NCBI RefSeq assembly: GCF_018811945.1
Contig: NZ_JACRVU010000005.1
Location: 1-64,000, forward strand
DNA length: 64,000 nucleotides
DNA from: Gluconobacter sp. P1C6_b
Lineage (GTDB): Bacteria; Pseudomonadota; Alphaproteobacteria; Acetobacterales; Acetobacteraceae
Direction of reading: 5' to 3'
In this document: in pieces, positions 1 through 64,000 of the stretch
Numbering within the stretch: position 1 is the first letter of the stretch
Layout of the letters: every line of letters starts with the position of its first letter
The notes under the pieces: model-generated
What the model was told of the DNA's origin: nothing
Seen by the model: only the letters and a program-made list of their open reading frames with translations
Database searches by the model: none
Position numbers and translations under genes: made by a program

Positions 1-340
1 ACCCAAATATCAAAAAACGTCAGGCTTTTCGAAGCATCTAAAAGATACATCATCCAACGTCCCGATACTCAGACCCAGGAACTTAATCCCAGATCACCAG
101 CACCAAAACGCCGCCAACATATCCCTTCCAATTCCATATTCAATTTTCAAAGACCATCATCCCCGCCGCCCCAGAGCCCCTCAGAAGTGAGCCCCGCCGC
201 GTCGGTGAACGGGCTTATACGGGGAGCTCACCAGAGTGTCAAACAGAATCAGACTCACACTTGTCCACATTCCTAACCCCCTGCAATCCCTCACAAATCA
301 CACTTATCCCCATTACCCATTCCAAATACGAAATAATAAA

Positions 341-371
341 AACCAGAAAAAAGCACCAAAAAGGCGCTTTT
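341..371 (-). terminator. Rho-independent terminator on minus strand
   Basis: On the minus strand AAAAGCGCC (371-363), a five-T loop and GGTGCTTTT (357-349) form a nine-pair stem with one G-U pair, followed by a T-run that continues as TTCTGG. It lies about 80 bases beyond the small reading frame at 451-555, so a short transcript ending here fits. The polarity comes from the wobble pair and T-tract; the plus-strand version has a mismatch. Confidence 0.55.
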
Positions 372-450
372 CCCTGACGTTTTCTTTGAATTTCCCAGTC
401 TGGCGTTCACTTACCGTCTGTTGGGCAGCCAGAAGCACGCGTTATAGCGC

Positions 451-555
451 CTAACGCCTTACATAGCGCTCTTTGGGAAAGTCCTCTCCTGCTCCGGGGT
501 AGACACTGGAGCGAAGCCATAAGGCTTCTGAGTATGAGGCAGCAGGCGCCCTCAT
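451..555 (-). CDS. Candidate small protein of 34 residues
   Basis: A 35-codon frame reading MRAPAASYSEALW at its start and ending FPKERYVRR, too short for usual gene-calling cutoffs. The support is its initiation signal: a perfect AGGAGG (570-565) nine bases before the ATG. A terminator hairpin lies about 80 bases downstream on the same strand. The composition looks protein-like (Tyr, Trp, Pro and charged residues, no low-complexity tract). No domain, signal peptide or membrane segment is visible. It sits downstream of the atp operon but beyond that operon's own terminator, so it is probably transcribed separately. I cannot assign a function, and it could be a leader peptide or part of a structured RNA. 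Confidence 0.55.
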   Translation of the reverse strand: MRAPAASYSEALWLRSSVYPGAGEDFPKERYVRR

Positions 556-666
556 CTCGCCAAACCTCCTGATCACACCCAGATAATACGCTTGATGGTT
601 AGACATGACGTCATTTCAGGCAACCGCGCATGCCTGCGAATGAAGAGTTTTGGAAAAATGGCAAAG

Positions 667-702
667 AAAAACCCGCTTCACCTTGCGATGAAGCGGGTTT
701 TT
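667..702 (-). terminator. Terminator of the F1-ATPase operon
   Basis: A perfect 14-pair inverted repeat (667-680 with 689-702) with an 8-base loop. The arms are A5/T5 outside a CCCGC/GCGGG core, so it works as an intrinsic terminator in either direction. It starts about 25 bases past the atpC stop codon and marks the operon's 3' end. Confidence 0.85.
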
Positions 703-725
703 CAAATTTGGTCTGAAAAATCGGA

Positions 726-1142
726 TCAGGCCGGACCGTGTTCCTGAACGGCTTCCAGCTCCGCGCGAACCGACTGCAGTTCGCGACTAATCTGGTCGTG
801 CATGTCCACGTCATTCGGACCGATCTCGGCCCAACGACTTTCCAGGTCACGCAGGCGGCTCTTCGCCTCATCCACAGACAGCTCACTCATAAGCTGCGCA
901 GAGTCGGCAAGAATGGTGCAGTGATCCGCGCCCATATCGGCGAAGCCGCCCGTCACGAAGTAACGGTCCACGATCTTGTCACCCTGATAAAGGGCCACAA
1001 CGCCGCCCCGCAGCTGAAGCATCAGCGGTGCGCGGTCCGGCATGGCTGCAATATCGCCCTCCATGCCCGGGACCACGGCCATGTCGACTTCACGTTCGAC
1101 AAGGCGCTTTTCCGGGCTGACGATCTCGATGCGAAGCGGCAT
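726..1142 (-). CDS. atpC: ATP synthase F1 subunit epsilon
   Basis: Epsilon subunit of the F1 sector (138 residues). It belongs to the central rotor stalk and inhibits ATP hydrolysis. The N-terminal beta-sandwich is recognisable: MPLRIEIVSPEKRL, then VVPGMEGDIAAMPDRAPLM, then the GGFADMG segment. A C-terminal helical hairpin rich in Glu, Arg and Leu follows. Length is normal for alphaproteobacteria. It is the last gene of atpHAGDC, beginning four bases after atpD ends, and is followed by a strong terminator. Confidence 0.95.
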   Translation of the reverse strand: MPLRIEIVSPEKRLVEREVDMAVVPGMEGDIAAMPDRAPLMLQLRGGVVALYQGDKIVDRYFVTGGFADMGADHCTILADSAQLMSELSVDEAKSRLRDLESRWAEIGPNDVDMHDQISRELQSVRAELEAVQEHGPA

Positions 1143-1146
1143 CGGA

Positions 1147-3523
<2,377 letters not shown>

Positions 3524-3532
3524 GGGCTATCC

Positions 3533-5067
<1,535 letters not shown>

Positions 5068-5068
<1 letters not shown>

Positions 5069-5640
5069 CACGCGGCTCCCTTCATGGCGTTCTGCAGGCG
5101 GGTCAGGCGCCCGGCGATCGAAGTATCAAACAGTGTGGAACCGATCCGTACGGTCATGCCGCCAAGAAGGGCGGCGTCCGTGCGTTCGGTCATGGACACG
5201 CGGCTGTAACCGGCTTCGGCCAGACGGGCCTGAAGCTGGCTACGCTGCATGTCGGTCAGAGGCTGTGCGGAGCGGACCTCGGCGACGACTTCACCACGCA
5301 GGGCAAAATCAAGCGCCAGAACACCGTCCAGAATGGATGCAAGATCAGGCAGACGGCGATTATCGGCAATGACGCCGACAAAACGGCGCAGGACGTCACC
5401 GAAACCGAGCTTCGACATCAGGACGCTCGAAACCGTCCGGCCCTGACGGATATCCATCCGGGCATCAGCCAGGAATTTCCGCAGATCGTCGCTTTCAGCA
5501 ATGGCGGCACGCAGCGCCTTCACTTCACCCAGAACGTTAGAAAGATTTCCCTGCTCCGAAGCGAGATCATAAAGCGCACGGGCATAGCGCTGGGCCAAGC
5601 CCCCTGTATGTCCAACCTGCGGCACCTGTGTCACCGTCAC
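5068..5640 (-). CDS. atpH: ATP synthase F1 subunit delta
   Basis: Delta (OSCP-like) subunit that clamps the top of F1 to the peripheral stalk. The open frame extends to 5772, but the conserved part begins at [19 protein letters not shown] chose the GTG at 5640 because ACGGAAC lies about eight bases upstream and it gives 190 residues, close to the family's usual 180-187; GTG codons at 5634 and 5658 are alternatives. The C-terminal [22 protein letters not shown] is diagnostic. It is the first gene of the operon. No F0 genes (atpB, E, F) occur nearby, as is usual where F1 and F0 operons are separate. Confidence 0.92.
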
Positions 5641-5665
5641 ACGCGTGTTCCGTCTCACTAAATCC

Positions 5666-5702
5666 GCCGCAGAGTGCGGCCGGAACCGGCTTATCCGGTT
5701 CC
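5666..5702 (-). promoter_or_regulatory. Tandem hairpins in the atp mRNA leader
   Basis: Two perfect inverted repeats stand side by side just before the atpH start. GGAACCGG/CCGGTTCC (5682-5689 with 5695-5702) has a five-base loop, and GCCGCA/TGCGGC (5666-5671 with 5675-5680) has a three-base loop. Neither is followed by a T-run, so they look like leader structure affecting stability or initiation, not a terminator. The role is inferred. Confidence 0.45.
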
Positions 5703-5782
5703 TTGCATCAAAACTGTCCGGACCGGGCATACACGTTCCTGCGCAGGATTCGTCTGAAACCCGGTCCTCCACTTGGCGCCGC

Positions 5783-5811
5783 CTCTAGCACGCTGTCCGG
5801 TTCCTGCGCAA
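5783..5811 (-). promoter_or_regulatory. Candidate promoter of atpHAGDC
   Basis: On the minus strand TTGCGC (811-806 within 5.8 kb) and CTAGAG (788-783) are separated by 17 bases, a sigma70-like arrangement. It would give a leader of about 135 bases containing the two hairpins. Both hexamers are imperfect, so this is a suggestion. Confidence 0.35.
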
Positions 5812-5968
5812 CCGAGACGATACGCAAATCCCCTTTCATCCGGCTGCCAGTCGGACGAAGGTTTGCGTTTTCCCCTGCCGGACTGGCATGACGGGGGTTC
5901 CACAGTGATTTTTCGGGGGTTCTTTACTCCCGTCCAACACACTCTCTCCAAACAGCCACGGAAACCCG

Positions 5969-6520
5969 ATGACCATCCAGAAGCGCCTCTTTTTCCTGCT
6001 GGGCGCCCTGTCCGTCCCCGCCCTTCCTGCCCCGGCCCTGACCACGGCGGCCCAAGCGACCCCTGTCGAGGACAAACCGTCCTTCCCGACCATTTCCTAC
6101 TGGGACAACTGGACTGATCCGCAGGGTGTCACGCATCTGACCAAGTGCAAGATGTCGACATTCCATGAGGATTTGATCACGCCGGCCGGAGACAAGGTCA
6201 TGCTCAGCACTCCCCATGACGGACCGGCAACGGTGACGATACGGGTTCAGCCCCCGCACTGGAAAGGCGGATGGAACGAAAGCCATCAGGTTCAGTGGAT
6301 TGTGCCACTGTCGGGAATCTATTTCGTCAAAGCGATGGACGGGACCAGCGTGGAGCTGAATCCGGGCGATGTCCTGCTTAGTGAGGATGTGGCTCCGGTG
6401 GCTCACGGCACCGATCCGAAAGGTCATCAGTCAGGAAATGTCGGCGATGCCGCTGTCGCCCTGCAGATTCTCCAGTTCGGAGAAGCGACGCCATCACACG
6501 TACCCTGTCAGGGACAGTAA
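5969..6520 (+). CDS. Exported cupin-domain protein
   Basis: A 183-residue protein with an N-terminal secretion signal: MTIQKRLFFLLGALSVPALP, then Ala-rich sequence to about residue 30, with likely cleavage after an AQA. The mature part looks like a single cupin barrel. Residues about 75-150 contain the beta-strand pattern ending SGIYFVKAMDGTSVELNPGDVLLSEDVAPVAHG, where the PGD turn and a later His resemble cupin motif 2. Substrate is unknown. It is divergent from the atp operon and followed by a convergent tRNA-Gly, so it is probably monocistronic. The cupin call rests on pattern recognition only. Confidence 0.7.
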   Translation: MTIQKRLFFLLGALSVPALPAPALTTAAQATPVEDKPSFPTISYWDNWTDPQGVTHLTKCKMSTFHEDLITPAGDKVMLSTPHDGPATVTIRVQPPHWKGGWNESHQVQWIVPLSGIYFVKAMDGTSVELNPGDVLLSEDVAPVAHGTDPKGHQSGNVGDAAVALQILQFGEATPSHVPCQGQ

Positions 6521-6548
6521 GGCAGGCAATATCGATTTTAAGGAAATC

Positions 6549-6622
6549 TGGAGCGGGCGAAGGGAATCGAACCCTCCTAAGAAGCTTGGAAGGCTACTGC
6601 ATTACCACTATGCTACGCCCGC
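6549..6622 (-). tRNA. tRNA-Gly (anticodon TCC)
   Basis: The minus strand folds as a complete 74-base tRNA with encoded CCA. The acceptor stem pairs GCGGGCG with CGCCCGC, the T-arm carries GGTTCGATTCC, and the anticodon loop CTTCCAA gives TCC, reading GGA and GGG. The discriminator base is U, usual for tRNA-Gly. It is convergent with the exported cupin gene. Confidence 0.95.
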
Positions 6623-6703
6623 TCAGATGGGAGTGTCCTTACTCCATCTGCTCCCACACCCGCAAGAGGGGAAAATCCAAAATGGAAATTCCACAACAAA
6701 GAT

Positions 6704-6743
6704 GTTCAGGCCCCTTGACTTTTAGTCCTGAACATTCTCTTTT
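6704..6743 (+). promoter_or_regulatory. Candidate promoter for tRNA-Trp/secE/nusG with flanking inverted repeat
   Basis: TTGACT at 6715-6720 is a good -35 hexamer; at 17 bases spacing stands TCTTTT (6738-6743), a poor -10. A seven-base inverted repeat, GTTCAGG (6704-6710) and CCTGAAC (6727-6733), brackets the -35 and could be a hairpin or an operator. It lies about 50 bases before the tRNA. Confidence 0.35.
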
Positions 6744-6791
6744 GCGGCCACTGTCGCTGGCATGACGTTTCAAGACGTCCTGCCCGATGAT

Positions 6792-6868
6792 AGGGGTGTA
6801 GCTCAATTGGCTAGAGCGCCGGTCTCCAAAACCGGAGGTTGAGAGTTCGAGACCCTCCGCCCCTGCCA
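6792..6868 (+). tRNA. tRNA-Trp (anticodon CCA)
   Basis: A 77-base tRNA with encoded CCA. The acceptor pairs AGGGGTG with CGCCCCT (one G-U), the anticodon stem is CCGGT/ACCGG around CTCCAAA (anticodon CCA), and the discriminator is G. tRNA-Trp directly ahead of secE-nusG is the common alphaproteobacterial order, so a joint transcript is likely. Confidence 0.97.
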
Positions 6869-6930
6869 CTCCTTCTCGCCGGATGTCCTTCCCGACACCG
6901 GGAGCGGGTTTTTCACTTGATTCGAGGACG

Positions 6931-7185
6931 ATGGTGTCGGTCAGTACCCCGAAAGACGAGTCGCGGAAAACGGCGCCTCAAAAAAGCGGATCCGGCTTCA
7001 ATCTGGTGGCCTACGTCCGTGACGTGCGCGCCGAAGCGAAGCGTGTCACGTGGCCGACCCGTCGCAATACCCTGATCACGTCAGGTGCCGTGCTGGTCAT
7101 GGTTACCGTGACCTGCATCTTCTTCTTCATCGTGGACCAGGTGATCGGCCTAGGCGTCCGCGAACTTTTTGGCGTTGGAGGCTAG
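6931..7185 (+). CDS. secE: Preprotein translocase subunit SecE
   Basis: Short single-span SecE (84 residues) of the SecYEG channel in the inner membrane. The conserved amphipathic segment VAYVRDVRAEAKRVTWPTRR precedes one transmembrane helix (SGAVLVMVTVTCIFFFIVDQ). An upstream in-frame start exists at 6883, but the ATG at 6931 gives the usual length; GAGGA at 6924-6928 is very close to it, so the GTG at 6934 could be the true start. It is followed after nine bases by nusG. Confidence 0.93.
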   Translation: MVSVSTPKDESRKTAPQKSGSGFNLVAYVRDVRAEAKRVTWPTRRNTLITSGAVLVMVTVTCIFFFIVDQVIGLGVRELFGVGG

Positions 7186-7194
7186 GTTCGCACC

Positions 7195-7725
7195 ATGGCG
7201 AAGCGTTGGTACGTTGTTCACGTCTATTCCGGTTTCGAGAAGAAGATCGCGAGTCACATTCAGGAACAGGCTGCACAGAAGGGCCTTTCCGACCATTTCG
7301 AACAGATCCTTGTTCCCTCCGAAGACGTGACGGAAATGCGCCGCGGCCGTAAGGTCAACGCAGAGCGCAAATTTTTCCCGGGCTACGTTCTCGTCAAGAT
7401 GGAACTGACGGACGAGGCCTGGCATCTCGTCAAGGATACCCCCAAGGTCACGGGCTTCCTCGGAACCCGCAACCGTCCGACCCCCATTACGGCAGCCGAA
7501 GCCGACCGCATCATGAAGCAGGCACAGGAAGGCGTTGAGCGTCCCCGTTCCAGCCTGTCCTTCGAGATCGGCGAGCAGGTCCGTGTGGCCGATGGCCCGT
7601 TCACGTCCTTCACCGGCATGATCGAGGATGTCGACGACGAGCGTCAGCGCCTCAAGGTCAGCGTCTCCATCTTCGGCCGCTCCACGCCGGTGGATCTGGA
7701 CTTCACACAGGTCGAGAAGCTCTAA
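7195..7725 (+). CDS. nusG: Transcription termination/antitermination factor NusG
   Basis: NusG (176 residues), which binds RNA polymerase and couples it to Rho or ribosomal protein S10. The N-terminal NGN domain opens with KRWYVVHVYSGFEKKI and includes ERKFFPGYVLVKME. The C-terminal KOW domain (about 120-176) reads FEIGEQVRVADGPFTSFTGMIEDVD. It is co-oriented with secE. Unusually, a strong terminator follows at once and the next gene is pqiC on the other strand; the rplKAJL-rpoBC cluster that commonly follows nusG is absent. Confidence 0.97.
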   Translation: MAKRWYVVHVYSGFEKKIASHIQEQAAQKGLSDHFEQILVPSEDVTEMRRGRKVNAERKFFPGYVLVKMELTDEAWHLVKDTPKVTGFLGTRNRPTPITAAEADRIMKQAQEGVERPRSSLSFEIGEQVRVADGPFTSFTGMIEDVDDERQRLKVSVSIFGRSTPVDLDFTQVEKL

Positions 7726-7748
7726 GTCTTTTTCAGACCCTGCTTCTA

Positions 7749-7788
7749 CCAACAAAAAAGGCTCCCTTTCGGGAGCCTTTTTTGTTGG
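7749..7788. terminator. Bidirectional terminator between nusG and pqiC
   Basis: A perfect 18-pair inverted repeat with a TTTC loop (7749-7766 with 7771-7788). Its A6/T6 outer arms and GGCTCCC/GGGAGCC core make an intrinsic terminator for nusG rightward and pqiABC leftward. Confidence 0.92.
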
Positions 7789-7803
7789 TGACCCTGATAT
7801 TTC

Positions 7804-8421
7804 TCAGTCCTTCAGAGGCGGCGGCAGAACGCGCAGTTTGGCGGCCGCCTGATCCGCAATGCTGGCAACACCCTGACTGAGCGCCGCTGTCAGCTTTGCG
7901 GTGCTGGACGCGACGGACTCTGGAGACTGCCACACCACAGGCGTGGTCATCACAGGGCCAATCATCTTTCCGGCCGGATGAACGGACAGCATGCCCGTCA
8001 CGAGTGCGTGTCCGGCCGAATCGGCTTCGAAATTGCGGATGGTCAATTCCACATAGGCCGCAGGTGTCGTCGTGACCGCATCATCCTGCGCGAAGACGGT
8101 CGTACCCGGCAGGCGCTGAGCCAGATCAGTCATCAGCGTATGGCCCAGCATATCGGGAAGCGCCTCACTCCAACTGCTGCCCGAAGCCAGCTTGGTCTGG
8201 TAATCCTCACTGGCCTTCACGATCGTGTCGCGATCAAGCCGCGCACTCACAACAGGCGTCCGGACCTCGACCACGGCAGGACCTCCCGCCTGGGACACAC
8301 CGGGCAGAGGGGCCAGCGTATAGAGCGTAGGATCGCTGCTGCAGGCCGAGAGGAGGCCCGTCAGCCCCAGAGCCCCCACCAGGGACAGGAAACGAAGGCG
8401 GGACGTCGAAGACTGTGTCAT
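7804..8421 (-). CDS. pqiC: PqiC-like outer-membrane lipoprotein
   Basis: A 205-residue lipoprotein: signal peptide with lipobox LSAC at about residues 24-27, then a DUF330/ABC-transport auxiliary domain (YTLAPLPGVS, VVEVRTPVVSARLDRDTIV, DMLGHTLMTDLAQRLPG). In E. coli PqiC sits at the outer membrane and docks the PqiB needle, forming a path for lipids between membranes. It is the last gene of pqiABC, starting three bases after the pqiB stop. Regulation by stress, as in enterobacteria, is possible but not visible here. Confidence 0.85.
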   Translation of the reverse strand: MTQSSTSRLRFLSLVGALGLTGLLSACSSDPTLYTLAPLPGVSQAGGPAVVEVRTPVVSARLDRDTIVKASEDYQTKLASGSSWSEALPDMLGHTLMTDLAQRLPGTTVFAQDDAVTTTPAAYVELTIRNFEADSAGHALVTGMLSVHPAGKMIGPVMTTPVVWQSPESVASSTAKLTAALSQGVASIADQAAAKLRVLPPPLKD

Positions 8422-8424
8422 GGC

Positions 8425-10107
8425 TCAGTTCCTGCGGCCGGTGATGAGAGCGGAAGGATGGTGATCCAGATAATCCGTGAGGAACCGCAGGGAGCGGGAC
8501 ATCTGGGTCAGCTGGGTGATCATGTTCTGAAGGCTGCGGTGGAAATCCGTATCGCCGCCATAAGCCCCCAGAACCGACTGGGCGTTCGCCAGCGTGCCCT
8601 GCAGACCCTTCATCAGCGCCGGCAGGTTCTGGTTGGCGGTTTTCGTCAGCCTGCTCAGATTCTGTAGCGAATCGCGCAGCGCTGCGAGAGACTGCGTGAC
8701 TTCCGGACTGTTCAGACGGCCATCCGCATGCGCCAGAAGATCGTTCACATGACCACCGATTTCGGTCAGCGGCATTGCCGCAATCTTGTCGGTAATGGTG
8801 GAGACGGACTCCATGATTCCGTCCATTCCGCCAGCCTGACTGGGGAGAACAGCAACGTCGCCTTCATAAGTCAGGGTCGTGACAGGGGCGTTCTTGACGA
8901 ATTGCAGGGCAATCATGGATTCGCCGGTCAGGAAGCTGGCGCTCTGAACCGAGGCGCGCATTCCATCAGCCACAAAGGCCTGGAGATACTTCTCGACGGG
9001 CGGCTCCTTGCTGTTCTCGATCCGGTCATCCCAGTTGGACAGCATACGCTCCGGCTCAAGCTCCATGTCCACGCGGACACGGGGAAGCTTCGTGGGGCCT
9101 TCGAGAAGGAGACGGACATCGGTGACAGTACCGATCTGCAGGCCGAACATGGTGACCTGACTGCCGTTCGTAAGGCCTTTGACGGAGGAGTTGATGTAGG
9201 TCACGACGCGCAGACGCTTATGGTAGCGCGCATTGTCGGCATCGGCTTCGCTGGCATAAAGCTTGAAGACGGAATTGGCTGGCGCATCGGGCAGATCGAT
9301 GTTGCGGCGGCGCTCCGGCAGACCAAAGGCAATGCCGCCCGAAAACAGGGCCTGAAGCGATTTGAGCTGGACTTTCAGACCACCGGCACCGAGGCCGACC
9401 TGAACACCGGAGACGTTCCAGAAACGGCTGTCCGTGCGCAGATAGTGGTCATAAGGTTCCTTGACGAAAGCCTGGATGACGATGGGCCCCTTCCCGCCTG
9501 GCGGCATCGTGTAGCCCAGCACCTCACCCACCTGAAGGTCGCGGAAAAAGACCGGCGACCCCGGACCGAGCGAGCCCAGCGACGGAGAGACCAACCAGAA
9601 CGTCTCACCCGGCTGGTCCGAACGGACACCTGGCGGCGATTCGAGTCCCTTGAAGAACTTCTGGTAGTGGCCGTCGTCGCTTCCCGGATCCAGGGCGATA
9701 TAGGCGCCGGAGAACAATGTATCGAGGCCGGTGATGCTGGCGCCGTTGATCCGCGGACGCACAACCCAGAACCGGGTATGGTCGGTCAGGATATGCGCGC
9801 TGTTGGCGTTCATCTGCACCGTGACGTCGACATGTTTCATGTCATCACTCAGCGTGATGTCCTGCACCGTACCCAGCGTCACAGCCTTGTTCTTCACCTG
9901 CGTCTGGCCTGGAGTCAGACCATCCGCCGTTTCGAACGTGATGGTGATGACGGGACCACGCGTGGCAAAATGCTCCCACGCCAGCCATCCGGCGATGAGA
10001 ATGGCCACCACCGGAATCAGCAGAATGAGGGAGAAGCGGGTGCGGCGCACCGGGGCTTCCTTCGGCGAGACCGTTGGCTCCCCCCGGTTGTTTCGGGAAT
10101 CGCTCAC
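8425..10107 (-). CDS. pqiB: Intermembrane lipid transport protein PqiB (MCE domains)
   Basis: A 560-residue protein with one N-terminal membrane helix (FSLILLIPVVAILIAGWLAW) and repeated MCE/MlaD domains: residues about 50-140 (ITITFETADGLTPGQTQVKNK), a second around 165-270 and a third near 300-400 (VVTYINSSVKGLTNGSQVTMFG). A C-terminal helical region would form the needle barrel. E. coli PqiB has the same three-MCE layout at about 546 residues. The start is GTG, overlapping the pqiA stop (GTGA), which implies coupled translation. Confidence 0.92.
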   Translation of the reverse strand: MSDSRNNRGEPTVSPKEAPVRRTRFSLILLIPVVAILIAGWLAWEHFATRGPVITITFETADGLTPGQTQVKNKAVTLGTVQDITLSDDMKHVDVTVQMNANSAHILTDHTRFWVVRPRINGASITGLDTLFSGAYIALDPGSDDGHYQKFFKGLESPPGVRSDQPGETFWLVSPSLGSLGPGSPVFFRDLQVGEVLGYTMPPGGKGPIVIQAFVKEPYDHYLRTDSRFWNVSGVQVGLGAGGLKVQLKSLQALFSGGIAFGLPERRRNIDLPDAPANSVFKLYASEADADNARYHKRLRVVTYINSSVKGLTNGSQVTMFGLQIGTVTDVRLLLEGPTKLPRVRVDMELEPERMLSNWDDRIENSKEPPVEKYLQAFVADGMRASVQSASFLTGESMIALQFVKNAPVTTLTYEGDVAVLPSQAGGMDGIMESVSTITDKIAAMPLTEIGGHVNDLLAHADGRLNSPEVTQSLAALRDSLQNLSRLTKTANQNLPALMKGLQGTLANAQSVLGAYGGDTDFHRSLQNMITQLTQMSRSLRFLTDYLDHHPSALITGRRN

Positions 10108-11588
10108 GCGCGTCCAGGCTCCATATCAGTAGGGTCAGAAGAAGGCAGGTGCGGCACAGGATCGGCCGGAGAAGACGTCTCGGGCTCCCTGGTGTCCGCT
10201 GCGGGGCCTGCGACCGCGCCATTGAGGCCGGCTGCATCCCACATGCCGCGGGGATCGAAAAGCTCTGCGGCGAAAATGGTCAGGATCACGACCAGGGCAA
10301 AGCAGACCATCCCCGGATCGGCCGTGACATTGGCCAGAAAACCGAAATGCACAACAGCAACGAGGATGGAAATCATGAAGACGTCGATCATGGACCAGCG
10401 GCCGATGATGACGACGAGACGGTAGAGTTTCGCCAGATGCCTGAGCTGCCAGCGGCCTCCGAGGCGGGTGCTGATGATCATGATCGTCAGGGCGACGATC
10501 TTGAGGACGGGCACCGTGATACTGGCAAACAGCACCAGCAGGGACAGCGGGATCATTCCCGCCTGCCACAGCTCGATCACGCCGCTGATGATGGTGCTGG
10601 GCGCACCATGACCGACCTTGGTGTAGGTCATGACCGGCAGCAGGTTGGCCGGCAGGTAGAAGACGACGCTGGCTACGAGAAGAGATGTGGCCGAGGCAAG
10701 GCTCTGCGGCTTGCGGCGGCGCAGGATCTGCCCGCAGCGCGGGCAGTCCCCCATATCCTGTTCCTGCGGCACGGTATGGTCGAAGGCCATGACCAGATTG
10801 CAGGCGTGGCAGGACAGCATGTTCTCCACTGGGGGAATGACGCCATTACGGGCGTCCAGATGGGCAACATCCAGCAGATGGCCCTGATGGTCGTCGAGCT
10901 GGGGGCGGATGTCGCGGCTGCGCCAGATCCGTTCGGCGTCGAAGGTCGAATCCACGGCGGCCATGCTCAGCATCAGGCCACCCAGCAGATAGACGCCGGG
11001 CTGAAGGATGACGAGGGCGAGGTCCACGAGCTTGGTGTAGGCCACCAGAACGCCGAGGACATACACCTCCACCATCGACCAGCCACGCAGGCGGTCGTAC
11101 CAGGTGAGAAGACGCGGAGTCCAGTCAGGCATCTGAGGGCGTGAGGCGCCGTAGAGAATGGCCGCCATCAAACCGATGATGACGCCGGGCATGATGATCG
11201 TCACCAGGGCGACGAGAACGCCGATCGCGCCATAGCCCTGATGGCCGAGTTCGATCGGGCCGCTCATCAGTGAGACCGTGTTTTCACGTCCGTACACGTT
11301 CAGCGTCATGAGCGAACTGATGAGGAGCGTGACGTAGAGCGCGGCGGACGTAATGCAGAAAGCGGCCGGGGCACCGATCAGGGATGTCCGGCGTCGTCGG
11401 GCAAGCTGACAGCCGCAGCGCAGACATTCGGCGAGATGTCCGGGTTTCAGGCGCGGAACGTGCTGGAAGAGACCGCAGGTCGGGCATTCACGCAGACCTT
11501 CCACCGCGTGGATGGATGCGTGGGGCTCCTGACTGCGGGAAAAGCTGACGGCGTTGCGCCACAGTCGTTTATGAAAACGGTCAGACAT
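10104..11588 (-). CDS. pqiA: Inner-membrane protein PqiA
   Basis: A 494-residue integral membrane protein built as two homologous halves. Each half begins with a rubredoxin-like zinc site (CPTCGLFQHV...CLRCGCQ near residue 36, and CHACNLVM...CPRCGQIL near residue 270) followed by about four transmembrane helices with an APAAFC or LLVASVVFYLPANLLPVMTY type opening. PqiA is the inner-membrane partner of the PqiB tunnel. It is the first gene of the operon; its promoter should lie between 11589 and the tRNA-Thr gene. Confidence 0.92.
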   Translation of the reverse strand: MSDRFHKRLWRNAVSFSRSQEPHASIHAVEGLRECPTCGLFQHVPRLKPGHLAECLRCGCQLARRRRTSLIGAPAAFCITSAALYVTLLISSLMTLNVYGRENTVSLMSGPIELGHQGYGAIGVLVALVTIIMPGVIIGLMAAILYGASRPQMPDWTPRLLTWYDRLRGWSMVEVYVLGVLVAYTKLVDLALVILQPGVYLLGGLMLSMAAVDSTFDAERIWRSRDIRPQLDDHQGHLLDVAHLDARNGVIPPVENMLSCHACNLVMAFDHTVPQEQDMGDCPRCGQILRRRKPQSLASATSLLVASVVFYLPANLLPVMTYTKVGHGAPSTIISGVIELWQAGMIPLSLLVLFASITVPVLKIVALTIMIISTRLGGRWQLRHLAKLYRLVVIIGRWSMIDVFMISILVAVVHFGFLANVTADPGMVCFALVVILTIFAAELFDPRGMWDAAGLNGAVAGPAADTREPETSSPADPVPHLPSSDPTDMEPGRA

Positions 11589-11829
11589 CGGGCTCCTAAC
11601 CTAACGCAGGGAGCCGTCTTTTGACAGTCCGCCCTCTTCGGGCAGCCCTCCGCATCGGGATATCGGGACTCATCGTAGTCCCATCTCAGCCGGATTGCCC
11701 AGAGGAAGCCGGTTTTATCGGCAATATTTTGAAAAATTGTGAAGATCCGGAAATCCGCGTATCAGACAATCTCTCTGCCTGCATGACAGGAGAAAGGCGT
11801 CTCTGATCCGGATTTTCGGAAGACCTTGA

Positions 11830-11905
11830 TGGTGCCGGTGAAGAGATTCGAACTCCCGACCCCATCATTACGAATGACGTGCTCTACCAGCTGAGCTACA
11901 CCGGC
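11830..11905 (-). tRNA. tRNA-Thr (anticodon CGT)
   Basis: A 76-base tRNA on the minus strand with encoded CCA. The acceptor pairs GCCGGTG with CACCGGC, the D-arm is GCTC...GAGC, the anticodon loop TTCGTAA gives CGT (reads ACG), and the discriminator is A. The T-stem contains two G-U pairs. It stands alone between pqiA and ghrA. Confidence 0.95.
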
Positions 11906-11984
11906 GCACCCATCAAGGTGGGCGCGTTCTAACCGAGCCCTTGAGGCTTGGCAAGCCGGAAAATGCACAAACCGTGTCGGTATC

Positions 11985-12911
11985 TCAATAGCCGCGTCCG
12001 GTATCAATCACGCCGCTCATGGGTTCACCGGCTTCATAGCGCCGCAGATTGGCAAGAACGGCCTCGGCTGCAGTGTCAGACTGGGCAGCGCTGGCGATAT
12101 GCGGGGTCAGGAAAATGCGCGGATGATCCCAGAACGGATGTTCCGGCGGCAGCGGTTCGGGTGTGGCGACGTCGAGGACAGCCTGTGAAAGCTGGCCGCT
12201 GTCGAGGGCGGGAATCAGATCATCCTGCACGAGATGGCCACCGCGACCACAGTTGATGAGGCAGGCACCTCTGGGCAGTTTTTCAAACAGGCTGCGATTG
12301 AGAATGCCGCGCGTGGCGTCCGTCAGGGGGACGAGACAGACGAGAATGTCGGTTTCCGCGAGGAAATCGTCCAGCTCCCCTGCCCCGGCAAAGGACTTTA
12401 CGCCCGGAACCTCGCGGCGACTGCGGCTCCAGCCCCGGCATTCATAGCCAAAGGAGACGAGCTTCTCCAGAACCGGACTCCCTAGCTCTCCCATCCCCAT
12501 GAGGCCGACGCGATAGAGTTTCGCCGGACGGTTATGCGAGCCATCCCAGACATGCTCGCGCTGCTGGCGGGCATAGCGGAACATGTCACGGTGAAAAGAC
12601 AGCACCGCCCACAGGACATATTCGACCATACCCTCCACCAGACTGCTCTCCACCATACGGATGATCTGCACGCCCGGCGGCACATTGGCGAGATTGAGCT
12701 GGTCGATCCCCGCGCCCAGCGAAAACAGGACCTCAAGATTGGGAAAAAGCGTGGCGAGATCGTCCGGCGTCTTCCAGGCCGCGAGATAGCGCACATTCTC
12801 TTTCGGACCGGTTTCCGGCCAGATATGGAGCGGGATATCGGGACGAGCCTTCGCGAACTTCTCGCTCCAGACCTTCGCGCGTTCGGGCGTGTGATGGAAG
12901 ACGATCGACAT
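11985..12911 (-). CDS. ghrA: Glyoxylate/hydroxypyruvate reductase A-type 2-hydroxyacid dehydrogenase
   Basis: A 308-residue D-2-hydroxyacid dehydrogenase resembling GhrA, which reduces glyoxylate to glycolate and hydroxypyruvate to glycerate with NADPH. It has a Rossmann site (VGLMGMGELGSPVLEKL). The catalytic set is Arg in LINCGRGGHLVQ, Glu in ATPEPLPPEHPF and His in LTPHIASAA. The neighbouring cluster makes or consumes glyoxylate through an aminotransferase, so a role in glyoxylate disposal is plausible but inferred; ketogluconate reduction, common in acetic acid bacteria, is an alternative. It appears monocistronic. Confidence 0.85.
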   Translation of the reverse strand: MSIVFHHTPERAKVWSEKFAKARPDIPLHIWPETGPKENVRYLAAWKTPDDLATLFPNLEVLFSLGAGIDQLNLANVPPGVQIIRMVESSLVEGMVEYVLWAVLSFHRDMFRYARQQREHVWDGSHNRPAKLYRVGLMGMGELGSPVLEKLVSFGYECRGWSRSRREVPGVKSFAGAGELDDFLAETDILVCLVPLTDATRGILNRSLFEKLPRGACLINCGRGGHLVQDDLIPALDSGQLSQAVLDVATPEPLPPEHPFWDHPRIFLTPHIASAAQSDTAAEAVLANLRRYEAGEPMSGVIDTGRGY

Positions 12912-13067
12912 TCTGCGTGCTCTCCAGCCGGAAATCTATGCCGGAATGCTCGCGCCATGGGGAATTCGGATCAACCCCGCACACCCGTTTGTGTATGGCG
13001 AATTGTCGGAAACGCAGATCGGGTTCGGGCGTAGAGGGAGCTGGATCTCATACAGGAGGGCAGGATC

Positions 13068-13256
13068 ATGCCTCGTGGAGACAAGTCAGCCTATACGGAC
13101 AAGCAGAAGCGTCAGGCCGAGCATATCGAGGCAGGCTACGAAAAACGTGGCGTCCCGGAGAAGGAAGCCGAACGCCGGGCCTGGGCTACTGTCAACAAGG
13201 AAGACGGCGGCGGGAAGAAAAGCGGTTCGGGCCGGAAGAATCATCCGAAAGAATAG
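13068..13256 (+). CDS. Small charged protein, 'plasmid stabilization' family
   Basis: A 62-residue, very hydrophilic protein starting MPRGDKSAYTDKQKRQAEH, with RRAWATVNKEDGGGKKSGSG near the end. The ATG is preceded by AGGAGG with good spacing. Closely similar small proteins are often labelled 'plasmid stabilization protein', although that name is not backed by a demonstrated function; the Lys/Gly-rich tail resembles stress-associated small basic proteins. Not a toxin or antitoxin of a recognisable family, and no partner gene is adjacent. Its last bases enter a long inverted repeat shared with the convergent aminotransferase gene. Confidence 0.8.
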   Translation: MPRGDKSAYTDKQKRQAEHIEAGYEKRGVPEKEAERRAWATVNKEDGGGKKSGSGRKNHPKE

Positions 13257-13270
13257 GTTTCCGGCCCGAA
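13226..13270. terminator. Long inverted repeat between convergent genes
   Basis: A perfect 12-base inverted repeat (TTCGGGCCGGAA at 13226-13237, complement at 13259-13270) with a 21-base loop spans the stop of the small gene and ends just before the convergent aminotransferase stop. There is no T-run, so it is a candidate bidirectional 3'-end hairpin, not a classical intrinsic terminator. Confidence 0.45.
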
Positions 13271-13276
13271 GACCAA

Positions 13277-14509
13277 TCAGGCTGCGTCCCAGGCAGCGCG
13301 GGCGGCATCCACGCCTGCGCCGCGGTTGAGTGTTACGCCTTCGCTGGCCAGCACGGAGTCGAGAGCGGCGAGCGTCAGCAGGACCTTGTCCTTGCGGGCA
13401 TTGACGCCCATTGCGCCGATGCGCCAGATCTTGCCGGTCAGCGGACCGAAGGATGAGACGATCTCGATCCCGAAATCGTCTCGCATGAGCTGTCGGATGC
13501 GGGCATTGTCCACACCTTCCGGAACCCAGACGCCCGTGACATTGTTCATGCGGGTTGTGTCGTCGCCATAAACCTTCAGGCCCATGGCGCGCAGGCCGGC
13601 GACCATGGCGCGCCCTGCCCTCACATGACGGGCAACACGGGCTTCCACACCCTCTTCCACGACCAGACGCGCCGTTTCACGAGCAGCGTAGAGCATGGAC
13701 GTGGCTTCGGTATGATGGTTCATCCGCGCCGGAGACCAGTAATTCATCAGCATCGCCAGATCGAAATAGTTCGACTGAATGACCGGGCCATCGCCCTGCT
13801 GCTGGCCGGTGGCGATCCCGGCTTCGTCATGGCGGCGCTTGAGAATCGCGGCAACGGCACGGTCTGACAGCGTAATGGGCGCGGAGCCCGGAGGACCATT
13901 CAGACATTTCTGAAGACCGGCCGTGGCGACGTCTATGTTCCAGGCATCGGTCTCGAACGTCATGCCGCCGAGCGTGGCTGTGGCATCTACATAGAACAGC
14001 ACGTCATGTTTGCGGCAGATGCGACCGATCTCTTCCAGAGGCTGGGCCGTGGTGGTGGAGGTATCGCCATGAACACAGGCGACCAGACCGGGCTGGTGCT
14101 CGATAATGGCAGCTTCGATAAGCGCCGGATCGACGACCTGCCCCCAGTCCACATCCACCGTGCAGGGGATACCGCCGCAGCGATGGACGATTTCCGTCAG
14201 CAGCAGGCCAAAGCGGCCAAAGCGCGGAATGACGACCTTCATGCCCGGCGAGACCAGTGACACCAGCGCGGCTTCAATGGCCGAACGGGCAGAACCGTTC
14301 ACCAGCAGCGTCCAGTGGTTCTTCGTGCGGAAGACCTCGCGATACAGGGCCATGACCTCATCCATATAGGCGGTCATTTCCGGGTCCATCTGTCCGATCA
14401 CGTCATAGGACATGGCGCGGAGGATGCGCGGGTGGACGTTGGTCGGCCCCGCCCCCATCAGCAGACGGGACGGCGGATCGAGCTGGGCAAAAGTTGCGGG
14501 ATGGGTCAT
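13277..14509 (-). CDS. Class V aminotransferase, (S)-ureidoglycine-glyoxylate type
   Basis: A 410-residue PLP enzyme of the alanine/serine-glyoxylate aminotransferase family (PucG/HpxJ branch). The PLP lysine is Lys201 in the GLQKCLNGPPGS segment, preceded by the YVDATATLGG phosphate/Asp region. PucG/HpxJ transfers the amino group of (S)-ureidoglycine to glyoxylate, giving oxalurate and glycine. Its ATG overlaps the stop of the upstream M20 hydrolase (ATGA), whose expected product is ureidoglycine; this neighbour is the main reason for preferring the ureide role over a photorespiratory-type serine aminotransferase. Confidence 0.8.
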   Translation of the reverse strand: MTHPATFAQLDPPSRLLMGAGPTNVHPRILRAMSYDVIGQMDPEMTAYMDEVMALYREVFRTKNHWTLLVNGSARSAIEAALVSLVSPGMKVVIPRFGRFGLLLTEIVHRCGGIPCTVDVDWGQVVDPALIEAAIIEHQPGLVACVHGDTSTTTAQPLEEIGRICRKHDVLFYVDATATLGGMTFETDAWNIDVATAGLQKCLNGPPGSAPITLSDRAVAAILKRRHDEAGIATGQQQGDGPVIQSNYFDLAMLMNYWSPARMNHHTEATSMLYAARETARLVVEEGVEARVARHVRAGRAMVAGLRAMGLKVYGDDTTRMNNVTGVWVPEGVDNARIRQLMRDDFGIEIVSSFGPLTGKIWRIGAMGVNARKDKVLLTLAALDSVLASEGVTLNRGAGVDAARAAWDAA

Positions 14510-15741
14510 GACTGGAACTCCTTGACGAAGGCAAGCAGCGCGCGGTGGGCGAGATCGACATCTCCCACGCGGACGGTTTCATCGGGATGATGGCTCAGGC
14601 CGCCGGGACTGCGAATGAACAGCATCCCCATCGGGCACAGATCGACCATGGCCATGGCGTCGTGACCGGCGCCGCTTAGAAGGCGCTGGGCCGGGCGACC
14701 GGTGACGCTCGTGACGGCCCGCGCCAGACCTTCCACCAGTTCAGGTGCGCAGGCGGCGGCAGGCAGATGCTGGGGCGGGTCGAACGAGATCCCCAGACCG
14801 CGCCGGGCCGCAATGGCCTGCAAATCGGTGCGGATCGCTTCGGCCATGGTATCGCGGGCTTCGTTGGTTTCGGCCCGCATATCCAGTGAGAAACGGACTT
14901 CGCCAGGGATGACGTTTGACGTGTTTGGCGCAACGTCGATCTGACCAACGGTAGCGACCTGCGTGGCGCCGCCTGAGGCACCATTCCGTTCGACAGCCAG
15001 GATCATTTCGGCCGCTGCCGCCAAGGCGTCCTGACGCATGCTCATGGGAGTCGTGCCAGCATGGTCGGACTGGCCGCTGATGGTGACGCGCTGACGGGTC
15101 TGGGCAGCGATGGCGGTGACGACGCCGATCTCGCCATCCATGCTTTCGATGGCGGGCCCCTGCTCGATATGGGGTTCAATATAGGCGATCAGCTCATCCG
15201 GGCGGCGGGCGGCATCTGTCAGACAGGCAGGATCGAGACCGTAACGGATCATGGCGTCGGCCATGGTCACACCCGACGCATCCGTCATATTTTCAGGAAT
15301 GGACTCGATCAGCCCGGCCATGGCACGGGAGCAGATCATGGGTGCCGCAAAACGCGAGCCTTCCTCATCCCCGAAGCCCATGACTTCGATGGCGAATGGC
15401 AGGCGCGTGCCTTCTTCATGCAGGGCCGAAACAAGCTCGATTCCCAGCATGACGCCCAGATTCCCGTCGAAGGCACCCCCATTGCGGACAGTATCGAGAT
15501 GGGAGCCGATCATCAGCGCCGGAGCGCCGGGCATCAGGCCCTCATAGCGTCCAATCAGGCTCCCGGCCGCGTCCAGACGGGTGGTCAGACCGGCTTCTTC
15601 CATCCACTGCGCGACCTGTGCGAGGGTCCGCTGATAGGCGGGGCCGAGCCAGAAACGGAACAGACTGCCCGGTGTCTCGCTGAACGGGACATCCGCGAGA
15701 ATACGGCACCGCTCGACGGCGCGGGCTCCGTGGGCTGTCAT
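14506..15741 (-). CDS. M20-family amidohydrolase, allantoate amidohydrolase-like
   Basis: A 411-residue binuclear-metal hydrolase of the hydantoinase/carbamoylase branch of peptidase M20 (AllC, PucF, HpxK). Metal ligands appear in MIGSHLDTVRNGGAFDGNLG and GFGDEEGSRF, and a dimerisation region carries SDHAGTTPMSMRQDAL. The expected reaction is allantoate to (S)-ureidoglycine with release of ammonia and CO2. I used the ATG at 15741, which has AGGAG at ideal spacing; the ATG at 15789 is longer and lacks one. It is the first gene of a two-gene minus-strand operon, divergent from the LysR gene. An N-carbamoyl-amino-acid hydrolase is the main alternative. Confidence 0.8.
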   Translation of the reverse strand: MTAHGARAVERCRILADVPFSETPGSLFRFWLGPAYQRTLAQVAQWMEEAGLTTRLDAAGSLIGRYEGLMPGAPALMIGSHLDTVRNGGAFDGNLGVMLGIELVSALHEEGTRLPFAIEVMGFGDEEGSRFAAPMICSRAMAGLIESIPENMTDASGVTMADAMIRYGLDPACLTDAARRPDELIAYIEPHIEQGPAIESMDGEIGVVTAIAAQTRQRVTISGQSDHAGTTPMSMRQDALAAAAEMILAVERNGASGGATQVATVGQIDVAPNTSNVIPGEVRFSLDMRAETNEARDTMAEAIRTDLQAIAARRGLGISFDPPQHLPAAACAPELVEGLARAVTSVTGRPAQRLLSGAGHDAMAMVDLCPMGMLFIRSPGGLSHHPDETVRVGDVDLAHRALLAFVKEFQS

Positions 15742-15814
15742 GGGGGCTCCTGTCCGGGAGGTGTCAAGGAAGGGAAACTTTGCGCTCATAACGGAAGCAG
15801 ATCAAGTTGACCTG

Positions 15815-15840
15815 CCAATAAATATGGTACCACATATTGG
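15815..15840. promoter_or_regulatory. Candidate operator in the divergent ureide promoter region
   Basis: Two overlapping dyads lie in the 100-base gap between the M20 hydrolase and LysR genes. CCAATA and TATTGG flank 14 bases (15815-15840), and inside it ATATGGTACCACAT (15822-15835) is palindromic except for one pair. The AT-rich arms suit a LysR-type T-N11-A box; the TGGTACCA core also recalls GntR/FadR-family sites. A -35-like TTGACC (15807-15812) is adjacent. The function is inferred. Confidence 0.5.
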
Positions 15841-15841
15841 C

Positions 15842-16726
15842 ATGAAAGATCAGATGCATCTCGATCCGTTCCATCTGCAATCCTTTCTCGCCGTCGCGGA
15901 GACGCTGCATTTCACATCCGCCGCGCAGAGCCAGGGGGTGAGCCAGTCCACCATCAGCCAGCATGTCAGCCGGCTGGAGGAGCAGCTTGGCACGCGCCTT
16001 CTGGCCCGCAGCACCAAGAGCGTCCGGCTGACGGAAGATGGCATGGCGCTGATCGGTCTGGCCCGGCAGCTTCTTCAGTGCGAGGACAGTATTCTCTCCC
16101 GTTTCCGTCAGGAAACACCCCGCGGAACGATCCGGCTGGGTGTGACGGAAGACCTGCTTCTGACGCGGTTCCCTGAAATTCTCGGAACATTCCGCGCCTC
16201 CCATCCGTCGCTTCAGATCACCATGACGGTCGGTCTGTCAGCATATCTGGCCCGGCTGCTGGATCAGGGGGAGCTGGACGTCTGGTGCGGGATGCGGCGC
16301 ACGACGGAGACTCGCGGACAGAAACTCTGGACCGAGGACATGCGCTGGTACGCGCCCGCGGGAACAAAATTTCCGGCGGAGCAGTCCATTCCGCTCGTGA
16401 CATTCCCCGATGGCAGCGTCACCCGACGCCTGGCGATCGAGACGCTCAACAAAGCCGGGCGGGCGTGGCATCTGGCCTTTACCAGCGGCAGTCTCGGTGC
16501 GCTTCTGGCGGCTGTGCGCGCCGGATATGGTGTGACCCCGCAACCGGCGTTCCTGCGCAATGCGGAACATCTGCCTCATTGTGCCCCGGGATTGCTGCCG
16601 GAAATGCCGCAGGTGGAGTTCATCGCCTCAACCCGTCATCAGACCGCGCAGGGCCCGGAAGAACTGCTGATCCGTACGCTCTGCGCCCATATCCCCCGCC
16701 TGCAACCCGATCTCCTGCCCCTGTAA
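15842..16726 (+). CDS. LysR-family transcriptional regulator of the ureide cluster
   Basis: A LysR-type regulator of 294 residues. The N-terminal winged helix-turn-helix spans about residues 8-65 (LQSFLAVAETLHFTSAAQ, STISQHVSRLEEQLG); the periplasmic-binding-like sensor domain begins near residue 90 (RGTIRLGVTEDLLL). The start is taken at 15842; the ATG four codons later is equally possible and neither has a strong ribosome site. It is divergent from the M20/aminotransferase pair and 13 bases ahead of the HpxW-like gene, so it probably controls both arms. The inducer is unknown; a ureide or oxamate is a reasonable guess. Confidence 0.88.
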   Translation: MKDQMHLDPFHLQSFLAVAETLHFTSAAQSQGVSQSTISQHVSRLEEQLGTRLLARSTKSVRLTEDGMALIGLARQLLQCEDSILSRFRQETPRGTIRLGVTEDLLLTRFPEILGTFRASHPSLQITMTVGLSAYLARLLDQGELDVWCGMRRTTETRGQKLWTEDMRWYAPAGTKFPAEQSIPLVTFPDGSVTRRLAIETLNKAGRAWHLAFTSGSLGALLAAVRAGYGVTPQPAFLRNAEHLPHCAPGLLPEMPQVEFIASTRHQTAQGPEELLIRTLCAHIPRLQPDLLPL

Positions 16727-16739
16727 GGATGCCCCCGTC

Positions 16740-18332
16740 ATGCTGACTCCCAATGCCTTAGGCGGAATGGTTACGTCTCCGCATCATCTCGCCAGTCAGG
16801 CAGGGCTGGATGTTCTGCGTGAGGGGGGAACGGCGATTGAGGCGGTCGTGGCTACAGCCTCTACGCTGGCAGTGGTTTATCCGCACATGACGGGGCTGGG
16901 CGGCGATGCGTTCTGGCTGATCTGCTACCCCGATGGCCGGACCGTGGCCATCGACGCCTGCGGAGCACTGGCCATGGGAGCGGAACACGCGTTCTATGCC
17001 GAGGCCGGACACACCACCATCCCCTGGCGCGGCGGTCTGGCGGCCAACACGGTGGCAGGAACGGTTTCGGGCTGGGAAACGGCACTGGAACTGAGCAGCG
17101 GGATCCGTGATCCCCTGCCACTAGACCGGCTGCTGCGCGACGCCATCCATTATGCGGAAAACGGGCGTGTAGTCTCCGAAAGCGAAGGAGCACTTCTGGC
17201 GCAAAAACAGCCGGAGCTGATGTCGGATCCGACGCTGGCGCGGATCTGTTTTCCCGACGGCAAGCCTTGGACAGCGGGCAGTATCCGCAAATCGCCCGAA
17301 CTGGCCCAGACGCTGAGGATGCTGAACCGGGACGGGTTGCGGAGTTTTTATAACGGGCCGCTGGCGCGCAGTCTGGCCGCCGATCTTGCCGCGGCAGGCA
17401 GTCCGGTCCGGTCTCTGGATCTTCTGGCGCATCGGGCTGAGGTCAAGGAACCGCTGCACGTCCAGACGAGCGATGGCTTTCTTTACAACACCGCCCCTCC
17501 CACACAGGGTGTGGCCTCGCTTCTGATTCTGGCTCTGTCGGATCATCTCAGTCGTGCGGACGGGCCGGAAAGCTTTGCGCATGTGCATGGTCTGGTTGAA
17601 GCGACCAAGCAGGCATTCCTCTACCGCAACCGCCATACGGATGGCAGCGAACACTCCGAGGCACTGGCCCGGGAACTGCTGGCCGATCCGGCACGACTGG
17701 AAGCGATGGCGTCCCGCATTTCCATGACCCACGCCCTGCCCTGGACCGAGAAAACGCAATGGGGCGACACGACGTGGATGGGTGCGATCGACCGTGAAGG
17801 CGTTGCAGTCAGCATGATCCAGAGCCTGTATTTCGAATTCGGCTCCGGCGTAATGCTGCCGCAGAGCGGGCTGTTCTGGCAGAACCGCGGATCATCCTTC
17901 CGGCTGGCTCATTCGGGCTGGAACATCCTGCGCCCCGGCGCCAAACCGTTCCATACGCTCAACCCCGCTGCGGCCCGGCTGCGGGACGGGCGCACGATGG
18001 TCTATGGCACCATGGGCGGCGAAGGCCAGCCCCAGACACAAGCCGCGATCTTCAGCCGGCATGTCCGCTATGGCGTGCCGCTTCAGGAAGCCATCTGTCG
18101 TCCACGCTGGCTGCTCGGGCGGACCTGGGGAGACGAAAGCCTGTCGTTCAAGGTGGAACCGGGATTCAGTCCGGGCGTCATGTCGCAGCTTGAGTCAGCC
18201 GGGCATACCGTCGAGGCACTGTCTGAGCAGTCCATCATCATGGGTCATGCAGGCGCGCTGATCCGCCACGAAAACGGACGGCTTGAGGGTGCCACCGATC
18301 CTCGCAGTGACGGAGCCGTTGCCGCGTGGTGA
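16740..18332 (+). CDS. Gamma-glutamyltranspeptidase-fold hydrolase, HpxW-like (oxamate amidohydrolase candidate)
   Basis: A 530-residue Ntn-hydrolase of the gamma-glutamyltransferase family. The self-cleavage/nucleophile Thr is expected at residue 344 in QWGDTTWMGAIDREGV, matching the family's TT motif, and GTMGGEGQPQTQAAI is the conserved C-terminal glycine motif. There is no signal peptide, unlike periplasmic GGT, which agrees with Klebsiella HpxW, a cytoplasmic oxamate amidohydrolase giving oxalate and ammonia. Context with an AtzE/AtzG-like pair and ureide genes supports that assignment. Its end overlaps the following symporter gene by seven bases. Substrate is inferred; another gamma-glutamyl or amide substrate remains possible. 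Confidence 0.75.
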   Translation: MLTPNALGGMVTSPHHLASQAGLDVLREGGTAIEAVVATASTLAVVYPHMTGLGGDAFWLICYPDGRTVAIDACGALAMGAEHAFYAEAGHTTIPWRGGLAANTVAGTVSGWETALELSSGIRDPLPLDRLLRDAIHYAENGRVVSESEGALLAQKQPELMSDPTLARICFPDGKPWTAGSIRKSPELAQTLRMLNRDGLRSFYNGPLARSLAADLAAAGSPVRSLDLLAHRAEVKEPLHVQTSDGFLYNTAPPTQGVASLLILALSDHLSRADGPESFAHVHGLVEATKQAFLYRNRHTDGSEHSEALARELLADPARLEAMASRISMTHALPWTEKTQWGDTTWMGAIDREGVAVSMIQSLYFEFGSGVMLPQSGLFWQNRGSSFRLAHSGWNILRPGAKPFHTLNPAAARLRDGRTMVYGTMGGEGQPQTQAAIFSRHVRYGVPLQEAICRPRWLLGRTWGDESLSFKVEPGFSPGVMSQLESAGHTVEALSEQSIIMGHAGALIRHENGRLEGATDPRSDGAVAAW

Positions 18333-19585
18333 GAGCTCTGGCCGGAAACCTGTTCGCGCAGGTTGTACTGGCGACGGTGCTCGGCCTTGGAGCCGGGCTG
18401 TTCTTCCCGGCTCTCGCGGATGATGTGGGATGGATGACGGCGCTGTTCATGCGCCTCATCATCATGGCGGTCGGGCCGCTGCTGTTCTGTATCGTAACGC
18501 TCGGGATCCTCGGCGCCGGATCGCTGAAAACGGTCGGGCGACTGGGGGGACAGGCCCTGCTCTATTTCGAGATCATGACGACGCTCGCGCTTGGCGTGGC
18601 GGTTCTGGTGGCGATGGGGCTCGGGATCGGTCAAGGCGTCGGATTTGTACCGACGGCAGAGGACGCCCGGATGATCGCCTCCTATGGCGACCATGCACAG
18701 AACCTGCGGGCCGGGGGCATCAGCGGATTCCTCCTCTCCCTCATCCCCCGGACACCGGCAGAGGCCTTCACACAGGGGAATGTGCTTCAAATCCTGGTTT
18801 TCGCGATTTTTGCGGGGTGCTGCCTGAGCGGCATGGGGGAGCGCGGCGCACCTCTGGTCCGGCTGATCGAAAGTGTCTCCGAACTGTTTTCGCGCATGAT
18901 GGGCGTCATCATCCGCGTGGCCCCTCTGGGCGTGTTCGGCGCGATGGTGACGACAACGGCGCGCTATGGGCTGGAGACCATCGGGCATCTGGCCGGCTTC
19001 ACAGCGCTGTATTTCCTGCTGGTGGGTCTCTTTATCGTTGGCGCGCTGGGCGGGGGGCTTCGGCTGGCGGGCGTCAGTCCGCTGCGGTTTGCGCGTTATT
19101 TCCGTGAAGAACTCCTGATTGTCGCCACGACCACGGCATCGGACGCGGTTCTGCCCAGTCTGATGACCAAGCTCGAAAAACTCGGTGTGGAACGTCAGGT
19201 CGTGGGGATTGTGGTCCCGGCCGGGTATTCGCTCAATCTGGATGCGCTGTCGATCTATCTGGGGCTGGCGGTCATCTTTCTGGCCAATGCCACCGACACG
19301 CATCTGACACTCTGGCAGATCGCAACACTACTGGTGACAGCGCTGATCACGTCCAAGGGCGCACACGGCATTCCAGGTTTTGCTATCGTCATTCTGGCGG
19401 CAACGCTGGCGAGCGTGCCCTCCATTCCACCCGCAAGTCTGGTGATGCTTCTGGCCGTGGATTGGTTTGCGGGAATCGCACGGGCCGTGGGCAATTTCGC
19501 AGGAAACTGCGTCGCCCCGGTTCTGATCGCCGCATGGGAAAGGCGCCTCGACCACACGAAAATGGCCGAGGCGCTGGATCGCTAA
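18326..19585 (+). CDS. Dicarboxylate/amino acid:cation symporter (DAACS family)
   Basis: A 419-residue GltP/DctA-type secondary transporter with about eight transmembrane helices and two hairpin loops. The family's serine-rich hairpin is replaced by TTTASDAVLPSLMTKLEKLGV (19130 region), and the GYSLNLDALSIYLGLAVIFLANATD substrate/cation-binding helix is intact. The start is GTG at 18326, overlapping the HpxW-like gene, so the two are translated together. It probably imports the anionic substrate of the cluster (oxamate, oxalurate or a related acid) with protons or sodium; that link is inferred. It ends exactly where the convergent amidase gene ends. Confidence 0.88.
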   Translation: MVRALAGNLFAQVVLATVLGLGAGLFFPALADDVGWMTALFMRLIIMAVGPLLFCIVTLGILGAGSLKTVGRLGGQALLYFEIMTTLALGVAVLVAMGLGIGQGVGFVPTAEDARMIASYGDHAQNLRAGGISGFLLSLIPRTPAEAFTQGNVLQILVFAIFAGCCLSGMGERGAPLVRLIESVSELFSRMMGVIIRVAPLGVFGAMVTTTARYGLETIGHLAGFTALYFLLVGLFIVGALGGGLRLAGVSPLRFARYFREELLIVATTTASDAVLPSLMTKLEKLGVERQVVGIVVPAGYSLNLDALSIYLGLAVIFLANATDTHLTLWQIATLLVTALITSKGAHGIPGFAIVILAATLASVPSIPPASLVMLLAVDWFAGIARAVGNFAGNCVAPVLIAAWERRLDHTKMAEALDR

Positions 19586-20920
19586 TCAGATCAGACGGGC
19601 TTCTACCAGCCCGTCCGTTTCCAGCTTTTCCGCCAAGGCAAAAAGCTGGTCCTCACGCCCCGGACGCGCGATCAGCTGGGCACCGAGCGGCAGACCCGCA
19701 ACCTTCATCGGGACCGTCAGAACCGGGAAACCCGCAAGCGTCAGGGGTTGCGTGTAAAGCCCCAGATTGGCACGGGCAGAGACCATCTTGCCGCCGATTT
19801 CGATTTCCGGCTGATCGAAACGTGGCGCCTCGCCGACAAGAGCTGGAGCGAGCAGGATCTCCGTCTTCGCAAAAGCCTCGTGCATGCGATCACGGAACCA
19901 GTGACGCAGACGATGGGCCTGAAAGATCAGCGTGGACGGCAGAAGAGCCCCGGCCAGAAGCCGATCCCGGACAGCGGGATCATAGTCTGCAGCCTGGGTG
20001 CGCAGACGTCCGAGATGCTGCCCCGCCCCTTCGGAGGCGCTGATGACGAAAGCCGCAGCCCGCGCCCGCGCCACTTCCGGGAGTTCGACGACATCCGTGG
20101 CTCCCAGCGCCATGGAGAGCGTATCGATCGCGGTCTGCATCGGCGCAGACATGTTCTCTCCGAACCATCCGCCCAGACGGGCAATGCGCAGACTGCCCAC
20201 ATCCACGTCCGCCAGAGATCTGGCGCAGAGGGCTTCAAAACAGGCTTTCAGGCCGCCTGCACTATCGGCAAACGGACCAACCGTATCGAGGCTCGGCACG
20301 AACGGATAACTGCCTTCAACGGACAGACGCCCCTGTGTCGCCCGCAGACCCCAGATCCCACAGAGCGATGCCGGAACGCGGATGGAGCCGTTCGTATCGG
20401 ACCCAAGACCGATAGAGAACATGCGCGCCGCCACACCCGCTGCCGAACCACCTGACGACCCGCCGGCCAGACGCTCGGGAGCATGCGGATTGCGGGTATT
20501 ACCGTAATGGGCGTTGATCGTGGCGAACCCGTAGGCAAACTCGTCCATGTTCGTCAGCGCAATGGGGATGGCCCCGGCCGCGATCATGTGAGCAACAAGC
20601 GTTGCATCCTGCGTGGCTGGCGGGTCATTGGCGAGAACCTTCGACCCGGCCGTCGTAATTTCCCCACGGACATCGAACAGATCCTTGATGCCAAAGGGCA
20701 CTCCGGCGAGCGGCCCCGGATCCTGCCCCTGCAGCACTAGGCGATCAACCCGCTCGGCAGCTTCCAGCGCACGATGCATCAGCAGGCGCGTGACGCAATT
20801 ATAGTCTTTGTCCCGTGCCTCGATATCGGCCAGGGTCTTTACGGTCAGGTCGCGGGCGGAAATCTCGCCTTTGCGCACACTGGCCGCGAGCGCGAGAGTG
20901 CGCTGCTGAAGGCCGCTCAT
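19586..20920 (-). CDS. AtzE/HpxY-like amidase-signature hydrolase
   Basis: A 444-residue amidase-signature enzyme. The Ser-cisSer-Lys triad is visible: Lys in GVPFGIKDLFDV, cis-Ser in LAGGSSGGSAAGVAA, and nucleophilic Ser in GSDTNGSIRVPASLCG. In Pseudomonas ADP, AtzE hydrolyses 1-carboxybiuret and needs the small AtzG; Klebsiella hpxXY encodes a homologous pair. The same layout occurs here: a DUF4089 gene directly upstream whose stop overlaps this ATG (ATGA). Substrate is therefore likely a carboxylated or oxamate-type ureide. GatA is excluded by the lack of gatB/C context and by the partner gene. Confidence 0.82.
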   Translation of the reverse strand: MSGLQQRTLALAASVRKGEISARDLTVKTLADIEARDKDYNCVTRLLMHRALEAAERVDRLVLQGQDPGPLAGVPFGIKDLFDVRGEITTAGSKVLANDPPATQDATLVAHMIAAGAIPIALTNMDEFAYGFATINAHYGNTRNPHAPERLAGGSSGGSAAGVAARMFSIGLGSDTNGSIRVPASLCGIWGLRATQGRLSVEGSYPFVPSLDTVGPFADSAGGLKACFEALCARSLADVDVGSLRIARLGGWFGENMSAPMQTAIDTLSMALGATDVVELPEVARARAAAFVISASEGAGQHLGRLRTQAADYDPAVRDRLLAGALLPSTLIFQAHRLRHWFRDRMHEAFAKTEILLAPALVGEAPRFDQPEIEIGGKMVSARANLGLYTQPLTLAGFPVLTVPMKVAGLPLGAQLIARPGREDQLFALAEKLETDGLVEARLI

Positions 20921-21096
20921 GGTTCATACCGGAAGGCAGGTTCGAGGCGATCTGGCAGATCCAGCCCTTCGATCAGCGCGCCGTAGCTGCGCAAAAGCTC
21001 AAGGTTGCTCCGTACGCCGGCGTGAAATTCGGCAGGAATGGTCAGGCCATTCGCACGGGCGAGCACCGCGATTTCGGTATCATTGGGGTCTGTCAC
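20917..21096 (-). CDS. AtzG/HpxX-like small subunit (DUF4089)
   Basis: A 59-residue helical protein, reading TDPNDTEIAVLARANGLTIP then VRSNLELLRSYGALIEG and a C-terminal PAFRYEP. The last segment matches the 'EPAPVF'-like tail of DUF4089 proteins. AtzG forms a heterotetramer with AtzE and stabilises it, a GatC-like relation. I prefer the GTG at 21096, which has GGAG eight bases upstream, over the GTG at 21105, where GGAG touches the codon. It is translationally coupled to the amidase gene. Confidence 0.75.
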   Translation of the reverse strand: MTDPNDTEIAVLARANGLTIPAEFHAGVRSNLELLRSYGALIEGLDLPDRLEPAFRYEP

Positions 21097-21183
21097 TATA
21101 CGCACTCCGGTTGCCGGTTCTGCGGAAAGAATGACAACGCGCTCAGGCGCTGTCCAGCATCTGACGATCTCGAGAGCAGGACC

Positions 21184-22098
21184 TTATGGCCTGATCCGGT
21201 AACGCCAGTCATTGAGAACCGTGACCAGGGTTTCATGCCACGGAATACGCGGCGCCCAGCCCAGTGCGTGACGGGCGGCGACGGGATTGCCCTGCATGGA
21301 CGGCAGGCCGGAAGGACACGGGATCGTGGCATCGACCTCCAGGGATGCGGAAATCCCGGCAACTTCCAGCAGATCACGCGCCATGGACCGCACGCTTCGG
21401 GTTATGCCGGAACAGATGTTCAGAGCCGTTCCGTTCGGCAGAGGCTGGGGAAGAGCGAGCGCATCAATATAGGCGTCACAGGCATCGCGAACGTCGGTTA
21501 TGTCAAAACCGGCATCCGGGTAACCCACGGTAATAGCCGGGGCCTGCTGTCCCGCCTCGATCCGGGCGACCTGTGCCGCGAGAAACGGCAGAATGGCTTC
21601 TTCGTCCTGCGCGGTTCCAGTCTGGGTAAAGGAACGCAGACGCAGACCATGCAGCCCTTCCTGACTCAGGTTTCCGATCGCCAGATCCGCCGCGGCTTTG
21701 CTGGACGCATAAGCATTAACCGGCGCAATGACAGCGGACTCGTCGAGCGGCTGCCCCGAGGAAAAGCTGGCGCCGTAAATCTCGGCTGTCGAGACAAACA
21801 CGAAACTGGCGTGGGGAGCGTGGGTCTCGAAGGTTTCGGCCAGGATGAGCGTTCCATCGAGATTAACGGTCCAGGCCTCAGCATTCTCCGCTTTCGCGCG
21901 GGCAACCGAGGATACGGCGGCCAGATGCAGGCAGGCGTCGGGCTTTTCGTCTTTCACGAACCGTTCGACGGCGGCGCGGTCCCGGATGTCCATCGGGTCT
22001 TCAAGCAAGACATGCCCGGGAATGCGGTCTTTCAGACGCGCCTTGAGGTGCTGCCCGACGAATCCCTGCCCGCCGGTCAGCAGAATCCGCAGTCCCAT
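21184..22098 (-). CDS. NAD-dependent epimerase/dehydratase (nucleotide-sugar SDR)
   Basis: An extended short-chain dehydrogenase of 304 residues. The dinucleotide site is LLTGGQGFVGQHL at the N-terminus; the catalytic region shows FVFVSTAEIYGASF and the YASSK Tyr-Lys pair. The GDP-4-keto-6-deoxymannose reductase/GDP-mannose dehydratase group is the closest fit by overall pattern, suggesting supply of a deoxyhexose for surface polysaccharide. The frame remains open upstream to a TTG at 22314; the ATG at 22098 places the Rossmann motif at its normal distance but has no clear ribosome site. Downstream lies the AtzG-like gene after 87 bases. Confidence 0.78.
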   Translation of the reverse strand: MGLRILLTGGQGFVGQHLKARLKDRIPGHVLLEDPMDIRDRAAVERFVKDEKPDACLHLAAVSSVARAKAENAEAWTVNLDGTLILAETFETHAPHASFVFVSTAEIYGASFSSGQPLDESAVIAPVNAYASSKAAADLAIGNLSQEGLHGLRLRSFTQTGTAQDEEAILPFLAAQVARIEAGQQAPAITVGYPDAGFDITDVRDACDAYIDALALPQPLPNGTALNICSGITRSVRSMARDLLEVAGISASLEVDATIPCPSGLPSMQGNPVAARHALGWAPRIPWHETLVTVLNDWRYRIRP

Positions 22099-22402
22099 TT
22101 CAGGACCGAAATGCGGAGAACGTATCCGCAGGGAAAGAAGCTGAAACGATTGGCATGGGGCATTCTCCAGACAGGATGGGCCCGGGCCATCAGGAATGTC
22201 GGCCCACGCCACGCTGTTTTCGGCCACATCCTCCGACAGGGCAAGGGTCAAGCGGGCGCCGTCACGCTCAAACAGCCTTCCAGCCAGATGCAGGCGAAGT
22301 CCGAGTCTTTTCAATGCGCCGGAATGACGACGTCTTAACAGGTTTTTTACCGTTGTCGTGTTTGCTTGGGATCATACGGAACTGACGGATCTCAACTTTC
22401 CC
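22099..22402. other. Intergenic region between epimerase and flgH
   Basis: About 300 bases with divergent genes on either side. The minus-strand frame of the epimerase continues open through most of it (to a TTG at 22314) with plausible residues, so the real start may be upstream. No convincing promoter, repeat or RNA was recognised. Confidence 0.4.
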
Positions 22403-23149
22403 ATGCGGCACGCTCTTCGATATTCTGTTCGCACTCTGGGGCTGCTCGGGCTTCTGCCGGTCCTGTCAGCCTGCAATTCCCTCGCGCAGATGTCGGAGAT
22501 CGGGCGGCCTCCCCGCATGACATCCATTACCGATCCCACGCTGGCCAATGCCTACCGGCCCGTCACCATGCCAATGCCGCCGCTTCAGGCGCCCCCCGAC
22601 GAGGCAGCGAGCCTCTGGCGTTCGGGGAGCAAGGCGTTCTTCAAGGATCAGCGGGCGTCGCAGGTTGGTGATCTGGTCACGATCATTGTGGATATCACCG
22701 ACAACGCCGCCTTCAACAACGGAACAACTGCCGACCGCACCGCTGACGAGAAATTCGGCATTCCCAATCTGTTCGGAATCAAGGGCAAGGTCATCAGCGC
22801 CATCACCGGAGCGGACAGCCTGAGCACCGCCAGCAGCAGCGATTCCGGCGCCACCGGCAAAATCACCCGCAACGAGACCGTAACCCTGCGTCTGGCAGGA
22901 ACGATCACTCAGGTCCTGCCCAACGGCAACTTCGTTGTGATGGGAAAGCAGGAAGTCCGGGTGAACAGCGAGTTGCGTGAACTGGGGGTCAGCGGCATCG
23001 TCCGGCCGCAGGATATCACTGCGGACAATACCGTGACGCATGACCGGATGGCGGAAGCCCGAATTTCCTATGGTGGCCGCGGAACTCTCACGCAGCTTCA
23101 GACGCCCCGCTATGGCCAGCAGGTCATGGACGCGATCCTGCCGTTCTGA
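22403..23149 (+). CDS. flgH: Flagellar L-ring protein FlgH
   Basis: A 248-residue lipoprotein forming the outer-membrane L-ring around the flagellar rod. The signal ends in lipobox LSAC (about residues 21-24). FlgH hallmarks follow: SLWRSGSKAFFKDQRASQVGDLVTIIV, ITRNETVTLRLAGTITQVLPNGNFVVMGKQEV, and the VRPQDITADNTV to GRGTLTQLQTPRYGQQVMD end. It stands alone here, with no flgA, flgI or other flagellar gene in the window, and has its own terminator. The start at 22403 lacks a strong ribosome site; an in-frame upstream codon at 22358 would spoil the signal peptide. Confidence 0.92.
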   Translation: MRHALRYSVRTLGLLGLLPVLSACNSLAQMSEIGRPPRMTSITDPTLANAYRPVTMPMPPLQAPPDEAASLWRSGSKAFFKDQRASQVGDLVTIIVDITDNAAFNNGTTADRTADEKFGIPNLFGIKGKVISAITGADSLSTASSSDSGATGKITRNETVTLRLAGTITQVLPNGNFVVMGKQEVRVNSELRELGVSGIVRPQDITADNTVTHDRMAEARISYGGRGTLTQLQTPRYGQQVMDAILPF

Positions 23150-23151
23150 AC

Positions 23152-23186
23152 ACAAAAAAGCCGGGGCAGAACCCCGGCTTTTTTGT
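23152..23186. terminator. Terminator between flgH and TPR gene
   Basis: An inverted repeat with A6/T6 arms and a GCCGGGG/CCCCGGC core (23152-23166 with 23172-23186, five-base loop). Convergent genes lie on both sides, so it serves flgH rightward and the tonB operon leftward. Confidence 0.92.
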
Positions 23187-23204
23187 ACTTCCAAGACGAG
23201 TATC

Positions 23205-24446
23205 TTACTTTGTGGGACGCGACAGCAGCAACGACCAGAGTTCAGCAACGTCTTTGGCCGGGCCATTACCCTGCACGGAAGCAAAGGTCTTGATGGCTTC
23301 GGCCTTCTGTCCACCATCCATCTGCGCCATGCCGTATTCGACCTGAGCCAGATCGGGATAACGCGGGTTTTTGCCCAGACCCGTCTTCATCAGAGCCAGA
23401 CCGGCATCAACCTGCCCGTTCAGCACCTGATTGTAACCAGCGGTCAGAGCCGGGCCTGCGTTCGGAGCAGAAGCGGCCTGCGTAACGGCAGATGCGAGCT
23501 GGCTCCGGTTCGTTGCAGCCTGCTGGGCCACAAAGGCATGAAACTTCGCGTCAGCCGCTGCGGTCGGACCATTACCAAGCGAATGATTGGCATAACCCTG
23601 GTTCAGCAGGTTGAGCGCCAGCTGGGGCAGCCCCATCTGGACTGCGCGTTCACCCATATCCTGATAGTCGGACGGATCCTTGAGCACACCGGTCGCCAGA
23701 CGCAAACGCTCGACGTAGAAAACGAGCGGGGGCGAAAGGTTGGGGTTTGCCACCAGATCATGGATCAGCATCGACCAGTAGTCAGGCTTGGAATAGTACT
23801 TGGCCAGCAGGACATAGGCATGCGTCTTGGCATCCGCGTCCTTCAGGTTTGTATAAGCCGTTGCCAGCATCTGAAGCTGGTTCTCGGCCGGAACCTTGCC
23901 AGCCTTGATCGTAGCATCGACCTGTTCCTGTGCAGCCTTGGCCGTGCCTTTCCAGTCCTGCTGCAGGTAGTAGCACTGGATCAGCATCGTCTGCATGCGC
24001 GGATCAGCGCCGTATTCCTTCAGATAACGCTCGGTCGCCGGGATCGCGCGGGCGTACTGCTTGGCGCTGTAGGCCATGGTGGCCTGCGCCATCAGCATCT
24101 GACCCTTGGTAGCCTTCGGCGTACGCGAGCTGTTGATCAGGACATCATAGGCCTTGATGGCAGCATCGGTGTTGCCGGACTGCGCGGCGATGGCCGCACG
24201 CATCTGGGCCGTAGTGTAGGCTTCGTAATCGGTCTTGCCCTTGACCGCGTCTGCGGCGTCAACGGCGTCCATCGCCTTGGCATAATTCTTGGAGGCCAGA
24301 GCACTCTGGGCCTGCTGCAGATCCTTGCCAACGGCCTGACCGAGGACATCGTCGGCATGGGCGGAGCCGGCAAGCGCGGCGATACCAAAGACACCGGCCA
24401 GCAGGAAATTACGGGCGCTCAGACGGCGGTAAAGGGACAAAGACAC
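23205..24446 (-). CDS. Exported TPR-repeat protein of the TonB operon
   Basis: A 413-residue protein with a signal peptide (LSARNFLLAGVFGIAALAGSAHA) followed by helical repeats typical of tetratricopeptide proteins, with Ala at packing positions and YxxA motifs such as AQATMAYSAKQYARAI. It is the last gene of tonB-exbB-exbD-exbD, three bases after the second exbD stop reading leftward. A periplasmic scaffold or adaptor for the TonB motor is suggested by position, and such TPR genes recur beside TonB systems in proteobacteria, but the function here is not established. Confidence 0.8.
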   Translation of the reverse strand: MSLSLYRRLSARNFLLAGVFGIAALAGSAHADDVLGQAVGKDLQQAQSALASKNYAKAMDAVDAADAVKGKTDYEAYTTAQMRAAIAAQSGNTDAAIKAYDVLINSSRTPKATKGQMLMAQATMAYSAKQYARAIPATERYLKEYGADPRMQTMLIQCYYLQQDWKGTAKAAQEQVDATIKAGKVPAENQLQMLATAYTNLKDADAKTHAYVLLAKYYSKPDYWSMLIHDLVANPNLSPPLVFYVERLRLATGVLKDPSDYQDMGERAVQMGLPQLALNLLNQGYANHSLGNGPTAAADAKFHAFVAQQAATNRSQLASAVTQAASAPNAGPALTAGYNQVLNGQVDAGLALMKTGLGKNPRYPDLAQVEYGMAQMDGGQKAEAIKTFASVQGNGPAKDVAELWSLLLSRPTK

Positions 24447-24449
24447 GAA

Positions 24450-24884
24450 TTACTGTCCTTCCATGAACTGATCCAGACCGACAATTCCAAGCTTGGTCAT
24501 GCCGAGACGCTGTGCATCCGCCATAACATGGGCCACCGTCTTGTAGTCGGCAAGACGATCGGGATGGATATGCATTTCAGGCTGGTCCGGCATTGCTGCG
24601 GCAGCTTCGAAATGGGCCTGAAGAGCGGCCTCGGACGTGATCGGCTCGTTGTTCCAGGAAATGCTGTTGTCGTAGCCGATGCTGACGGTCACGAGCTTGG
24701 GTTGTTCGGTCGATGGGGGAGGATTGCCCTGAGGCAGATCGATCGCCACCGAGTGTGTCTGAAGCGGGATGGTGATGATCAGCATGATCAGCAGCACCAG
24801 CATCACGTCGATCAACGGCGTGGTGTTGATATCGACAATGCCTTCGTCTTCGTGCGTGCTGTCAGATCCGACGCTCATGCCCAT
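24450..24884 (-). CDS. exbD: Biopolymer transport protein ExbD (second copy)
   Basis: A 144-residue ExbD/TolR-family protein. The single transmembrane helix (PLIDVMLVLLIMLIITIPLQ) contains the conserved Asp in INTTPLIDVMLVLL that carries protons; the periplasmic domain includes VTVSIGYDNSISW. It works in the ExbB5-ExbD2 motor that energises TonB. It lies downstream of another exbD; the two share the INTTPL-DVMLVLL motif but differ elsewhere, so they are diverged paralogues and not a recent duplication. Confidence 0.92.
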   Translation of the reverse strand: MGMSVGSDSTHEDEGIVDINTTPLIDVMLVLLIMLIITIPLQTHSVAIDLPQGNPPPSTEQPKLVTVSIGYDNSISWNNEPITSEAALQAHFEAAAAMPDQPEMHIHPDRLADYKTVAHVMADAQRLGMTKLGIVGLDQFMEGQ

Positions 24885-24956
24885 GACGGCGGTTCTCCAA
24901 AAGGGTGACGTGAAAGCAGGAACGGGCCGCTTCGTTCAAAACGGCCCGACACGACC

Positions 24957-25382
24957 TCAGTTCGAGTGAGGCTGCTCGGTAATGAAGTCCACGTGGGCGA
25001 TCCCTGCTTCCTGGCAGGTTGCAACCACCTGGCCGACTGCCAGATACTTGGCAGCCTGGTCACCGCGGATCTGGATCTGCGGCTGCGGCTTTTTCTTTGC
25101 CGCCTCGACGAGGCGGTTCAGAAGTTCGGTGTGGTTCGGGACAAGTGTCGTGTCCCAGAACACCTGACCGTTCGCATTCACGGCCAGGACAACATTGCCC
25201 GGCTTGGTCTGCGTCGGCTGATTGGCATCAACCGGCAGCTTGACCTTCACCGTATGCGTGGCGACGGGGATGGTGATCAGAAAGATGATCAGCAGCACCA
25301 GCATGACGTCGACGAGGGGGGTGGTGTTGATTGCCGACACCACCTCGTCGTCACCGCCGCCTCCTCCGACGTTCATTCCCAT
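24957..25382 (-). CDS. exbD: Biopolymer transport protein ExbD (first copy)
   Basis: A 141-residue ExbD. The open frame runs up to 25466 but the ATG at 25382 (MGMNVGGGGGDDEVVSAINT) gives the standard short cytoplasmic N-terminus; this start lies four bases after the exbB stop. The proton-carrying Asp is in INTTPLVDVMLVLLIIFLIT. The glycine-rich cytoplasmic tip and the periplasmic VFWDTTLVPNHTELLNRL segment are typical. It precedes the second exbD by 72 bases. Confidence 0.92.
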   Translation of the reverse strand: MGMNVGGGGGDDEVVSAINTTPLVDVMLVLLIIFLITIPVATHTVKVKLPVDANQPTQTKPGNVVLAVNANGQVFWDTTLVPNHTELLNRLVEAAKKKPQPQIQIRGDQAAKYLAVGQVVATCQEAGIAHVDFITEQPHSN

Positions 25383-25386
25383 GGTA

Positions 25387-26487
25387 TCAGACCCGCTCGC
25401 TGGTGGTGATGGTGGTCGGAACGGACATGCTGCCCTGCTCCGGGCTGACGCCGTGACGGAAGCCACCGATCAGGACGGACTGGATGTCGGCAGCGAAGTT
25501 GCGGACGCGATCCATGGCACCCTTGTTGCGGCGGACGAGCAGGTTGTAACCCAGCACGGCCGGAACAGCGGTAGCAAGACCGATGGCCGTCATGATGAGG
25601 GACTCACCAACCGGACCGGCAACCTTGTCGATGGATGCCTGGCCGGAGATGCCGATGGCCGTCAGAGCGTGATAGATACCCCAGACCGTACCGAACAGAC
25701 CGACGAACGGAGACGTGGAACCCACCGTACCAAGGAAGGCTAGACCACCCTGCATACGGGTGTTGATGGTGTCGACCGAGCGCGAGATGGACATTTCGGT
25801 CCAGGACGGCAGATCAATCGAGTCACGCATGGAGCCTTCGTGGTGCTCTGCAGCCACGATGCCCGTCTCGGCAATGTAACGGAACGGGGAAGACGGCTTC
25901 AGGGCAGCAGCACCGTCGTGAACGGACGGCTTGGTCCAGAACTCACGGGCAGCTTCCTTGGATGCCGCGAACAGACGGCCCTGCTCCAAGAACTTCATGA
26001 CCATGATGATCCAGGTACCAGCGGACATGATGACCATGATGATCAGGACGCCACGGGCAATCGCGTCACCATTGGCCCACAGGGCGCCAAGGCCATACGG
26101 GTTGCCCTGCGGAGCAGGAGCTTCCGGCGTTGCGGTTGCACTCTCGCCCGGCGTTGCGGCCGCGGCAGGAGATTCGTCGGCCGGAGCCGTTGCCGGAGCT
26201 GCGCTATCGGAAGGAGCGGCTCCTGCCGGAGCGCCAGCATCGTTGGGTGCTGCAGTAGGCGGGGCGCCAGCCGGATCAGCGGCGGTCGCCGGGGCTGTCG
26301 GGTTGGAAGAGGGATCCACCGGAGCCGCTGCGGGAGCACTCTGGTCGGCCGGAGCCGGCTGGGCGAAAGCGACGGCCGGTGCAACGGCACCGGAAGCCAG
26401 GGCCAGCGTCAGAGCCAGTGCGCTGGCCCGGACGGCACGCGCCTTCGTCGGAACGGCAAGGGCAGGAAGGCGGAACAGTCTGGTCAT
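25387..26487 (-). CDS. exbB: ExbB proton channel protein with long Ala/Pro-rich leader
   Basis: MotA/TolQ/ExbB-family proton channel (366 residues from the ATG at 26487; 26496 is also possible). After a signal peptide (about 1-43) comes an unusual linker of about 90 residues made mostly of Ala, Pro, Ser and Thr, then three membrane helices: DAIARGVLIIMVIMSAGTWI, and the later FLGTVGSTSPFVGLFGTVWG and ESLIMTAIGLATAVPAVLGY, which contain the conserved ExbB residues. The cleavable signal with a long periplasmic N-terminus resembles the 'ExbB with extension' found in several alphaproteobacteria. It drives TonB with the ExbD proteins. Confidence 0.92.
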   Translation of the reverse strand: MTRLFRLPALAVPTKARAVRASALALTLALASGAVAPAVAFAQPAPADQSAPAAAPVDPSSNPTAPATAADPAGAPPTAAPNDAGAPAGAAPSDSAAPATAPADESPAAAATPGESATATPEAPAPQGNPYGLGALWANGDAIARGVLIIMVIMSAGTWIIMVMKFLEQGRLFAASKEAAREFWTKPSVHDGAAALKPSSPFRYIAETGIVAAEHHEGSMRDSIDLPSWTEMSISRSVDTINTRMQGGLAFLGTVGSTSPFVGLFGTVWGIYHALTAIGISGQASIDKVAGPVGESLIMTAIGLATAVPAVLGYNLLVRRNKGAMDRVRNFAADIQSVLIGGFRHGVSPEQGSMSVPTTITTSERV

Positions 26488-26624
26488 GAACTCCATATCC
26501 TCGTTAGAGATGCCCGTTTTCGGAGCTTTCTGGGTTGTCGGCCATATGGAGACCGGCCCTTTTCTGAGCCCTGCCAGGCTTGGAGAACCTGACAGGGCAA
26601 TTCTGTTTGACGGCAATCGAAAGA

Positions 26625-27293
26625 TCAGTCGTCGCCCATCGTAAAGTCGATGTGCAGCACGTGATGATGCTCTGTTACCGGGGCGCCGTTCACGACGGCG
26701 GGCTGGTAACGGGCCCGACGAAGGAAGTCGAGCGCACTTTCCACGAACTCGTGGCCACCGCTTGAGCTCACAATGGTGCAGTTCGCCGTCTTGCCTGTCG
26801 GAAGAATGTCACACGATGCGGTCACGTGACCTTCGCGATTTTCTTCCATGGCTTCGTCCGGATAGACTGCCTGTGCGCCGTTGATCGGTCGTGCACCAGC
26901 CGAATGATCGGGAACTGCATCAGCCGGCGGACCCTGTGGCGGAGCCGGAACGGGCTCTGGCGACGGAGTCGGGCTGGGCGGCACCGGATGCGGCGGCTTG
27001 ACATGCGTGACCCGCTGGACCGCTTTCGGCGGCGGCGGAACGCTGATCTTCGGCGGCGGAATGTACGGCGGTGGCGGCTGTTCCATCTGCGGCGGCGGCG
27101 GTGGTGGCGGCGGCGGCGGCGGCTTGGGCTGTTCCTTGATGACTTCCGTCTTGATAGGCGGCTTTTCCTGGACCAGCTTGCTCACGGCACCGCTCATGAG
27201 CGCATAGATCACGGCGCCCATAGCCAGCACGGCCACGACGATCGCGACAATGTAGTCTGTCGGCTTGCGCTGCTGTGCGGCGTAGCTCTTCAT
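26625..27293 (-). CDS. tonB: Energy transducer TonB
   Basis: A 222-residue TonB. One N-terminal membrane anchor (TDYIVAIVVAVLAMGAVIYA) is followed by an exceptionally proline-rich spacer with an uninterrupted run of eleven prolines near residue 60 and several PPPP-type groups, and a C-terminal domain from about 130 with DEAMEENREGHVTASCDI and the RRARYQPAVVNG motif. It spans the periplasm and opens TonB-dependent outer-membrane receptors for iron and other ligands. It is the first gene of its operon; no receptor is in the window. Confidence 0.94.
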   Translation of the reverse strand: MKSYAAQQRKPTDYIVAIVVAVLAMGAVIYALMSGAVSKLVQEKPPIKTEVIKEQPKPPPPPPPPPPPQMEQPPPPYIPPPKISVPPPPKAVQRVTHVKPPHPVPPSPTPSPEPVPAPPQGPPADAVPDHSAGARPINGAQAVYPDEAMEENREGHVTASCDILPTGKTANCTIVSSSGGHEFVESALDFLRRARYQPAVVNGAPVTEHHHVLHIDFTMGDD

Positions 27294-27439
27294 GTCGAAA
27301 CCTTCTTACCCCTCACTGACACCGGCGTTGATCCACATCTGCCGGGTGCGGTGCCCCCGATTTCTGTGTTTCCCTCGGGTTCCCTCACCGCAGACCCATA
27401 AAATGCGTCACATGCTTTGAGGACATACCCGATATGCTG

Positions 27440-27468
27440 ATTGGGCAGTCTAACCCGCATGCTGTCAA
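27440..27468 (-). promoter_or_regulatory. Candidate promoter of the tonB operon
   Basis: On the minus strand a perfect -35 hexamer TTGACA (27468-27463) is followed after 17 bases by CCCAAT (27445-27440), a weak -10. A seven-base inverted repeat (27452-27458, 27469-27475) overlaps the spacer and -35 and might be an operator. The leader would be about 140 bases. Confidence 0.4.
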
Positions 27469-27603
27469 GCGGGTTATTGCCTTTATCGAAACGATTTTTT
27501 CATAATGACGACATATTCTTCAGTTCTGGCTGTCGTCATGTGACCAAAAATATCGCAGAGAATCACCGTAACGCAATTTCTCTCTGCCCATTGTGACAGA
27601 TTT

Positions 27604-27650
27604 CATAAAAAAACAGGGTGTCAGAACGGTTTTTCCGTTCTGACACCCTG
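27604..27650 (-). terminator. Terminator downstream of prfB
   Basis: A perfect 16-pair inverted repeat (27614-27629 with 27635-27650) with a five-base loop. Read leftward it is followed by seven T residues (rc of 27607-27613), the intrinsic-terminator signature for prfB. Confidence 0.92.
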
Positions 27651-27681
27651 CAGGGCCCTGATTGCAGTCCCTCTTTCTGCC

Positions 27682-28813
27682 CTACTGGGCTGAGGCGCTG
27701 GCTTCCGAGCGGGTCGCTCCCACACTCTGGGCCAGAGAGGCCGACATGAAGTCGTCCAGGGCGCCATCGAGTACGGCCCCCGGGTTCCCCTTCTCCACTC
27801 CCGTCCTCAGATCCTTGACCAGCTGGTAAGGCGCCAGAACGTAGGAACGGATCTGGTGTCCCCAGCCGATATCGGTCTTTGAGGCTTCTGTCTGGGCAGC
27901 CGCAGCTTCACGCTTCTGGAGTTCCGCCTCGTACATGCGGGCCCGCAGCATTTCCATGGCCTTGGCACGGTTGCGGTGCTGCGACCGGTCCGTCTGACAG
28001 GCCACCACGATTCCTGTGGGAATATGGGTGATCCGGATCGCCGAATCCGTCTTGTTGACGTGCTGTCCGCCCGCACCGGACGCCCGGAACGTATCGACGC
28101 GCAGATCCGAATCGTTGATGTCGATCTCAATCGAGTCATCGACGACCGGATAGACCCAGACGGACGCAAACGATGTCTGGCGACGGGCTGCCGCATCGAA
28201 TGGTGAAATCCGGACCAGACGGTGCACGCCAGCCTCGGTCTTAAGCCAGCCATAGGCATTGGGGCCGCTCACCTGAATGGTAGCGGACTTGATGCCGGCC
28301 TGTTCGCCTTCGCTGCCTTCGATGAAGGTGACCTTGTAGCCATGCTGCTCGGCCCAGCGCGTGTACATGCGCAGGAGCATCTCGGCCCAGTCCTGGGCTT
28401 CCGTGCCACCGGCGCCAGCATTCACCTCGACGTAGCAGTCATTGCTGTCCGCTTCGCCCGAGAGCAGGCTTTCGATTTCGCGCTTGCGAACGTCCTCGGC
28501 AATGGCGCGCAGAGTCTGCACGGCGTCCTGGACGAGACTGTCGTCCCCTTCCATTTCCGCCAGTTCGACAAGTTCGAGCGTGCCTTCGACCTCGGATTCG
28601 ATCCGCTGGACCCCTTCGATCTGGTTCGCCAGCGTTGTCCGCTCACGCATCAGTTTCTGGGCCGCGTCCGCGTCGTTCCACAGGTCGGGGTCTTCAACGC
28701 GGTGATTCAGTTCCGCGAGACGTGTTGTTGCGACATCCCAGTCAAAGATGCCTCCTCAGCAGTGCCACCGACTGCTTGATCTGCTCTGAAAGGGCCTCGG
28801 TTTCGGCCGACAT
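27682..28813 (-). CDS. prfB: Peptide chain release factor 2 (programmed +1 frameshift)
   Basis: RF2, which releases nascent chains at UGA and UAA. The continuous zero-frame part after the shift holds the GGQ motif ([15 protein letters not shown]) and the tail. The gene really begins with the ATG at 28813 (GGAGG five bases upstream): 23 codons end in CTT and an in-frame TGA (28744-28742). Skipping one base there continues as [12 protein letters not shown] into the main frame, giving 376 residues. The coding sequence is thus 28813-28745 joined to 28743-27682. The SPF-type codon-recognition site lies between the two domains. Next gene upstream is mrcA after 59 bases. Confidence 0.96.
28741..28756 (-). 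promoter_or_regulatory. Programmed +1 frameshift site of prfB
   Basis: AGGAGG, a CAT spacer, then CTT TGA C: the same geometry as the E. coli RF2 site (internal Shine-Dalgarno, three bases, slippery CTT, UGA followed by C). When RF2 is scarce the ribosome slips one base and completes the protein, an autoregulatory loop. Confidence 0.95.
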
Positions 28814-28872
28814 AATGTCCTCCACTGAAAGGGCAGCCTGTCACCGCCCCATTCGGTCTGTTCTGGTGCGTC

Positions 28873-31536
28873 TTAGTATAGGCCGCCCACGCCGATGTCA
28901 CCATCAGACGGAGCAGGTTTCTGGGCCTGTCCCGGAGCTGCGGCCGTGCCGCTTCCGGGCGCAGCTCCAGCCATTCCCCCGCCCTGACCGGGCGTCTGGG
29001 CCATATCGCTTTCGGAATCGGAAATCACGCTGTCCGCACCCGTATCGGCAGCGGTCAGGGCTTCCGTACCTGCGCCGAAGCCATGCAGTTCAACGGAAGC
29101 ACCCGGAACCTGATCGGTCTTGAAGCCATCCACCGCGGAGATACGTCCCGTGTCGTAGCTGGCCAGCGTGATACCGTCAGGCACCCGGAAATCCAGCTTC
29201 GGACGGTTGGCAAGGGCAACTTTCATGATCCGGTTCCAGATCGGGCCGGCCACGCGGCCGCCATCAGAATTACGACCAAGCGTCTGGGGCGTGTCGAAAC
29301 CGACCCAGACAACCGTGACGATATCGGGCGAGAAACCGGCAAACCAGGCATCATGAAAATCCTGACTGGTGCCCGTCTTGCCCGCGATGGGACGATCAAT
29401 CCCCACCCCGGCCATACGGCCAGTCCCGCGGGCGATCACGTCCTGCATCATCTTTACGATCTGGAACGTGCTCTGCTCGCTGGCGAGAACCGGCCGGCCG
29501 TCCGTCAGAGCCGGAACGGCCACACTGCCCGGCGGGGGAGTTGTGGGCGTTGCGGAAGGGGCTACAGGAGCTGTCGCCGGGGCGGCTGACGTCGTCGTGC
29601 CATCTGCAGGGACAGGCTGTTCGGCAGGGGGAGCCTGCATGGCAGTGCCGAGCGTCAGGCCACCCGCCTGCCACAGGACAGTTCCGGCACGGTCCTGGAT
29701 GTCGTCCACAAGAGTGGGGGTGACGATATGGCCGCCATTGGCGATCGTGGCGTAGGCCGCAGCCTCGCGCATGACGGTCGTCTCGACGGCGCCAAGTGCA
29801 GCAGGCAACACATGAGGCATCTGCGCCACCAGCCCGGCCCGGATGGCCGTATCGGCGACGGCCTTCATGCCGAGATGGGCGGCCACGCGGATCGTGACGA
29901 GGTTGCGGCTTTCACGGAGCGCATCGTGCAGCGTCGTGGGGCCCCAGTTATCATGCTCGTAATTCTGGGGGTGCCAGTCACCGTAGGAAACAGGCGAATC
30001 GTCGAAGCGTTCGGAGGGGGAAATCCCTTTTTCCATGGCCGCCAGGTAGACGAACGGCTTGAAGGATGATCCGGGCTGACGCAGGGCCTGCGTCACACGG
30101 TTGAACTGGCTTTCATGGAACGACCAGCCGCCGACCATCGCCAGAACGCGGCCCGTGTGGACGTCCAGCGTGACAGCAGCGCCTTCAACCTGCGGGATCT
30201 GGCGCAGAGCCGCTGAGCCACCTTCCTGCGGTTCGATCATGATGACATCACCGGCGCGAAGCGGACGCATCCGGCGCGCCCAGGCCATATCCGTCGCAAG
30301 AAGTGCCCCTTTGCGGGCCGTACCTTCCTCGATCCAGCCCACATGCGTGGCGCCAGGCAGCACGACCGCCAGACGCCACTCGCGCAGCATGCCACCGGGA
30401 GGGGTAATGTGATCGAGAGCGCTTTCCCAGCCGTCATCCTGGATATCCGGCAGGTTGCGCAGAGGCCCCCGCCAGCCGCTATGGACGCGGTCGTAGTTCA
30501 TCAGGCCTTCATGCAGAAGACGCGTTTCGGTGACCTGAAGGCTCTGGTCGAGGCTGGTATGGACTTCCAGACCGCCCTGAGCCGCCCGCTCCTGCCCGTA
30601 CTGGGCGATGAGCTGGCGGCGGACCTCCTCGCCAAACCATTCGGAATCCGGCAGAGGCCCAAAACGCTGCTTCTGCTGGGGGACCAAGGGCTCCTGCTTT
30701 TCCTGATCGGCCTGCTGGCGGGTCAGCACACCAGCCTCAACCATCAGGTCCAGCACGAGATTACGCCGCGCCATCGCGGCCTGCGGGTGCAGGAACGGAT
30801 TGTAATTCGTCGGCGATTTGGGAAGAGCGGCCAGTGAAGCAGCCTCGGCATCATCGAGCTGATCAAGCGGCTTGTTGAAATAGCTCTGTGCAGCCGCCGC
30901 GACACCATAGGCACCATTCCCGAGATAAATCCCGTTCAGGTAAATCTCGAGAATCTTGTCCTTGGACAGCACCTGCTCCATTTTCATGGCGAGCAGGGCT
31001 TCCTTGATCTTGCGGTCGAAGCTCAGGACATTGCTGTTGAGCAGCATGACCTTCGCGACCTGCTGGGTAATGGTCGAGGCGCCCAGCGGACGGCGCCCGT
31101 GGCGGGCGAAGATATCCGTCAGGCCCGCACGGCCGATCGCCATGAAATCCACACCGCCATGGGTATAGAAATTATGGTCTTCGGTCGCGATGAAGGCATT
31201 CTTCACGCGCTCGGGGATGGCGTTGATCGGCACGAAAATCCGGCGCTCATTGGCCAGTTCCGCCATCAGACGGTCATCGGAAGCATAGATGCGGCTGACA
31301 GTCGGCGGCTGATAGGCGCGCAGACTGTCCACGCTGGGCAGATCCGCCACCAGTTTGGCATAGGTCGTCCAGCCTAGAACCCCGGCCCCGGCGATCCCTA
31401 CCAGTCCCACACCGGCGATGATCGCCAGGGACTGCCGGTAGCGGCGGAAACGGGGAGGACGGGGCGGCGTGGCGCCAGGACCCTGTGGATTGCCAGAGCC
31501 CTGGGGATTACGGGAGCGGAAGGAACGTCGCGTCAT
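28873..31536 (-). CDS. mrcA: Penicillin-binding protein 1A (bifunctional transglycosylase/transpeptidase)
   Basis: An 887-residue class A PBP anchored by one N-terminal helix (SLAIIAGVGLVGIAGAGVLGW). The glycosyltransferase domain includes the catalytic Glu in FIATEDHNFYTHGGVD and the TITQQVAKVMLL motif; the transpeptidase shows SSFK in RQPGSSFKPFVY and KTGT in IAGKTGTSQDFHDAW. A linker near residue 640 rich in Ala, Pro and Thr separates domains, and the C-terminus is a Gly/Ala/Pro-rich tail ending in GDIGVGGLY. It builds peptidoglycan at the cytoplasmic membrane. It lies between hrcA and prfB. Confidence 0.94.
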   Translation of the reverse strand: MTRRSFRSRNPQGSGNPQGPGATPPRPPRFRRYRQSLAIIAGVGLVGIAGAGVLGWTTYAKLVADLPSVDSLRAYQPPTVSRIYASDDRLMAELANERRIFVPINAIPERVKNAFIATEDHNFYTHGGVDFMAIGRAGLTDIFARHGRRPLGASTITQQVAKVMLLNSNVLSFDRKIKEALLAMKMEQVLSKDKILEIYLNGIYLGNGAYGVAAAAQSYFNKPLDQLDDAEAASLAALPKSPTNYNPFLHPQAAMARRNLVLDLMVEAGVLTRQQADQEKQEPLVPQQKQRFGPLPDSEWFGEEVRRQLIAQYGQERAAQGGLEVHTSLDQSLQVTETRLLHEGLMNYDRVHSGWRGPLRNLPDIQDDGWESALDHITPPGGMLREWRLAVVLPGATHVGWIEEGTARKGALLATDMAWARRMRPLRAGDVIMIEPQEGGSAALRQIPQVEGAAVTLDVHTGRVLAMVGGWSFHESQFNRVTQALRQPGSSFKPFVYLAAMEKGISPSERFDDSPVSYGDWHPQNYEHDNWGPTTLHDALRESRNLVTIRVAAHLGMKAVADTAIRAGLVAQMPHVLPAALGAVETTVMREAAAYATIANGGHIVTPTLVDDIQDRAGTVLWQAGGLTLGTAMQAPPAEQPVPADGTTTSAAPATAPVAPSATPTTPPPGSVAVPALTDGRPVLASEQSTFQIVKMMQDVIARGTGRMAGVGIDRPIAGKTGTSQDFHDAWFAGFSPDIVTVVWVGFDTPQTLGRNSDGGRVAGPIWNRIMKVALANRPKLDFRVPDGITLASYDTGRISAVDGFKTDQVPGASVELHGFGAGTEALTAADTGADSVISDSESDMAQTPGQGGGMAGAAPGSGTAAAPGQAQKPAPSDGDIGVGGLY

Positions 31537-31639
31537 GGCTTCTGCATAGCATTGTTCCGCATCCGCCGTCGCCCCCGTCTAAAAGGGTCATTTCGTGACA
31601 AAGATGCAGGCTTGGGACAGGCGGAATTTCCGCGTTTCC

Positions 31640-32710
31640 TCAGCCGAGCAGACGCCCGACCATCCGCGCGGTATAGTCCACGACTGGCACGATCCGCCCA
31701 TAGTTCAGGCGGGTCGGCCCGATCACACCGATGGCGCCTACGATCTTCTGGGCTTCGTTGCGGGCCGGAGCCACAATCATGGACACGCCCGACATGCCGA
31801 ACATGCCGCTCTCGCGCCCGATATAGATGCGCACACCTTCGGAAGCATCGGCAAGTTGCAGGAGCTGGAGCATGGTCTCCTGCGTCTCGAGATGGTCGAA
31901 CAGCATGCGGATCGTGGTCAGGCGTTCGATCTCGGTAATGTCAGCCAGCAGCTTCCCCTGCCCTTTCACAAACAGCGTCCCGCCATCGGCGTCCCATGTC
32001 GCCAGCCCGCTCTCGATCACGCTGGCGGTCAGCGCATCCAGTTCGTGACGGCTGGCATCCATTTCGATCCGGACCCGTTCGCGCAGATTGCCAAGCGTCA
32101 GATCACCAAGTCGGGAGTTCAGGTAGTTTCCCGCCTCCACGAGAGCCGAGGGCGGAACACCGGGCGGGGTCTCGATAATGCGGTTTTCCACCTGCCCGTC
32201 AGAACCGACCAGAATGACCAGCACCCGTCCCGGACCCAACGCCACGAACTCGATATGTTTGAGCGTGGCATCCGATTTGGGCGCGAGCACCAGTCCGGCG
32301 GCAGAAGAGAGGCCCGACAGCAAAGACGACGCTTCGGAAAGAATGTCCTGATAGGAGCGGCCATGGATATCGAGGCGGCTGTCGATGCTCGCTCGGTCTT
32401 CTTCCGTCAAAGAACTGAACTGGAGCAGCCCGTCCACGAACAGGCGCACGCCTTTTTCGGTCGGCAGTCGCCCGGCCGAAACATGTGGGCTGAACAGCAG
32501 CCCGGCGCGGGCCAGCTCTGCCATGACATTGCGGATTGTGGCCGGGGACAGGCTGGGCTGCAGGCGCTGGGCGAGGGTCTGGCTGCCGATGGGTTCGCCG
32601 GTTTCGACATATTCCTCGACGATTTCCCGCAGGATCGCGGCTTCCCGATCTCCCAGTCCGTGGGGCATCGGGATGGAGGGGCGGAAGAGGGGAGACTGGG
32701 GTCGCATCAT
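31640..32710 (-). CDS. hrcA: Heat-inducible transcription repressor HrcA
   Basis: A 356-residue HrcA that represses groESL and related chaperone genes through CIRCE operators. The N-terminal winged helix contains [30 protein letters not shown] and the [13 protein letters not shown] recognition helix; the middle domain has [18 protein letters not shown], and the C-terminus ends [11 protein letters not shown]. It is divergent from rph with 82 bases between them, and no CIRCE-like repeat was seen there. grpE, which often follows hrcA, is not adjacent. Confidence 0.95.
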
Positions 32711-32792
32711 GGTAAAACCAACTGTCGGGGCTGGATGCCTTCACGTCAAACGCGGTAGAGGCGGCACATATTCTGCCGCAGGATCTTTTTAC

Positions 32793-33515
32793 ATGACCGA
32801 CACCGCAGGCAAGCGTCCTTCAGGACGTGCGCCGGACGAAAACCGCACTGTTTCCATCGAAACCGGCTTTGCCCGCCATGCCGAAGGCTCAGCCCTCATC
32901 CGCGTCGGCGGGACGGAAGTCCTGTGCACGGCCACGATCGAAGATCGCGTGCCGCCCTTCCTGCGCAACAAGGGACAGGGCTGGATCACGGCGGAATACG
33001 GAATGCTCCCACGCGCCACGCACAGCCGGGGCCAACGCGAGGCCGCCAAGGGCAAACAGTCCGGCCGCACGCAGGAAATCCAGCGCCTGATCGCACGTTC
33101 GCTGCGCGCCTGCGTGGATCTGAAAAAAATCGGCGAGCGGACCATTACGCTCGACTGCGACGTGCTGAATGCGGATGGCGGCACGCGCTGTGCGTCCATC
33201 ACAGGCGCCTGGGTCGCGCTTTCTCTGGCCCTGAAAAAAGCAAAGCGCTCGCAGGCCCTGACGGCGCAGGTTGCAGCTGTCTCCTGCGGACTGACAGAAG
33301 CCGGAGCCGTACTGGATCTGGATTATGTCGAGGACAGCAGCGCACAGGCCGATACGAATTTCGTCCTGACGGCAGATGGTGGCATCATCGAGATTCAGGG
33401 AACGGCCGAGGACAAGCCGTTTCAGGAAAGCGAATTCTTCGAACTCCTGAGACTGGCGAAGCTCGGCACGGCCCGACTGTTCGAAGCCCAGAAAAAGGCG
33501 CTGGAGACTGCATGA
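32793..33515 (+). CDS. rph: Ribonuclease PH
   Basis: A 240-residue phosphorolytic exoribonuclease that trims tRNA 3' ends. It starts [20 protein letters not shown]; the family core [39 protein letters not shown] and [19 protein letters not shown] (phosphate-binding Arg) is intact, as is [19 protein letters not shown]. The upstream part of the open frame overlaps the hrcA start and was excluded. It overlaps rdgB by four bases (ATGA), so the two are translationally coupled. Confidence 0.96.
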
Positions 33516-34120
33516 TGCGTACACTTTCCCGCGGTGCAAAGATCGTGCTCGCCAGCCACAATGCTGGCAAGCTCCGCGAGTTCTCCACCCTGCTGGCCGA
33601 AAGCGGAATCACCGTAATCTCGGCAGCAGAACTGGATCTGCCCGAGCCGGAAGAGACAGAAGAGACCTTCACCGGCAATGCCGCCATCAAGGCTCTGGCC
33701 GCAGCCCAGACTTCCGGACTGCCCGCGCTGGCGGATGATTCCGGGTTCTGCGTTTCGGCGCTGGACAACCGCCCGGGTGTCTATTCCGCACGCTGGGGTG
33801 GGCCAACGAAAGACATGCAGGTTGCGATGGAGCGCGTGCACCGGGAGATGGGAGACAATCCGGATCACCGGGCGTTCTTCGTCGCCGCACTATGCCTGGC
33901 CTGGCCTGATGGCGAGACACGAACCGTGCAGGGCGAATGTCGCGGCACCGTCGTCTGGCCACCACGAGGCGATCATGGACACGGGTACGACCCCATGTTC
34001 GTACCCGAAGGCGAAAGTCGGACGTTCGCGGAAATGACGGAAGCCGAAAAAAACGCCATGAGCCATCGCGGACAGGCCCTGACGGCGTTTCTGAACACTT
34101 GTCTGGACACGTCCACGTAA
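33512..34120 (+). CDS. rdgB: Non-canonical purine NTP pyrophosphatase RdgB
   Basis: A 202-residue dITP/XTP pyrophosphatase (HAM1 family) that removes ITP, dITP and XTP from the nucleotide pool. Motifs: [18 protein letters not shown], the [22 protein letters not shown] segment and [12 protein letters not shown]. The start overlaps the rph stop; the first or second Met can serve. It is the last gene of a two-gene operon before an AT-rich boundary. Confidence 0.95.
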
Positions 34121-34439
34121 AGAACGGAAAACAAATGAATGAGGCGATATTTGCGAAAAATCATGCCTGATCCACATTAAAGTCGCCTCAAACAGGAAAT
34201 ATACGGGAGAGTAAATTTAATTAATTCGATAAATAAAAACGCATTGAAGCCAAAGTTTTTATAAAAAAATACTTATATTTTTATGTATCTATATTTTTAT
34301 ATTTTAATATATTTTAAAAACTATAAACTTCACGCTCAACCTGATTTCTATTTAGATCCTACCAAAACCTTATCTCTTGATCTAAAAAAGAGACCAAATT
34401 AACGATCAAGTAGATTCAAAATACAGGACCTGACCGACG
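34121..34439. other. AT-rich intergenic region at left edge of surface island
   Basis: About 320 bases of markedly AT-rich DNA (poly-A/T tracts from about 34215 to 34330), unlike the GC-rich genes before it. No tRNA, repeat or coding frame was recognised. It separates rdgB from the first glycosyltransferase gene and, with the similar stretch at 38.8-39.1 kb, suggests foreign origin or an HNS-like-bound promoter region. Confidence 0.6.
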
Positions 34440-36344
34440 ATGGCGGCATTTTATAAAATAATCACCTTCCATAACGCACCCATCGTCAGTGAAGAAAACC
34501 ATGGGGAACTGGGCAACCTGATCCCTGGGGAACACGAACGACCCGTACTGTGCTCCCCGGTCGTGGCCATCACTATCCCCTCCATGCCCTCACATGTTTT
34601 CCTGGTGGGGGCGACACATCCCGTCCCCTTGAGAGTCCCCCTTTCGGATCTTTCCGGACATATCATTCCACTCCGTTTCGAACATCATTCCGAACAGAGC
34701 CAGCTGGCTTTTTTACATCCGGTACTCGATCAATATCTGTCTGCAATCATTCCAGAAGAGCAGAGTGGATATGCTCGCATAGAAGGAAACCGTCGCAGCG
34801 TTGCAGGATGGGAGTTATTCCGACTGGAGTCCCTGGCGGCGAACGAAATCACACAGCGCATGGAACTGCTTGCGGAACGCCTCGAGCATCTGTTTGCACG
34901 CGGCATTACCGTAAACACGCTTCTGGAAACAATTCGCGCTGAAGCCATTTTCGGAACCCCGGAACTTCTGGACGCGGCACTCCCATTTCTCTCGACTCTC
35001 AACCTGGAGAAAATTGCGACACTGCTCCAGCAGGACAAAGTCCTCTGCGAAACCCTGGCACGGCAGATGCCGGAGGACCCATGGGCATCAGAAGGCATTC
35101 CCCTTCTGATGCACTGGATTTCACAACGCGACAGACACGGAAAAATCGCGCCGGTCTCACGTTATGAATGCCCCCAGAGCCAGACCGTGCTGGGAGTTAC
35201 GGGACTTCATAAGGACATCGCCAGCTTCGCCCATGCCTGTGTTCACGCGATGCGCCGCAAAGTCACTCCGACGCGAGGCCCCGCAATTCTGGCATGCGTC
35301 CGCAATGAAGGGATCTATCTGCTCGAATGGATCGCCTACCACCGTGCAATCGGAATCGAATGGTTCTTCCTGTACAGCAACGATAATGACGACCAGTCTG
35401 ATGACATTCTTCGAACCCTTTCCGAACAGGGCATCATTACCTGGGTCAACAACCCCATAAAACCAGGAAAAGCTGCCCAGCATAAAGCGTATGGCCACGC
35501 CCTGAGCATTGTCCCCGACATTCTCGACTTCAGCTGGGTCCAGGTTCTGGATGGGGATGAATTCATTGCCCTTGATCCACAGCGCTTTTCAAACCTTCAG
35601 GACTACCTCCTCTGGACTGAAACACATCCGGTCGACGCCATTTCTCTGAACTGGCGGTTTGTCGCCTCCGAACCGCTCCCAGAAGGAGAGGAAACCTTGT
35701 TCCGTGATCCCCTCACGATGCGGAACTCACGTTTCGTGCGACATGATATCATTGGAGATCCAGGCAGCCGCCTCGTTAAATCAATGTTCCGACCGGCACA
35801 GGTCATCCAGTCGCAGGCACACTATCCCGTTGCGTCATACCGATATTCCACAACAATATGCCTCTCGGACGGAACGCCCCACACATGGCAGTCACCGCCA
35901 GCGGGAGTCCCCGCAAGCGCGGCCTTTGCGGACCACATCATTTTCGAAAAAATCGGGATTTATCATTATTTTTACAAGTCTCCGGAAGAATGGATGTGGA
36001 AATCATCCCGTAATCGCGGCGACAACCCTTCAAAGCAGGGACTGGATCTTCGTAACTTCGTTGATGGCTGGACTGGTAACTTCATGTCCCAGATCTCTGA
36101 CGACATGCGTTCAGGTGAAGACCAATGGATGGCTGCCCGTCGCGCACCCTTCCTCTCGGAACTGGAGAAACTCAAGAACCTGCCCGGAATGATGCAGGTG
36201 CTCCAGAACATCTACACGTCATATCGGGAACGCTCTGCCTTGATCCGTAACCGTTTGCAGGCAGAAAATATCCGGGAAAGACACTCGGAAAATAACAGAA
36301 TATTCTTTGACCTCATAAACGTACCAGAGCAGCAAAATTCATAA
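34440..36344 (+). CDS. Glycosyltransferase family 2-like protein with N-terminal extension
   Basis: A 634-residue protein in two parts. The N-terminal ~280 residues are of unknown type (a possible wrapper domain with LVGATHPVPLRVPLS and helical segments). The C-terminal part is a GT-A fold of the 'Glyco_tranf_2_4' type: ILACVRNEGIYLLEWIAYHRAIG, IEWFFLYSNDND, and the metal-binding VLDGDEFIAL near residue 370. The sugar and acceptor are unknown. No signal or membrane segment is seen, so it is probably cytoplasmic. It sits in an AT-rich island with another transferase, which points to surface glycan synthesis. Confidence 0.78.
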   Translation: MAAFYKIITFHNAPIVSEENHGELGNLIPGEHERPVLCSPVVAITIPSMPSHVFLVGATHPVPLRVPLSDLSGHIIPLRFEHHSEQSQLAFLHPVLDQYLSAIIPEEQSGYARIEGNRRSVAGWELFRLESLAANEITQRMELLAERLEHLFARGITVNTLLETIRAEAIFGTPELLDAALPFLSTLNLEKIATLLQQDKVLCETLARQMPEDPWASEGIPLLMHWISQRDRHGKIAPVSRYECPQSQTVLGVTGLHKDIASFAHACVHAMRRKVTPTRGPAILACVRNEGIYLLEWIAYHRAIGIEWFFLYSNDNDDQSDDILRTLSEQGIITWVNNPIKPGKAAQHKAYGHALSIVPDILDFSWVQVLDGDEFIALDPQRFSNLQDYLLWTETHPVDAISLNWRFVASEPLPEGEETLFRDPLTMRNSRFVRHDIIGDPGSRLVKSMFRPAQVIQSQAHYPVASYRYSTTICLSDGTPHTWQSPPAGVPASAAFADHIIFEKIGIYHYFYKSPEEWMWKSSRNRGDNPSKQGLDLRNFVDGWTGNFMSQISDDMRSGEDQWMAARRAPFLSELEKLKNLPGMMQVLQNIYTSYRERSALIRNRLQAENIRERHSENNRIFFDLINVPEQQNS

Positions 36345-36364
36345 ATCCTATCTCATGATGTCAA

Positions 36365-36398
36365 TTCAAGGCTTCATTTTCTCAAATGAAGCCTTGAA
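36365..36398. terminator. Hairpin between convergent island genes
   Basis: A perfect 15-pair inverted repeat (36365-36379 with 36384-36398) with a TCTC loop, between the glycosyltransferase stop and the convergent large exported protein. There is no strong T-run, but position and symmetry suggest a two-way terminator. Confidence 0.65.
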
Positions 36399-36405
36399 AA
36401 TTAAA

Positions 36406-38727
36406 TCAAAAAGAACTCAACGCCACTCTTTTCCACGTATTATTTGCAACACAGACGTAGTGATAGTTTGTATCATCGGTAAACTGACCCGCTTCACAGG
36501 CAGAGCTACTGCTGGCCGGTGTCACCAGATTTTCTTTGAACATATACCCGCTAATATATGCATCTCCGCCAACAGACGTTTTTGCAGAAATCTGGGTCGC
36601 TGACGTTCCTGTCAGATAGGAGTAATCGCCGGCCGTGGATGGGAAAAGAATCAGACTCTGCCCGTTCCCCACACTAACGCCACCTTTACCGAGAACAGTA
36701 CCCCCAGCCGTAACATCGCCCGTAACCTGTGCGGCACCGGTGAACGTCCCGTTGTAGCCCGTGATCGACGCATCGCCGCCCTGATACGTTTTCGCCGACA
36801 GAATCAGACCGCCTACAGACGGCGGCGCATACCAGTACGAATATCCGTTGTTGTCGGACGGGATGAACTGAAGCTGACTCCCCATAGTCATCGCAATCGC
36901 GCTCTTGGCGTTAAGCTGCTGGGTCGTCGTCAGCAGCCCGTCAGCCCGAACGTCGAGACCGCAACCCGAAGCGCCGCACAGCGAAAGCCCCCCGACATTG
37001 GCGCCGTTGTGGTTCCACACGATTTCACCCGCGCCATTCTGGGACGGATCGAGCGTGTTGGCATACCCGTTATCAACGATGCCGAGATGGAAAGACGCCC
37101 CGCTGATGCCGTTGGTGTCCGGCAGATCCTTTTTCTCCCAGCCCATCAGATTATAGGCGCTGTCTCCGTCCACTTCACCGGTGAAGCCGAACAGGGTCTG
37201 GATCGGGCGATCGTTCCCGTTGACCGTTGAAACCCCCTGCTGCCCGTGAAGATAGAAGGAATGGCCTTCAATGATGTTGCCATCATCAGGGCCATCAAGG
37301 ATCAACATGTTGTGGATGTCCCCCGAAAGAGCCATCGCATAACTGTCCTTGGACAGGCCTTCGCGGCCAATACCGCCGCTATCCGAATTTATGGAAACCG
37401 TAATACCGTCGAGGTGAACCTCATTGGGGCGCGTCGCCCAGTACCGCAGATCCATTTCATCGCCGCTCAGCATATGCGCGGTGGCAGTAGCCTGGCCGAC
37501 GGTCTGTGTTGCACCCGTTACGTCATCGCCTGCATTATAACCCTTGTAATCCAGGTATTCGTTACGTCCCGAACCATTATTGGGATTCCCGATGAAAACG
37601 ACGGGATAGCCGTAATTCGACGTCCAGGTATCCAGCGCGTCTCCAGACTGATTTCCCGGAATCTGCCCCGAAGCATGAGAGCTGGCCCAAGGGATATCCC
37701 ATCCCGAAACATTGATCGTCGTACCATCGGCACTCCATCCCGAAATAACGGAGAGATAATAATTCGGGTTGGGTAGCTTCTGGTTTCCCCAGCTATCCGT
37801 AGCAGCCGTAGGAACCGTGGTTGCATTAACCATGTTGGTGGTGATGTACATGCCGACACGCAGCTGCGCCATCTGGGCCGCCGTCAGGGGCGTTTTCAAA
37901 ATGACAGACGTCGCCGTAAAGCTGCTGACATTCCCGACGATCATCGCGGAAATATTTGTCACCCCAATATATTGAGCAACACCATCTCCACCGCAAAAAT
38001 GCCCCGCACCAGCACGCCAGTCAGCCGCACACACACCATTCTGGGCATCCACACCCGATCCCATCAGCAGGCTTTCAATCGTCGCTGCGTTGAATGGCCC
38101 CCAGGGCTGTCCAGCCACTACGAGAGAACCAGGACGTGAAGTCTCATTTTTTTGAAGCCCGGTAGCATCCCAGCCCTGCGTGGGGAGACCACCAATATAA
38201 AATGCATCCGGCGACTGGAACGGATCGGCTGATTTGGACACATTGCTGACGACCGGAAAACGACCCGCACTGAGTAATGGCTCTTCACCAGAAACAGTCT
38301 GCGGAGAAACTGTAAGAAGTGCAGACGAAATGGGCGCAAGCACAGATCCGGAACCAATCAGGTCACTGACACTCAACCCATTCAGCGTTCCTGTGAAATT
38401 CCCGGTCAGATTTCCATTACTATCAAGCCCGGCCACACCCAGGGGCTGCCCAATCAGGTTACTCGTCAGATCATCACAAATCTGGGGAGTCCCGTCCTTA
38501 CCAAGAGAACATATCTGCTGGCTTACAGTCAGGGCATGCCACTGCCCGTCCGTCCCTTTGTAAGTCGAGACAAGAGGCTTGTTGGCACTATCCAGGGGGG
38601 TTGTAAGAAATGTCTTCGCGTACTGCCCGGTCTCCGTGCGATATGACTGTATTGCAGGAGAGGCCCAGGAAACATTCGGCAGCACTATCGCCGCAATAAA
38701 ATAAAATTTGCGTAGAGAAGTCAGCAT
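36406..38727 (-). CDS. Large exported protein with tail-fibre-like character
   Basis: A 773-residue protein (start at 38727, AGGGA nearby; the frame opens at 38781) with a signal peptide (LRKFYFIAAIVLPNVSWA). The rest is rich in Gly, Ser, Thr, Asn and Asp with many short beta-type stretches, as in phage tail fibres, tail spikes and autotransported adhesins: repeated GNLTGNFTGTLNG-like text near residue 120, a central segment with GDEMDLRYWATR and INSDSGGIGREGL, and a C-terminal stretch with SACEAGQFTDDTNYHYVC. No phage structural neighbours occur. It is a candidate secreted surface protein of unknown function between two transferases. Confidence 0.55.
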   Translation of the reverse strand: MLTSLRKFYFIAAIVLPNVSWASPAIQSYRTETGQYAKTFLTTPLDSANKPLVSTYKGTDGQWHALTVSQQICSLGKDGTPQICDDLTSNLIGQPLGVAGLDSNGNLTGNFTGTLNGLSVSDLIGSGSVLAPISSALLTVSPQTVSGEEPLLSAGRFPVVSNVSKSADPFQSPDAFYIGGLPTQGWDATGLQKNETSRPGSLVVAGQPWGPFNAATIESLLMGSGVDAQNGVCAADWRAGAGHFCGGDGVAQYIGVTNISAMIVGNVSSFTATSVILKTPLTAAQMAQLRVGMYITTNMVNATTVPTAATDSWGNQKLPNPNYYLSVISGWSADGTTINVSGWDIPWASSHASGQIPGNQSGDALDTWTSNYGYPVVFIGNPNNGSGRNEYLDYKGYNAGDDVTGATQTVGQATATAHMLSGDEMDLRYWATRPNEVHLDGITVSINSDSGGIGREGLSKDSYAMALSGDIHNMLILDGPDDGNIIEGHSFYLHGQQGVSTVNGNDRPIQTLFGFTGEVDGDSAYNLMGWEKKDLPDTNGISGASFHLGIVDNGYANTLDPSQNGAGEIVWNHNGANVGGLSLCGASGCGLDVRADGLLTTTQQLNAKSAIAMTMGSQLQFIPSDNNGYSYWYAPPSVGGLILSAKTYQGGDASITGYNGTFTGAAQVTGDVTAGGTVLGKGGVSVGNGQSLILFPSTAGDYSYLTGTSATQISAKTSVGGDAYISGYMFKENLVTPASSSSACEAGQFTDDTNYHYVCVANNTWKRVALSSF

Positions 38728-39220
38728 TTTTATGTCCCTACTTAAAAGGAAGCCCAAACACCCCACGCCCGGAAGTGCCATTTGGTATTTTTATTTATGG
38801 AAACTGCTTATCGATCAACAACCGCGCCCTACTCAGGTTGGATCTTTTATAGACAAAGCAGAATGTACTACACCAATAAACAAATATGCACTCAAAGTCA
38901 AGCAGAAGTTTTTGAAAACCAAGAATTCAAAACAAAAGAAAGTTTAGGGAAATATACTAAAAAATTAAAATATAACCTGATGCAATACTAAAAATATCCA
39001 TGCCGTGAAGTGATAATAAATATAATAAACACCACTTAATACCTTCAAATTCTGCAAAAAAATACCAGAAAATCATAATGCCAGCTTCCAATCTGCCTCC
39101 CGTCTTCCCCCCAAGAGGCCCTGACAGAAGTCCTTGTTTCCTGTTTTCGACTATTTGTTTCCGAATATGATTTATGCGATGCTGTGACCCGCCATTCACA
39201 AAGAAAGCGCGCGCGAACCA
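38728..39220. other. AT-rich intergenic region in the surface island
   Basis: About 490 bases between divergent genes, AT-rich from about 38860 to 39070. It must hold promoters for both neighbours. The reading frames in it (for example a 79-codon frame starting at 38708) lack ribosome sites and have biased composition, so I did not call a gene; a decayed element is possible. Confidence 0.5.
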
Positions 39221-40564
39221 ATGCTGAAAATTCTGGTCAGCCACAATTTGAAAGTCTTCCATGTGGAAGGAGAGCGCATCGTTCAGCGCGATCTTTCAAA
39301 CATTACGCGTCCTGAAGATGTTCTTTGTTTTTATGACAGAAACGGCCTCCAGGGCTTCTGCACGCTGGGAAATTCAGATCGCTGGCTGGATCTTGAAACA
39401 CTGACCATCACGCGTGCCGTCCCCACTGTCGCGATAACCTCCGAGTATCATGGCAATGGGCATTACAGCTTTCAGTATGGTGGCAGATTCGGCCGGGCCA
39501 ACCATCTCGGTGGTCTTGACTTCGTTGCCGAGCACCGCAACCTCTGGGAAACATTCAAGCTTCTCGATATCGAGACTTTTCATGCCGCCCGACGGGTTGC
39601 CAGCCATCGCTGGGTCCTGGGAGGCAGCGACACCATCGTAAAGCTGAATCTCCGGGAGTCAGATTTCGACCAGGTCACATTCGGAGAAAAGAAGCTTCCA
39701 ATGGAAGCGTTCTTCACCAGCGCCGCAGCCACCAAACACCTGCCCCGCTTCATATTTTTCGACGACTGGAAAGTTCATGAAGCGTTTCTGCTCAATCCCG
39801 CCGTCGTCCTCGTCGTTTTCGGGCATGGAGTGGCTCTTCAGCAGTATTGTGAATGCATCCGCAGCATTGGGTCGCTGGCAAACTATGACGGCACGATCCT
39901 GATCGTCAGCAACATCGAAGCGGACCATCTGAAAGGTCTGGCCCCTGAAGCCCTTCGCAGCCAGATTCAGGTCATTCCGATGCAGGGCTCGGATCAGCTC
40001 GACTATGTCGGCGCCCGTCTGACGATCTTCAACACGTCATTACTCGATGAATACCAGCCCATCCTGTATTCGGATGTTGATATCGTTTTTGACCGCCCGA
40101 TTGAGCCCTTCCTTGTCGAAGCAGTCAAAGCCCGACGATGCAGCGCACAGATCGAGCCTTTTCACCAGATCGCCACATCGGAACACACAGGATCCACCCT
40201 CGTGCAGGCCGATCCGTTCTCATGTGAAGGACTGCGTGGCTTCAATGGCGGTCTTCTTCTGGTACCGAACATGGCAGATCATGCCCGCTACATCAGAGCC
40301 GCCTATCAGACACTGGTCCGCTACACATCTCAGCATGGCCGCAAATCCATCCCGTTCTATGATCAGAGCGTGCTGAACTACACACTGTACAAACTCAACG
40401 ATTTCGATGGCGAGCCTGTCAGTGCACACACGCAGATAGGCGGTTACGACCACCCCACGGACCCTGCCGATCCCCGTGGCTTCATCCATTTCTGGAATAC
40501 CGCAGAGAAACATCTGGCCATGCGAGCTTACATCGACGAAGCCGAGAAGCTTAGCCAGGCATAA
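39221..40564 (+). CDS. Glycosyltransferase-like protein with DXD motif
   Basis: A 447-residue protein with a likely nucleotide-diphospho-sugar transferase domain from about residue 185. It shows VVLVVFGHGVALQQYCECIRS, the acceptor/metal motif YSDVDIVFDRP near residue 283, LRGFNGGLLLVPN, and a final DQSVLNYTLYK region, a pattern like GT8-type enzymes. The N-terminal ~180 residues are unrecognised and may bind the acceptor. No signal peptide. It is the rightmost gene of the island and probably works on surface glycans or on the neighbouring exported protein. Confidence 0.68.
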   Translation: MLKILVSHNLKVFHVEGERIVQRDLSNITRPEDVLCFYDRNGLQGFCTLGNSDRWLDLETLTITRAVPTVAITSEYHGNGHYSFQYGGRFGRANHLGGLDFVAEHRNLWETFKLLDIETFHAARRVASHRWVLGGSDTIVKLNLRESDFDQVTFGEKKLPMEAFFTSAAATKHLPRFIFFDDWKVHEAFLLNPAVVLVVFGHGVALQQYCECIRSIGSLANYDGTILIVSNIEADHLKGLAPEALRSQIQVIPMQGSDQLDYVGARLTIFNTSLLDEYQPILYSDVDIVFDRPIEPFLVEAVKARRCSAQIEPFHQIATSEHTGSTLVQADPFSCEGLRGFNGGLLLVPNMADHARYIRAAYQTLVRYTSQHGRKSIPFYDQSVLNYTLYKLNDFDGEPVSAHTQIGGYDHPTDPADPRGFIHFWNTAEKHLAMRAYIDEAEKLSQA

Positions 40565-40572
40565 GGAAAACA

Positions 40573-40608
40573 CGGGCTTCCGAAAAACATCCCGGAAGCC
40601 CGGATTTT
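40573..40608 (+). terminator. Hairpin after the DXD transferase gene
   Basis: CGGGCTTCCG (40573-40582) pairs perfectly with CGGAAGCCCG (40593-40602), followed by GATTTTCC. It starts nine bases after the stop codon and is a moderate intrinsic terminator. Confidence 0.75.
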
Positions 40609-40745
40609 CCGAACTCGATTATTATTTTAACAGTATGTTTTAATTCTGAAGTATTTTTATATCTTATTGAGGTTTTGTTATTAGTTTTCGTTAACCCTAT
40701 GTTTCATGTTATCCTGCACGCACCTGAAACAAAAAAGGGATCGTC

Positions 40746-41969
40746 ATGGGGAATGTGACAGCACTGTTTGCGGATGCATTTATATTTGTCCTTATTCCGT
40801 GGGGACTGTGGCAGCTGCTCAGACGCTCCATTCCGATTGCCATCCTGCCCATTCTGGTCGGCATGCTTCTGGCGGTCCTGCATTTTCCAGCCTCGACCAT
40901 TGGTATTCCTTCGCTTTACGGCGATTACATCGGCTGGCTGGCCGTTCTGGTCCTTGCGTTCACCGCGGGGCTGGAGATGTGGCAGAACCCCACCCACGCG
41001 CCCGAGGTCGCCAACCTGCCCTCCCCGACACTGGGCCGCCTTCTGTGCGGCGCACTGGTAGCGCTGGGAATTCCGTTCGTCATCGGCACCGTTCTGGTCA
41101 AACTGTTTTTCCTGCCGCTGCATGGCTGGCAGGCCCCCCATGGGAATGGCTGGATCGGCGCCATGTCGATCGGGCTGTGCATTTCCGTCAGCGCGTTGCC
41201 GGTTCTGATCGGAATCGTGCGTGAACTGGAACCCGTGTACCGTCCCGTGGGACAGCTTGCCCTCAAGCTTGCGGTTGTGGACGATGCCGCGCTCTGGATC
41301 GGGCTGGCCATACTGCAATTTGCAGCGCGCGGACCTGACGCTTTGCATGGCTGGACCGGCTTCGAGGGGTTGGCCGTCCTGCTGCTGATCGGTATGGCCT
41401 TTCTCAGCAGCTGGGCTACGCGAAACCTGAAAAACCCGCCGATCTGGGTGATCTGGGCGGCGGTTCCCGCCTATCTCGCCGCAGGGTCCTGGGCGAGCCA
41501 TGAACTGGGGCTGCATGAACTGATCGGCGCCTATTTCGCAGGCGCGCTCATGCCACCACGCTGGGTTCGCCGCCTGCCGGTCGAGGCGGTTGGCACCTTC
41601 TCCCTGATCTGGCTGGCACCCATGTTCTTCGGCCATAGCGGACTGCGGATCGACGGCGATGCACTGACCTGGCCTTCCGTCATAGCCTCGCTCCTGCTGG
41701 TGGTGATCGCCATCGTCACGAAGATTCTGGCCGTCTGGATCTTCCCGCCGGCACCGGGGCTGACGCATCGGCAGGCGCTGGGGATCGGCTCGCTGTTGCA
41801 GTGCAAGGGACTGATGGAAATCGTTGCGGCAACCATCCTGCATGCGCATGGCATGATTTCAGAGTTCGCTTTCGCATCCCTGATGGTTCTGGCCGTAATT
41901 TCCACGACCCTGACAGGACCGATGTTCCGGCTGGTTTCAGGGCGCTCATGCGCCCGGATCGCCGGATAA
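40746..41969 (+). CDS. CPA2-type cation/proton antiporter
   Basis: A 407-residue membrane protein with about 12 helices of the Na+/H+ exchanger (CPA2/KefB-NapA-like) fold. It has a typical TM region with LVLAFTAGLEM and the VDDAALWIGLAIL motif, where paired acidic residues in the middle of the membrane carry the ion. No TrkA-N or regulatory domain follows, so it is the short form. It probably exports Na+ or K+ for pH or osmotic control. It faces the convergent amidohydrolase gene with seven bases between them. Confidence 0.85.
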   Translation: MGNVTALFADAFIFVLIPWGLWQLLRRSIPIAILPILVGMLLAVLHFPASTIGIPSLYGDYIGWLAVLVLAFTAGLEMWQNPTHAPEVANLPSPTLGRLLCGALVALGIPFVIGTVLVKLFFLPLHGWQAPHGNGWIGAMSIGLCISVSALPVLIGIVRELEPVYRPVGQLALKLAVVDDAALWIGLAILQFAARGPDALHGWTGFEGLAVLLLIGMAFLSSWATRNLKNPPIWVIWAAVPAYLAAGSWASHELGLHELIGAYFAGALMPPRWVRRLPVEAVGTFSLIWLAPMFFGHSGLRIDGDALTWPSVIASLLLVVIAIVTKILAVWIFPPAPGLTHRQALGIGSLLQCKGLMEIVAATILHAHGMISEFAFASLMVLAVISTTLTGPMFRLVSGRSCARIAG

Positions 41970-41976
41970 TCGTTCT

Positions 41977-43356
41977 TCAGTTCTTCGAACGCACAGGGCC
42001 GTGGCTGACAAGCATGCCCCGCTGCCAGACCTGATCGATCTGGTCCACGGCACCAATGTTTTCATCAGCATTGCCGTTCACGATCAGCAGATCAGCCCGG
42101 CGACCCGGCGCGATCACACCACGATCGGACAGGTGCAGCAGGGCCGCGGCATTACCCGTCGCCAGACTGATGGCCTGCACAGGCGACAGTCCCGCCTGCA
42201 CCGTCAGATAAAGCTCACGATGCTCGGCAAAGCCGGGAATGCGGGTCGGAGCGGCGCCGGAATCCGTCCCGAAACCGACCTTCACACCGGCACGATACAG
42301 GACGGCCAGGTTCTTCTGATTGACGGACAACGCGTAATGCGAAGCCTTGGTCAACGGCTTGGCCAGCGTCTCCGCGCGCCATTTCGGGTCCGTGAACTGG
42401 CGACGCAGGGCCGGGTTCACGCCTGCCAGCACGAAGGGATTGGAAAGCAGGTCAGGCTGTTCTGCATAAAGATAGTTCGCCTCATCCAGATCCAGCGTCG
42501 CGATGTACCACGTTCCCTGACGGAGCATCGCCGCAATCAGGTCGTGATCGACCGGCTGGTCCCGCACGCCATGAGCGAGAATATCAGCCTTTGAGGCAAC
42601 GATGGCCTTGGCAACGGCAAGATCATGGATATGGACCGCAACCCGCGTGCCATGCTGATGCGCCTCGTCAATGACGGCCTGATAGATGGCCGGGGGCAGC
42701 ATCGGATAGGTCTTGCCGTCAGGGACGTCATTGCGGAAATCGTCCACCCAGAGCTTCACCAGATCCGTATGCTCCGCGATCATCTGGTCCACATCCTTGC
42801 GGGCCTCTTCCGGCGTGGTGGGCCGGAAAACCTGATCGGGACCAACGCCCTTCACCATGGCTGCCGGAGGTACACCATCAGGTGCACCAATGCCTTGATC
42901 CACGCCATACAGATCCGCACCAGGATTGCGACCGTCATGCTGTTCCTGCCGCAGCGTATCGAAAAGCGGAGAGCGGTTCAGCCCCAGCGCCGTGACGGTC
43001 AGAACGCCGTAATCGGAATACTGCTTCAGGGCCGCGAGAATATTGGCACGGGTATAGTTATCGCGACTGGCCCCCGTACCTTTCACAAGCCCGACATGGA
43101 CGTGATCGCTGATGAGGGCCGGCATAAGCGTCTTACCCGTCAGATCCACATGCCGCACCTGGGCTGGCGCAGGAATACCGACGGAAATGATGGTGCCATT
43201 ATCAATAACCACCGTCGCATCCGGCTGTGCCAAGGCCCCCGTTCCATCAATCAGTCGCGCATGCTCAAACGCCACCGGCTCGGCCATTGCGCTCCCCGCA
43301 CTCAGGGCGGCAGGCGTTGCGAGCAGCAGGGCGGCGAAAGAGGAACGGATGGTCAT
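41977..43356 (-). CDS. Secreted metal-dependent amidohydrolase (imidazolonepropionase-like)
   Basis: A 459-residue amidohydrolase of the imidazolonepropionase/aryldialkylphosphatase-like group. A signal peptide (IRSSFAALLLATPAALSAGSAMA) directs it to the periplasm. Metal site residues are visible: DHVHVG (HxH), His in VAVHIHDLAVAK, His in ADILAHGVRD and Asp in VGFGTDSGAAP. The start is the ATG at 43356, which places the signal at the N-terminus; the frame is open to 43389. Substrate unknown (cyclic amide, peptide or ester). It is separated by 120 bases from the ABC exporter gene upstream. Confidence 0.85.
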   Translation of the reverse strand: MTIRSSFAALLLATPAALSAGSAMAEPVAFEHARLIDGTGALAQPDATVVIDNGTIISVGIPAPAQVRHVDLTGKTLMPALISDHVHVGLVKGTGASRDNYTRANILAALKQYSDYGVLTVTALGLNRSPLFDTLRQEQHDGRNPGADLYGVDQGIGAPDGVPPAAMVKGVGPDQVFRPTTPEEARKDVDQMIAEHTDLVKLWVDDFRNDVPDGKTYPMLPPAIYQAVIDEAHQHGTRVAVHIHDLAVAKAIVASKADILAHGVRDQPVDHDLIAAMLRQGTWYIATLDLDEANYLYAEQPDLLSNPFVLAGVNPALRRQFTDPKWRAETLAKPLTKASHYALSVNQKNLAVLYRAGVKVGFGTDSGAAPTRIPGFAEHRELYLTVQAGLSPVQAISLATGNAAALLHLSDRGVIAPGRRADLLIVNGNADENIGAVDQIDQVWQRGMLVSHGPVRSKN

Positions 43357-43476
43357 GCGGCGGTCTCCTGTACGGCTCCCGTCGGGCATGCATCGTCCGG
43401 CCGGGAAAACCCAGTACGGGGGAAACGCTGCCGGACCTGAAAGGATGCAAAAACCCCTTCCCTTTCCGCTCCCGTA

Positions 43477-45315
43477 TCAGGCTTCAAGGGACTGAAGCTC
43501 GAACAGACGCCGGTAAATCCCGCCTTCCCGCTCGATCAGCGCGGCATGGGTCCCGTCTTCCTTCAGTTCGCCCTGACTGAAGACCAGAATGCGATCCAGC
43601 TCCATGACCGTGGAAAGACGATGCGCCACGACGATGACCGTCCGGTTCTGCATGAGGCGACGCATGGCGTCCTGCACGAGGGATTCGGACTCGGAATCGA
43701 GGCTGGATGTCGCTTCGTCAAAGATCAGGATGGGGGCGTCAGCCAGAAAGGCCCGGGCAATGGCAACACGCTGGCGCTCGCCTCCCGAGAGCTTCACCCC
43801 ACGCTCGCCAACCATGGTTTCGTAGCCCTCGGGCAGACGCTCGATGAACGGCGCAGCGTTTGCAAACCGGGCAGCTTCCTCGATTTCCGCACGGCTGGCA
43901 CCCGGGCGCGCATAGGCAATGTTTTCCGCCAGCGTCCGGTGAAACAGGATCGGCTCCTGCGGGACGATGGCAATATGCGAGCGCAGGGAATCCTGTGTGA
44001 CATGCGCAATATCCTGCCCATCCACCGCGATCCGGCCGCCATTTACGTCATAAAGACGCTGAAGCAGCTTGGTCAGCGTCGTCTTGCCCGATCCGCTCGG
44101 TCCGACAAGCGCCACGCGGGAGCCCGGCGCGATATTGATGCTCAGGTCATGATAAAGCGGCCTGGCCTGTCCGGGATACTGGAATTCCACATGCTCGAAC
44201 CGGATGGCCCCTTTCGTAAAGCGGGCCTTCTGCGCATCGGGAGCGTCCTGAATGGCGGGATCGCGGCGGAAAATTGCCACCAGCTCTTCCATTTCGTTGA
44301 CCGAACGCTGCACCTGACTGACCTGCTGCCCCAGATCGCGCAGATAGCCCTGCACGAGAAACATCATCGTCAACACATAGGCCACGTCACCCGGGCCAGC
44401 CTTGCCATCCCACCACAGCCAGACGGCCAGTCCGATCAGCAGCATCCGCATGGCGAGTGACGCCAGAGCCTGAAGATTGGCGCTGTTCGTCCCGCGGATC
44501 CACGTTCTCAGCGTCCGTTCACGCCAGCCGAGAATGATCCTGTCGAGCCGCTCGTCTTCACGATCTTCCGCACCGAACGCTTTGACGACAGGGTTGCAGG
44601 TCACGGCATCGGCCATCGCTGCACCCATTTTCGTGTCCCATTCATTGGAAGCACGGGCGGTGGGCGCGACATAGCGCAGGGTCAGCATGATGGAGAGACA
44701 GGCAAACAGCACGACCGACAGGGCCAGCACCGCCCCCATGAGCGGCGAGCGGAACATCAGGACAGCCGTCGTGCCCCCCAGAACCAGCACCTCAGGTGCA
44801 ATCAGGAGCAGGAGCGTGTCATCGAGCGTATCGATCGCCCAGATACCGCGGGTCAGTTTGCGGACGGTGGAACCGGCGAAATTGTTAGCATGCCAGTCCG
44901 TCGAGAAGCGCTGCACGCGATCAAAAGCCTGATTGGCAATACGATGCATGATGGCGAGTGTCAGGTGCGAAATCCCGATGAAGGACGAGCGCCGCCCGAA
45001 CAGTCCGACCAGCCCCAGAACGATCAGTCCCGTAACCATCAGAAACGCATCGTCCCGCAGATGCAGAAGCTCGGCCGTCTGCTCAACGGCAGGACCTGCA
45101 GCATGGCGGGAAATGTCATCCACCAGACGCCCAGCCAGAATGGGCGTGCAGACATCCGCCAGCGTGGCAAGGCCAACGCCGCCAAGGGTTTTCGATAGCA
45201 GCAGGGGATGGTGACGCCAGCGACTTGCAACGAAGGAGAGGACTTCCGTGAAGGACACGTCCTGCTTGCGGCCTTCCTTCTGCTGGCGGGTCATGAGGGG
45301 GGTAGTATCGGACAC
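43477..45315 (-). CDS. ABC exporter, fused permease and ATPase
   Basis: A 612-residue half-transporter of the MsbA/heterodimeric exporter type. The membrane domain (six helices, about residues 30-340) precedes the ATPase with Walker A GPSGSGKTTLTKLL, signature LSGGERQRVAIARA and Walker B ILIFDEATSSLDSESES. It probably exports a lipid, peptide or drug as a homodimer, as no partner is adjacent. GTG at 45315 is the start, with GGAG six bases upstream; the ATG at 45294 has none. It is divergent from nth. Relation to nearby genes is not evident. Confidence 0.9.
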   Translation of the reverse strand: MSDTTPLMTRQQKEGRKQDVSFTEVLSFVASRWRHHPLLLSKTLGGVGLATLADVCTPILAGRLVDDISRHAAGPAVEQTAELLHLRDDAFLMVTGLIVLGLVGLFGRRSSFIGISHLTLAIMHRIANQAFDRVQRFSTDWHANNFAGSTVRKLTRGIWAIDTLDDTLLLLIAPEVLVLGGTTAVLMFRSPLMGAVLALSVVLFACLSIMLTLRYVAPTARASNEWDTKMGAAMADAVTCNPVVKAFGAEDREDERLDRIILGWRERTLRTWIRGTNSANLQALASLAMRMLLIGLAVWLWWDGKAGPGDVAYVLTMMFLVQGYLRDLGQQVSQVQRSVNEMEELVAIFRRDPAIQDAPDAQKARFTKGAIRFEHVEFQYPGQARPLYHDLSINIAPGSRVALVGPSGSGKTTLTKLLQRLYDVNGGRIAVDGQDIAHVTQDSLRSHIAIVPQEPILFHRTLAENIAYARPGASRAEIEEAARFANAAPFIERLPEGYETMVGERGVKLSGGERQRVAIARAFLADAPILIFDEATSSLDSESESLVQDAMRRLMQNRTVIVVAHRLSTVMELDRILVFSQGELKEDGTHAALIEREGGIYRRLFELQSLEA

Positions 45316-45461
45316 AGAATGCTCCGCCGTCTGTCCGCCTGCGATGTCATGCAGGGCAGGCCACGGTGTGATGGCATGAAATTTTCAGAACTTTGCCCTA
45401 TCTTGCTGTCTGTCCGGACCGGACGCAACAGCCTGCAAGACATCCCGGTGGAGCCCCTGTC

Positions 45462-46160
45462 ATGACCGATGCCCCCGCAACCGCAAGCCGGGCCATGAGC
45501 AAGGCAGCCGCAAAAGCCTTCATCACCGCACTGGCCGAGGCCAACCCCAACGCGGAGAGCGAACTGGTGTTCCGCAATCCGTTCGAACTTCTGGTGAGCG
45601 TCGTGCTCTCGGCCCAGGCCACAGACAAATCCGTCAACAAGGCGACGAAAGGCCTGTTCGAGGAGGCGCCTGACCCTGCATCGATGGCCGCCCTCGGGGA
45701 AGAAGGCATCGCCCGGCATATCCGCACCATCGGCCTGTGGCGGGCGAAGGCGCATAACGTGGAACTGTTATGCGAGCAGTTGCTGGAACGTCACGGCGGA
45801 CAGGTCCCGTCCGACCGGGCCTCGCTCGAAGCGCTGGCCGGTGTGGGACGCAAGACAGCGAATGTCGTGATGAATGTCGCCTTCGGGGCGGATACGATGG
45901 CGGTGGATACGCATATCTTCCGCATCGGCAACCGGACCGGCCTGGCACCCGGCAAAACCGTGCGGCAGGTCGAAGACGGGCTGGTCGCGCGGATCCCGAA
46001 AGACATGCTGCGCCCGGCGCATCACTGGCTGATCCTGCATGGACGCTATGTGTGCAAGGCACGCGCACCGGAATGCTGGCGTTGCCCGGCAACGAAATGG
46101 TGTCTCTATCCCGACAAGCGGATGCAGGCCCCGCCGGCACGAAAAGCCGCTGCGACCTAA
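45462..46160 (+). CDS. nth: Endonuclease III
   Basis: A 232-residue base-excision repair glycosylase/AP lyase acting on oxidised pyrimidines. The helix-hairpin-helix LAGVGRKTANVVMNVAF contains the catalytic Lys, and VDTHIFRIGNR the catalytic Asp. The iron-sulphur cluster loop is complete, with cysteines spaced six, two and five apart (CKARAPECWRCPATKWC). The start is the ATG at 45462, with GGTGGAG nearby; the upstream open frame is not coding. Its stop codon overlaps the stop of the convergent next gene. Confidence 0.96.
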   Translation: MTDAPATASRAMSKAAAKAFITALAEANPNAESELVFRNPFELLVSVVLSAQATDKSVNKATKGLFEEAPDPASMAALGEEGIARHIRTIGLWRAKAHNVELLCEQLLERHGGQVPSDRASLEALAGVGRKTANVVMNVAFGADTMAVDTHIFRIGNRTGLAPGKTVRQVEDGLVARIPKDMLRPAHHWLILHGRYVCKARAPECWRCPATKWCLYPDKRMQAPPARKAAAT

Positions 46161-46666
46161 AGGATCTGGGCCGCCGTCCGGCGAGACGCCTGATAGGACA
46201 CGGAATAGACCACGACCGTATTGACCACGCGCATATGCGTCGTGACCGAAAAGCCGCTGGCATTCCAGGTGATGTTTTCCGTCAAGGGCGTCCGGATATC
46301 GAACAGCGGCTGGCCGTATTTCTGCCGGACCGCGCGCCCCCATTCCTCGGCACAGACCCGGACATCGCCGGAATCCGTATCCGTCAGGGCATGGACCTCA
46401 ACCGAAGCCAGACGTCCGCCCAGAAAATTCACATCCACATTCGACAGGCACGACCCGATCGAAGGCCCCTGCATCACATAGCGCGCGAAGCCAGCACGCG
46501 GCACCGGTGTGGGCAGCACCATCATTTCCGGATGGCTAAGCCTTGCTTCCGGCACGCTCATGCCCAGGCTCAGCCCTTCCCAGATCACGGCGGGAGCAGC
46601 CTGTGCCGGGACGGTAGCCGTCAGTAAAAGCGCGAGCAGAACGCCCGTTGCGGATTTGTAAGCCAC
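46157..46666 (-). CDS. Conserved exported protein of unknown function
   Basis: A 169-residue protein from a GTG start with GGAGG nine bases upstream. The N-terminus is a signal peptide (ATGVLLALLLTATVPAQAAP). The mature part has two Cys residues likely to form a disulphide (SIGSCLSNVDVNF and VRVCAEEWGRAV) and a repeated beta-strand pattern, with no family I can name. It is convergent with nth with overlapping stop codons, and lies after comEC-like gene on the same strand with 64 bases between them. Confidence 0.75.
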   Translation of the reverse strand: MAYKSATGVLLALLLTATVPAQAAPAVIWEGLSLGMSVPEARLSHPEMMVLPTPVPRAGFARYVMQGPSIGSCLSNVDVNFLGGRLASVEVHALTDTDSGDVRVCAEEWGRAVRQKYGQPLFDIRTPLTENITWNASGFSVTTHMRVVNTVVVYSVSYQASRRTAAQIL

Positions 46667-46730
46667 GATAGCGGACCTCCCTGTGCGGCGATCCTACAGG
46701 GCGATTGCTTTCCAAAAGGTTGAGAGGCGC

Positions 46731-48932
46731 TCATTCCGATTGGGCCAGAGGCAGGTTGGGCATGCCATGCCAGCCCACAGGTGGTACCCAGAGACGGTTT
46801 CCCCGCCAGCTCCGGTCCGACACGACCTTGAGCGATTCTCCGGCGAAAACGCTGTAAGCCCCATCCCGCCAGACCGAAAACCGGTCGATGGACGGCACGT
46901 CTGGACAGCCTTTCCGCGCCGGTGAAGCGCTGATGAACAAACTCACGCCCTCGCACTGCTCCATGGTCGGCAGCGTATTGCCATCCGAAGCGTCACGCAC
47001 ACGCAGCAGGACAGTCTGCGTACCAAGCGGCATCCGGCACGGACCGGAAAGACAGTCTGACGGCAGGGGCGCGATGGGAAGGGCAAGGGCCTGCTGCCAG
47101 TCTTCCAATGTACGGCGCTGCAGGCTGGGATGAGGGCCGACCAGAAGGACACCCTGCTGACGCACGGCCATCAGCCCCGCATCCGGAGAAACAAGAATAT
47201 CCGGCTTCGTCGCAAGCCAGATCGAGGCCAGCCCGATCGCAATGGGCAGCAACCCTGCAAGGCATACCCTGCCCTTCCACAGGCACAGGAAACACAGTCC
47301 GAGCATCACCAGGAGCAGGCCCCAGCCCGGCATGGCGGGCACGGGCTGATGCGCCATCGGAAAAGCCGCCACGCGCTCCGCCAGCATCTGCACGATGCGG
47401 ATTCCCATCCCCATGAGCTTTAAAAAAGGTGCTTCGGCATGGAACGGCATGGCCACGAGCGCCAGAAGCCCGACCGGCATGATCCAGACGGCGGCGAGCG
47501 GCACGGCCACGAGATTGGCCAGCACAAACCAGGGCTGAAGCGCGCCGAAATGCGCCATGCTGACCGGCAGGGTCGCCAGCCCGGCCAGAAGGCTCGTCAG
47601 GACAAGCGCGGCACAATGGGACGCGACAACACGATACCATTCCCCCTCACCCCGCAGGCGCATGAGCGGCTCGCGTAAGGCACCATAACCCGCGATCAGT
47701 CCCATCACGGCGGCAAAGGACATCTGGAACGACACATCGACCACCGAGACCGGCGAAACCAGCAGGATCAGAAGCGCCACGATGGACAGCGACCGCATGG
47801 ACAGCACGCGCCGTCCGGTCACGATGGCCAGCGTCACGATACTGGCCATGCCCAGCGCCCGAAGGCTGGGAAGATGCGCGCCTGTCAGCATCACATAACC
47901 CGCCCCAGCCAGAAGTCCGGAAACAGCGGCAATCTGCCGACACGGCCAGCGCAGCGCGACATATTCAATAGCGGCCAGTCCACAGCGCAGCGTCACGATG
48001 ACAGCCGCCATCACGAGACCCAGATGCAGCCCGGCGACGGCAAGGAGATGCGCCAGCCCCGAAGCGGAAAACGTCTCGCGCGTATGCTGGTCGATGCTCC
48101 CCGCCTCTCCCGCCAGAAGCGTGGCGGCAATCGCGGCAGTCTGGCCGAACAGTGCAGCATTGGCACGCAGAGCCACGGTTTCACGCAGGGATTCAATCCA
48201 CGACTGGCGGGAGGGGGCGCCTGAAAGGCTGGCGGGACCGAGCGCATAGCCGCTTCCGGCCAGCCCCGAGAACCAGGCTTCCCGCTGAAGATCCCGGCCG
48301 CCGGGCCAGGAGGGCGGCGGCGGTGCCCGCAACATGGTGCGCAGGCGGATCGTGCTTCCTGGCTCGGGAAACAGGTCGTCATCATCGCGCAGACGGATAT
48401 GCAGCGTCCGGCGTAACGGCGCCATCCCGGCATCGACGGGCGTCTCAAACACGGCATCCGCGAGTGTCACGCGATGGCCGTCATCCTCGTCGTCATTGCG
48501 GGGCGGCAGGATTTCCAGCGACTGGACGCGCCCGGTCAGAACCGTCGCATGGGTTGGCAGGGCCGGCATTGGCGGCTGCATCCGGGCCTGAAATGCCAGA
48601 TCGCCAAACCCGATCGCCGCACAGAGCAGTGCGAATCCCAGCAGACGCGGAAACAGCCGCTGCCAGCCCCACCAGAAACAGGTGCCCCCCGTCAGGATCG
48701 GCAAAGTCGTGGCAAGCACAACACACAGGATGGAAGGCTCGAACGGCAGAACCAGATACAGCATGGCCCCTAGCCCCACCGCAACCGGGAGCCAGCAGAT
48801 CATCTGCCGCCCCTGATCCAGAAAGGACCGGATGATGGCGGGCGGTGGCGTCAGTGCAGGGTCAGGAGACTCCACACGGGCCAGAAGTTCCTCTGGATTG
48901 AGGTCCGGAACGGAAAGGGACACTGTCTTCAC
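46731..48932 (-). CDS. ComEC/Rec2-family membrane channel
   Basis: A 733-residue polytopic protein with the DUF4131-type N-terminal domain (about 30-200) and the Competence core (about 235-500): GEAGSIDQHTRETFSASGLAHLLAVAGLHLGLVMAAV and TLPVSMAHFGALQPWFVLANLVAVPLAA. ComEC carries single-stranded DNA across the inner membrane in natural transformation. The C-terminal third does not show the HxHxDH metallo-beta-lactamase motif, as in other alphaproteobacterial versions. DprA is encoded 6 kb away, so a transformation pathway is possible; type IV pilus genes are not in the window. The start is GTG. Confidence 0.88.
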   Translation of the reverse strand: MKTVSLSVPDLNPEELLARVESPDPALTPPPAIIRSFLDQGRQMICWLPVAVGLGAMLYLVLPFEPSILCVVLATTLPILTGGTCFWWGWQRLFPRLLGFALLCAAIGFGDLAFQARMQPPMPALPTHATVLTGRVQSLEILPPRNDDEDDGHRVTLADAVFETPVDAGMAPLRRTLHIRLRDDDDLFPEPGSTIRLRTMLRAPPPPSWPGGRDLQREAWFSGLAGSGYALGPASLSGAPSRQSWIESLRETVALRANAALFGQTAAIAATLLAGEAGSIDQHTRETFSASGLAHLLAVAGLHLGLVMAAVIVTLRCGLAAIEYVALRWPCRQIAAVSGLLAGAGYVMLTGAHLPSLRALGMASIVTLAIVTGRRVLSMRSLSIVALLILLVSPVSVVDVSFQMSFAAVMGLIAGYGALREPLMRLRGEGEWYRVVASHCAALVLTSLLAGLATLPVSMAHFGALQPWFVLANLVAVPLAAVWIMPVGLLALVAMPFHAEAPFLKLMGMGIRIVQMLAERVAAFPMAHQPVPAMPGWGLLLVMLGLCFLCLWKGRVCLAGLLPIAIGLASIWLATKPDILVSPDAGLMAVRQQGVLLVGPHPSLQRRTLEDWQQALALPIAPLPSDCLSGPCRMPLGTQTVLLRVRDASDGNTLPTMEQCEGVSLFISASPARKGCPDVPSIDRFSVWRDGAYSVFAGESLKVVSDRSWRGNRLWVPPVGWHGMPNLPLAQSE

Positions 48933-49007
48933 GAACAGGACCGTAACGGATTTTTCCGCAGGACGCGCCTCCTCACTCGAGGCCGACGTATCCCGAACAG
49001 ACTTCCT

Positions 49008-49733
49008 TTACTGCGACAGGTGAAGCGCCTGCTTCAGACCAGCGGCATCCTGTTCCAGCTCAAAGCCTGTGCTGCCCGGCTGGAACAGTTTTGCGGTCGC
49101 GAGATTCCCGGTCACGACAGGTTCGAATCCGGCTGCCCTCACCAGCGTCTCCACCTGTGACACCGCCCCCGCGTCATCTCCCGCAACCGGCACAGCCAGA
49201 AGAGGCGCCGCACGATGGGCTTCAGCACGAAGCGTCGTCATGTCGATGGAATTGAACGCCCGGACCACATGCGCAGAAGGAAAATAACGCTGCGTCGTCA
49301 CCCCCGCCCCGTCCTTCTGCGCGGTCTCCGCAATAGGCCCGTCCCGCCACGGATAGGGATTGGACGGATCGAGCACGATCTTGTCCAGCAACGTCCGGCT
49401 GAGCTGCGGGCCAAGCTGGGGGATGGCGCCATAGGGCACAGCCAGGACCACTATGTCTCCGTAAGCCGCCGCCTGCGCCGGGGTTCCCGCTGTTGCGAGC
49501 GGCCCCAGAGAGGTGGCGAGCGATTGTGCCTCACTCAGAGAGCGCGACGAGACCATGACGTGGTAGCCCGCATGAACCCAGAGTTCGGCCAGCGTCGTGC
49601 CGACATGGCCGGTGCCGATGATGCCGATCCGCGTCTTCTGCGTGTTGGAATCCACTGCGCCGGCATTACGGACGGTAGCCAGACCGGCGAGCGCTGCGAG
49701 GAAAGGGCGTCGTCTGAGAGGAAAGGCCGTCAT
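49008..49733 (-). CDS. NADP-binding F420-reductase-like protein with Tat-like leader
   Basis: A 241-residue Rossmann-fold protein of the F420-dependent NADP oxidoreductase/ProC-like superfamily: RIGIIGTGHVGTTLAELWVHAGY (GxGxxG), VSSRSLSEAQSLA, and VRAFNSIDM. The N-terminus reads PLRRRPFLAALAGLA, an Arg-rich leader with a hydrophobic stretch resembling a Tat signal. The ATG at 49733 overlaps the stop of the upstream cupin gene (ATGA), so they form an operon. A dinucleotide-binding enzyme exported with its cofactor is possible, as in Zymomonas glucose-fructose oxidoreductase; the substrate is unknown. Confidence 0.75.
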   Translation of the reverse strand: MTAFPLRRRPFLAALAGLATVRNAGAVDSNTQKTRIGIIGTGHVGTTLAELWVHAGYHVMVSSRSLSEAQSLATSLGPLATAGTPAQAAAYGDIVVLAVPYGAIPQLGPQLSRTLLDKIVLDPSNPYPWRDGPIAETAQKDGAGVTTQRYFPSAHVVRAFNSIDMTTLRAEAHRAAPLLAVPVAGDDAGAVSQVETLVRAAGFEPVVTGNLATAKLFQPGSTGFELEQDAAGLKQALHLSQ

Positions 49734-50317
49734 GAAGGGTGCCATTCCCGCGCGAGAACACCTGCTGCGCCCTGGACCGGATCCGTCTTCGGGAATGGCA
49801 GGCCGTGGATACGCGCGCGCTGTTCCACTGTCGGCGCGGCGCGGAGAATGTCAAAGGACTGGTTGGGCGGATAGGCGCCTATGACGGTGAAATCCTCGTC
49901 CGAGCCGAGATTGCAGTGCCCCGTGCCGGCCGGAAGCACGGCAATGTCACCGCCACGCACCTCGACTGTCCGGGCCTTGGGGCCTCCGAGCATCAGGCGT
50001 GCGGAACCGTTGGAAAAACCCAGAACTTCGTGCCCCAGACTGTGATAGTGGTGAAACGGATAAACCCCATTCCGCCATTGTGGTGGCCAGCCATTATGGG
50101 CGAACAGGTCTTCGTACACAGCCTCACGATCCGGCCCGGCTTCGAGCGCGTTGCGATACACGATGACGGGGAGATCCGGATTGTTCGGAACCCAGTCATT
50201 GGCCCGCAGCGTGAAAACGTCCACGCGGGAGGTCGTGGCTCTGGCGTGATGGATCCTGCCCTCTCCGAAGGTCAGTCCCAGCCCTGCCAGCAGGGCGTTG
50301 AAATCGCGTCGGTTCAT
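49730..50317 (-). CDS. Tat-exported cupin-domain protein
   Basis: A 195-residue cupin. The leader is MNRRDFNALLAGLGLTFGEG with the RRDF twin-arginine motif. The cupin fold shows YPFHHYHSLGHEVLGFSNGSARLMLGG (motif 1 His cluster) and GDIAVLPAGTGHCN (motif 2 His), so a metal site is likely. The start ATG at 50317 has AGGTGG upstream; the frame remains open far upstream, overlapping gltX on the other strand, and that part is not coding. It is coupled by ATGA to the NADP-binding protein downstream. Its role (isomerase, dioxygenase or sensor) is unknown. Confidence 0.82.
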   Translation of the reverse strand: MNRRDFNALLAGLGLTFGEGRIHHARATTSRVDVFTLRANDWVPNNPDLPVIVYRNALEAGPDREAVYEDLFAHNGWPPQWRNGVYPFHHYHSLGHEVLGFSNGSARLMLGGPKARTVEVRGGDIAVLPAGTGHCNLGSDEDFTVIGAYPPNQSFDILRAAPTVEQRARIHGLPFPKTDPVQGAAGVLAREWHPS

Positions 50318-50515
50318 TGGAAAGGTACCACCTGCACTATTGAAGGTCAGGATAGGCAGGTTCGGCAGAAGGCTGGAAATCACACACGCTTGAACAGGCT
50401 TAGCTTTTTGTAAGACACGGCGTTTTGACGGAAGGGTTCGGGATATGACCCTGCCCTGTGCCGGACCCTGCGCTGGCGGATGGAAGCGCGGGACAGAGCG
50501 TGATATGACGACCCC

Positions 50516-51934
50516 ATGACCATCCGTACGCGATTTGCCCCCTCCCCGACGGGTCTGCTGCATGTCGGCAACGCCCGCGCCGCCCTGTTCAATTTCCTCT
50601 TTGCCCGCCATCACGGCGGTGAATTCCTTCTGAGGATCGAGGACACCGACAAGGAACGCTCCACCCAGAAGGCCGTGGACGTGATCTTCGACGGTCTGGC
50701 CTGGATGGGGATCGAGGCAGATGCGGAACCGGTTTTCCAGTCCGCCCGTCAGGACCGCCATACGGAAGTCGCGCTGGAGCTTCTGGAAAAAGGACAGGCC
50801 TACAAGTGCTTCTGCACGCCGGAAGAGCTGACCGCCATGCGCGAGAAAGCCATGGCCGAGAAGCGTCCGCCCCGTTACGACGGCACCTGGCGGGACCGCG
50901 ATCCGTCCGAAGCACCCGAGGGCGCGCCTTATGTCGTACGTCTGAAGGCACCGCGTGAGGGCGAGACCGTCATCAGGGATCTGGTGCAGGGCGAAGTCCG
51001 CGTGGCAAATGCGGAAATGGACGATCTGATCCTGCTGCGCTCGGATGGCACGCCGACCTATCTGCATGCCGTGGTTGTCGACGATCATGACATGGAGATC
51101 ACGCATGTCATGCGCGGTGACGACCATCTGACGAACACGTTTCGTCAGGCCATGATCTATCGCGCCATGGGCTGGGATCTGCCGCATTTCGCGCATCTGC
51201 CGCTGATCCACGGTCCCGACGGCGCCAAGCTGTCCAAACGTCATGGCGCGCAGTCAGTGGTGGATTTCCGCGAGGAAGGTTACCTGCCCGAAGCCCTGTG
51301 CAACTACCTGCTGCGTCTGGGCTGGGGTCATGGCGATGCCGAAGTCCTGTCCCGCGAGGAGCAGATCAAGCTGTTCGATCTGGACGGTGTGGGCCGGTCC
51401 CCATCGCGCATGGATTACGTCAAGCTGGCGCATCTGAACGGGATCTGGATGCGTGTGGCCGATGACGAGCGTCTGACGAATGACGTCATGGAGCGTCTCC
51501 AGGGTCGCGAAGGTATGGTGACGGACGACAAGACCCGCGCACGCATTCTTGCGATGATGCCGGGCCTCAAGGAGCGCGCCAAGACGCTGGTAGAACTGGC
51601 GGACAATGCGGCCTTTGCAGGCTTCACCCTGCCCCTGACCTTTACGCCCAAGGCCGAGAAGCTGCTCGGAGAGGACGGGCGCAGGGTTCTTGAAGGCGTC
51701 GGCAAGGATCTGGCGGCTCTCAAGGATTTCACGCCCGCAGCGATCGACGGAACCCTGCGCGCCTATGCCGAAAAGCATGAGATCAAGCTCGGCTCCGTGG
51801 CCCAGCCGTTGCGGGCCGCCATGACAGGCTCCACGACGTCTCCGGGCATTGACCTGACGCTTTCGGCTCTGGGGCAGGACGAGGTTCTGGCCCGCATTGC
51901 TGCCGTTCTGGCTTCCGGGTCCGTCGATGCCTGA
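50516..51934 (+). CDS. gltX: Glutamate-tRNA ligase
   Basis: Class I glutamyl-tRNA synthetase of 472 residues. The HIGH-type motif is HVGN in [20 protein letters not shown], and KLSKRHG provides KMSKS. The zinc/DNA-binding region and the C-terminal anticodon-binding helices are complete. It probably charges tRNA-Glu, and tRNA-Gln if misacylation by GatCAB is used. It is the first gene of an operon with pyrB, pyrC', and plsY, its last codons overlapping pyrB by eight bases. Confidence 0.96.
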
Positions 51935-52868
51935 GCGGCCTTCCGTCCCCCGGCATCTGCTGGGAATCGAGGGGCTGTCGGCCGAACAGCTCGTACCGTT
52001 CCTCGATCTGGCGGAAAGCTACGCGCTTCTGAGCCGTTCGCGTTCCGCGCCGCGTGACGCGCTGCGGGGCCGGACGGTCATCAACCTGTTCTATGAAGAC
52101 AGCACCCGCACCCGCACGAGTTTCGAACTCGCGGGCAAGCGGCTTGGCGCCGATGTGATCAACATGTCCGTCGCCACGAGTTCTGTGAACAAGGGCGAAA
52201 CGCTTCTGGACACGGCGGCGACGCTGAATGCCATGCGCTGTGATCTGCTGGTCGTGCGGCATGCGCAGTCCGGTGCCCCTGCCCTGCTGTCGCAAAAGGT
52301 CGAGGCCAGCGTCGTCAATGCGGGCGATGGAACGCATGAACACCCGACGCAGGCGCTGCTGGATGCGCTGACGATCCGCCGTCATTTCGGCCGGCTTGAA
52401 GGGCTGACGGTCGCGATCTGCGGCGATGTCGGACACAGCCGGGTGGCACGTTCCAACATCCATCTGCTGACGGCATTCGGAAACCGGGTGCGTCTGGCTG
52501 GACCGCCGACGCTCCTGCCCGGCGCGATGGCGGAGCTTGGCGATGTCGAGCTGTATTCCGACATGGACCGTGCGCTTGAAGGCGCGGATGTCGTCATGTC
52601 CCTGCGGCTTCAGAAGGAGCGCATGGGGGCGGGTCTGGTGCCGAGTGCGCGGGAATACTTCCGTTTCTTCGGACTGGACCGCCGCCGTCTGGCGCTGGCG
52701 AAGCCCGGTGCGCTCGTCATGCATCCGGGGCCGATGAACCGCGGGGTGGAAATTGCCTCGGACGTGGCGGATTCGGACCAGAGCGTGATTTCCGAACAGG
52801 TTGAAATGGGCGTGGCCGTGCGGATGGCGGTTCTGGACCGGCTGTCCCGGGCACGGATGCCAATATGA
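51927..52868 (+). CDS. pyrB: Aspartate carbamoyltransferase catalytic subunit
   Basis: A 313-residue ATCase catalytic chain, committing step of pyrimidine synthesis. Carbamoyl phosphate site [16 protein letters not shown], substrate site [12 protein letters not shown] and [10 protein letters not shown] are intact. The gene starts at 51927 within the end of gltX. Downstream, a pyrC-like gene overlaps by four bases; together the pair matches class A ATCase, where PyrB and an inactive dihydroorotase-like chain form a large dodecamer. No pyrI is present. Confidence 0.96.
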
Positions 52869-54151
52869 CTGATATTGTTTTTGAAAATGTCCGTCTGATC
52901 GATCCCGCTTCCGGCCGGGACGAGACCGGACGGCTTGTGGTCCGTCAGGGAAAGATCATCGCCTGCGAGGACGGATCGGTTCCCGAAGGTGCGCGGGTCA
53001 TTGATGGCGCGGGAGCAGTCCTGTGTCCTGGCCTGGTGGACATGCGCGTGGCACTTGGCGAGCCAGGCTCGGAATATCGCGAGAGCGTCTCCTCCGGCGC
53101 GCGGGCAGCCGTAGCGGGCGGCATCACCACGATGGCGGTCCTGCCCAATACGTCGCCACCGATCGACAATCCGGCCCTCGTCCATCTCCTGCGGGTCCGG
53201 GGCGAAGAGACGGGAATGGTCTCGATCCATCCTTATGGAGCACTGACGCGCGGCTGTGAGGGCAGGGAGATGGCCGAACTGGGCCTGCTTCAGGAAGCCG
53301 GAGCGGTCGCGTTCACGGACGGGACGCACGCCATTGCAGACGCCAAGCAGATGCGCAATCTGCTGTCCTATTCGCGCTTTCTCGATGCCATCGTGGTCCA
53401 GCATCCCGAAGAGCCCTCGCTGGCCACGGGAGCCTGCGCCACGGCTGGCGCGCGGGCCGTGCGGATGGGGCTGCCTCAGGTTCCGGCCGAAGCCGAAGCC
53501 ATCATGATTGCGCGGGATCTGCGTCTTGCGGAAATGACCAAGGCCCGGCTGCATTTCGCGCATGTCTCGACAGCCGAAGGGTTGGATCTGATCCGTCAGG
53601 CCAAAAGCCGCGGCGTCCGGGTGACCTGCGATACGGCGCCTCCCTATTTCGCAATGACCGAAGACGATATCGGTGATTTCCGCACCTATGCGAAACTCTC
53701 GCCTCCTTTGCGCAATGAAGCGGACCGCAAAGCCGTCTGCGCGGGGTTGGTGGACGGCACGATCGACGCCGTGGCTTCGGATCATGCCCCGGCGGATGCC
53801 GATGACAAGCGTCTGCCCTTTGCGCAGGCGCGGGCCGGGGGAACGGGTCTGGTAACACTTCTGGGCGTCACGCTCGGAACCGGGCTGCCGCTGGTTGATG
53901 CGTTACGTCTGGTAACGTCCGCCCCGGCTGCGCTACTTGGCCTTAAAGCCGGAACGCTCGCAGTCGGGAGCGATGCCGATCTGTGTCTGTTCGATCCGGA
54001 AGGGGCGTGGACCGTCGTGGCCGGAGATCTTCCGGGCCGTGCACAAAACACGCCTTTCGATGGGCAGGAGCTGAAGGGCCGCGTCCTGCGCACGTTCAAA
54101 CGGGGCGTAGAGGTCTTTACGGCTGCCGAGATGGCGGGGGCGCCTTCATGA
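52865..54151 (+). CDS. Dihydroorotase-like chain, probably catalytically inactive (PyrC')
   Basis: A 428-residue dihydroorotase-family protein, overlapping pyrB by ATGA. Its overall pattern is type I DHOase, yet key sites are altered: after GLVD the expected MHVHLREPG is MRVALGEPG (residues 60-68), so both metal-binding His and the substrate Arg are lost (Arg61, Ala63, Gly65), and the TPHH segment reads APPY. HVSTAEG and [12 protein letters not shown] are kept. This is the hallmark of the pseudo-DHOase chain PyrC' of Pseudomonas, which holds PyrB in the active class A complex. A separate functional pyrC should exist elsewhere. It precedes plsY, overlapping by four bases. Confidence 0.88.
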
Positions 54152-54780
54152 GCGGCTTTCAGGCACAGCTGATCCTGCTGTCTCTTATATCCTATGTCAT
54201 CGGAAGCATTCCTTTCGGCCTGCTTCTGACGGCACTGGGTGGCGGCGGCGACATCCGCAAGATCGGCTCGGGCAATATCGGCGCAACCAACGTCCTGCGT
54301 ACGGGGCGTCGGGGACTGGCGGCGGCAACGCTGCTGCTGGATGCGCTCAAGGGAGCTATGGCCGTCCTGATCGCCCGGTTTTTCTTCCCTGGCGCCAGCG
54401 AAACCACCATGGCCGTCGCCGCCGTTGCCGTCGTCATCGGGCACTGCTTTCCGGTCTGGCTCGGTTTCCGGGGTGGCAAGGGCGTGGCAACGGGATTGGG
54501 AACAATCTGGGTCCTGTCATGGCCGGTTGGGCTGGCCTGCTGCGTGGTGTGGCTGCTGGTCGCGCGTCTGAGCCGGATTTCCTCGGCCGGGGCGCTGGCA
54601 GCGTTCTTAATAGCCCCCGTACTGATGGTTCTGCTGTCAGGCCGAACGCTACACTCTCCGATCCCGGTGGCGACGCTGCTCGTCTCCCTGCTGATCTGGG
54701 TCAGACATTCCAGCAATATTGCCCGGCTCCTGACAGGCCGGGAACCGCGTGTGAACGTTGATCCGGCATCCAGACGCTAG
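54148..54780 (+). CDS. plsY: Acyl-phosphate:glycerol-3-phosphate acyltransferase
   Basis: PlsY, 210 residues with about five membrane helices. Motifs: SYVIGSIPFGLLL, KIGSGNIGATNVLRTG (acyl-phosphate and G3P-binding loop), GHCFPVWLGFRGGKGVATG. It makes lysophosphatidic acid from acyl phosphate and glycerol 3-phosphate at the inner membrane. The ATG overlaps the pyrC' stop (ATGA), linking membrane lipid and pyrimidine genes in one transcript. The upstream open frame in this phase belongs to the pyrC' region. Confidence 0.95.
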   Translation: MSGFQAQLILLSLISYVIGSIPFGLLLTALGGGGDIRKIGSGNIGATNVLRTGRRGLAAATLLLDALKGAMAVLIARFFFPGASETTMAVAAVAVVIGHCFPVWLGFRGGKGVATGLGTIWVLSWPVGLACCVVWLLVARLSRISSAGALAAFLIAPVLMVLLSGRTLHSPIPVATLLVSLLIWVRHSSNIARLLTGREPRVNVDPASRR

Positions 54781-54824
54781 ATTTTAAGCATCCATTAAGG
54801 AATCTGTCCTAAGGAAAAGATCTT

Positions 54825-56009
54825 ATGACAGTTTCTCTGAACGTCCCTTTCGCCACATTTGCAACAGACCGAATCGATGCGTTGCGTCTTGCGCAGACGA
54901 CTGGCGTCGGTCCGATCAACTTTGCGCGACTGATGACACAGTATGGCAGCGCAGGGGCCGCCCTTGCCGCTCTTCCCGGTCGCATGCGCAGGGCTGGACG
55001 CCGGGAAGACCCTGTCATTCCGACCGTCTCACGTATGACAGACGAGCTGGATCGCCTTGAAAAACTGGGGGGAAAGATGCTGCTGCGGGGAGATGCGGAC
55101 TATCCGCTACTCCTCTCCTGCATTCCGGATGCCCCTCCCGTCCTGTTCACGTTGGGAGATGTCCGCAAGCTCTCGATGCGCTCCGTGGGAATTGTTGGCG
55201 CGCGCAATGCCTCTGCGGCTGGAATCCGGATTGCAGAGAGCCTTTCGGCCGAAATTGCACATTCGGGACTTTGCGTAATTTCCGGGCTGGCACGGGGAAT
55301 CGACTCGGCAGCCCATGCCGCAGCTCTTCACCCCGGACTGACGGTCGCGGCCATCGCGGGTGGTCTGGATCATGTCTATCCGCCCGAGAATGCCTCCCTT
55401 CAGCAGCAGATCGCCGAAAGGGGCTGTCTGGTGACAGAAGCCTTGCTCGGGACAGCCCCGCTGGCCCGCCATTTTCCACGACGTAACCGCCTGATCGCCG
55501 GAATTTCGCTGGGGTGCCTGATCATTGAAGCAACGGTTGGATCCGGCACGCTGATCACGGCCGATCTGGCCCAGTCCTATAACCGTGAACTCTTCGTCGT
55601 ACCTGGCTCACCGCTCGATCCCCGGTCACGGGGCGGAAACCAGTTGCTGAAAACAAGCCAGGCCACCCTGACAGAAAATATTGATGATATTCTTCAGGTC
55701 CTGCCCTCGGCGCTTCCACAGCGCGAGGCAGCGCCTTGGCAGCGTTCATCCGCCCACAGCCCGCCTTTGACGGGCTTTTCCGAGCCTTCCACGCCCTGGG
55801 GCAGCCCTGTCAGCGAGGACTGGGTTGAGCCAGATCTGGCCCAGAAGACGGTGTGTTCCCTCCTGTCCGTAACACCGGTAGCAGTTGACGATGTGGTGCG
55901 CCGCTGCCAGTTCTCCGTGTCGGCAGTGCTTGCGACACTGGCCGAGCTTGAGCTCGGCGGGGTCGTGGAGTTTGTGCCCGGCGGACGCGTGGCGTTGCTG
56001 CCGAACTGA
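54825..56009 (+). CDS. dprA: DNA-processing protein DprA
   Basis: A 394-residue DprA/Smf that loads RecA on incoming single-stranded DNA in transformation. A Rossmann core includes VGIVGARNASAAGIRIAESL, VISGLARGIDSAAHAAAL, VAAIAGGLDHVYPPEN and PRRNRLIAGISLG (dimer/DNA-binding). The C-terminal winged-helix region (about 325-394) follows a Ser/Pro-rich linker. AAGGAAAAG precedes the ATG. It follows plsY by 44 bases and precedes topA by 25. Confidence 0.94.
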   Translation: MTVSLNVPFATFATDRIDALRLAQTTGVGPINFARLMTQYGSAGAALAALPGRMRRAGRREDPVIPTVSRMTDELDRLEKLGGKMLLRGDADYPLLLSCIPDAPPVLFTLGDVRKLSMRSVGIVGARNASAAGIRIAESLSAEIAHSGLCVISGLARGIDSAAHAAALHPGLTVAAIAGGLDHVYPPENASLQQQIAERGCLVTEALLGTAPLARHFPRRNRLIAGISLGCLIIEATVGSGTLITADLAQSYNRELFVVPGSPLDPRSRGGNQLLKTSQATLTENIDDILQVLPSALPQREAAPWQRSSAHSPPLTGFSEPSTPWGSPVSEDWVEPDLAQKTVCSLLSVTPVAVDDVVRRCQFSVSAVLATLAELELGGVVEFVPGGRVALLPN

Positions 56010-56034
56010 AGTGACGCGGAATACCGGAGTGGCG

Positions 56035-58731
56035 ATGACGGACGTTGTGGTGGTCGAGAGCCCGGCAAAGGCCAAGACGATCAACAAGTATCTGGGAAGC
56101 GGATATACCGTGCTCGCTTCGTTCGGTCATGTGCGGGACCTGCCGCCCAAGGACGGCAGCGTGCGCCCGGACGAGAACTTTGCCATGAGCTGGCAGACAG
56201 ACGAGCGCGGCGCCAAACAGATTTCCGCCATCACCAAGGCGCTGAAGGGGGCGAAGAACCTTTACCTCGCCACTGACCCGGATCGCGAAGGCGAAGCGAT
56301 TTCCTGGCACGTCCGCAGCGTTCTGGAAGAAAAGAAACTTCTGAAGAACGTCGACGTCCATCGCGTCACCTTCAACGAAATTACGAAATCAGCCGTTACG
56401 GCGGCGATGGCAGCCCCGCGTGAGCTGGACCGCCCGCTGATCGACGCTTATCTGGCCCGGCGCGCGCTGGACTATCTGGTGGGCTTCACGCTGTCTCCCG
56501 TTCTGTGGCGCAAGCTGCCCGGCAGCCGAAGTGCCGGACGTGTGCAGTCCGTCGCTCTGCGCCTGATCTGCGAGCGCGAAGCCGAGATCGAAGTCTTTCG
56601 TCCCAAGGAATACTGGACCGTCACCGGCGGCTTCACGACGCCGGGCAAGGCGGCGTTTCAGGCACGGCTGACGCATCTGAAGGGCGAGAAGCTCGACCAG
56701 TTCGACCTGAACAACGAGCAACTGGCTTTCGGCGCGCGCGACACCGTTCTGGGCGGACAGTTCACGGTCCGCTCCGTCGAGCGCAAGCGCACCAAGCGCA
56801 ATCCGCCGCCGCCGTTCACGACCTCCACCCTGCAGCAGGAAGCGTCGCGCAAGCTCGGCATGAGCGCACAGACCACGATGCGCACGGCCCAGCAGCTTTA
56901 TGAAGGTGTGGATCTGCGCGGCGAGACCACCGGTCTGATCACCTATATGCGGACCGATGGCGTGACGATGGCCAAGGAAGCCGTGGGCGCCATTCGCGGA
57001 CATATCGGCAAGGCATTCGGCGATGAGTATGTGCCGGATTATCCGCGCAGCTACTCGACCAAGGCCAAGAATGCGCAGGAAGCCCATGAGGCCATCCGCC
57101 CGACGGATGTGTTTCTCACACCGCACCAGGTCGCCCATGCCCTGACGCCGGAACAGAAGAAGCTTTACGAGCTGATCTGGAAGCGCTCCGTCGCCTCGCA
57201 GATGCAGTCGGCCGAGCTGGATCAGGTGGCGGTAACGCTGGCGGATGCGAGCGGCCAGACGCTTCTGCGTGCGACGGGTTCGACCATCGCATTTGACGGC
57301 TTCCTCAAGCTCTATATCGAAGGCCGTGACGACACGAAGGCCGAGGACGAAGACGGCAAACTTCTGCCGCCCATGAAGGAAGGCGATCGCCTGACGACGG
57401 GGACCGTGGATGCCGAACAGCACTTCACCCAGCCGCCGCCGCGCTATTCGGAAGCCTCGCTCGTCAAGAAAATGGAAGAGATCGGCATTGGCCGTCCTTC
57501 GACCTACGCCTCCATTCTCGGTGTGCTGAGGGACCGCAACTATGTGCGTCTGGACGCACGGCGCTTCGTTCCTGAAGATCGCGGCCGTCTGGTCACGGCG
57601 TTCCTGACCTCGTTCTTTGAGCGCTATGTCGATACCGGCTTCACGGCCTCGCTCGAAGAGCAGCTTGATGACATTTCGGGCGGTCGGGCCGACTGGCATG
57701 ACGTCATGGCGGCCTTCTGGCACGATTTCTCGGCAGCCGTGGCGCAGACCAAGGATCTGAAGATCTCGGACGTCATCGACGCCCTGGACGAGGATCTTGG
57801 GCCGCATTTCTTCCCGCCTCGCCCCGATGGCGCTGATCCGCGCGTCTGCACATCCTGCGGAACCGGGCGGCTGGGCCTGCGACTGGGTAAGTTCGGCGCC
57901 TTCATCGGCTGTTCGAACTATCCGACCTGCCAGTTCACCCGCCGTCTGGTCGCCGAGGAAGGCGATTCTGAAGGACTGAACGACGGTCCGAAGGTTCTGG
58001 GCCAGGATCCGGAGACTGGCGAGGACATCTCGATCCGCCGCGGTCCTTACGGACTTTATATCCAGCGCGGGGAACCGAACCCCGAAGACAAGAAGGCCAA
58101 GCCCAAGCGGACGACCATTCCCAAGGGCATTGATGGCAACACCATGACCATGGAACAGGCGCTGGGGCTGCTGTCCCTGCCACGTCTGGTTGGGCTTCAT
58201 CCCGAGACAGGCGAAAAAATCGAGGCTGGTCTGGGACGCTTCGGGCCGTATGTGAAGATGGGCGCCATCTATGGCACGCTCGACAAGGATGATGACGTTC
58301 TGACTGTCGGGCTGAACCGGGCCGTGGATGCGCTGGCCAAGAAACTGGCCTCCATCCGCAATCTGGGCCCCCACCCGAAGGACGGCGAGCCGGTCATGAT
58401 CCGCAAGGGACGGTTCGGTCCTTATGCCCAGCACGGCCAGCTGATCGCCAACCTGCCGAAGGGGCAGGATATGGACGAGGTCACGCTGGATGAGGCCGTG
58501 GCGCTTCTGGCGGAGAAGGGCAAGCCACTGAAAGGTGGCGCAAAAAAAACTTCTGCGAAAAAAGCCGCTCCGAAAGCAGCAAAGGCGAAAAAAGCCGTTG
58601 CGGCTGCGGAAGGGGATGAGGCGGCCCCGAAGAAGGTAACAAAGCGTAGCCCGGCCAAATCCGCCACAAAGACGAAAACCACAATGCCGCGGAAACGTAA
58701 GACTGTTTCCGACACGTCGTCGGAAGGCTGA
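56035..58731 (+). CDS. topA: DNA topoisomerase I
   Basis: Type IA topoisomerase of 898 residues that relaxes negative supercoils. TOPRIM: VVVVESPAKAKTINKYL and ATDPDREGEAISWHV; the catalytic Tyr is in GLITYMRTDG. The C-terminal part has a four-Cys zinc ribbon (CTSCGTGRLGLRLGKFGAFIGCSNYPTC) and repeated toprim-associated motifs (GRFGPYVKMG, KGRFGPYAQHG), then a Lys/Ala-rich basic tail of about 60 residues that should strengthen DNA binding. The start at 56035 fits the N-terminal TOPRIM strand; the longer frame reaches back into dprA. Confidence 0.96.
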   Translation: MTDVVVVESPAKAKTINKYLGSGYTVLASFGHVRDLPPKDGSVRPDENFAMSWQTDERGAKQISAITKALKGAKNLYLATDPDREGEAISWHVRSVLEEKKLLKNVDVHRVTFNEITKSAVTAAMAAPRELDRPLIDAYLARRALDYLVGFTLSPVLWRKLPGSRSAGRVQSVALRLICEREAEIEVFRPKEYWTVTGGFTTPGKAAFQARLTHLKGEKLDQFDLNNEQLAFGARDTVLGGQFTVRSVERKRTKRNPPPPFTTSTLQQEASRKLGMSAQTTMRTAQQLYEGVDLRGETTGLITYMRTDGVTMAKEAVGAIRGHIGKAFGDEYVPDYPRSYSTKAKNAQEAHEAIRPTDVFLTPHQVAHALTPEQKKLYELIWKRSVASQMQSAELDQVAVTLADASGQTLLRATGSTIAFDGFLKLYIEGRDDTKAEDEDGKLLPPMKEGDRLTTGTVDAEQHFTQPPPRYSEASLVKKMEEIGIGRPSTYASILGVLRDRNYVRLDARRFVPEDRGRLVTAFLTSFFERYVDTGFTASLEEQLDDISGGRADWHDVMAAFWHDFSAAVAQTKDLKISDVIDALDEDLGPHFFPPRPDGADPRVCTSCGTGRLGLRLGKFGAFIGCSNYPTCQFTRRLVAEEGDSEGLNDGPKVLGQDPETGEDISIRRGPYGLYIQRGEPNPEDKKAKPKRTTIPKGIDGNTMTMEQALGLLSLPRLVGLHPETGEKIEAGLGRFGPYVKMGAIYGTLDKDDDVLTVGLNRAVDALAKKLASIRNLGPHPKDGEPVMIRKGRFGPYAQHGQLIANLPKGQDMDEVTLDEAVALLAEKGKPLKGGAKKTSAKKAAPKAAKAKKAVAAAEGDEAAPKKVTKRSPAKSATKTKTTMPRKRKTVSDTSSEG

Positions 58732-58896
58732 AAACAGATCGGGTCGACAGTGTTGCCTGACGGCACTGCCGACCCCACATTCGGTCTGGCAAGTCTTTAC
58801 CGTGGCTGAAGTTTGTGGCGTGGTCGCCTTACGGGGAGCAGCCTTCTTTGCCGTCCCGTCTCCAAGGACCCCGTCTTGCGTCATGCCGTCCGCCCT

Positions 58897-60660
58897 ATGA
58901 TCCATTTCATGCCGCGCAGCCGCGAGGCGGCATGTCGCCCGGCTCTCTGTCTGGCGTTCTGCATGTTCATCCTGATCGCTCCGACAGGACCCGCAAAGGC
59001 ACAGACACCCGCAGATACCTCCGGAACCGCAGGACAGGCGGCTCCTGCCATCTCCGCTGCTACGCCCACACCGCAGCCAACACTTTCAGTTTCCCTGACA
59101 CGCGAAGTGCTGGTCGCAGCCCTTGGCTTTCTGGAGCCCCGCACGCTCGAGGCGCATTCCGCGCGGGATTTCTGCCTGTGGGGACTGGACGGGCTGACGG
59201 CCATCGACCCCACCCTTTCCGTCACGGAAACACGCCCTGAGGTGTCGGGACCGGCACCCTCTTCCGGTGAGGCGATGGCGGCAGAAAAAACCTCTGCCGA
59301 TGCGTCTGCGCAGGCGCCCACAATGCTGAATGTCCTCCAGGGACAGACGGTCGTGTTCAGCCGGATCATGCCGGTCGCGGACAGTAACGGGGCATGGGCC
59401 GATCTGGTTACGGCTGCCATGCAGGCAGCCTGGCAGCGCTCCGCCACGCTGCGGGAGGCCGGGTCAGACGCGCTTCTGCAGGGATTTTTCGACGAACTTT
59501 TCAATCATCTCGATCCCTATTCCCGGTATCTCGGTCCTTCTCCGGCCACTTCGGACCGCACGCGGCGGACCGGCAATACGGGAACGGTGGGGCTGAGTCT
59601 GGGCCAGAGCGGCCGCATGATCGTGATTACGGCCGTCAACGCCAACGGCCCCGCCTGGGAAGCCGGCGTGGATACGGGCGAGCGTCTGATCTCCGTCAAC
59701 GGCCGGTCGACGCATGGTCAGGATGTCACCACGGTCCAGGGCTGGCTGGAGGGCGATGAGCATACCTCCGTCACGCTGGGGATCGCCGCAAAAGGTCATC
59801 GGACAACGACGCTGCGGCTGGAACGGACACAGGTTCCGCCTGAAACCGTCTTCGCCTCGACGGACGGCCCTTTCACCGTTCTGCGCGTCACGTCCTTTTC
59901 GACCCAGACCGCGGAAGAGATCAGCCAGTATATCGATCAGGTCGTGGACGAACCGACACCGGATACGCCTGCCCCTTCTGCCAGCAGGAACAAGACAGCA
60001 GGGATCATTCTTGACCTGCGTGGTGATCGCGGCGGCGTCCTTCAGCAGGCCGTCACCACGGCGGCCCTGCTGCTGGATCATGGAGTGGCCGTCACCACAC
60101 ATGGCCGGAACCCTTTGGCCAACCATATCTGGGCCGTTCAGGGTGGCGACATGACCAATGGCACGCCGGTGGTGATTCTCGTGGACGGACGGACAGCCAG
60201 CGCGGCTGAAATCCTGGCTTCCGCACTGTCCGATCACCGGCGCGCCGTCGTGATCGGGAGCGAGACGCTCGGCAAGGGACTCGTGCAGGTGATCGGACAG
60301 ATGCCGAACGGAGGGGAGCTGTTCGTGACGTGGAGTCGCAATCAGGCGCCGCTCGGCTGGCCCATTCAGGGTCTGGGCGTCATGCCGCAGGTCTGCACAT
60401 CGCTTGGCGCCGAGTCCCTTCAGGCCCAGCTCTCCGCCCTGAAGCAGGGAAACACCCTGCAGGGCGAGGCCGTGCAGATGGCACGCGCGGCCCGCTACCC
60501 GGTTCCGGTGACGAAAATCCTCGATATCCGGAAACATTGCCCGGCCGCCATCGGCTCCGATGCCGACATGGACGCCGCCAGGGTGCTGCTGTCTTCCCCT
60601 GCCGCCTACAGGGCGGCGCTGGAGTCTGTTCCTGACGAGAACAGCGCGCCCATCCACTAA
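58897..60660 (+). CDS. S41-family C-terminal processing protease
   Basis: An exported protease of 587 residues from the ATG at 58897 (58909 is also possible; no strong ribosome site). A hydrophobic signal near residues 13-32 (PALCLAFCMFILIAPTGPAKA) is followed by a low-complexity Thr/Pro/Ala region. The PDZ domain (about 220-310) contains GLSLGQSGRMIVITAVNANGPA and ERLISVNGRSTHG. The protease core has GIILDLRGDRGG, the nucleophile Ser in VDGRTASAAEILASAL and the base Lys in GSETLGKGLVQ. It probably trims periplasmic or envelope proteins. It is not part of the topA operon by overlap. Confidence 0.9.
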   Translation: MIHFMPRSREAACRPALCLAFCMFILIAPTGPAKAQTPADTSGTAGQAAPAISAATPTPQPTLSVSLTREVLVAALGFLEPRTLEAHSARDFCLWGLDGLTAIDPTLSVTETRPEVSGPAPSSGEAMAAEKTSADASAQAPTMLNVLQGQTVVFSRIMPVADSNGAWADLVTAAMQAAWQRSATLREAGSDALLQGFFDELFNHLDPYSRYLGPSPATSDRTRRTGNTGTVGLSLGQSGRMIVITAVNANGPAWEAGVDTGERLISVNGRSTHGQDVTTVQGWLEGDEHTSVTLGIAAKGHRTTTLRLERTQVPPETVFASTDGPFTVLRVTSFSTQTAEEISQYIDQVVDEPTPDTPAPSASRNKTAGIILDLRGDRGGVLQQAVTTAALLLDHGVAVTTHGRNPLANHIWAVQGGDMTNGTPVVILVDGRTASAAEILASALSDHRRAVVIGSETLGKGLVQVIGQMPNGGELFVTWSRNQAPLGWPIQGLGVMPQVCTSLGAESLQAQLSALKQGNTLQGEAVQMARAARYPVPVTKILDIRKHCPAAIGSDADMDAARVLLSSPAAYRAALESVPDENSAPIH

Positions 60661-60685
60661 CTTTGCAGGACGAACGGAAACAGTC

Positions 60686-61027
60686 ATGGGCGCACGATTG
60701 AAAACGGGACTCTGGGTACGGGCTGTCCTGCGCCGTATTTCCTCGGACGGAACCTCGGCCATGGTCCTGAAGAAAGGCGACGAGGACGCCGGTGCGGTCC
60801 TGATCGTCCTGACCGATCGCTCGGGTGGAACCGGCGTCCTGCGCGAAGACGGAAACGGGTGGGCCCGCGTGGATGCTACCGATCCGGCAGGCGTGGACGC
60901 CTATCTGGAGCGACAGAAAAAATATGATCCTGACCTGTGGATCATCGAACTGGAGATGCGGGACGTGTCCCAGCCCATAGAACGCACCCTCGGGTCGCGA
61001 CGGCTCGATCTGGACGAAGAGGCGTAA
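60686..61027 (+). CDS. DUF1491 family protein
   Basis: A 113-residue protein of the DUF1491 family: RLKTGLWVRAVLRRIS, AMVLKKGDEDAGAVLIVL and DAYLERQKKYDPDLWIIELEM are its fingerprint. The function is unknown; it is common in alphaproteobacteria. The start ATG at 60686 has GGAAA upstream at normal spacing and the earlier part of the frame overlaps the S41 protease. No signal peptide, so cytoplasmic. It begins 25 bases after the protease stop and may share its transcript. Confidence 0.85.
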   Translation: MGARLKTGLWVRAVLRRISSDGTSAMVLKKGDEDAGAVLIVLTDRSGGTGVLREDGNGWARVDATDPAGVDAYLERQKKYDPDLWIIELEMRDVSQPIERTLGSRRLDLDEEA

Positions 61028-61182
61028 ACTGTGGGAGTGAAGACACAGCGCATGGCGAACCTGCCATAAAGAAAACCGCATGATGCGGCATTGTGTCGTG
61101 TGATGCGTTGCCATCGTCCGAGCTTTCGGCAAGAACACACGCAGATAAGGTTGGCAGATTTGTCTGGTTGGAGAGAAATGAC

Positions 61183-62331
61183 ATGACGCAACGATCCGTT
61201 GTCAGGACCTGGCTTACCCGTGCCGGGTTCACTGCAGGCGTTTCGATGCTCGTCATGGGTGCCGCAACCGCACAGCCCGTCAAAGGCCTGTATATTGCCG
61301 GGGAAGGCGGCGCCAGCTTCAATCAGGACCAGACCGCGCGCCTGTCGCCGGTCTTTCCGAGCGGACGCGACCATTACCAGGCCGGTGTGACCGGTATTGG
61401 CAGCCTGGGCTATGGACTCGGAAATGGATTCCGCGTCGAGGTCGAGGGGAACTACCGCAACAACCGTCTGCAGCAGTTCCGCTCCAGCACCTTCCCGTCT
61501 TCCGTCGGTGGACGTCAGCAGGGCTATGGCGTCATGGCCAATGCCCTGTTCGACATGGACATCGGCAAGTCCTGGGTCTTCCCGTATTTCGGCGCAGGCA
61601 TCGGCTATGGCTGGCAGGCCATGAACACCTATGTTCATGCTCCGAACGGCGCCTTTGACCAGCATGTCGGCGGCACGACAGGGAACTTCGCCTATCAGGG
61701 CATCTTCGGCCTGTCCTTCCCCGTCCCCTGGGTCGTAGGCCTGTCGGCTACGGCAGAATACCGGTTCTATACACTGATGGGTCCGAACGGGCATCATGCC
61801 ACGGCGACCGGAATCTATGGCGGCTGGGACAAGACCAAGGAATTCGGGGTCTCCAGTGGCAACCGCGATACCCGCACGGACTTCAACCATTCGCTGATGC
61901 TGGGGCTGCGCTATGAGTTCAATCCCGCTCCCCCGCCGCCCAAGCCGGTTGCGGCTCCCATGCCGATCCCCGGGCCTGCGCCCACCCGCACCTATCTGGT
62001 ATTTTTTGACTGGGATTCGGCTGAGCTGAGCACACGCGCGAAAGCCGTGGTGGCAGCGGCAGCCCGCAACTCTACCTCGGTGCAGGTCACACATATCGAG
62101 GTCAGCGGCTATACCGACACGTCGGCCGCCCATCCCGGACATCGTGGCGAGGCCTACAACCTGGCGCTCTCTCAGCGTCGTGCAAATACGGTCAAGGAAG
62201 AGTTGGTCCGTGACGGCGTAGCCGCAGGACTGATCACGACTCAGGGCTTCGGCGAGAGCCATCCGCTGGTGGTTACCGCTGCCAATACCCGCGAACCCCA
62301 GAACCGCCGCGTGGAAATCGATTTCAAGTAA
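61183..62331 (+). CDS. OmpA-family outer-membrane protein
   Basis: A 382-residue protein: signal peptide (FTAGVSMLVMGAATAQ), an eight-stranded beta-barrel-like N-terminal domain (GLYIAGEGGASFNQDQT to FNHSLMLGLRYEFNP), a Pro-rich hinge (PAPPPPKPVAAPMPIPGPAP), and a C-terminal OmpA domain with VFFDWDSAELSTRAKAVV, HIEVSGYTDTS and the LSQRRANTVKEELVRDG and EPQNRRVEIDFK ends, which binds peptidoglycan. GGAGAG precedes the ATG. A terminator follows. Confidence 0.92.
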   Translation: MTQRSVVRTWLTRAGFTAGVSMLVMGAATAQPVKGLYIAGEGGASFNQDQTARLSPVFPSGRDHYQAGVTGIGSLGYGLGNGFRVEVEGNYRNNRLQQFRSSTFPSSVGGRQQGYGVMANALFDMDIGKSWVFPYFGAGIGYGWQAMNTYVHAPNGAFDQHVGGTTGNFAYQGIFGLSFPVPWVVGLSATAEYRFYTLMGPNGHHATATGIYGGWDKTKEFGVSSGNRDTRTDFNHSLMLGLRYEFNPAPPPPKPVAAPMPIPGPAPTRTYLVFFDWDSAELSTRAKAVVAAAARNSTSVQVTHIEVSGYTDTSAAHPGHRGEAYNLALSQRRANTVKEELVRDGVAAGLITTQGFGESHPLVVTAANTREPQNRRVEIDFK

Positions 62332-62361
62332 GGTCCGCGAACAGACCCGGATCCCGGTCAG

Positions 62362-62394
62362 CCGGCGGCTTCTCACGAGGTCGCCGGTTTTTTT
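62362..62394 (+). terminator. Terminator after the OmpA-family gene
   Basis: CCGGCG (62362-62367) pairs with CGCCGG (62382-62387) across a short stem-loop, followed by T7. The stem can be lengthened by further bases. It lies about 30 bases beyond the stop codon. Confidence 0.85.
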
Positions 62395-62401
62395 ACGCCT
62401 G

Positions 62402-62436
62402 CTCTCCGCCCTTCCGGCATAAAAAAGGGCGGAGAG
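62402..62436 (-). terminator. Hairpin downstream of the lipoprotein gene
   Basis: A perfect 12-pair stem CTCTCCGCCCTT/AAGGGCGGAGAG with an 11-base loop, 45 bases after the minus-strand lipoprotein stop. No T-run follows on that strand, so termination strength is uncertain. Confidence 0.5.
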
Positions 62437-62480
62437 AAACCTCCCCGCCCTTTCAGACCCATCGACGTGATGGAAAAGCC

Positions 62481-63056
62481 TTACTTCTTGCGGCGCACCG
62501 TGTGACGGACGGTGGCTTTCTTGGCCGTCGTCTTCGCGGGCGTCGGAGCGACGACTGCGGGCGGCTTGGCGACAACGACGCCTGTTGCATCTACCGTGGC
62601 ATGGATCGTCAAATGCTCGCGCTTCTGGCCACCACCCGGGATCAGCTCGGCCGTGAACGAATCCGTTCCGGCGTAAGCCGTGGCCGGCGTGTAATCCACA
62701 TAGGTCTTGCCATCATAATTGTAGAGGAAGGCCTTGCCGTGTGCCGGCGGCGGGTTGACGCCGAAGGAGGCATAATTGCCACCCATCGGCTTCTGGATGG
62801 CGATGGAGCACAGTCCGTCATCGCTGCGGACCGTCATGTCCACGCTCATCGTGCCGTCAGCGGCCTTCTTGACGGCGGAGACGTGGCAGACAGCGGAGGT
62901 CCGCTGGTAGCCGAAGGGATTCGGGGCCACGGAACGCTGGACGATCGGCTGTTGGGCACAACCGGAGAGAAGCAGGGAAACGGCCAGTGCCGAACCCAGG
63001 GTAATGGCAGAACCTCGCAGACGCACGCTCAACTCCAACGCATCGTGACAGGACAT
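62481..63056 (-). CDS. Predicted lipoprotein of unknown function
   Basis: A 191-residue protein with a lipoprotein signal (ITLGSALAVSLLLSGC; lipidated Cys near residue 33). The mature domain carries two Cys (SAVCHVSAV, DGLCSIAI) and an Ig-like or cadherin-like beta pattern with YVDYTPATAYAGTDSFTAELI, followed by a Pro/Ala/Lys-rich tail ending in VRHTVRRKK. The basic tail may contact DNA, polysaccharide or peptidoglycan. No family assigned with confidence. It is divergent from the next gene across about 280 bases. Confidence 0.72.
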   Translation of the reverse strand: MSCHDALELSVRLRGSAITLGSALAVSLLLSGCAQQPIVQRSVAPNPFGYQRTSAVCHVSAVKKAADGTMSVDMTVRSDDGLCSIAIQKPMGGNYASFGVNPPPAHGKAFLYNYDGKTYVDYTPATAYAGTDSFTAELIPGGGQKREHLTIHATVDATGVVVAKPPAVVAPTPAKTTAKKATVRHTVRRKK

Positions 63057-63338
63057 GCCGCCTTTTCACGGCAGACAGACGTTCGCATGTAGAACAGGAC
63101 AGCACGGGGCGAAAGGCTGCATGGGGACAGTGTGGCCATTTTGACGGTATTTTGTGCCTGGGAAGCGATAAATTCGCCCCCGGACGTCCCGCGCCAATTT
63201 TCTGCCACGAAATCATGTTTCGGATTAAGGGCTTGCCGCACGTTCCTCAGACGCAGAATCAGCTTTCGCGGGGGGTCGACCGCGGGTAGTCTGTTCCAGT
63301 GGTTGTGGCCGGTCGATCCGGTCTTGTGGAGTCTGTCA

Positions 63339-63899
63339 ATGCCGTCGATCTTCCGTCGTTCCTTCAAGAGCCTGCTTGCTGTCGGGCTTTCCTGCGCTAC
63401 GCTTGCTGCCGTTCATCCCCTGTCCGCCCGCGCTGCGGACTGCGGCAATTCACCCGCTCACGAAGCCTTCGATGTGGCTGGCCTGAAGTCCGAGCTGATG
63501 GTGACGGCTCTGTCGTGCAAGGCGCAGGACCGTTACAACGCTTTCGTCAGCAAGTTCCGCCCGGCCCTGCTGAATGCGGACGAGCGTCTGAACAGCTATT
63601 TCCATACGACCTATGGCCGTCGTGCGCAGGTCGAGCATGACGACTACATCACGCAGCTTGCCGATATCCAGTCACTGGGCGGCCTGAAGTCCGGTACGGT
63701 CTTCTGCCAGCAGCGCGAAGCCATGTTTGATGAAATCGACGCTCTTGAATCGGCGTCCGATCTGGCGCATTACGCCGAAGCCAAGGACGTGGCCCAGCCA
63801 GCTTCCTATGAGAGCTGCGAGGCTCCGGCAACCATTGACCGCCACTCCCGCAAGGGCGTGACGAAGCGGGCAGCCACCCGCCACACGAACCGCGCCTGA
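63339..63899 (+). CDS. Exported protein of unknown function
   Basis: A 186-residue protein. The start ATG at 63339 has GTGGAG seven bases upstream; the frame is open earlier but unlikely coding. The signal peptide is SFKSLLAVGLSCATLAAVHPLSARAAD. The mature part has four or five Cys residues (DCGNS, ALSCKAQ, TVFCQQ, YESCEAP), a predominance of helices, and a His/Arg-rich basic C-terminus with KGVTKRAATRHTNRA. I do not recognise the family. It may relate to the divergent lipoprotein, which shares a basic C-terminal tail. Confidence 0.72.
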   Translation: MPSIFRRSFKSLLAVGLSCATLAAVHPLSARAADCGNSPAHEAFDVAGLKSELMVTALSCKAQDRYNAFVSKFRPALLNADERLNSYFHTTYGRRAQVEHDDYITQLADIQSLGGLKSGTVFCQQREAMFDEIDALESASDLAHYAEAKDVAQPASYESCEAPATIDRHSRKGVTKRAATRHTNRA

Positions 63900-63966
63900 G
63901 CCAATCTCTGACCCTGTCGCGAAGCGTTCGCTTGACGTTCCGTGACGGGACGGCGACAACGCAGAC

Positions 63967-64000
63967 ATGAGCGATCTGTTCGAGTCAGGAAAGACAGGCA
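63967..64000 (+). CDS. Start of a gene leaving the window
   Basis: An ATG at 63967 opens a frame reading MSDLFESGKTG to the window edge. Such an opening resembles DNA topoisomerase IV subunit B (ParE) in alphaproteobacteria, but eleven residues cannot establish this. There is no strong ribosome site. Confidence 0.3.
   Translation, partial: MSDLFESGKTG

Follow-up and report, generated by a model that had tools for sequence, protein, structure and literature searches.

A gene cluster in Gluconobacter combining ureide and oxamate enzymes raises the question of where its substrate comes from and how oxalurate is opened in a genome with no oxamic transcarbamylase detected by the AllG marker. In the window, the whole 64,000-nucleotide stretch of DNA analysed here, seven genes between positions 13277 and 21096 (J, K, LysR, W, D, Y and X; Table 1) are confirmed by family-model and solved-structure matches, which bear out the identities and positions proposed in the initial annotation. 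We assign the cluster, with a probability of about 0.78, to the HPX (oxalurate/oxamate) branch of aerobic purine degradation, and we infer each enzyme's reaction from its relatives. Enzymes encoded elsewhere in the genome would convert urate to allantoate, K would convert allantoate to ureidoglycine, and J would transfer the ureidoglycine amino group to glyoxylate, yielding oxalurate and glycine. HpxX–HpxY, with help from HpxZ encoded at a third locus, would then turn oxalurate into oxamate, from which HpxW would release oxalate and ammonia. The DctA-like carrier would act at the end of the pathway, on oxalate or oxamate, and LysR most likely governs the divergent units K–J and LysR–W–D through one conserved operator. 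The route from allantoate through ureidoglycine and oxalurate to oxamate-type products had already been drawn for this locus, and our comparisons are in line with it. Of the features that characterize the HPX module, the cluster has hpxJ together with hpxK, hpxY with its small partner hpxX, and an hpxW-type Ntn-hydrolase with a predicted Thr nucleophile; hpxZ does not stand beside hpxXY in the window.

Table 1 Features of the cluster, in window coordinates
Feature	Position	Strand	Basis or context
hpxJ/pucG, predicted (S)-ureidoglycine–glyoxylate aminotransferase	13277..14509	-	3nnk and 3isl matches
hpxK-type allantoate amidohydrolase (M20), predicted	14506..15741	-	Family models; start from aligned relatives
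Probable LysR operator CAGATCAAGTTGACC	15798..15812	.	Between divergent K and LysR; 21-sequence alignment
LysR-type regulator	15842..16726	+	Divergent from K–J, upstream of W–D
hpxW, oxamate amidohydrolase-type Ntn-hydrolase	16740..18332	+	5hft alignment; nucleophile position Thr344
DctA-like SDF/DAACS carrier (D)	18326..19585	+	Family models; start overlaps W end
hpxY/atzE, amidase-signature hydrolase, candidate oxalurate amidohydrolase	19586..20920	-	Lys79, Ser155, Ser179
hpxX/atzG, small GatC-like partner of Y	20917..21096	-	PF13318; start corrected to 21096

Conservation of the cluster

The window resembles Gluconobacter oxydans. We found 96 relatives, kept the best 80 and compared 79 loci, 20 of them from Gluconobacter. 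The gene order J, K, LysR, W, Y, X is identical in all 20 Gluconobacter loci of this best-80-of-96 set, which is beyond chance, and within the same set carrier D is present at 13 of the 20 while the other 7 keep the rest. Aligned relatives also bear on the gene starts. K, which overlaps J by 4 bases, most likely starts at 15741 and not at 15789, because 14 of 21 aligned sequences have the upstream ATG at 15789 in another reading frame. X most likely starts at 21096, matching the end given in the initial annotation; at this position 13 oxydans-group relatives carry ATG (9), GTG (2) or ACG (2). The longest LysR open reading frame runs into K, and the predicted start of LysR is 15842 or 15854.

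Across 200 Acetobacteraceae genomes, close W (matches of at least 500 bits) occurs in 27, close Y (at least 490 bits) in 26 and both together in 25. These thresholds set aside the weaker matches in 57 of 84 genomes for W, including a 273-bit contig-end fragment in G128, and in 72 of 98 genomes for Y; scores drop less clearly at the Y cut (494 to 435 bits) than at the W cut (501 to 273 bits). Of the close-J genomes, taken as all 31 from a search at E 1e-120 only, 8 have no close W, and 4 of the 27 W genomes have no J, indicating that the pathway steps are separable.

Supply of allantoate and the DctA-like carrier

K matches the allantoate amidohydrolase model NF006775 with 602 bits (cut-off 479). 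The closest solved relative of J is the ureidoglycine–glyoxylate aminotransferase 3nnk (493 bits), followed by PucG 3isl (403 bits) and next by an alanine–glyoxylate aminotransferase (260 bits). A single gene run on contig C1 of this genome codes for OHCU decarboxylase, HIU hydrolase, the allantoinase PuuE and a xanthine permease, and the genome has a candidate for the urate-oxidising enzyme; PuuE and OHCU decarboxylase are each found in 21 of 24 genomes. The start from an imported ureide that had been suggested for this cluster is therefore unneeded, and we downgraded the imported-ureide-only reading once the urate-to-allantoate genes turned up.

The DctA fold is usually that of an importer, and in eight Acetobacter loci hpxW stands with a LysR orthologue, a porin, an OxlT-type antiporter and an SBF-like carrier, with none of the urate genes in our query set found there. 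Both observations would suit a self-contained system fed by a ureide or oxamate from outside the cell, with the DctA-like carrier as its importer and the urate genes unrelated. We consider this unlikely, given the urate-to-allantoate genes of this genome, the 16 Komagataeibacter-type loci in which PuuE and OHCU decarboxylase adjoin X–Y–W–K–J, and the 7 of 20 Gluconobacter loci (best 80 of 96 relatives) that lack the carrier at the locus yet keep the other genes. D itself belongs to the SDF family (329 bits) but falls below both NCBIfam DctA cut-offs (467.9 of 570 and 421.5 of 513 bits); it is 39% identical to E. coli DctA, whose SSSES and NLDGT sequences, presumably binding-site motifs, are changed to TASDA and NLDAL. 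Its SDF fold is not the MFS fold of the oxalate/formate antiporter OxlT (TIGR04259), a model that has no match over cut-off in the window's genome and exceeds its cut-off in 4 of 24 genomes and 0 of 14 control genomes. In Acetobacter and a Paraburkholderia, an oxalate antiporter adjoins hpxW where D stands here, suggesting that the substrate of D may be oxalate or oxamate and not an incoming ureide; the cluster's 'own importer', as D had been described, is unproven. Searches of the window's genome for oxalate degradation found neither oxalyl-CoA decarboxylase nor bicupin oxalate decarboxylase, which are over cut-off in 1 and 4 of the 24 genomes, respectively.

Probable opening of oxalurate by HpxX–HpxY

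Y, in which we take Lys79, Ser155 and Ser179 to be the catalytic residues, matches the AtzE model NF006631 with 603 bits (cut-off 461), and among solved structures it comes closest to 6c62, which was deposited as biuret hydrolase and is presumably AtzE. AtzE models match this Y and Klebsiella Y alike, and HpxY and AtzE are not told apart by sequence. X reaches 29.3 bits against the AtzG-like Pfam family PF13318 (cut-off 24) and is conserved in all 20 Gluconobacter loci of the best 80 of 96 relatives. It has no match at E 0.001 to the NCBIfam HpxX model NF033624, against which Klebsiella X scores 101 bits (cut-off 70), and a PDB search with X gave nothing meaningful, just short matches to designed repeat proteins. 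AllG, which marks the carbamoyltransferase AllFGH, is detected in 0 of 24 genomes, with a positive E. coli control. The initial annotation had seen in the missing carbamoyltransferase a possible novel step. We rejected this as a novelty, because Klebsiella pneumoniae is also reported without the enzyme (PMC11326118) and HpxY has already been named oxalurate amidohydrolase (PMC12625717). Since AllG is absent and HpxXY bears that name in print, HpxXY is likely the oxalurate step.

The best curated models and best solved relative of Y would also fit an AtzE/AtzG enzyme that helps to break down cyanuric acid, biuret or triuret and lies beside ureide genes by chance, a reading that we regard as very improbable. 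Besides Y, the genome encodes just one amidase-signature protein, GatA, which leaves no AtzF-type allophanate hydrolase of the kind found with the cyanuric acid operon. Furthermore, close Y accompanies close W in 25 of the 26 Y genomes (of 200), and Y adjoins hpxW in 17 Komagataeibacter-type loci within the best 80 of 96 relatives.

HpxW and HpxZ

The closest solved relative of W is 5hft (272 and 263 bits over two chains), deposited as gamma-glutamyltranspeptidase and taken here to be the HpxW oxamate amidohydrolase of Hicks and Ealick; Thr344 of W aligns with residue 1 of the 5hft small chain. The match to 5hft starts at residue 8 and leaves no space for a signal peptide, in agreement with the initial description of an HpxW-type enzyme without one. 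Although W has the gamma-glutamyltranspeptidase (GGT) fold (PF01019, 382 bits), it is hardly credible as an ordinary GGT acting on glutathione, because it scores below the NCBIfam GGT cut-off (TIGR00066, 299.3 of 357.85 bits), matches 5hft far above the GGT 2e0w (156 bits), has no space for a signal peptide and shares its locus with J, K, X and Y in all 20 Gluconobacter cases (best 80 of 96 relatives).

The genome encodes one HpxZ over cut-off, at a third site (contig C4) outside the window, which is why the initial annotation missed it. HpxZ adjoins X–Y in 7 of 20 Gluconobacter loci of the best 80 of 96 relatives, is absent from 2 of 24 genomes and keeps 9 of 9 AtzH pocket residues in an alignment. 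Oxalurate is close in shape to the AtzE substrate 1-carboxybiuret, so XY would be expected to yield N-carboxyoxamate. Extending this analogy, we tentatively propose a two-step, transferase-free opening of oxalurate that would mirror cyanuric acid breakdown: HpxXY might deaminate oxalurate to N-carboxyoxamate, HpxZ might decarboxylate this to oxamate, much as dicarboxyurea is decarboxylated by AtzH, HpxW would make oxalate, the DctA-fold carrier would do in Gluconobacter the job of the OxlT that adjoins hpxW in Acetobacter, and AtzEGH would be a recruited purine-catabolic set. We only infer the division of labour between XY and Z and the substrate of the carrier. If true, the scheme would fill the oxalurate-to-oxamate step for bacteria without oxamic transcarbamylase, give the DUF3225/HpxZ family a natural substrate, suggest an origin for the s-triazine enzymes AtzE, AtzG and AtzH, and predict that acetic acid bacteria release oxalate when purines are the nitrogen source. 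The proposal that atzG–atzE–atzH is older than the cyanuric acid operon (PMC6219798) would likewise gain a substrate.

A probable LysR operator

Between the divergent K and LysR genes lies CAGATCAAGTTGACC, a probable LysR operator with the core TCAA-G-TTGA. All 15 of its columns are invariant across 21 aligned sequences, whereas 5 oxydans-group sequences and 7 others share a noncoding identity of 0.66. Its 14-base core has one exact copy genome-wide, and a genome scan at 2 mismatches gives 21 matches (one exact) versus 12 for a backward control. When up to 3 mismatches are allowed, neither the region upstream of X nor the urate operon contains a copy of the 15-base operator, and the HpxZ locus contains one (3 mismatches, L132 position 9033), away from HpxZ and at chance frequency. 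It was not found before the eight Acetobacter LysR orthologues, where the best sites, with 5–6 mismatches, are at chance level. A single LysR regulon for the cluster, urate and hpxZ loci is unsupported by these scans, as they found no operator upstream of X, in the urate operon or near hpxZ.

Comparison with known systems

On Klebsiella pneumoniae plasmid NZ_CP079635.1, W, X, Y, J and K form two divergent blocks, K–J–ABC–RpiR beside W–X–Y–Z, within about 10 kb; the HpxX and HpxZ models are over cut-off, W is near-identical to 5hft, and the chemistry is expected to be the same as here. Four ABC transporter genes and an RpiR-type regulator lie between these blocks, whereas the window has the DctA-like carrier and LysR in place of these genes, which do not define the chemistry; hpxZ follows hpxY in Klebsiella but occupies a separate locus in the window's genome, and the Klebsiella record has a LysR gene about 1.2 kb beyond K. 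The initial annotation was correct that Klebsiella hpx uses different transport and regulation; the set, which it described as spread differently, is not scattered in this record. The enzyme set is already known, and the cluster is a rearrangement of a known pathway, differing from the Klebsiella version in its transporter, its regulator and the placement of hpxZ elsewhere in the genome.

Enterobacteriaceae ggt–atzG–atzE–atzH clusters were described by Esquirol et al. 2018 (PMC6219798, section 14) beside a LysR-family regulator, a transporter, a transaminase and an allantoate amidohydrolase, with the substrate left open by the authors. The window shares these four neighbours; the Enterobacteriaceae clusters differ in their ABC transporter, in having atzH inside the cluster and in strand arrangement. 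Within the best 80 of 96 relatives, X–Y–W–K occurs in 17 Komagataeibacter/Novacetimonas/Gluconacetobacter loci, 16 of which also have J (the 17th stops short of it) and lie next to PuuE, OHCU decarboxylase and HIU hydrolase. In the Komagataeibacter/Novacetimonas version (for example L070 and L076), the orthologues are 50–64% identical over J, K, W and Y and form a single co-directional block that includes the urate genes, in which neither LysR nor the DctA-like carrier has a match at the thresholds used.

The atzDGEHF cyanuric acid operon of Pseudomonas sp. ADP has the AtzE–AtzG pair in common with the window's genome, whose AtzH-like protein has all nine pocket residues; this genome differs in lacking allophanate hydrolase and in placing the genes in a ureide context. 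Allantoate deamination and an oxalurate/oxamate branch are likewise common to the E. coli ALL pathway (allABCD, allFGHK), but AllG is absent here and oxalurate would be expected to arise by transamination and not from AllD.

We left a GhrA-like reductase gene (11985–12911) out of the cluster. Outside Gluconobacter none was found among the loci searched (E 1e-30), and it is present in 13 of the 20 Gluconobacter loci, adjoining J in 12 and standing apart from J in one.

Gene layout and enzyme identities

The genome carrying the cluster falls in the oxydans group of Gluconobacter, and its HpxW shares 98% identity with the Gluconobacter potus protein and 97% with the protein from G. oxydans NBRC 14819. 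The seven cluster genes form three units, K-J, LysR-W-D and X-Y; Y and D abut at their 3' ends, and there are overlaps of 4 bases (K-J), 7 bases (W-D) and 4 bases (X-Y). Family and structure searches upheld the names given to these genes in the initial annotation, confirming its observation; its interpretation, which included a route from allantoate through ureidoglycine and oxalurate to oxamate-type products, was partly supported. K most likely starts at its tabulated position, because an upstream ATG at 15789 lies in a different frame from K in 14 of 21 aligned sequences, and LysR starts at 15842 or 15854. The most likely start of X is a GTG; the corresponding codon in 13 oxydans-group relatives is ATG in nine, GTG in two and ACG in two, the last two having an ATG one codon upstream.

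Genes and sites of the hpx locus, associated genes elsewhere in the genome and loci used for comparison
Feature	Position	Strand	Description
GhrA-like	window 11985-12911		glyoxylate/hydroxypyruvate reductase, directly downstream of J
J	window 13277-14509	-	HpxJ/PucG aminotransferase
K	window 14506-15741	-	HpxK-type allantoate amidohydrolase
Palindromic block	window 15798-15812		15 bases, between K and LysR
LysR	window 15842-16726	+	regulator
W	window 16740-18332	+	HpxW
D	window 18326-19585	+	DctA-like carrier
Y	window 19586-20920	-	HpxY/AtzE amidase
X	window 20917-21096	-	HpxX/AtzG partner
Urate run	contig C1		FAD oxidoreductase, PuuE allantoinase, OHCU decarboxylase, HIU hydrolase, xanthine permease; guanine deaminase nearby
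FAD/NAD(P) oxidoreductase	contig C1, L131 12199-13716		member of the urate run
HpxZ	contig C4		NCBIfam 'oxalurate catabolism protein HpxZ', 160 bits (cut-off 135)
Klebsiella pneumoniae plasmid	L133 8393-18533		hpx cluster
G. morbifer	L046 11559-12899 and upstream		OxlT-like gene, D
Azospirillum plasmid	L134 9992-20533		hpxW homologue

Y holds the amidase-signature positions Lys79, Ser155 and Ser179, the catalytic triad of that family. The best structural relative of J is the ureidoglycine aminotransferase 3nnk, at 493 bits versus 260 bits for an alanine-glyoxylate aminotransferase. In HpxW the catalytic domain begins almost directly at the N-terminus, the protein scores below the curated gamma-glutamyltransferase cut-off, and Thr344 aligns with the first residue of the small chain in 5hft, which we take to be Klebsiella HpxW, an enzyme reportedly described by Hicks and Ealick in 2016. 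PMC5270733 cites Hicks and Ealick 2016 on HpxW.

Conservation of the cluster

Scanning genome contigs with HpxW as query gave 79 named loci from the best 80 of 96 relatives. Among these, all 20 Gluconobacter loci (L034-L052 and L086) retain J, K, LysR, W, Y and X, arranged the same way throughout. In the same best 80 of 96, 17 loci of Komagataeibacter, Novacetimonas and Gluconacetobacter show the order X-Y-W-K. One of these 17 breaks off at that point; in the other 16, J follows and then PuuE allantoinase, OHCU decarboxylase and HIU hydrolase. Among 200 sampled Acetobacteraceae genomes, close matches to W occur in 27, to Y in 26 and to both in 25 (Fisher 2e-28, a descriptive value since kinship of the genomes is ignored), at cut-offs of our own that exclude weaker matches (W, 57 genomes; Y, 72). 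Close J occurs in 31 of the 200, 23 of them with close W. The GhrA-like reductase gene, of relevance in that J uses up glyoxylate, is present at 13 of the 20 Gluconobacter loci from the best 80 of 96 relatives and adjoins J in 12.

Urate genes and HpxZ lie elsewhere in the genome

The cluster had been noted to lack both allantoinase and oxalurate carbamoyltransferase. The first is encoded outside it, as PuuE on contig C1. AllG, the marker for the second, was found in 0 of 24 genomes, made up of the window's own plus 23 that we picked from the loci; these include 22 with HpxZ, 21 with OHCU decarboxylase and 21 with PuuE. Guanine deaminase and the members of the C1 run all score above their own NCBIfam cut-offs except the FAD oxidoreductase, which matched no specific NCBIfam model. 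In Gluconobacter as in other acetic acid bacteria this oxidoreductase accompanies the urate genes; it may be HpyO-like or else a urate hydroxylase yet to be assigned.

HpxZ lies directly upstream of X-Y in 7 of the 20 Gluconobacter loci (best 80 of 96 relatives), which links the displaced hpxZ to the set. A cyanuric acid route ending in allophanate hydrolase is excluded for the AtzE-like pair: the only amidase-signature proteins in the window's genome are GatA and Y, and hence this search yields no AtzF-type enzyme.

A candidate route from oxalurate to oxamate

Oxalurate (H2N-CO-NH-CO-COOH) is 1-carboxybiuret (H2N-CO-NH-CO-NH-COOH) less one NH. According to PMC6219798, AtzE deaminates 1-carboxybiuret to 1,3-dicarboxyurea, which is most likely decarboxylated by AtzH. 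By analogy, HpxXY would convert oxalurate to N-carboxyoxamate and HpxZ would decarboxylate this product to oxamate, the most likely scheme for this step. The same paper lists the AtzH pocket residues Tyr22, Arg46, Arg63, Arg66, Arg73, Phe94, Arg96, Gln106 and Gln108, and all nine are kept in the aligned HpxZ of the window's genome under an inferred numbering offset of 22 that fits every one. N-carboxyoxamate should also lose CO2 unaided, which fits the two of 24 genomes without HpxZ. Searches covering open-licence papers turned up none that states the scheme. The scheme and the proposed carrier swap deserve a bench test.

On the Klebsiella pneumoniae plasmid, one strand bears K and J together with four ABC transporter genes and an RpiR-type regulator, and the other bears W, X, Y and Z. 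All are adjacent, W is near-identical to 5hft, and a LysR gene lies about 1.2 kb beyond K. Clusters of this kind with a LysR-family regulator are described in eight genera of Enterobacteriaceae, their substrate being left open (Esquirol et al. 2018, PMC6219798); Klebsiella pneumoniae is stated to be without genes for the carbamoyltransferase (OXTCase) and its carbamate kinase (2024 AllFGH paper, PMC11326118); and hpxY is called oxalurate amidohydrolase in the text of a 2025 nitrifier paper, one figure legend labelling it oxamate carbamoyltransferase instead (PMC12625717). The Gluconobacter system is therefore known in kind, and the novelty is this version, a rearranged known pathway.

Regulation

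The gap of 100 bases between K and LysR contains a 15-base block with the palindrome TCAA-G-TTGA that is invariant in 21 of 21 sequences, whereas noncoding identity is 0.66 between five oxydans-group and seven other sequences. Genome-wide, its 14-base core occurs once as an exact copy. Neither X, the urate operon nor HpxZ has the block upstream, within it or nearby, respectively, and it was not found ahead of eight Acetobacter LysR orthologues either, from which the regulon seems to comprise only K-J and LysR-W-D.

The carrier and its possible replacements

D shares 39% identity with the DctA of E. coli and falls under both DctA cut-offs. Across the window's D and 11 of 13 locus copies, the DctA motif SSSES is replaced by TASDA (but TASDS in L040 and TSSDA in L046) and NLDGT by NLDAL. 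The DctA fold is usually that of an importer. At 10 of 79 loci (best 80 of 96 relatives) and on one Paraburkholderia plasmid, hpxW has an oxalate-antiporter-type MFS gene as its neighbour; of three OxlT-type copies scanned with TIGR04259 (cut-off 335 bits), L057 (396) and L135 (392) pass and G. morbifer scores 263. A LysR orthologue (48-53% identical) precedes the MFS gene in 8 of the 10 loci; G. morbifer has its own LysR (76%), and L057 none at that level. We propose with modest confidence that D carries oxalate or oxamate, a reading weakened by the 7 of 20 Gluconobacter loci without D: the locus contains it in 13 (best 80 of 96 relatives) and is without it in G. aidae, G. thailandicus, G. 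cerinus, G. frateurii, G. sp. Gdi, G. japonicus and G. wancherniae. Nothing in the window's genome scored above cut-off as an oxalate antiporter, an oxalyl-CoA decarboxylase or a bicupin oxalate decarboxylase.

In G. morbifer an intact D separates W from an OxlT-like gene whose match is split in two. The split could be decay; a sequencing error is possible, because in the Acetobacter assemblies L087, L110 and L111 OxlT is likewise fragmented and the W matches are truncated. Eight Acetobacter loci (L056, L058-L060, L062, L087, L110 and L111) hold LysR, an OprB porin, an OxlT-type antiporter, an SBF-like carrier and hpxW in a row, with no J, K or X within the fetched DNA, possibly a stand-alone oxamate-using unit. 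On the Azospirillum plasmid, where the fetched stretch likewise held no match to J, K or X, genes for a branched-chain-type ABC transporter and for xanthine-dehydrogenase-like subunits come after the hpxW homologue.
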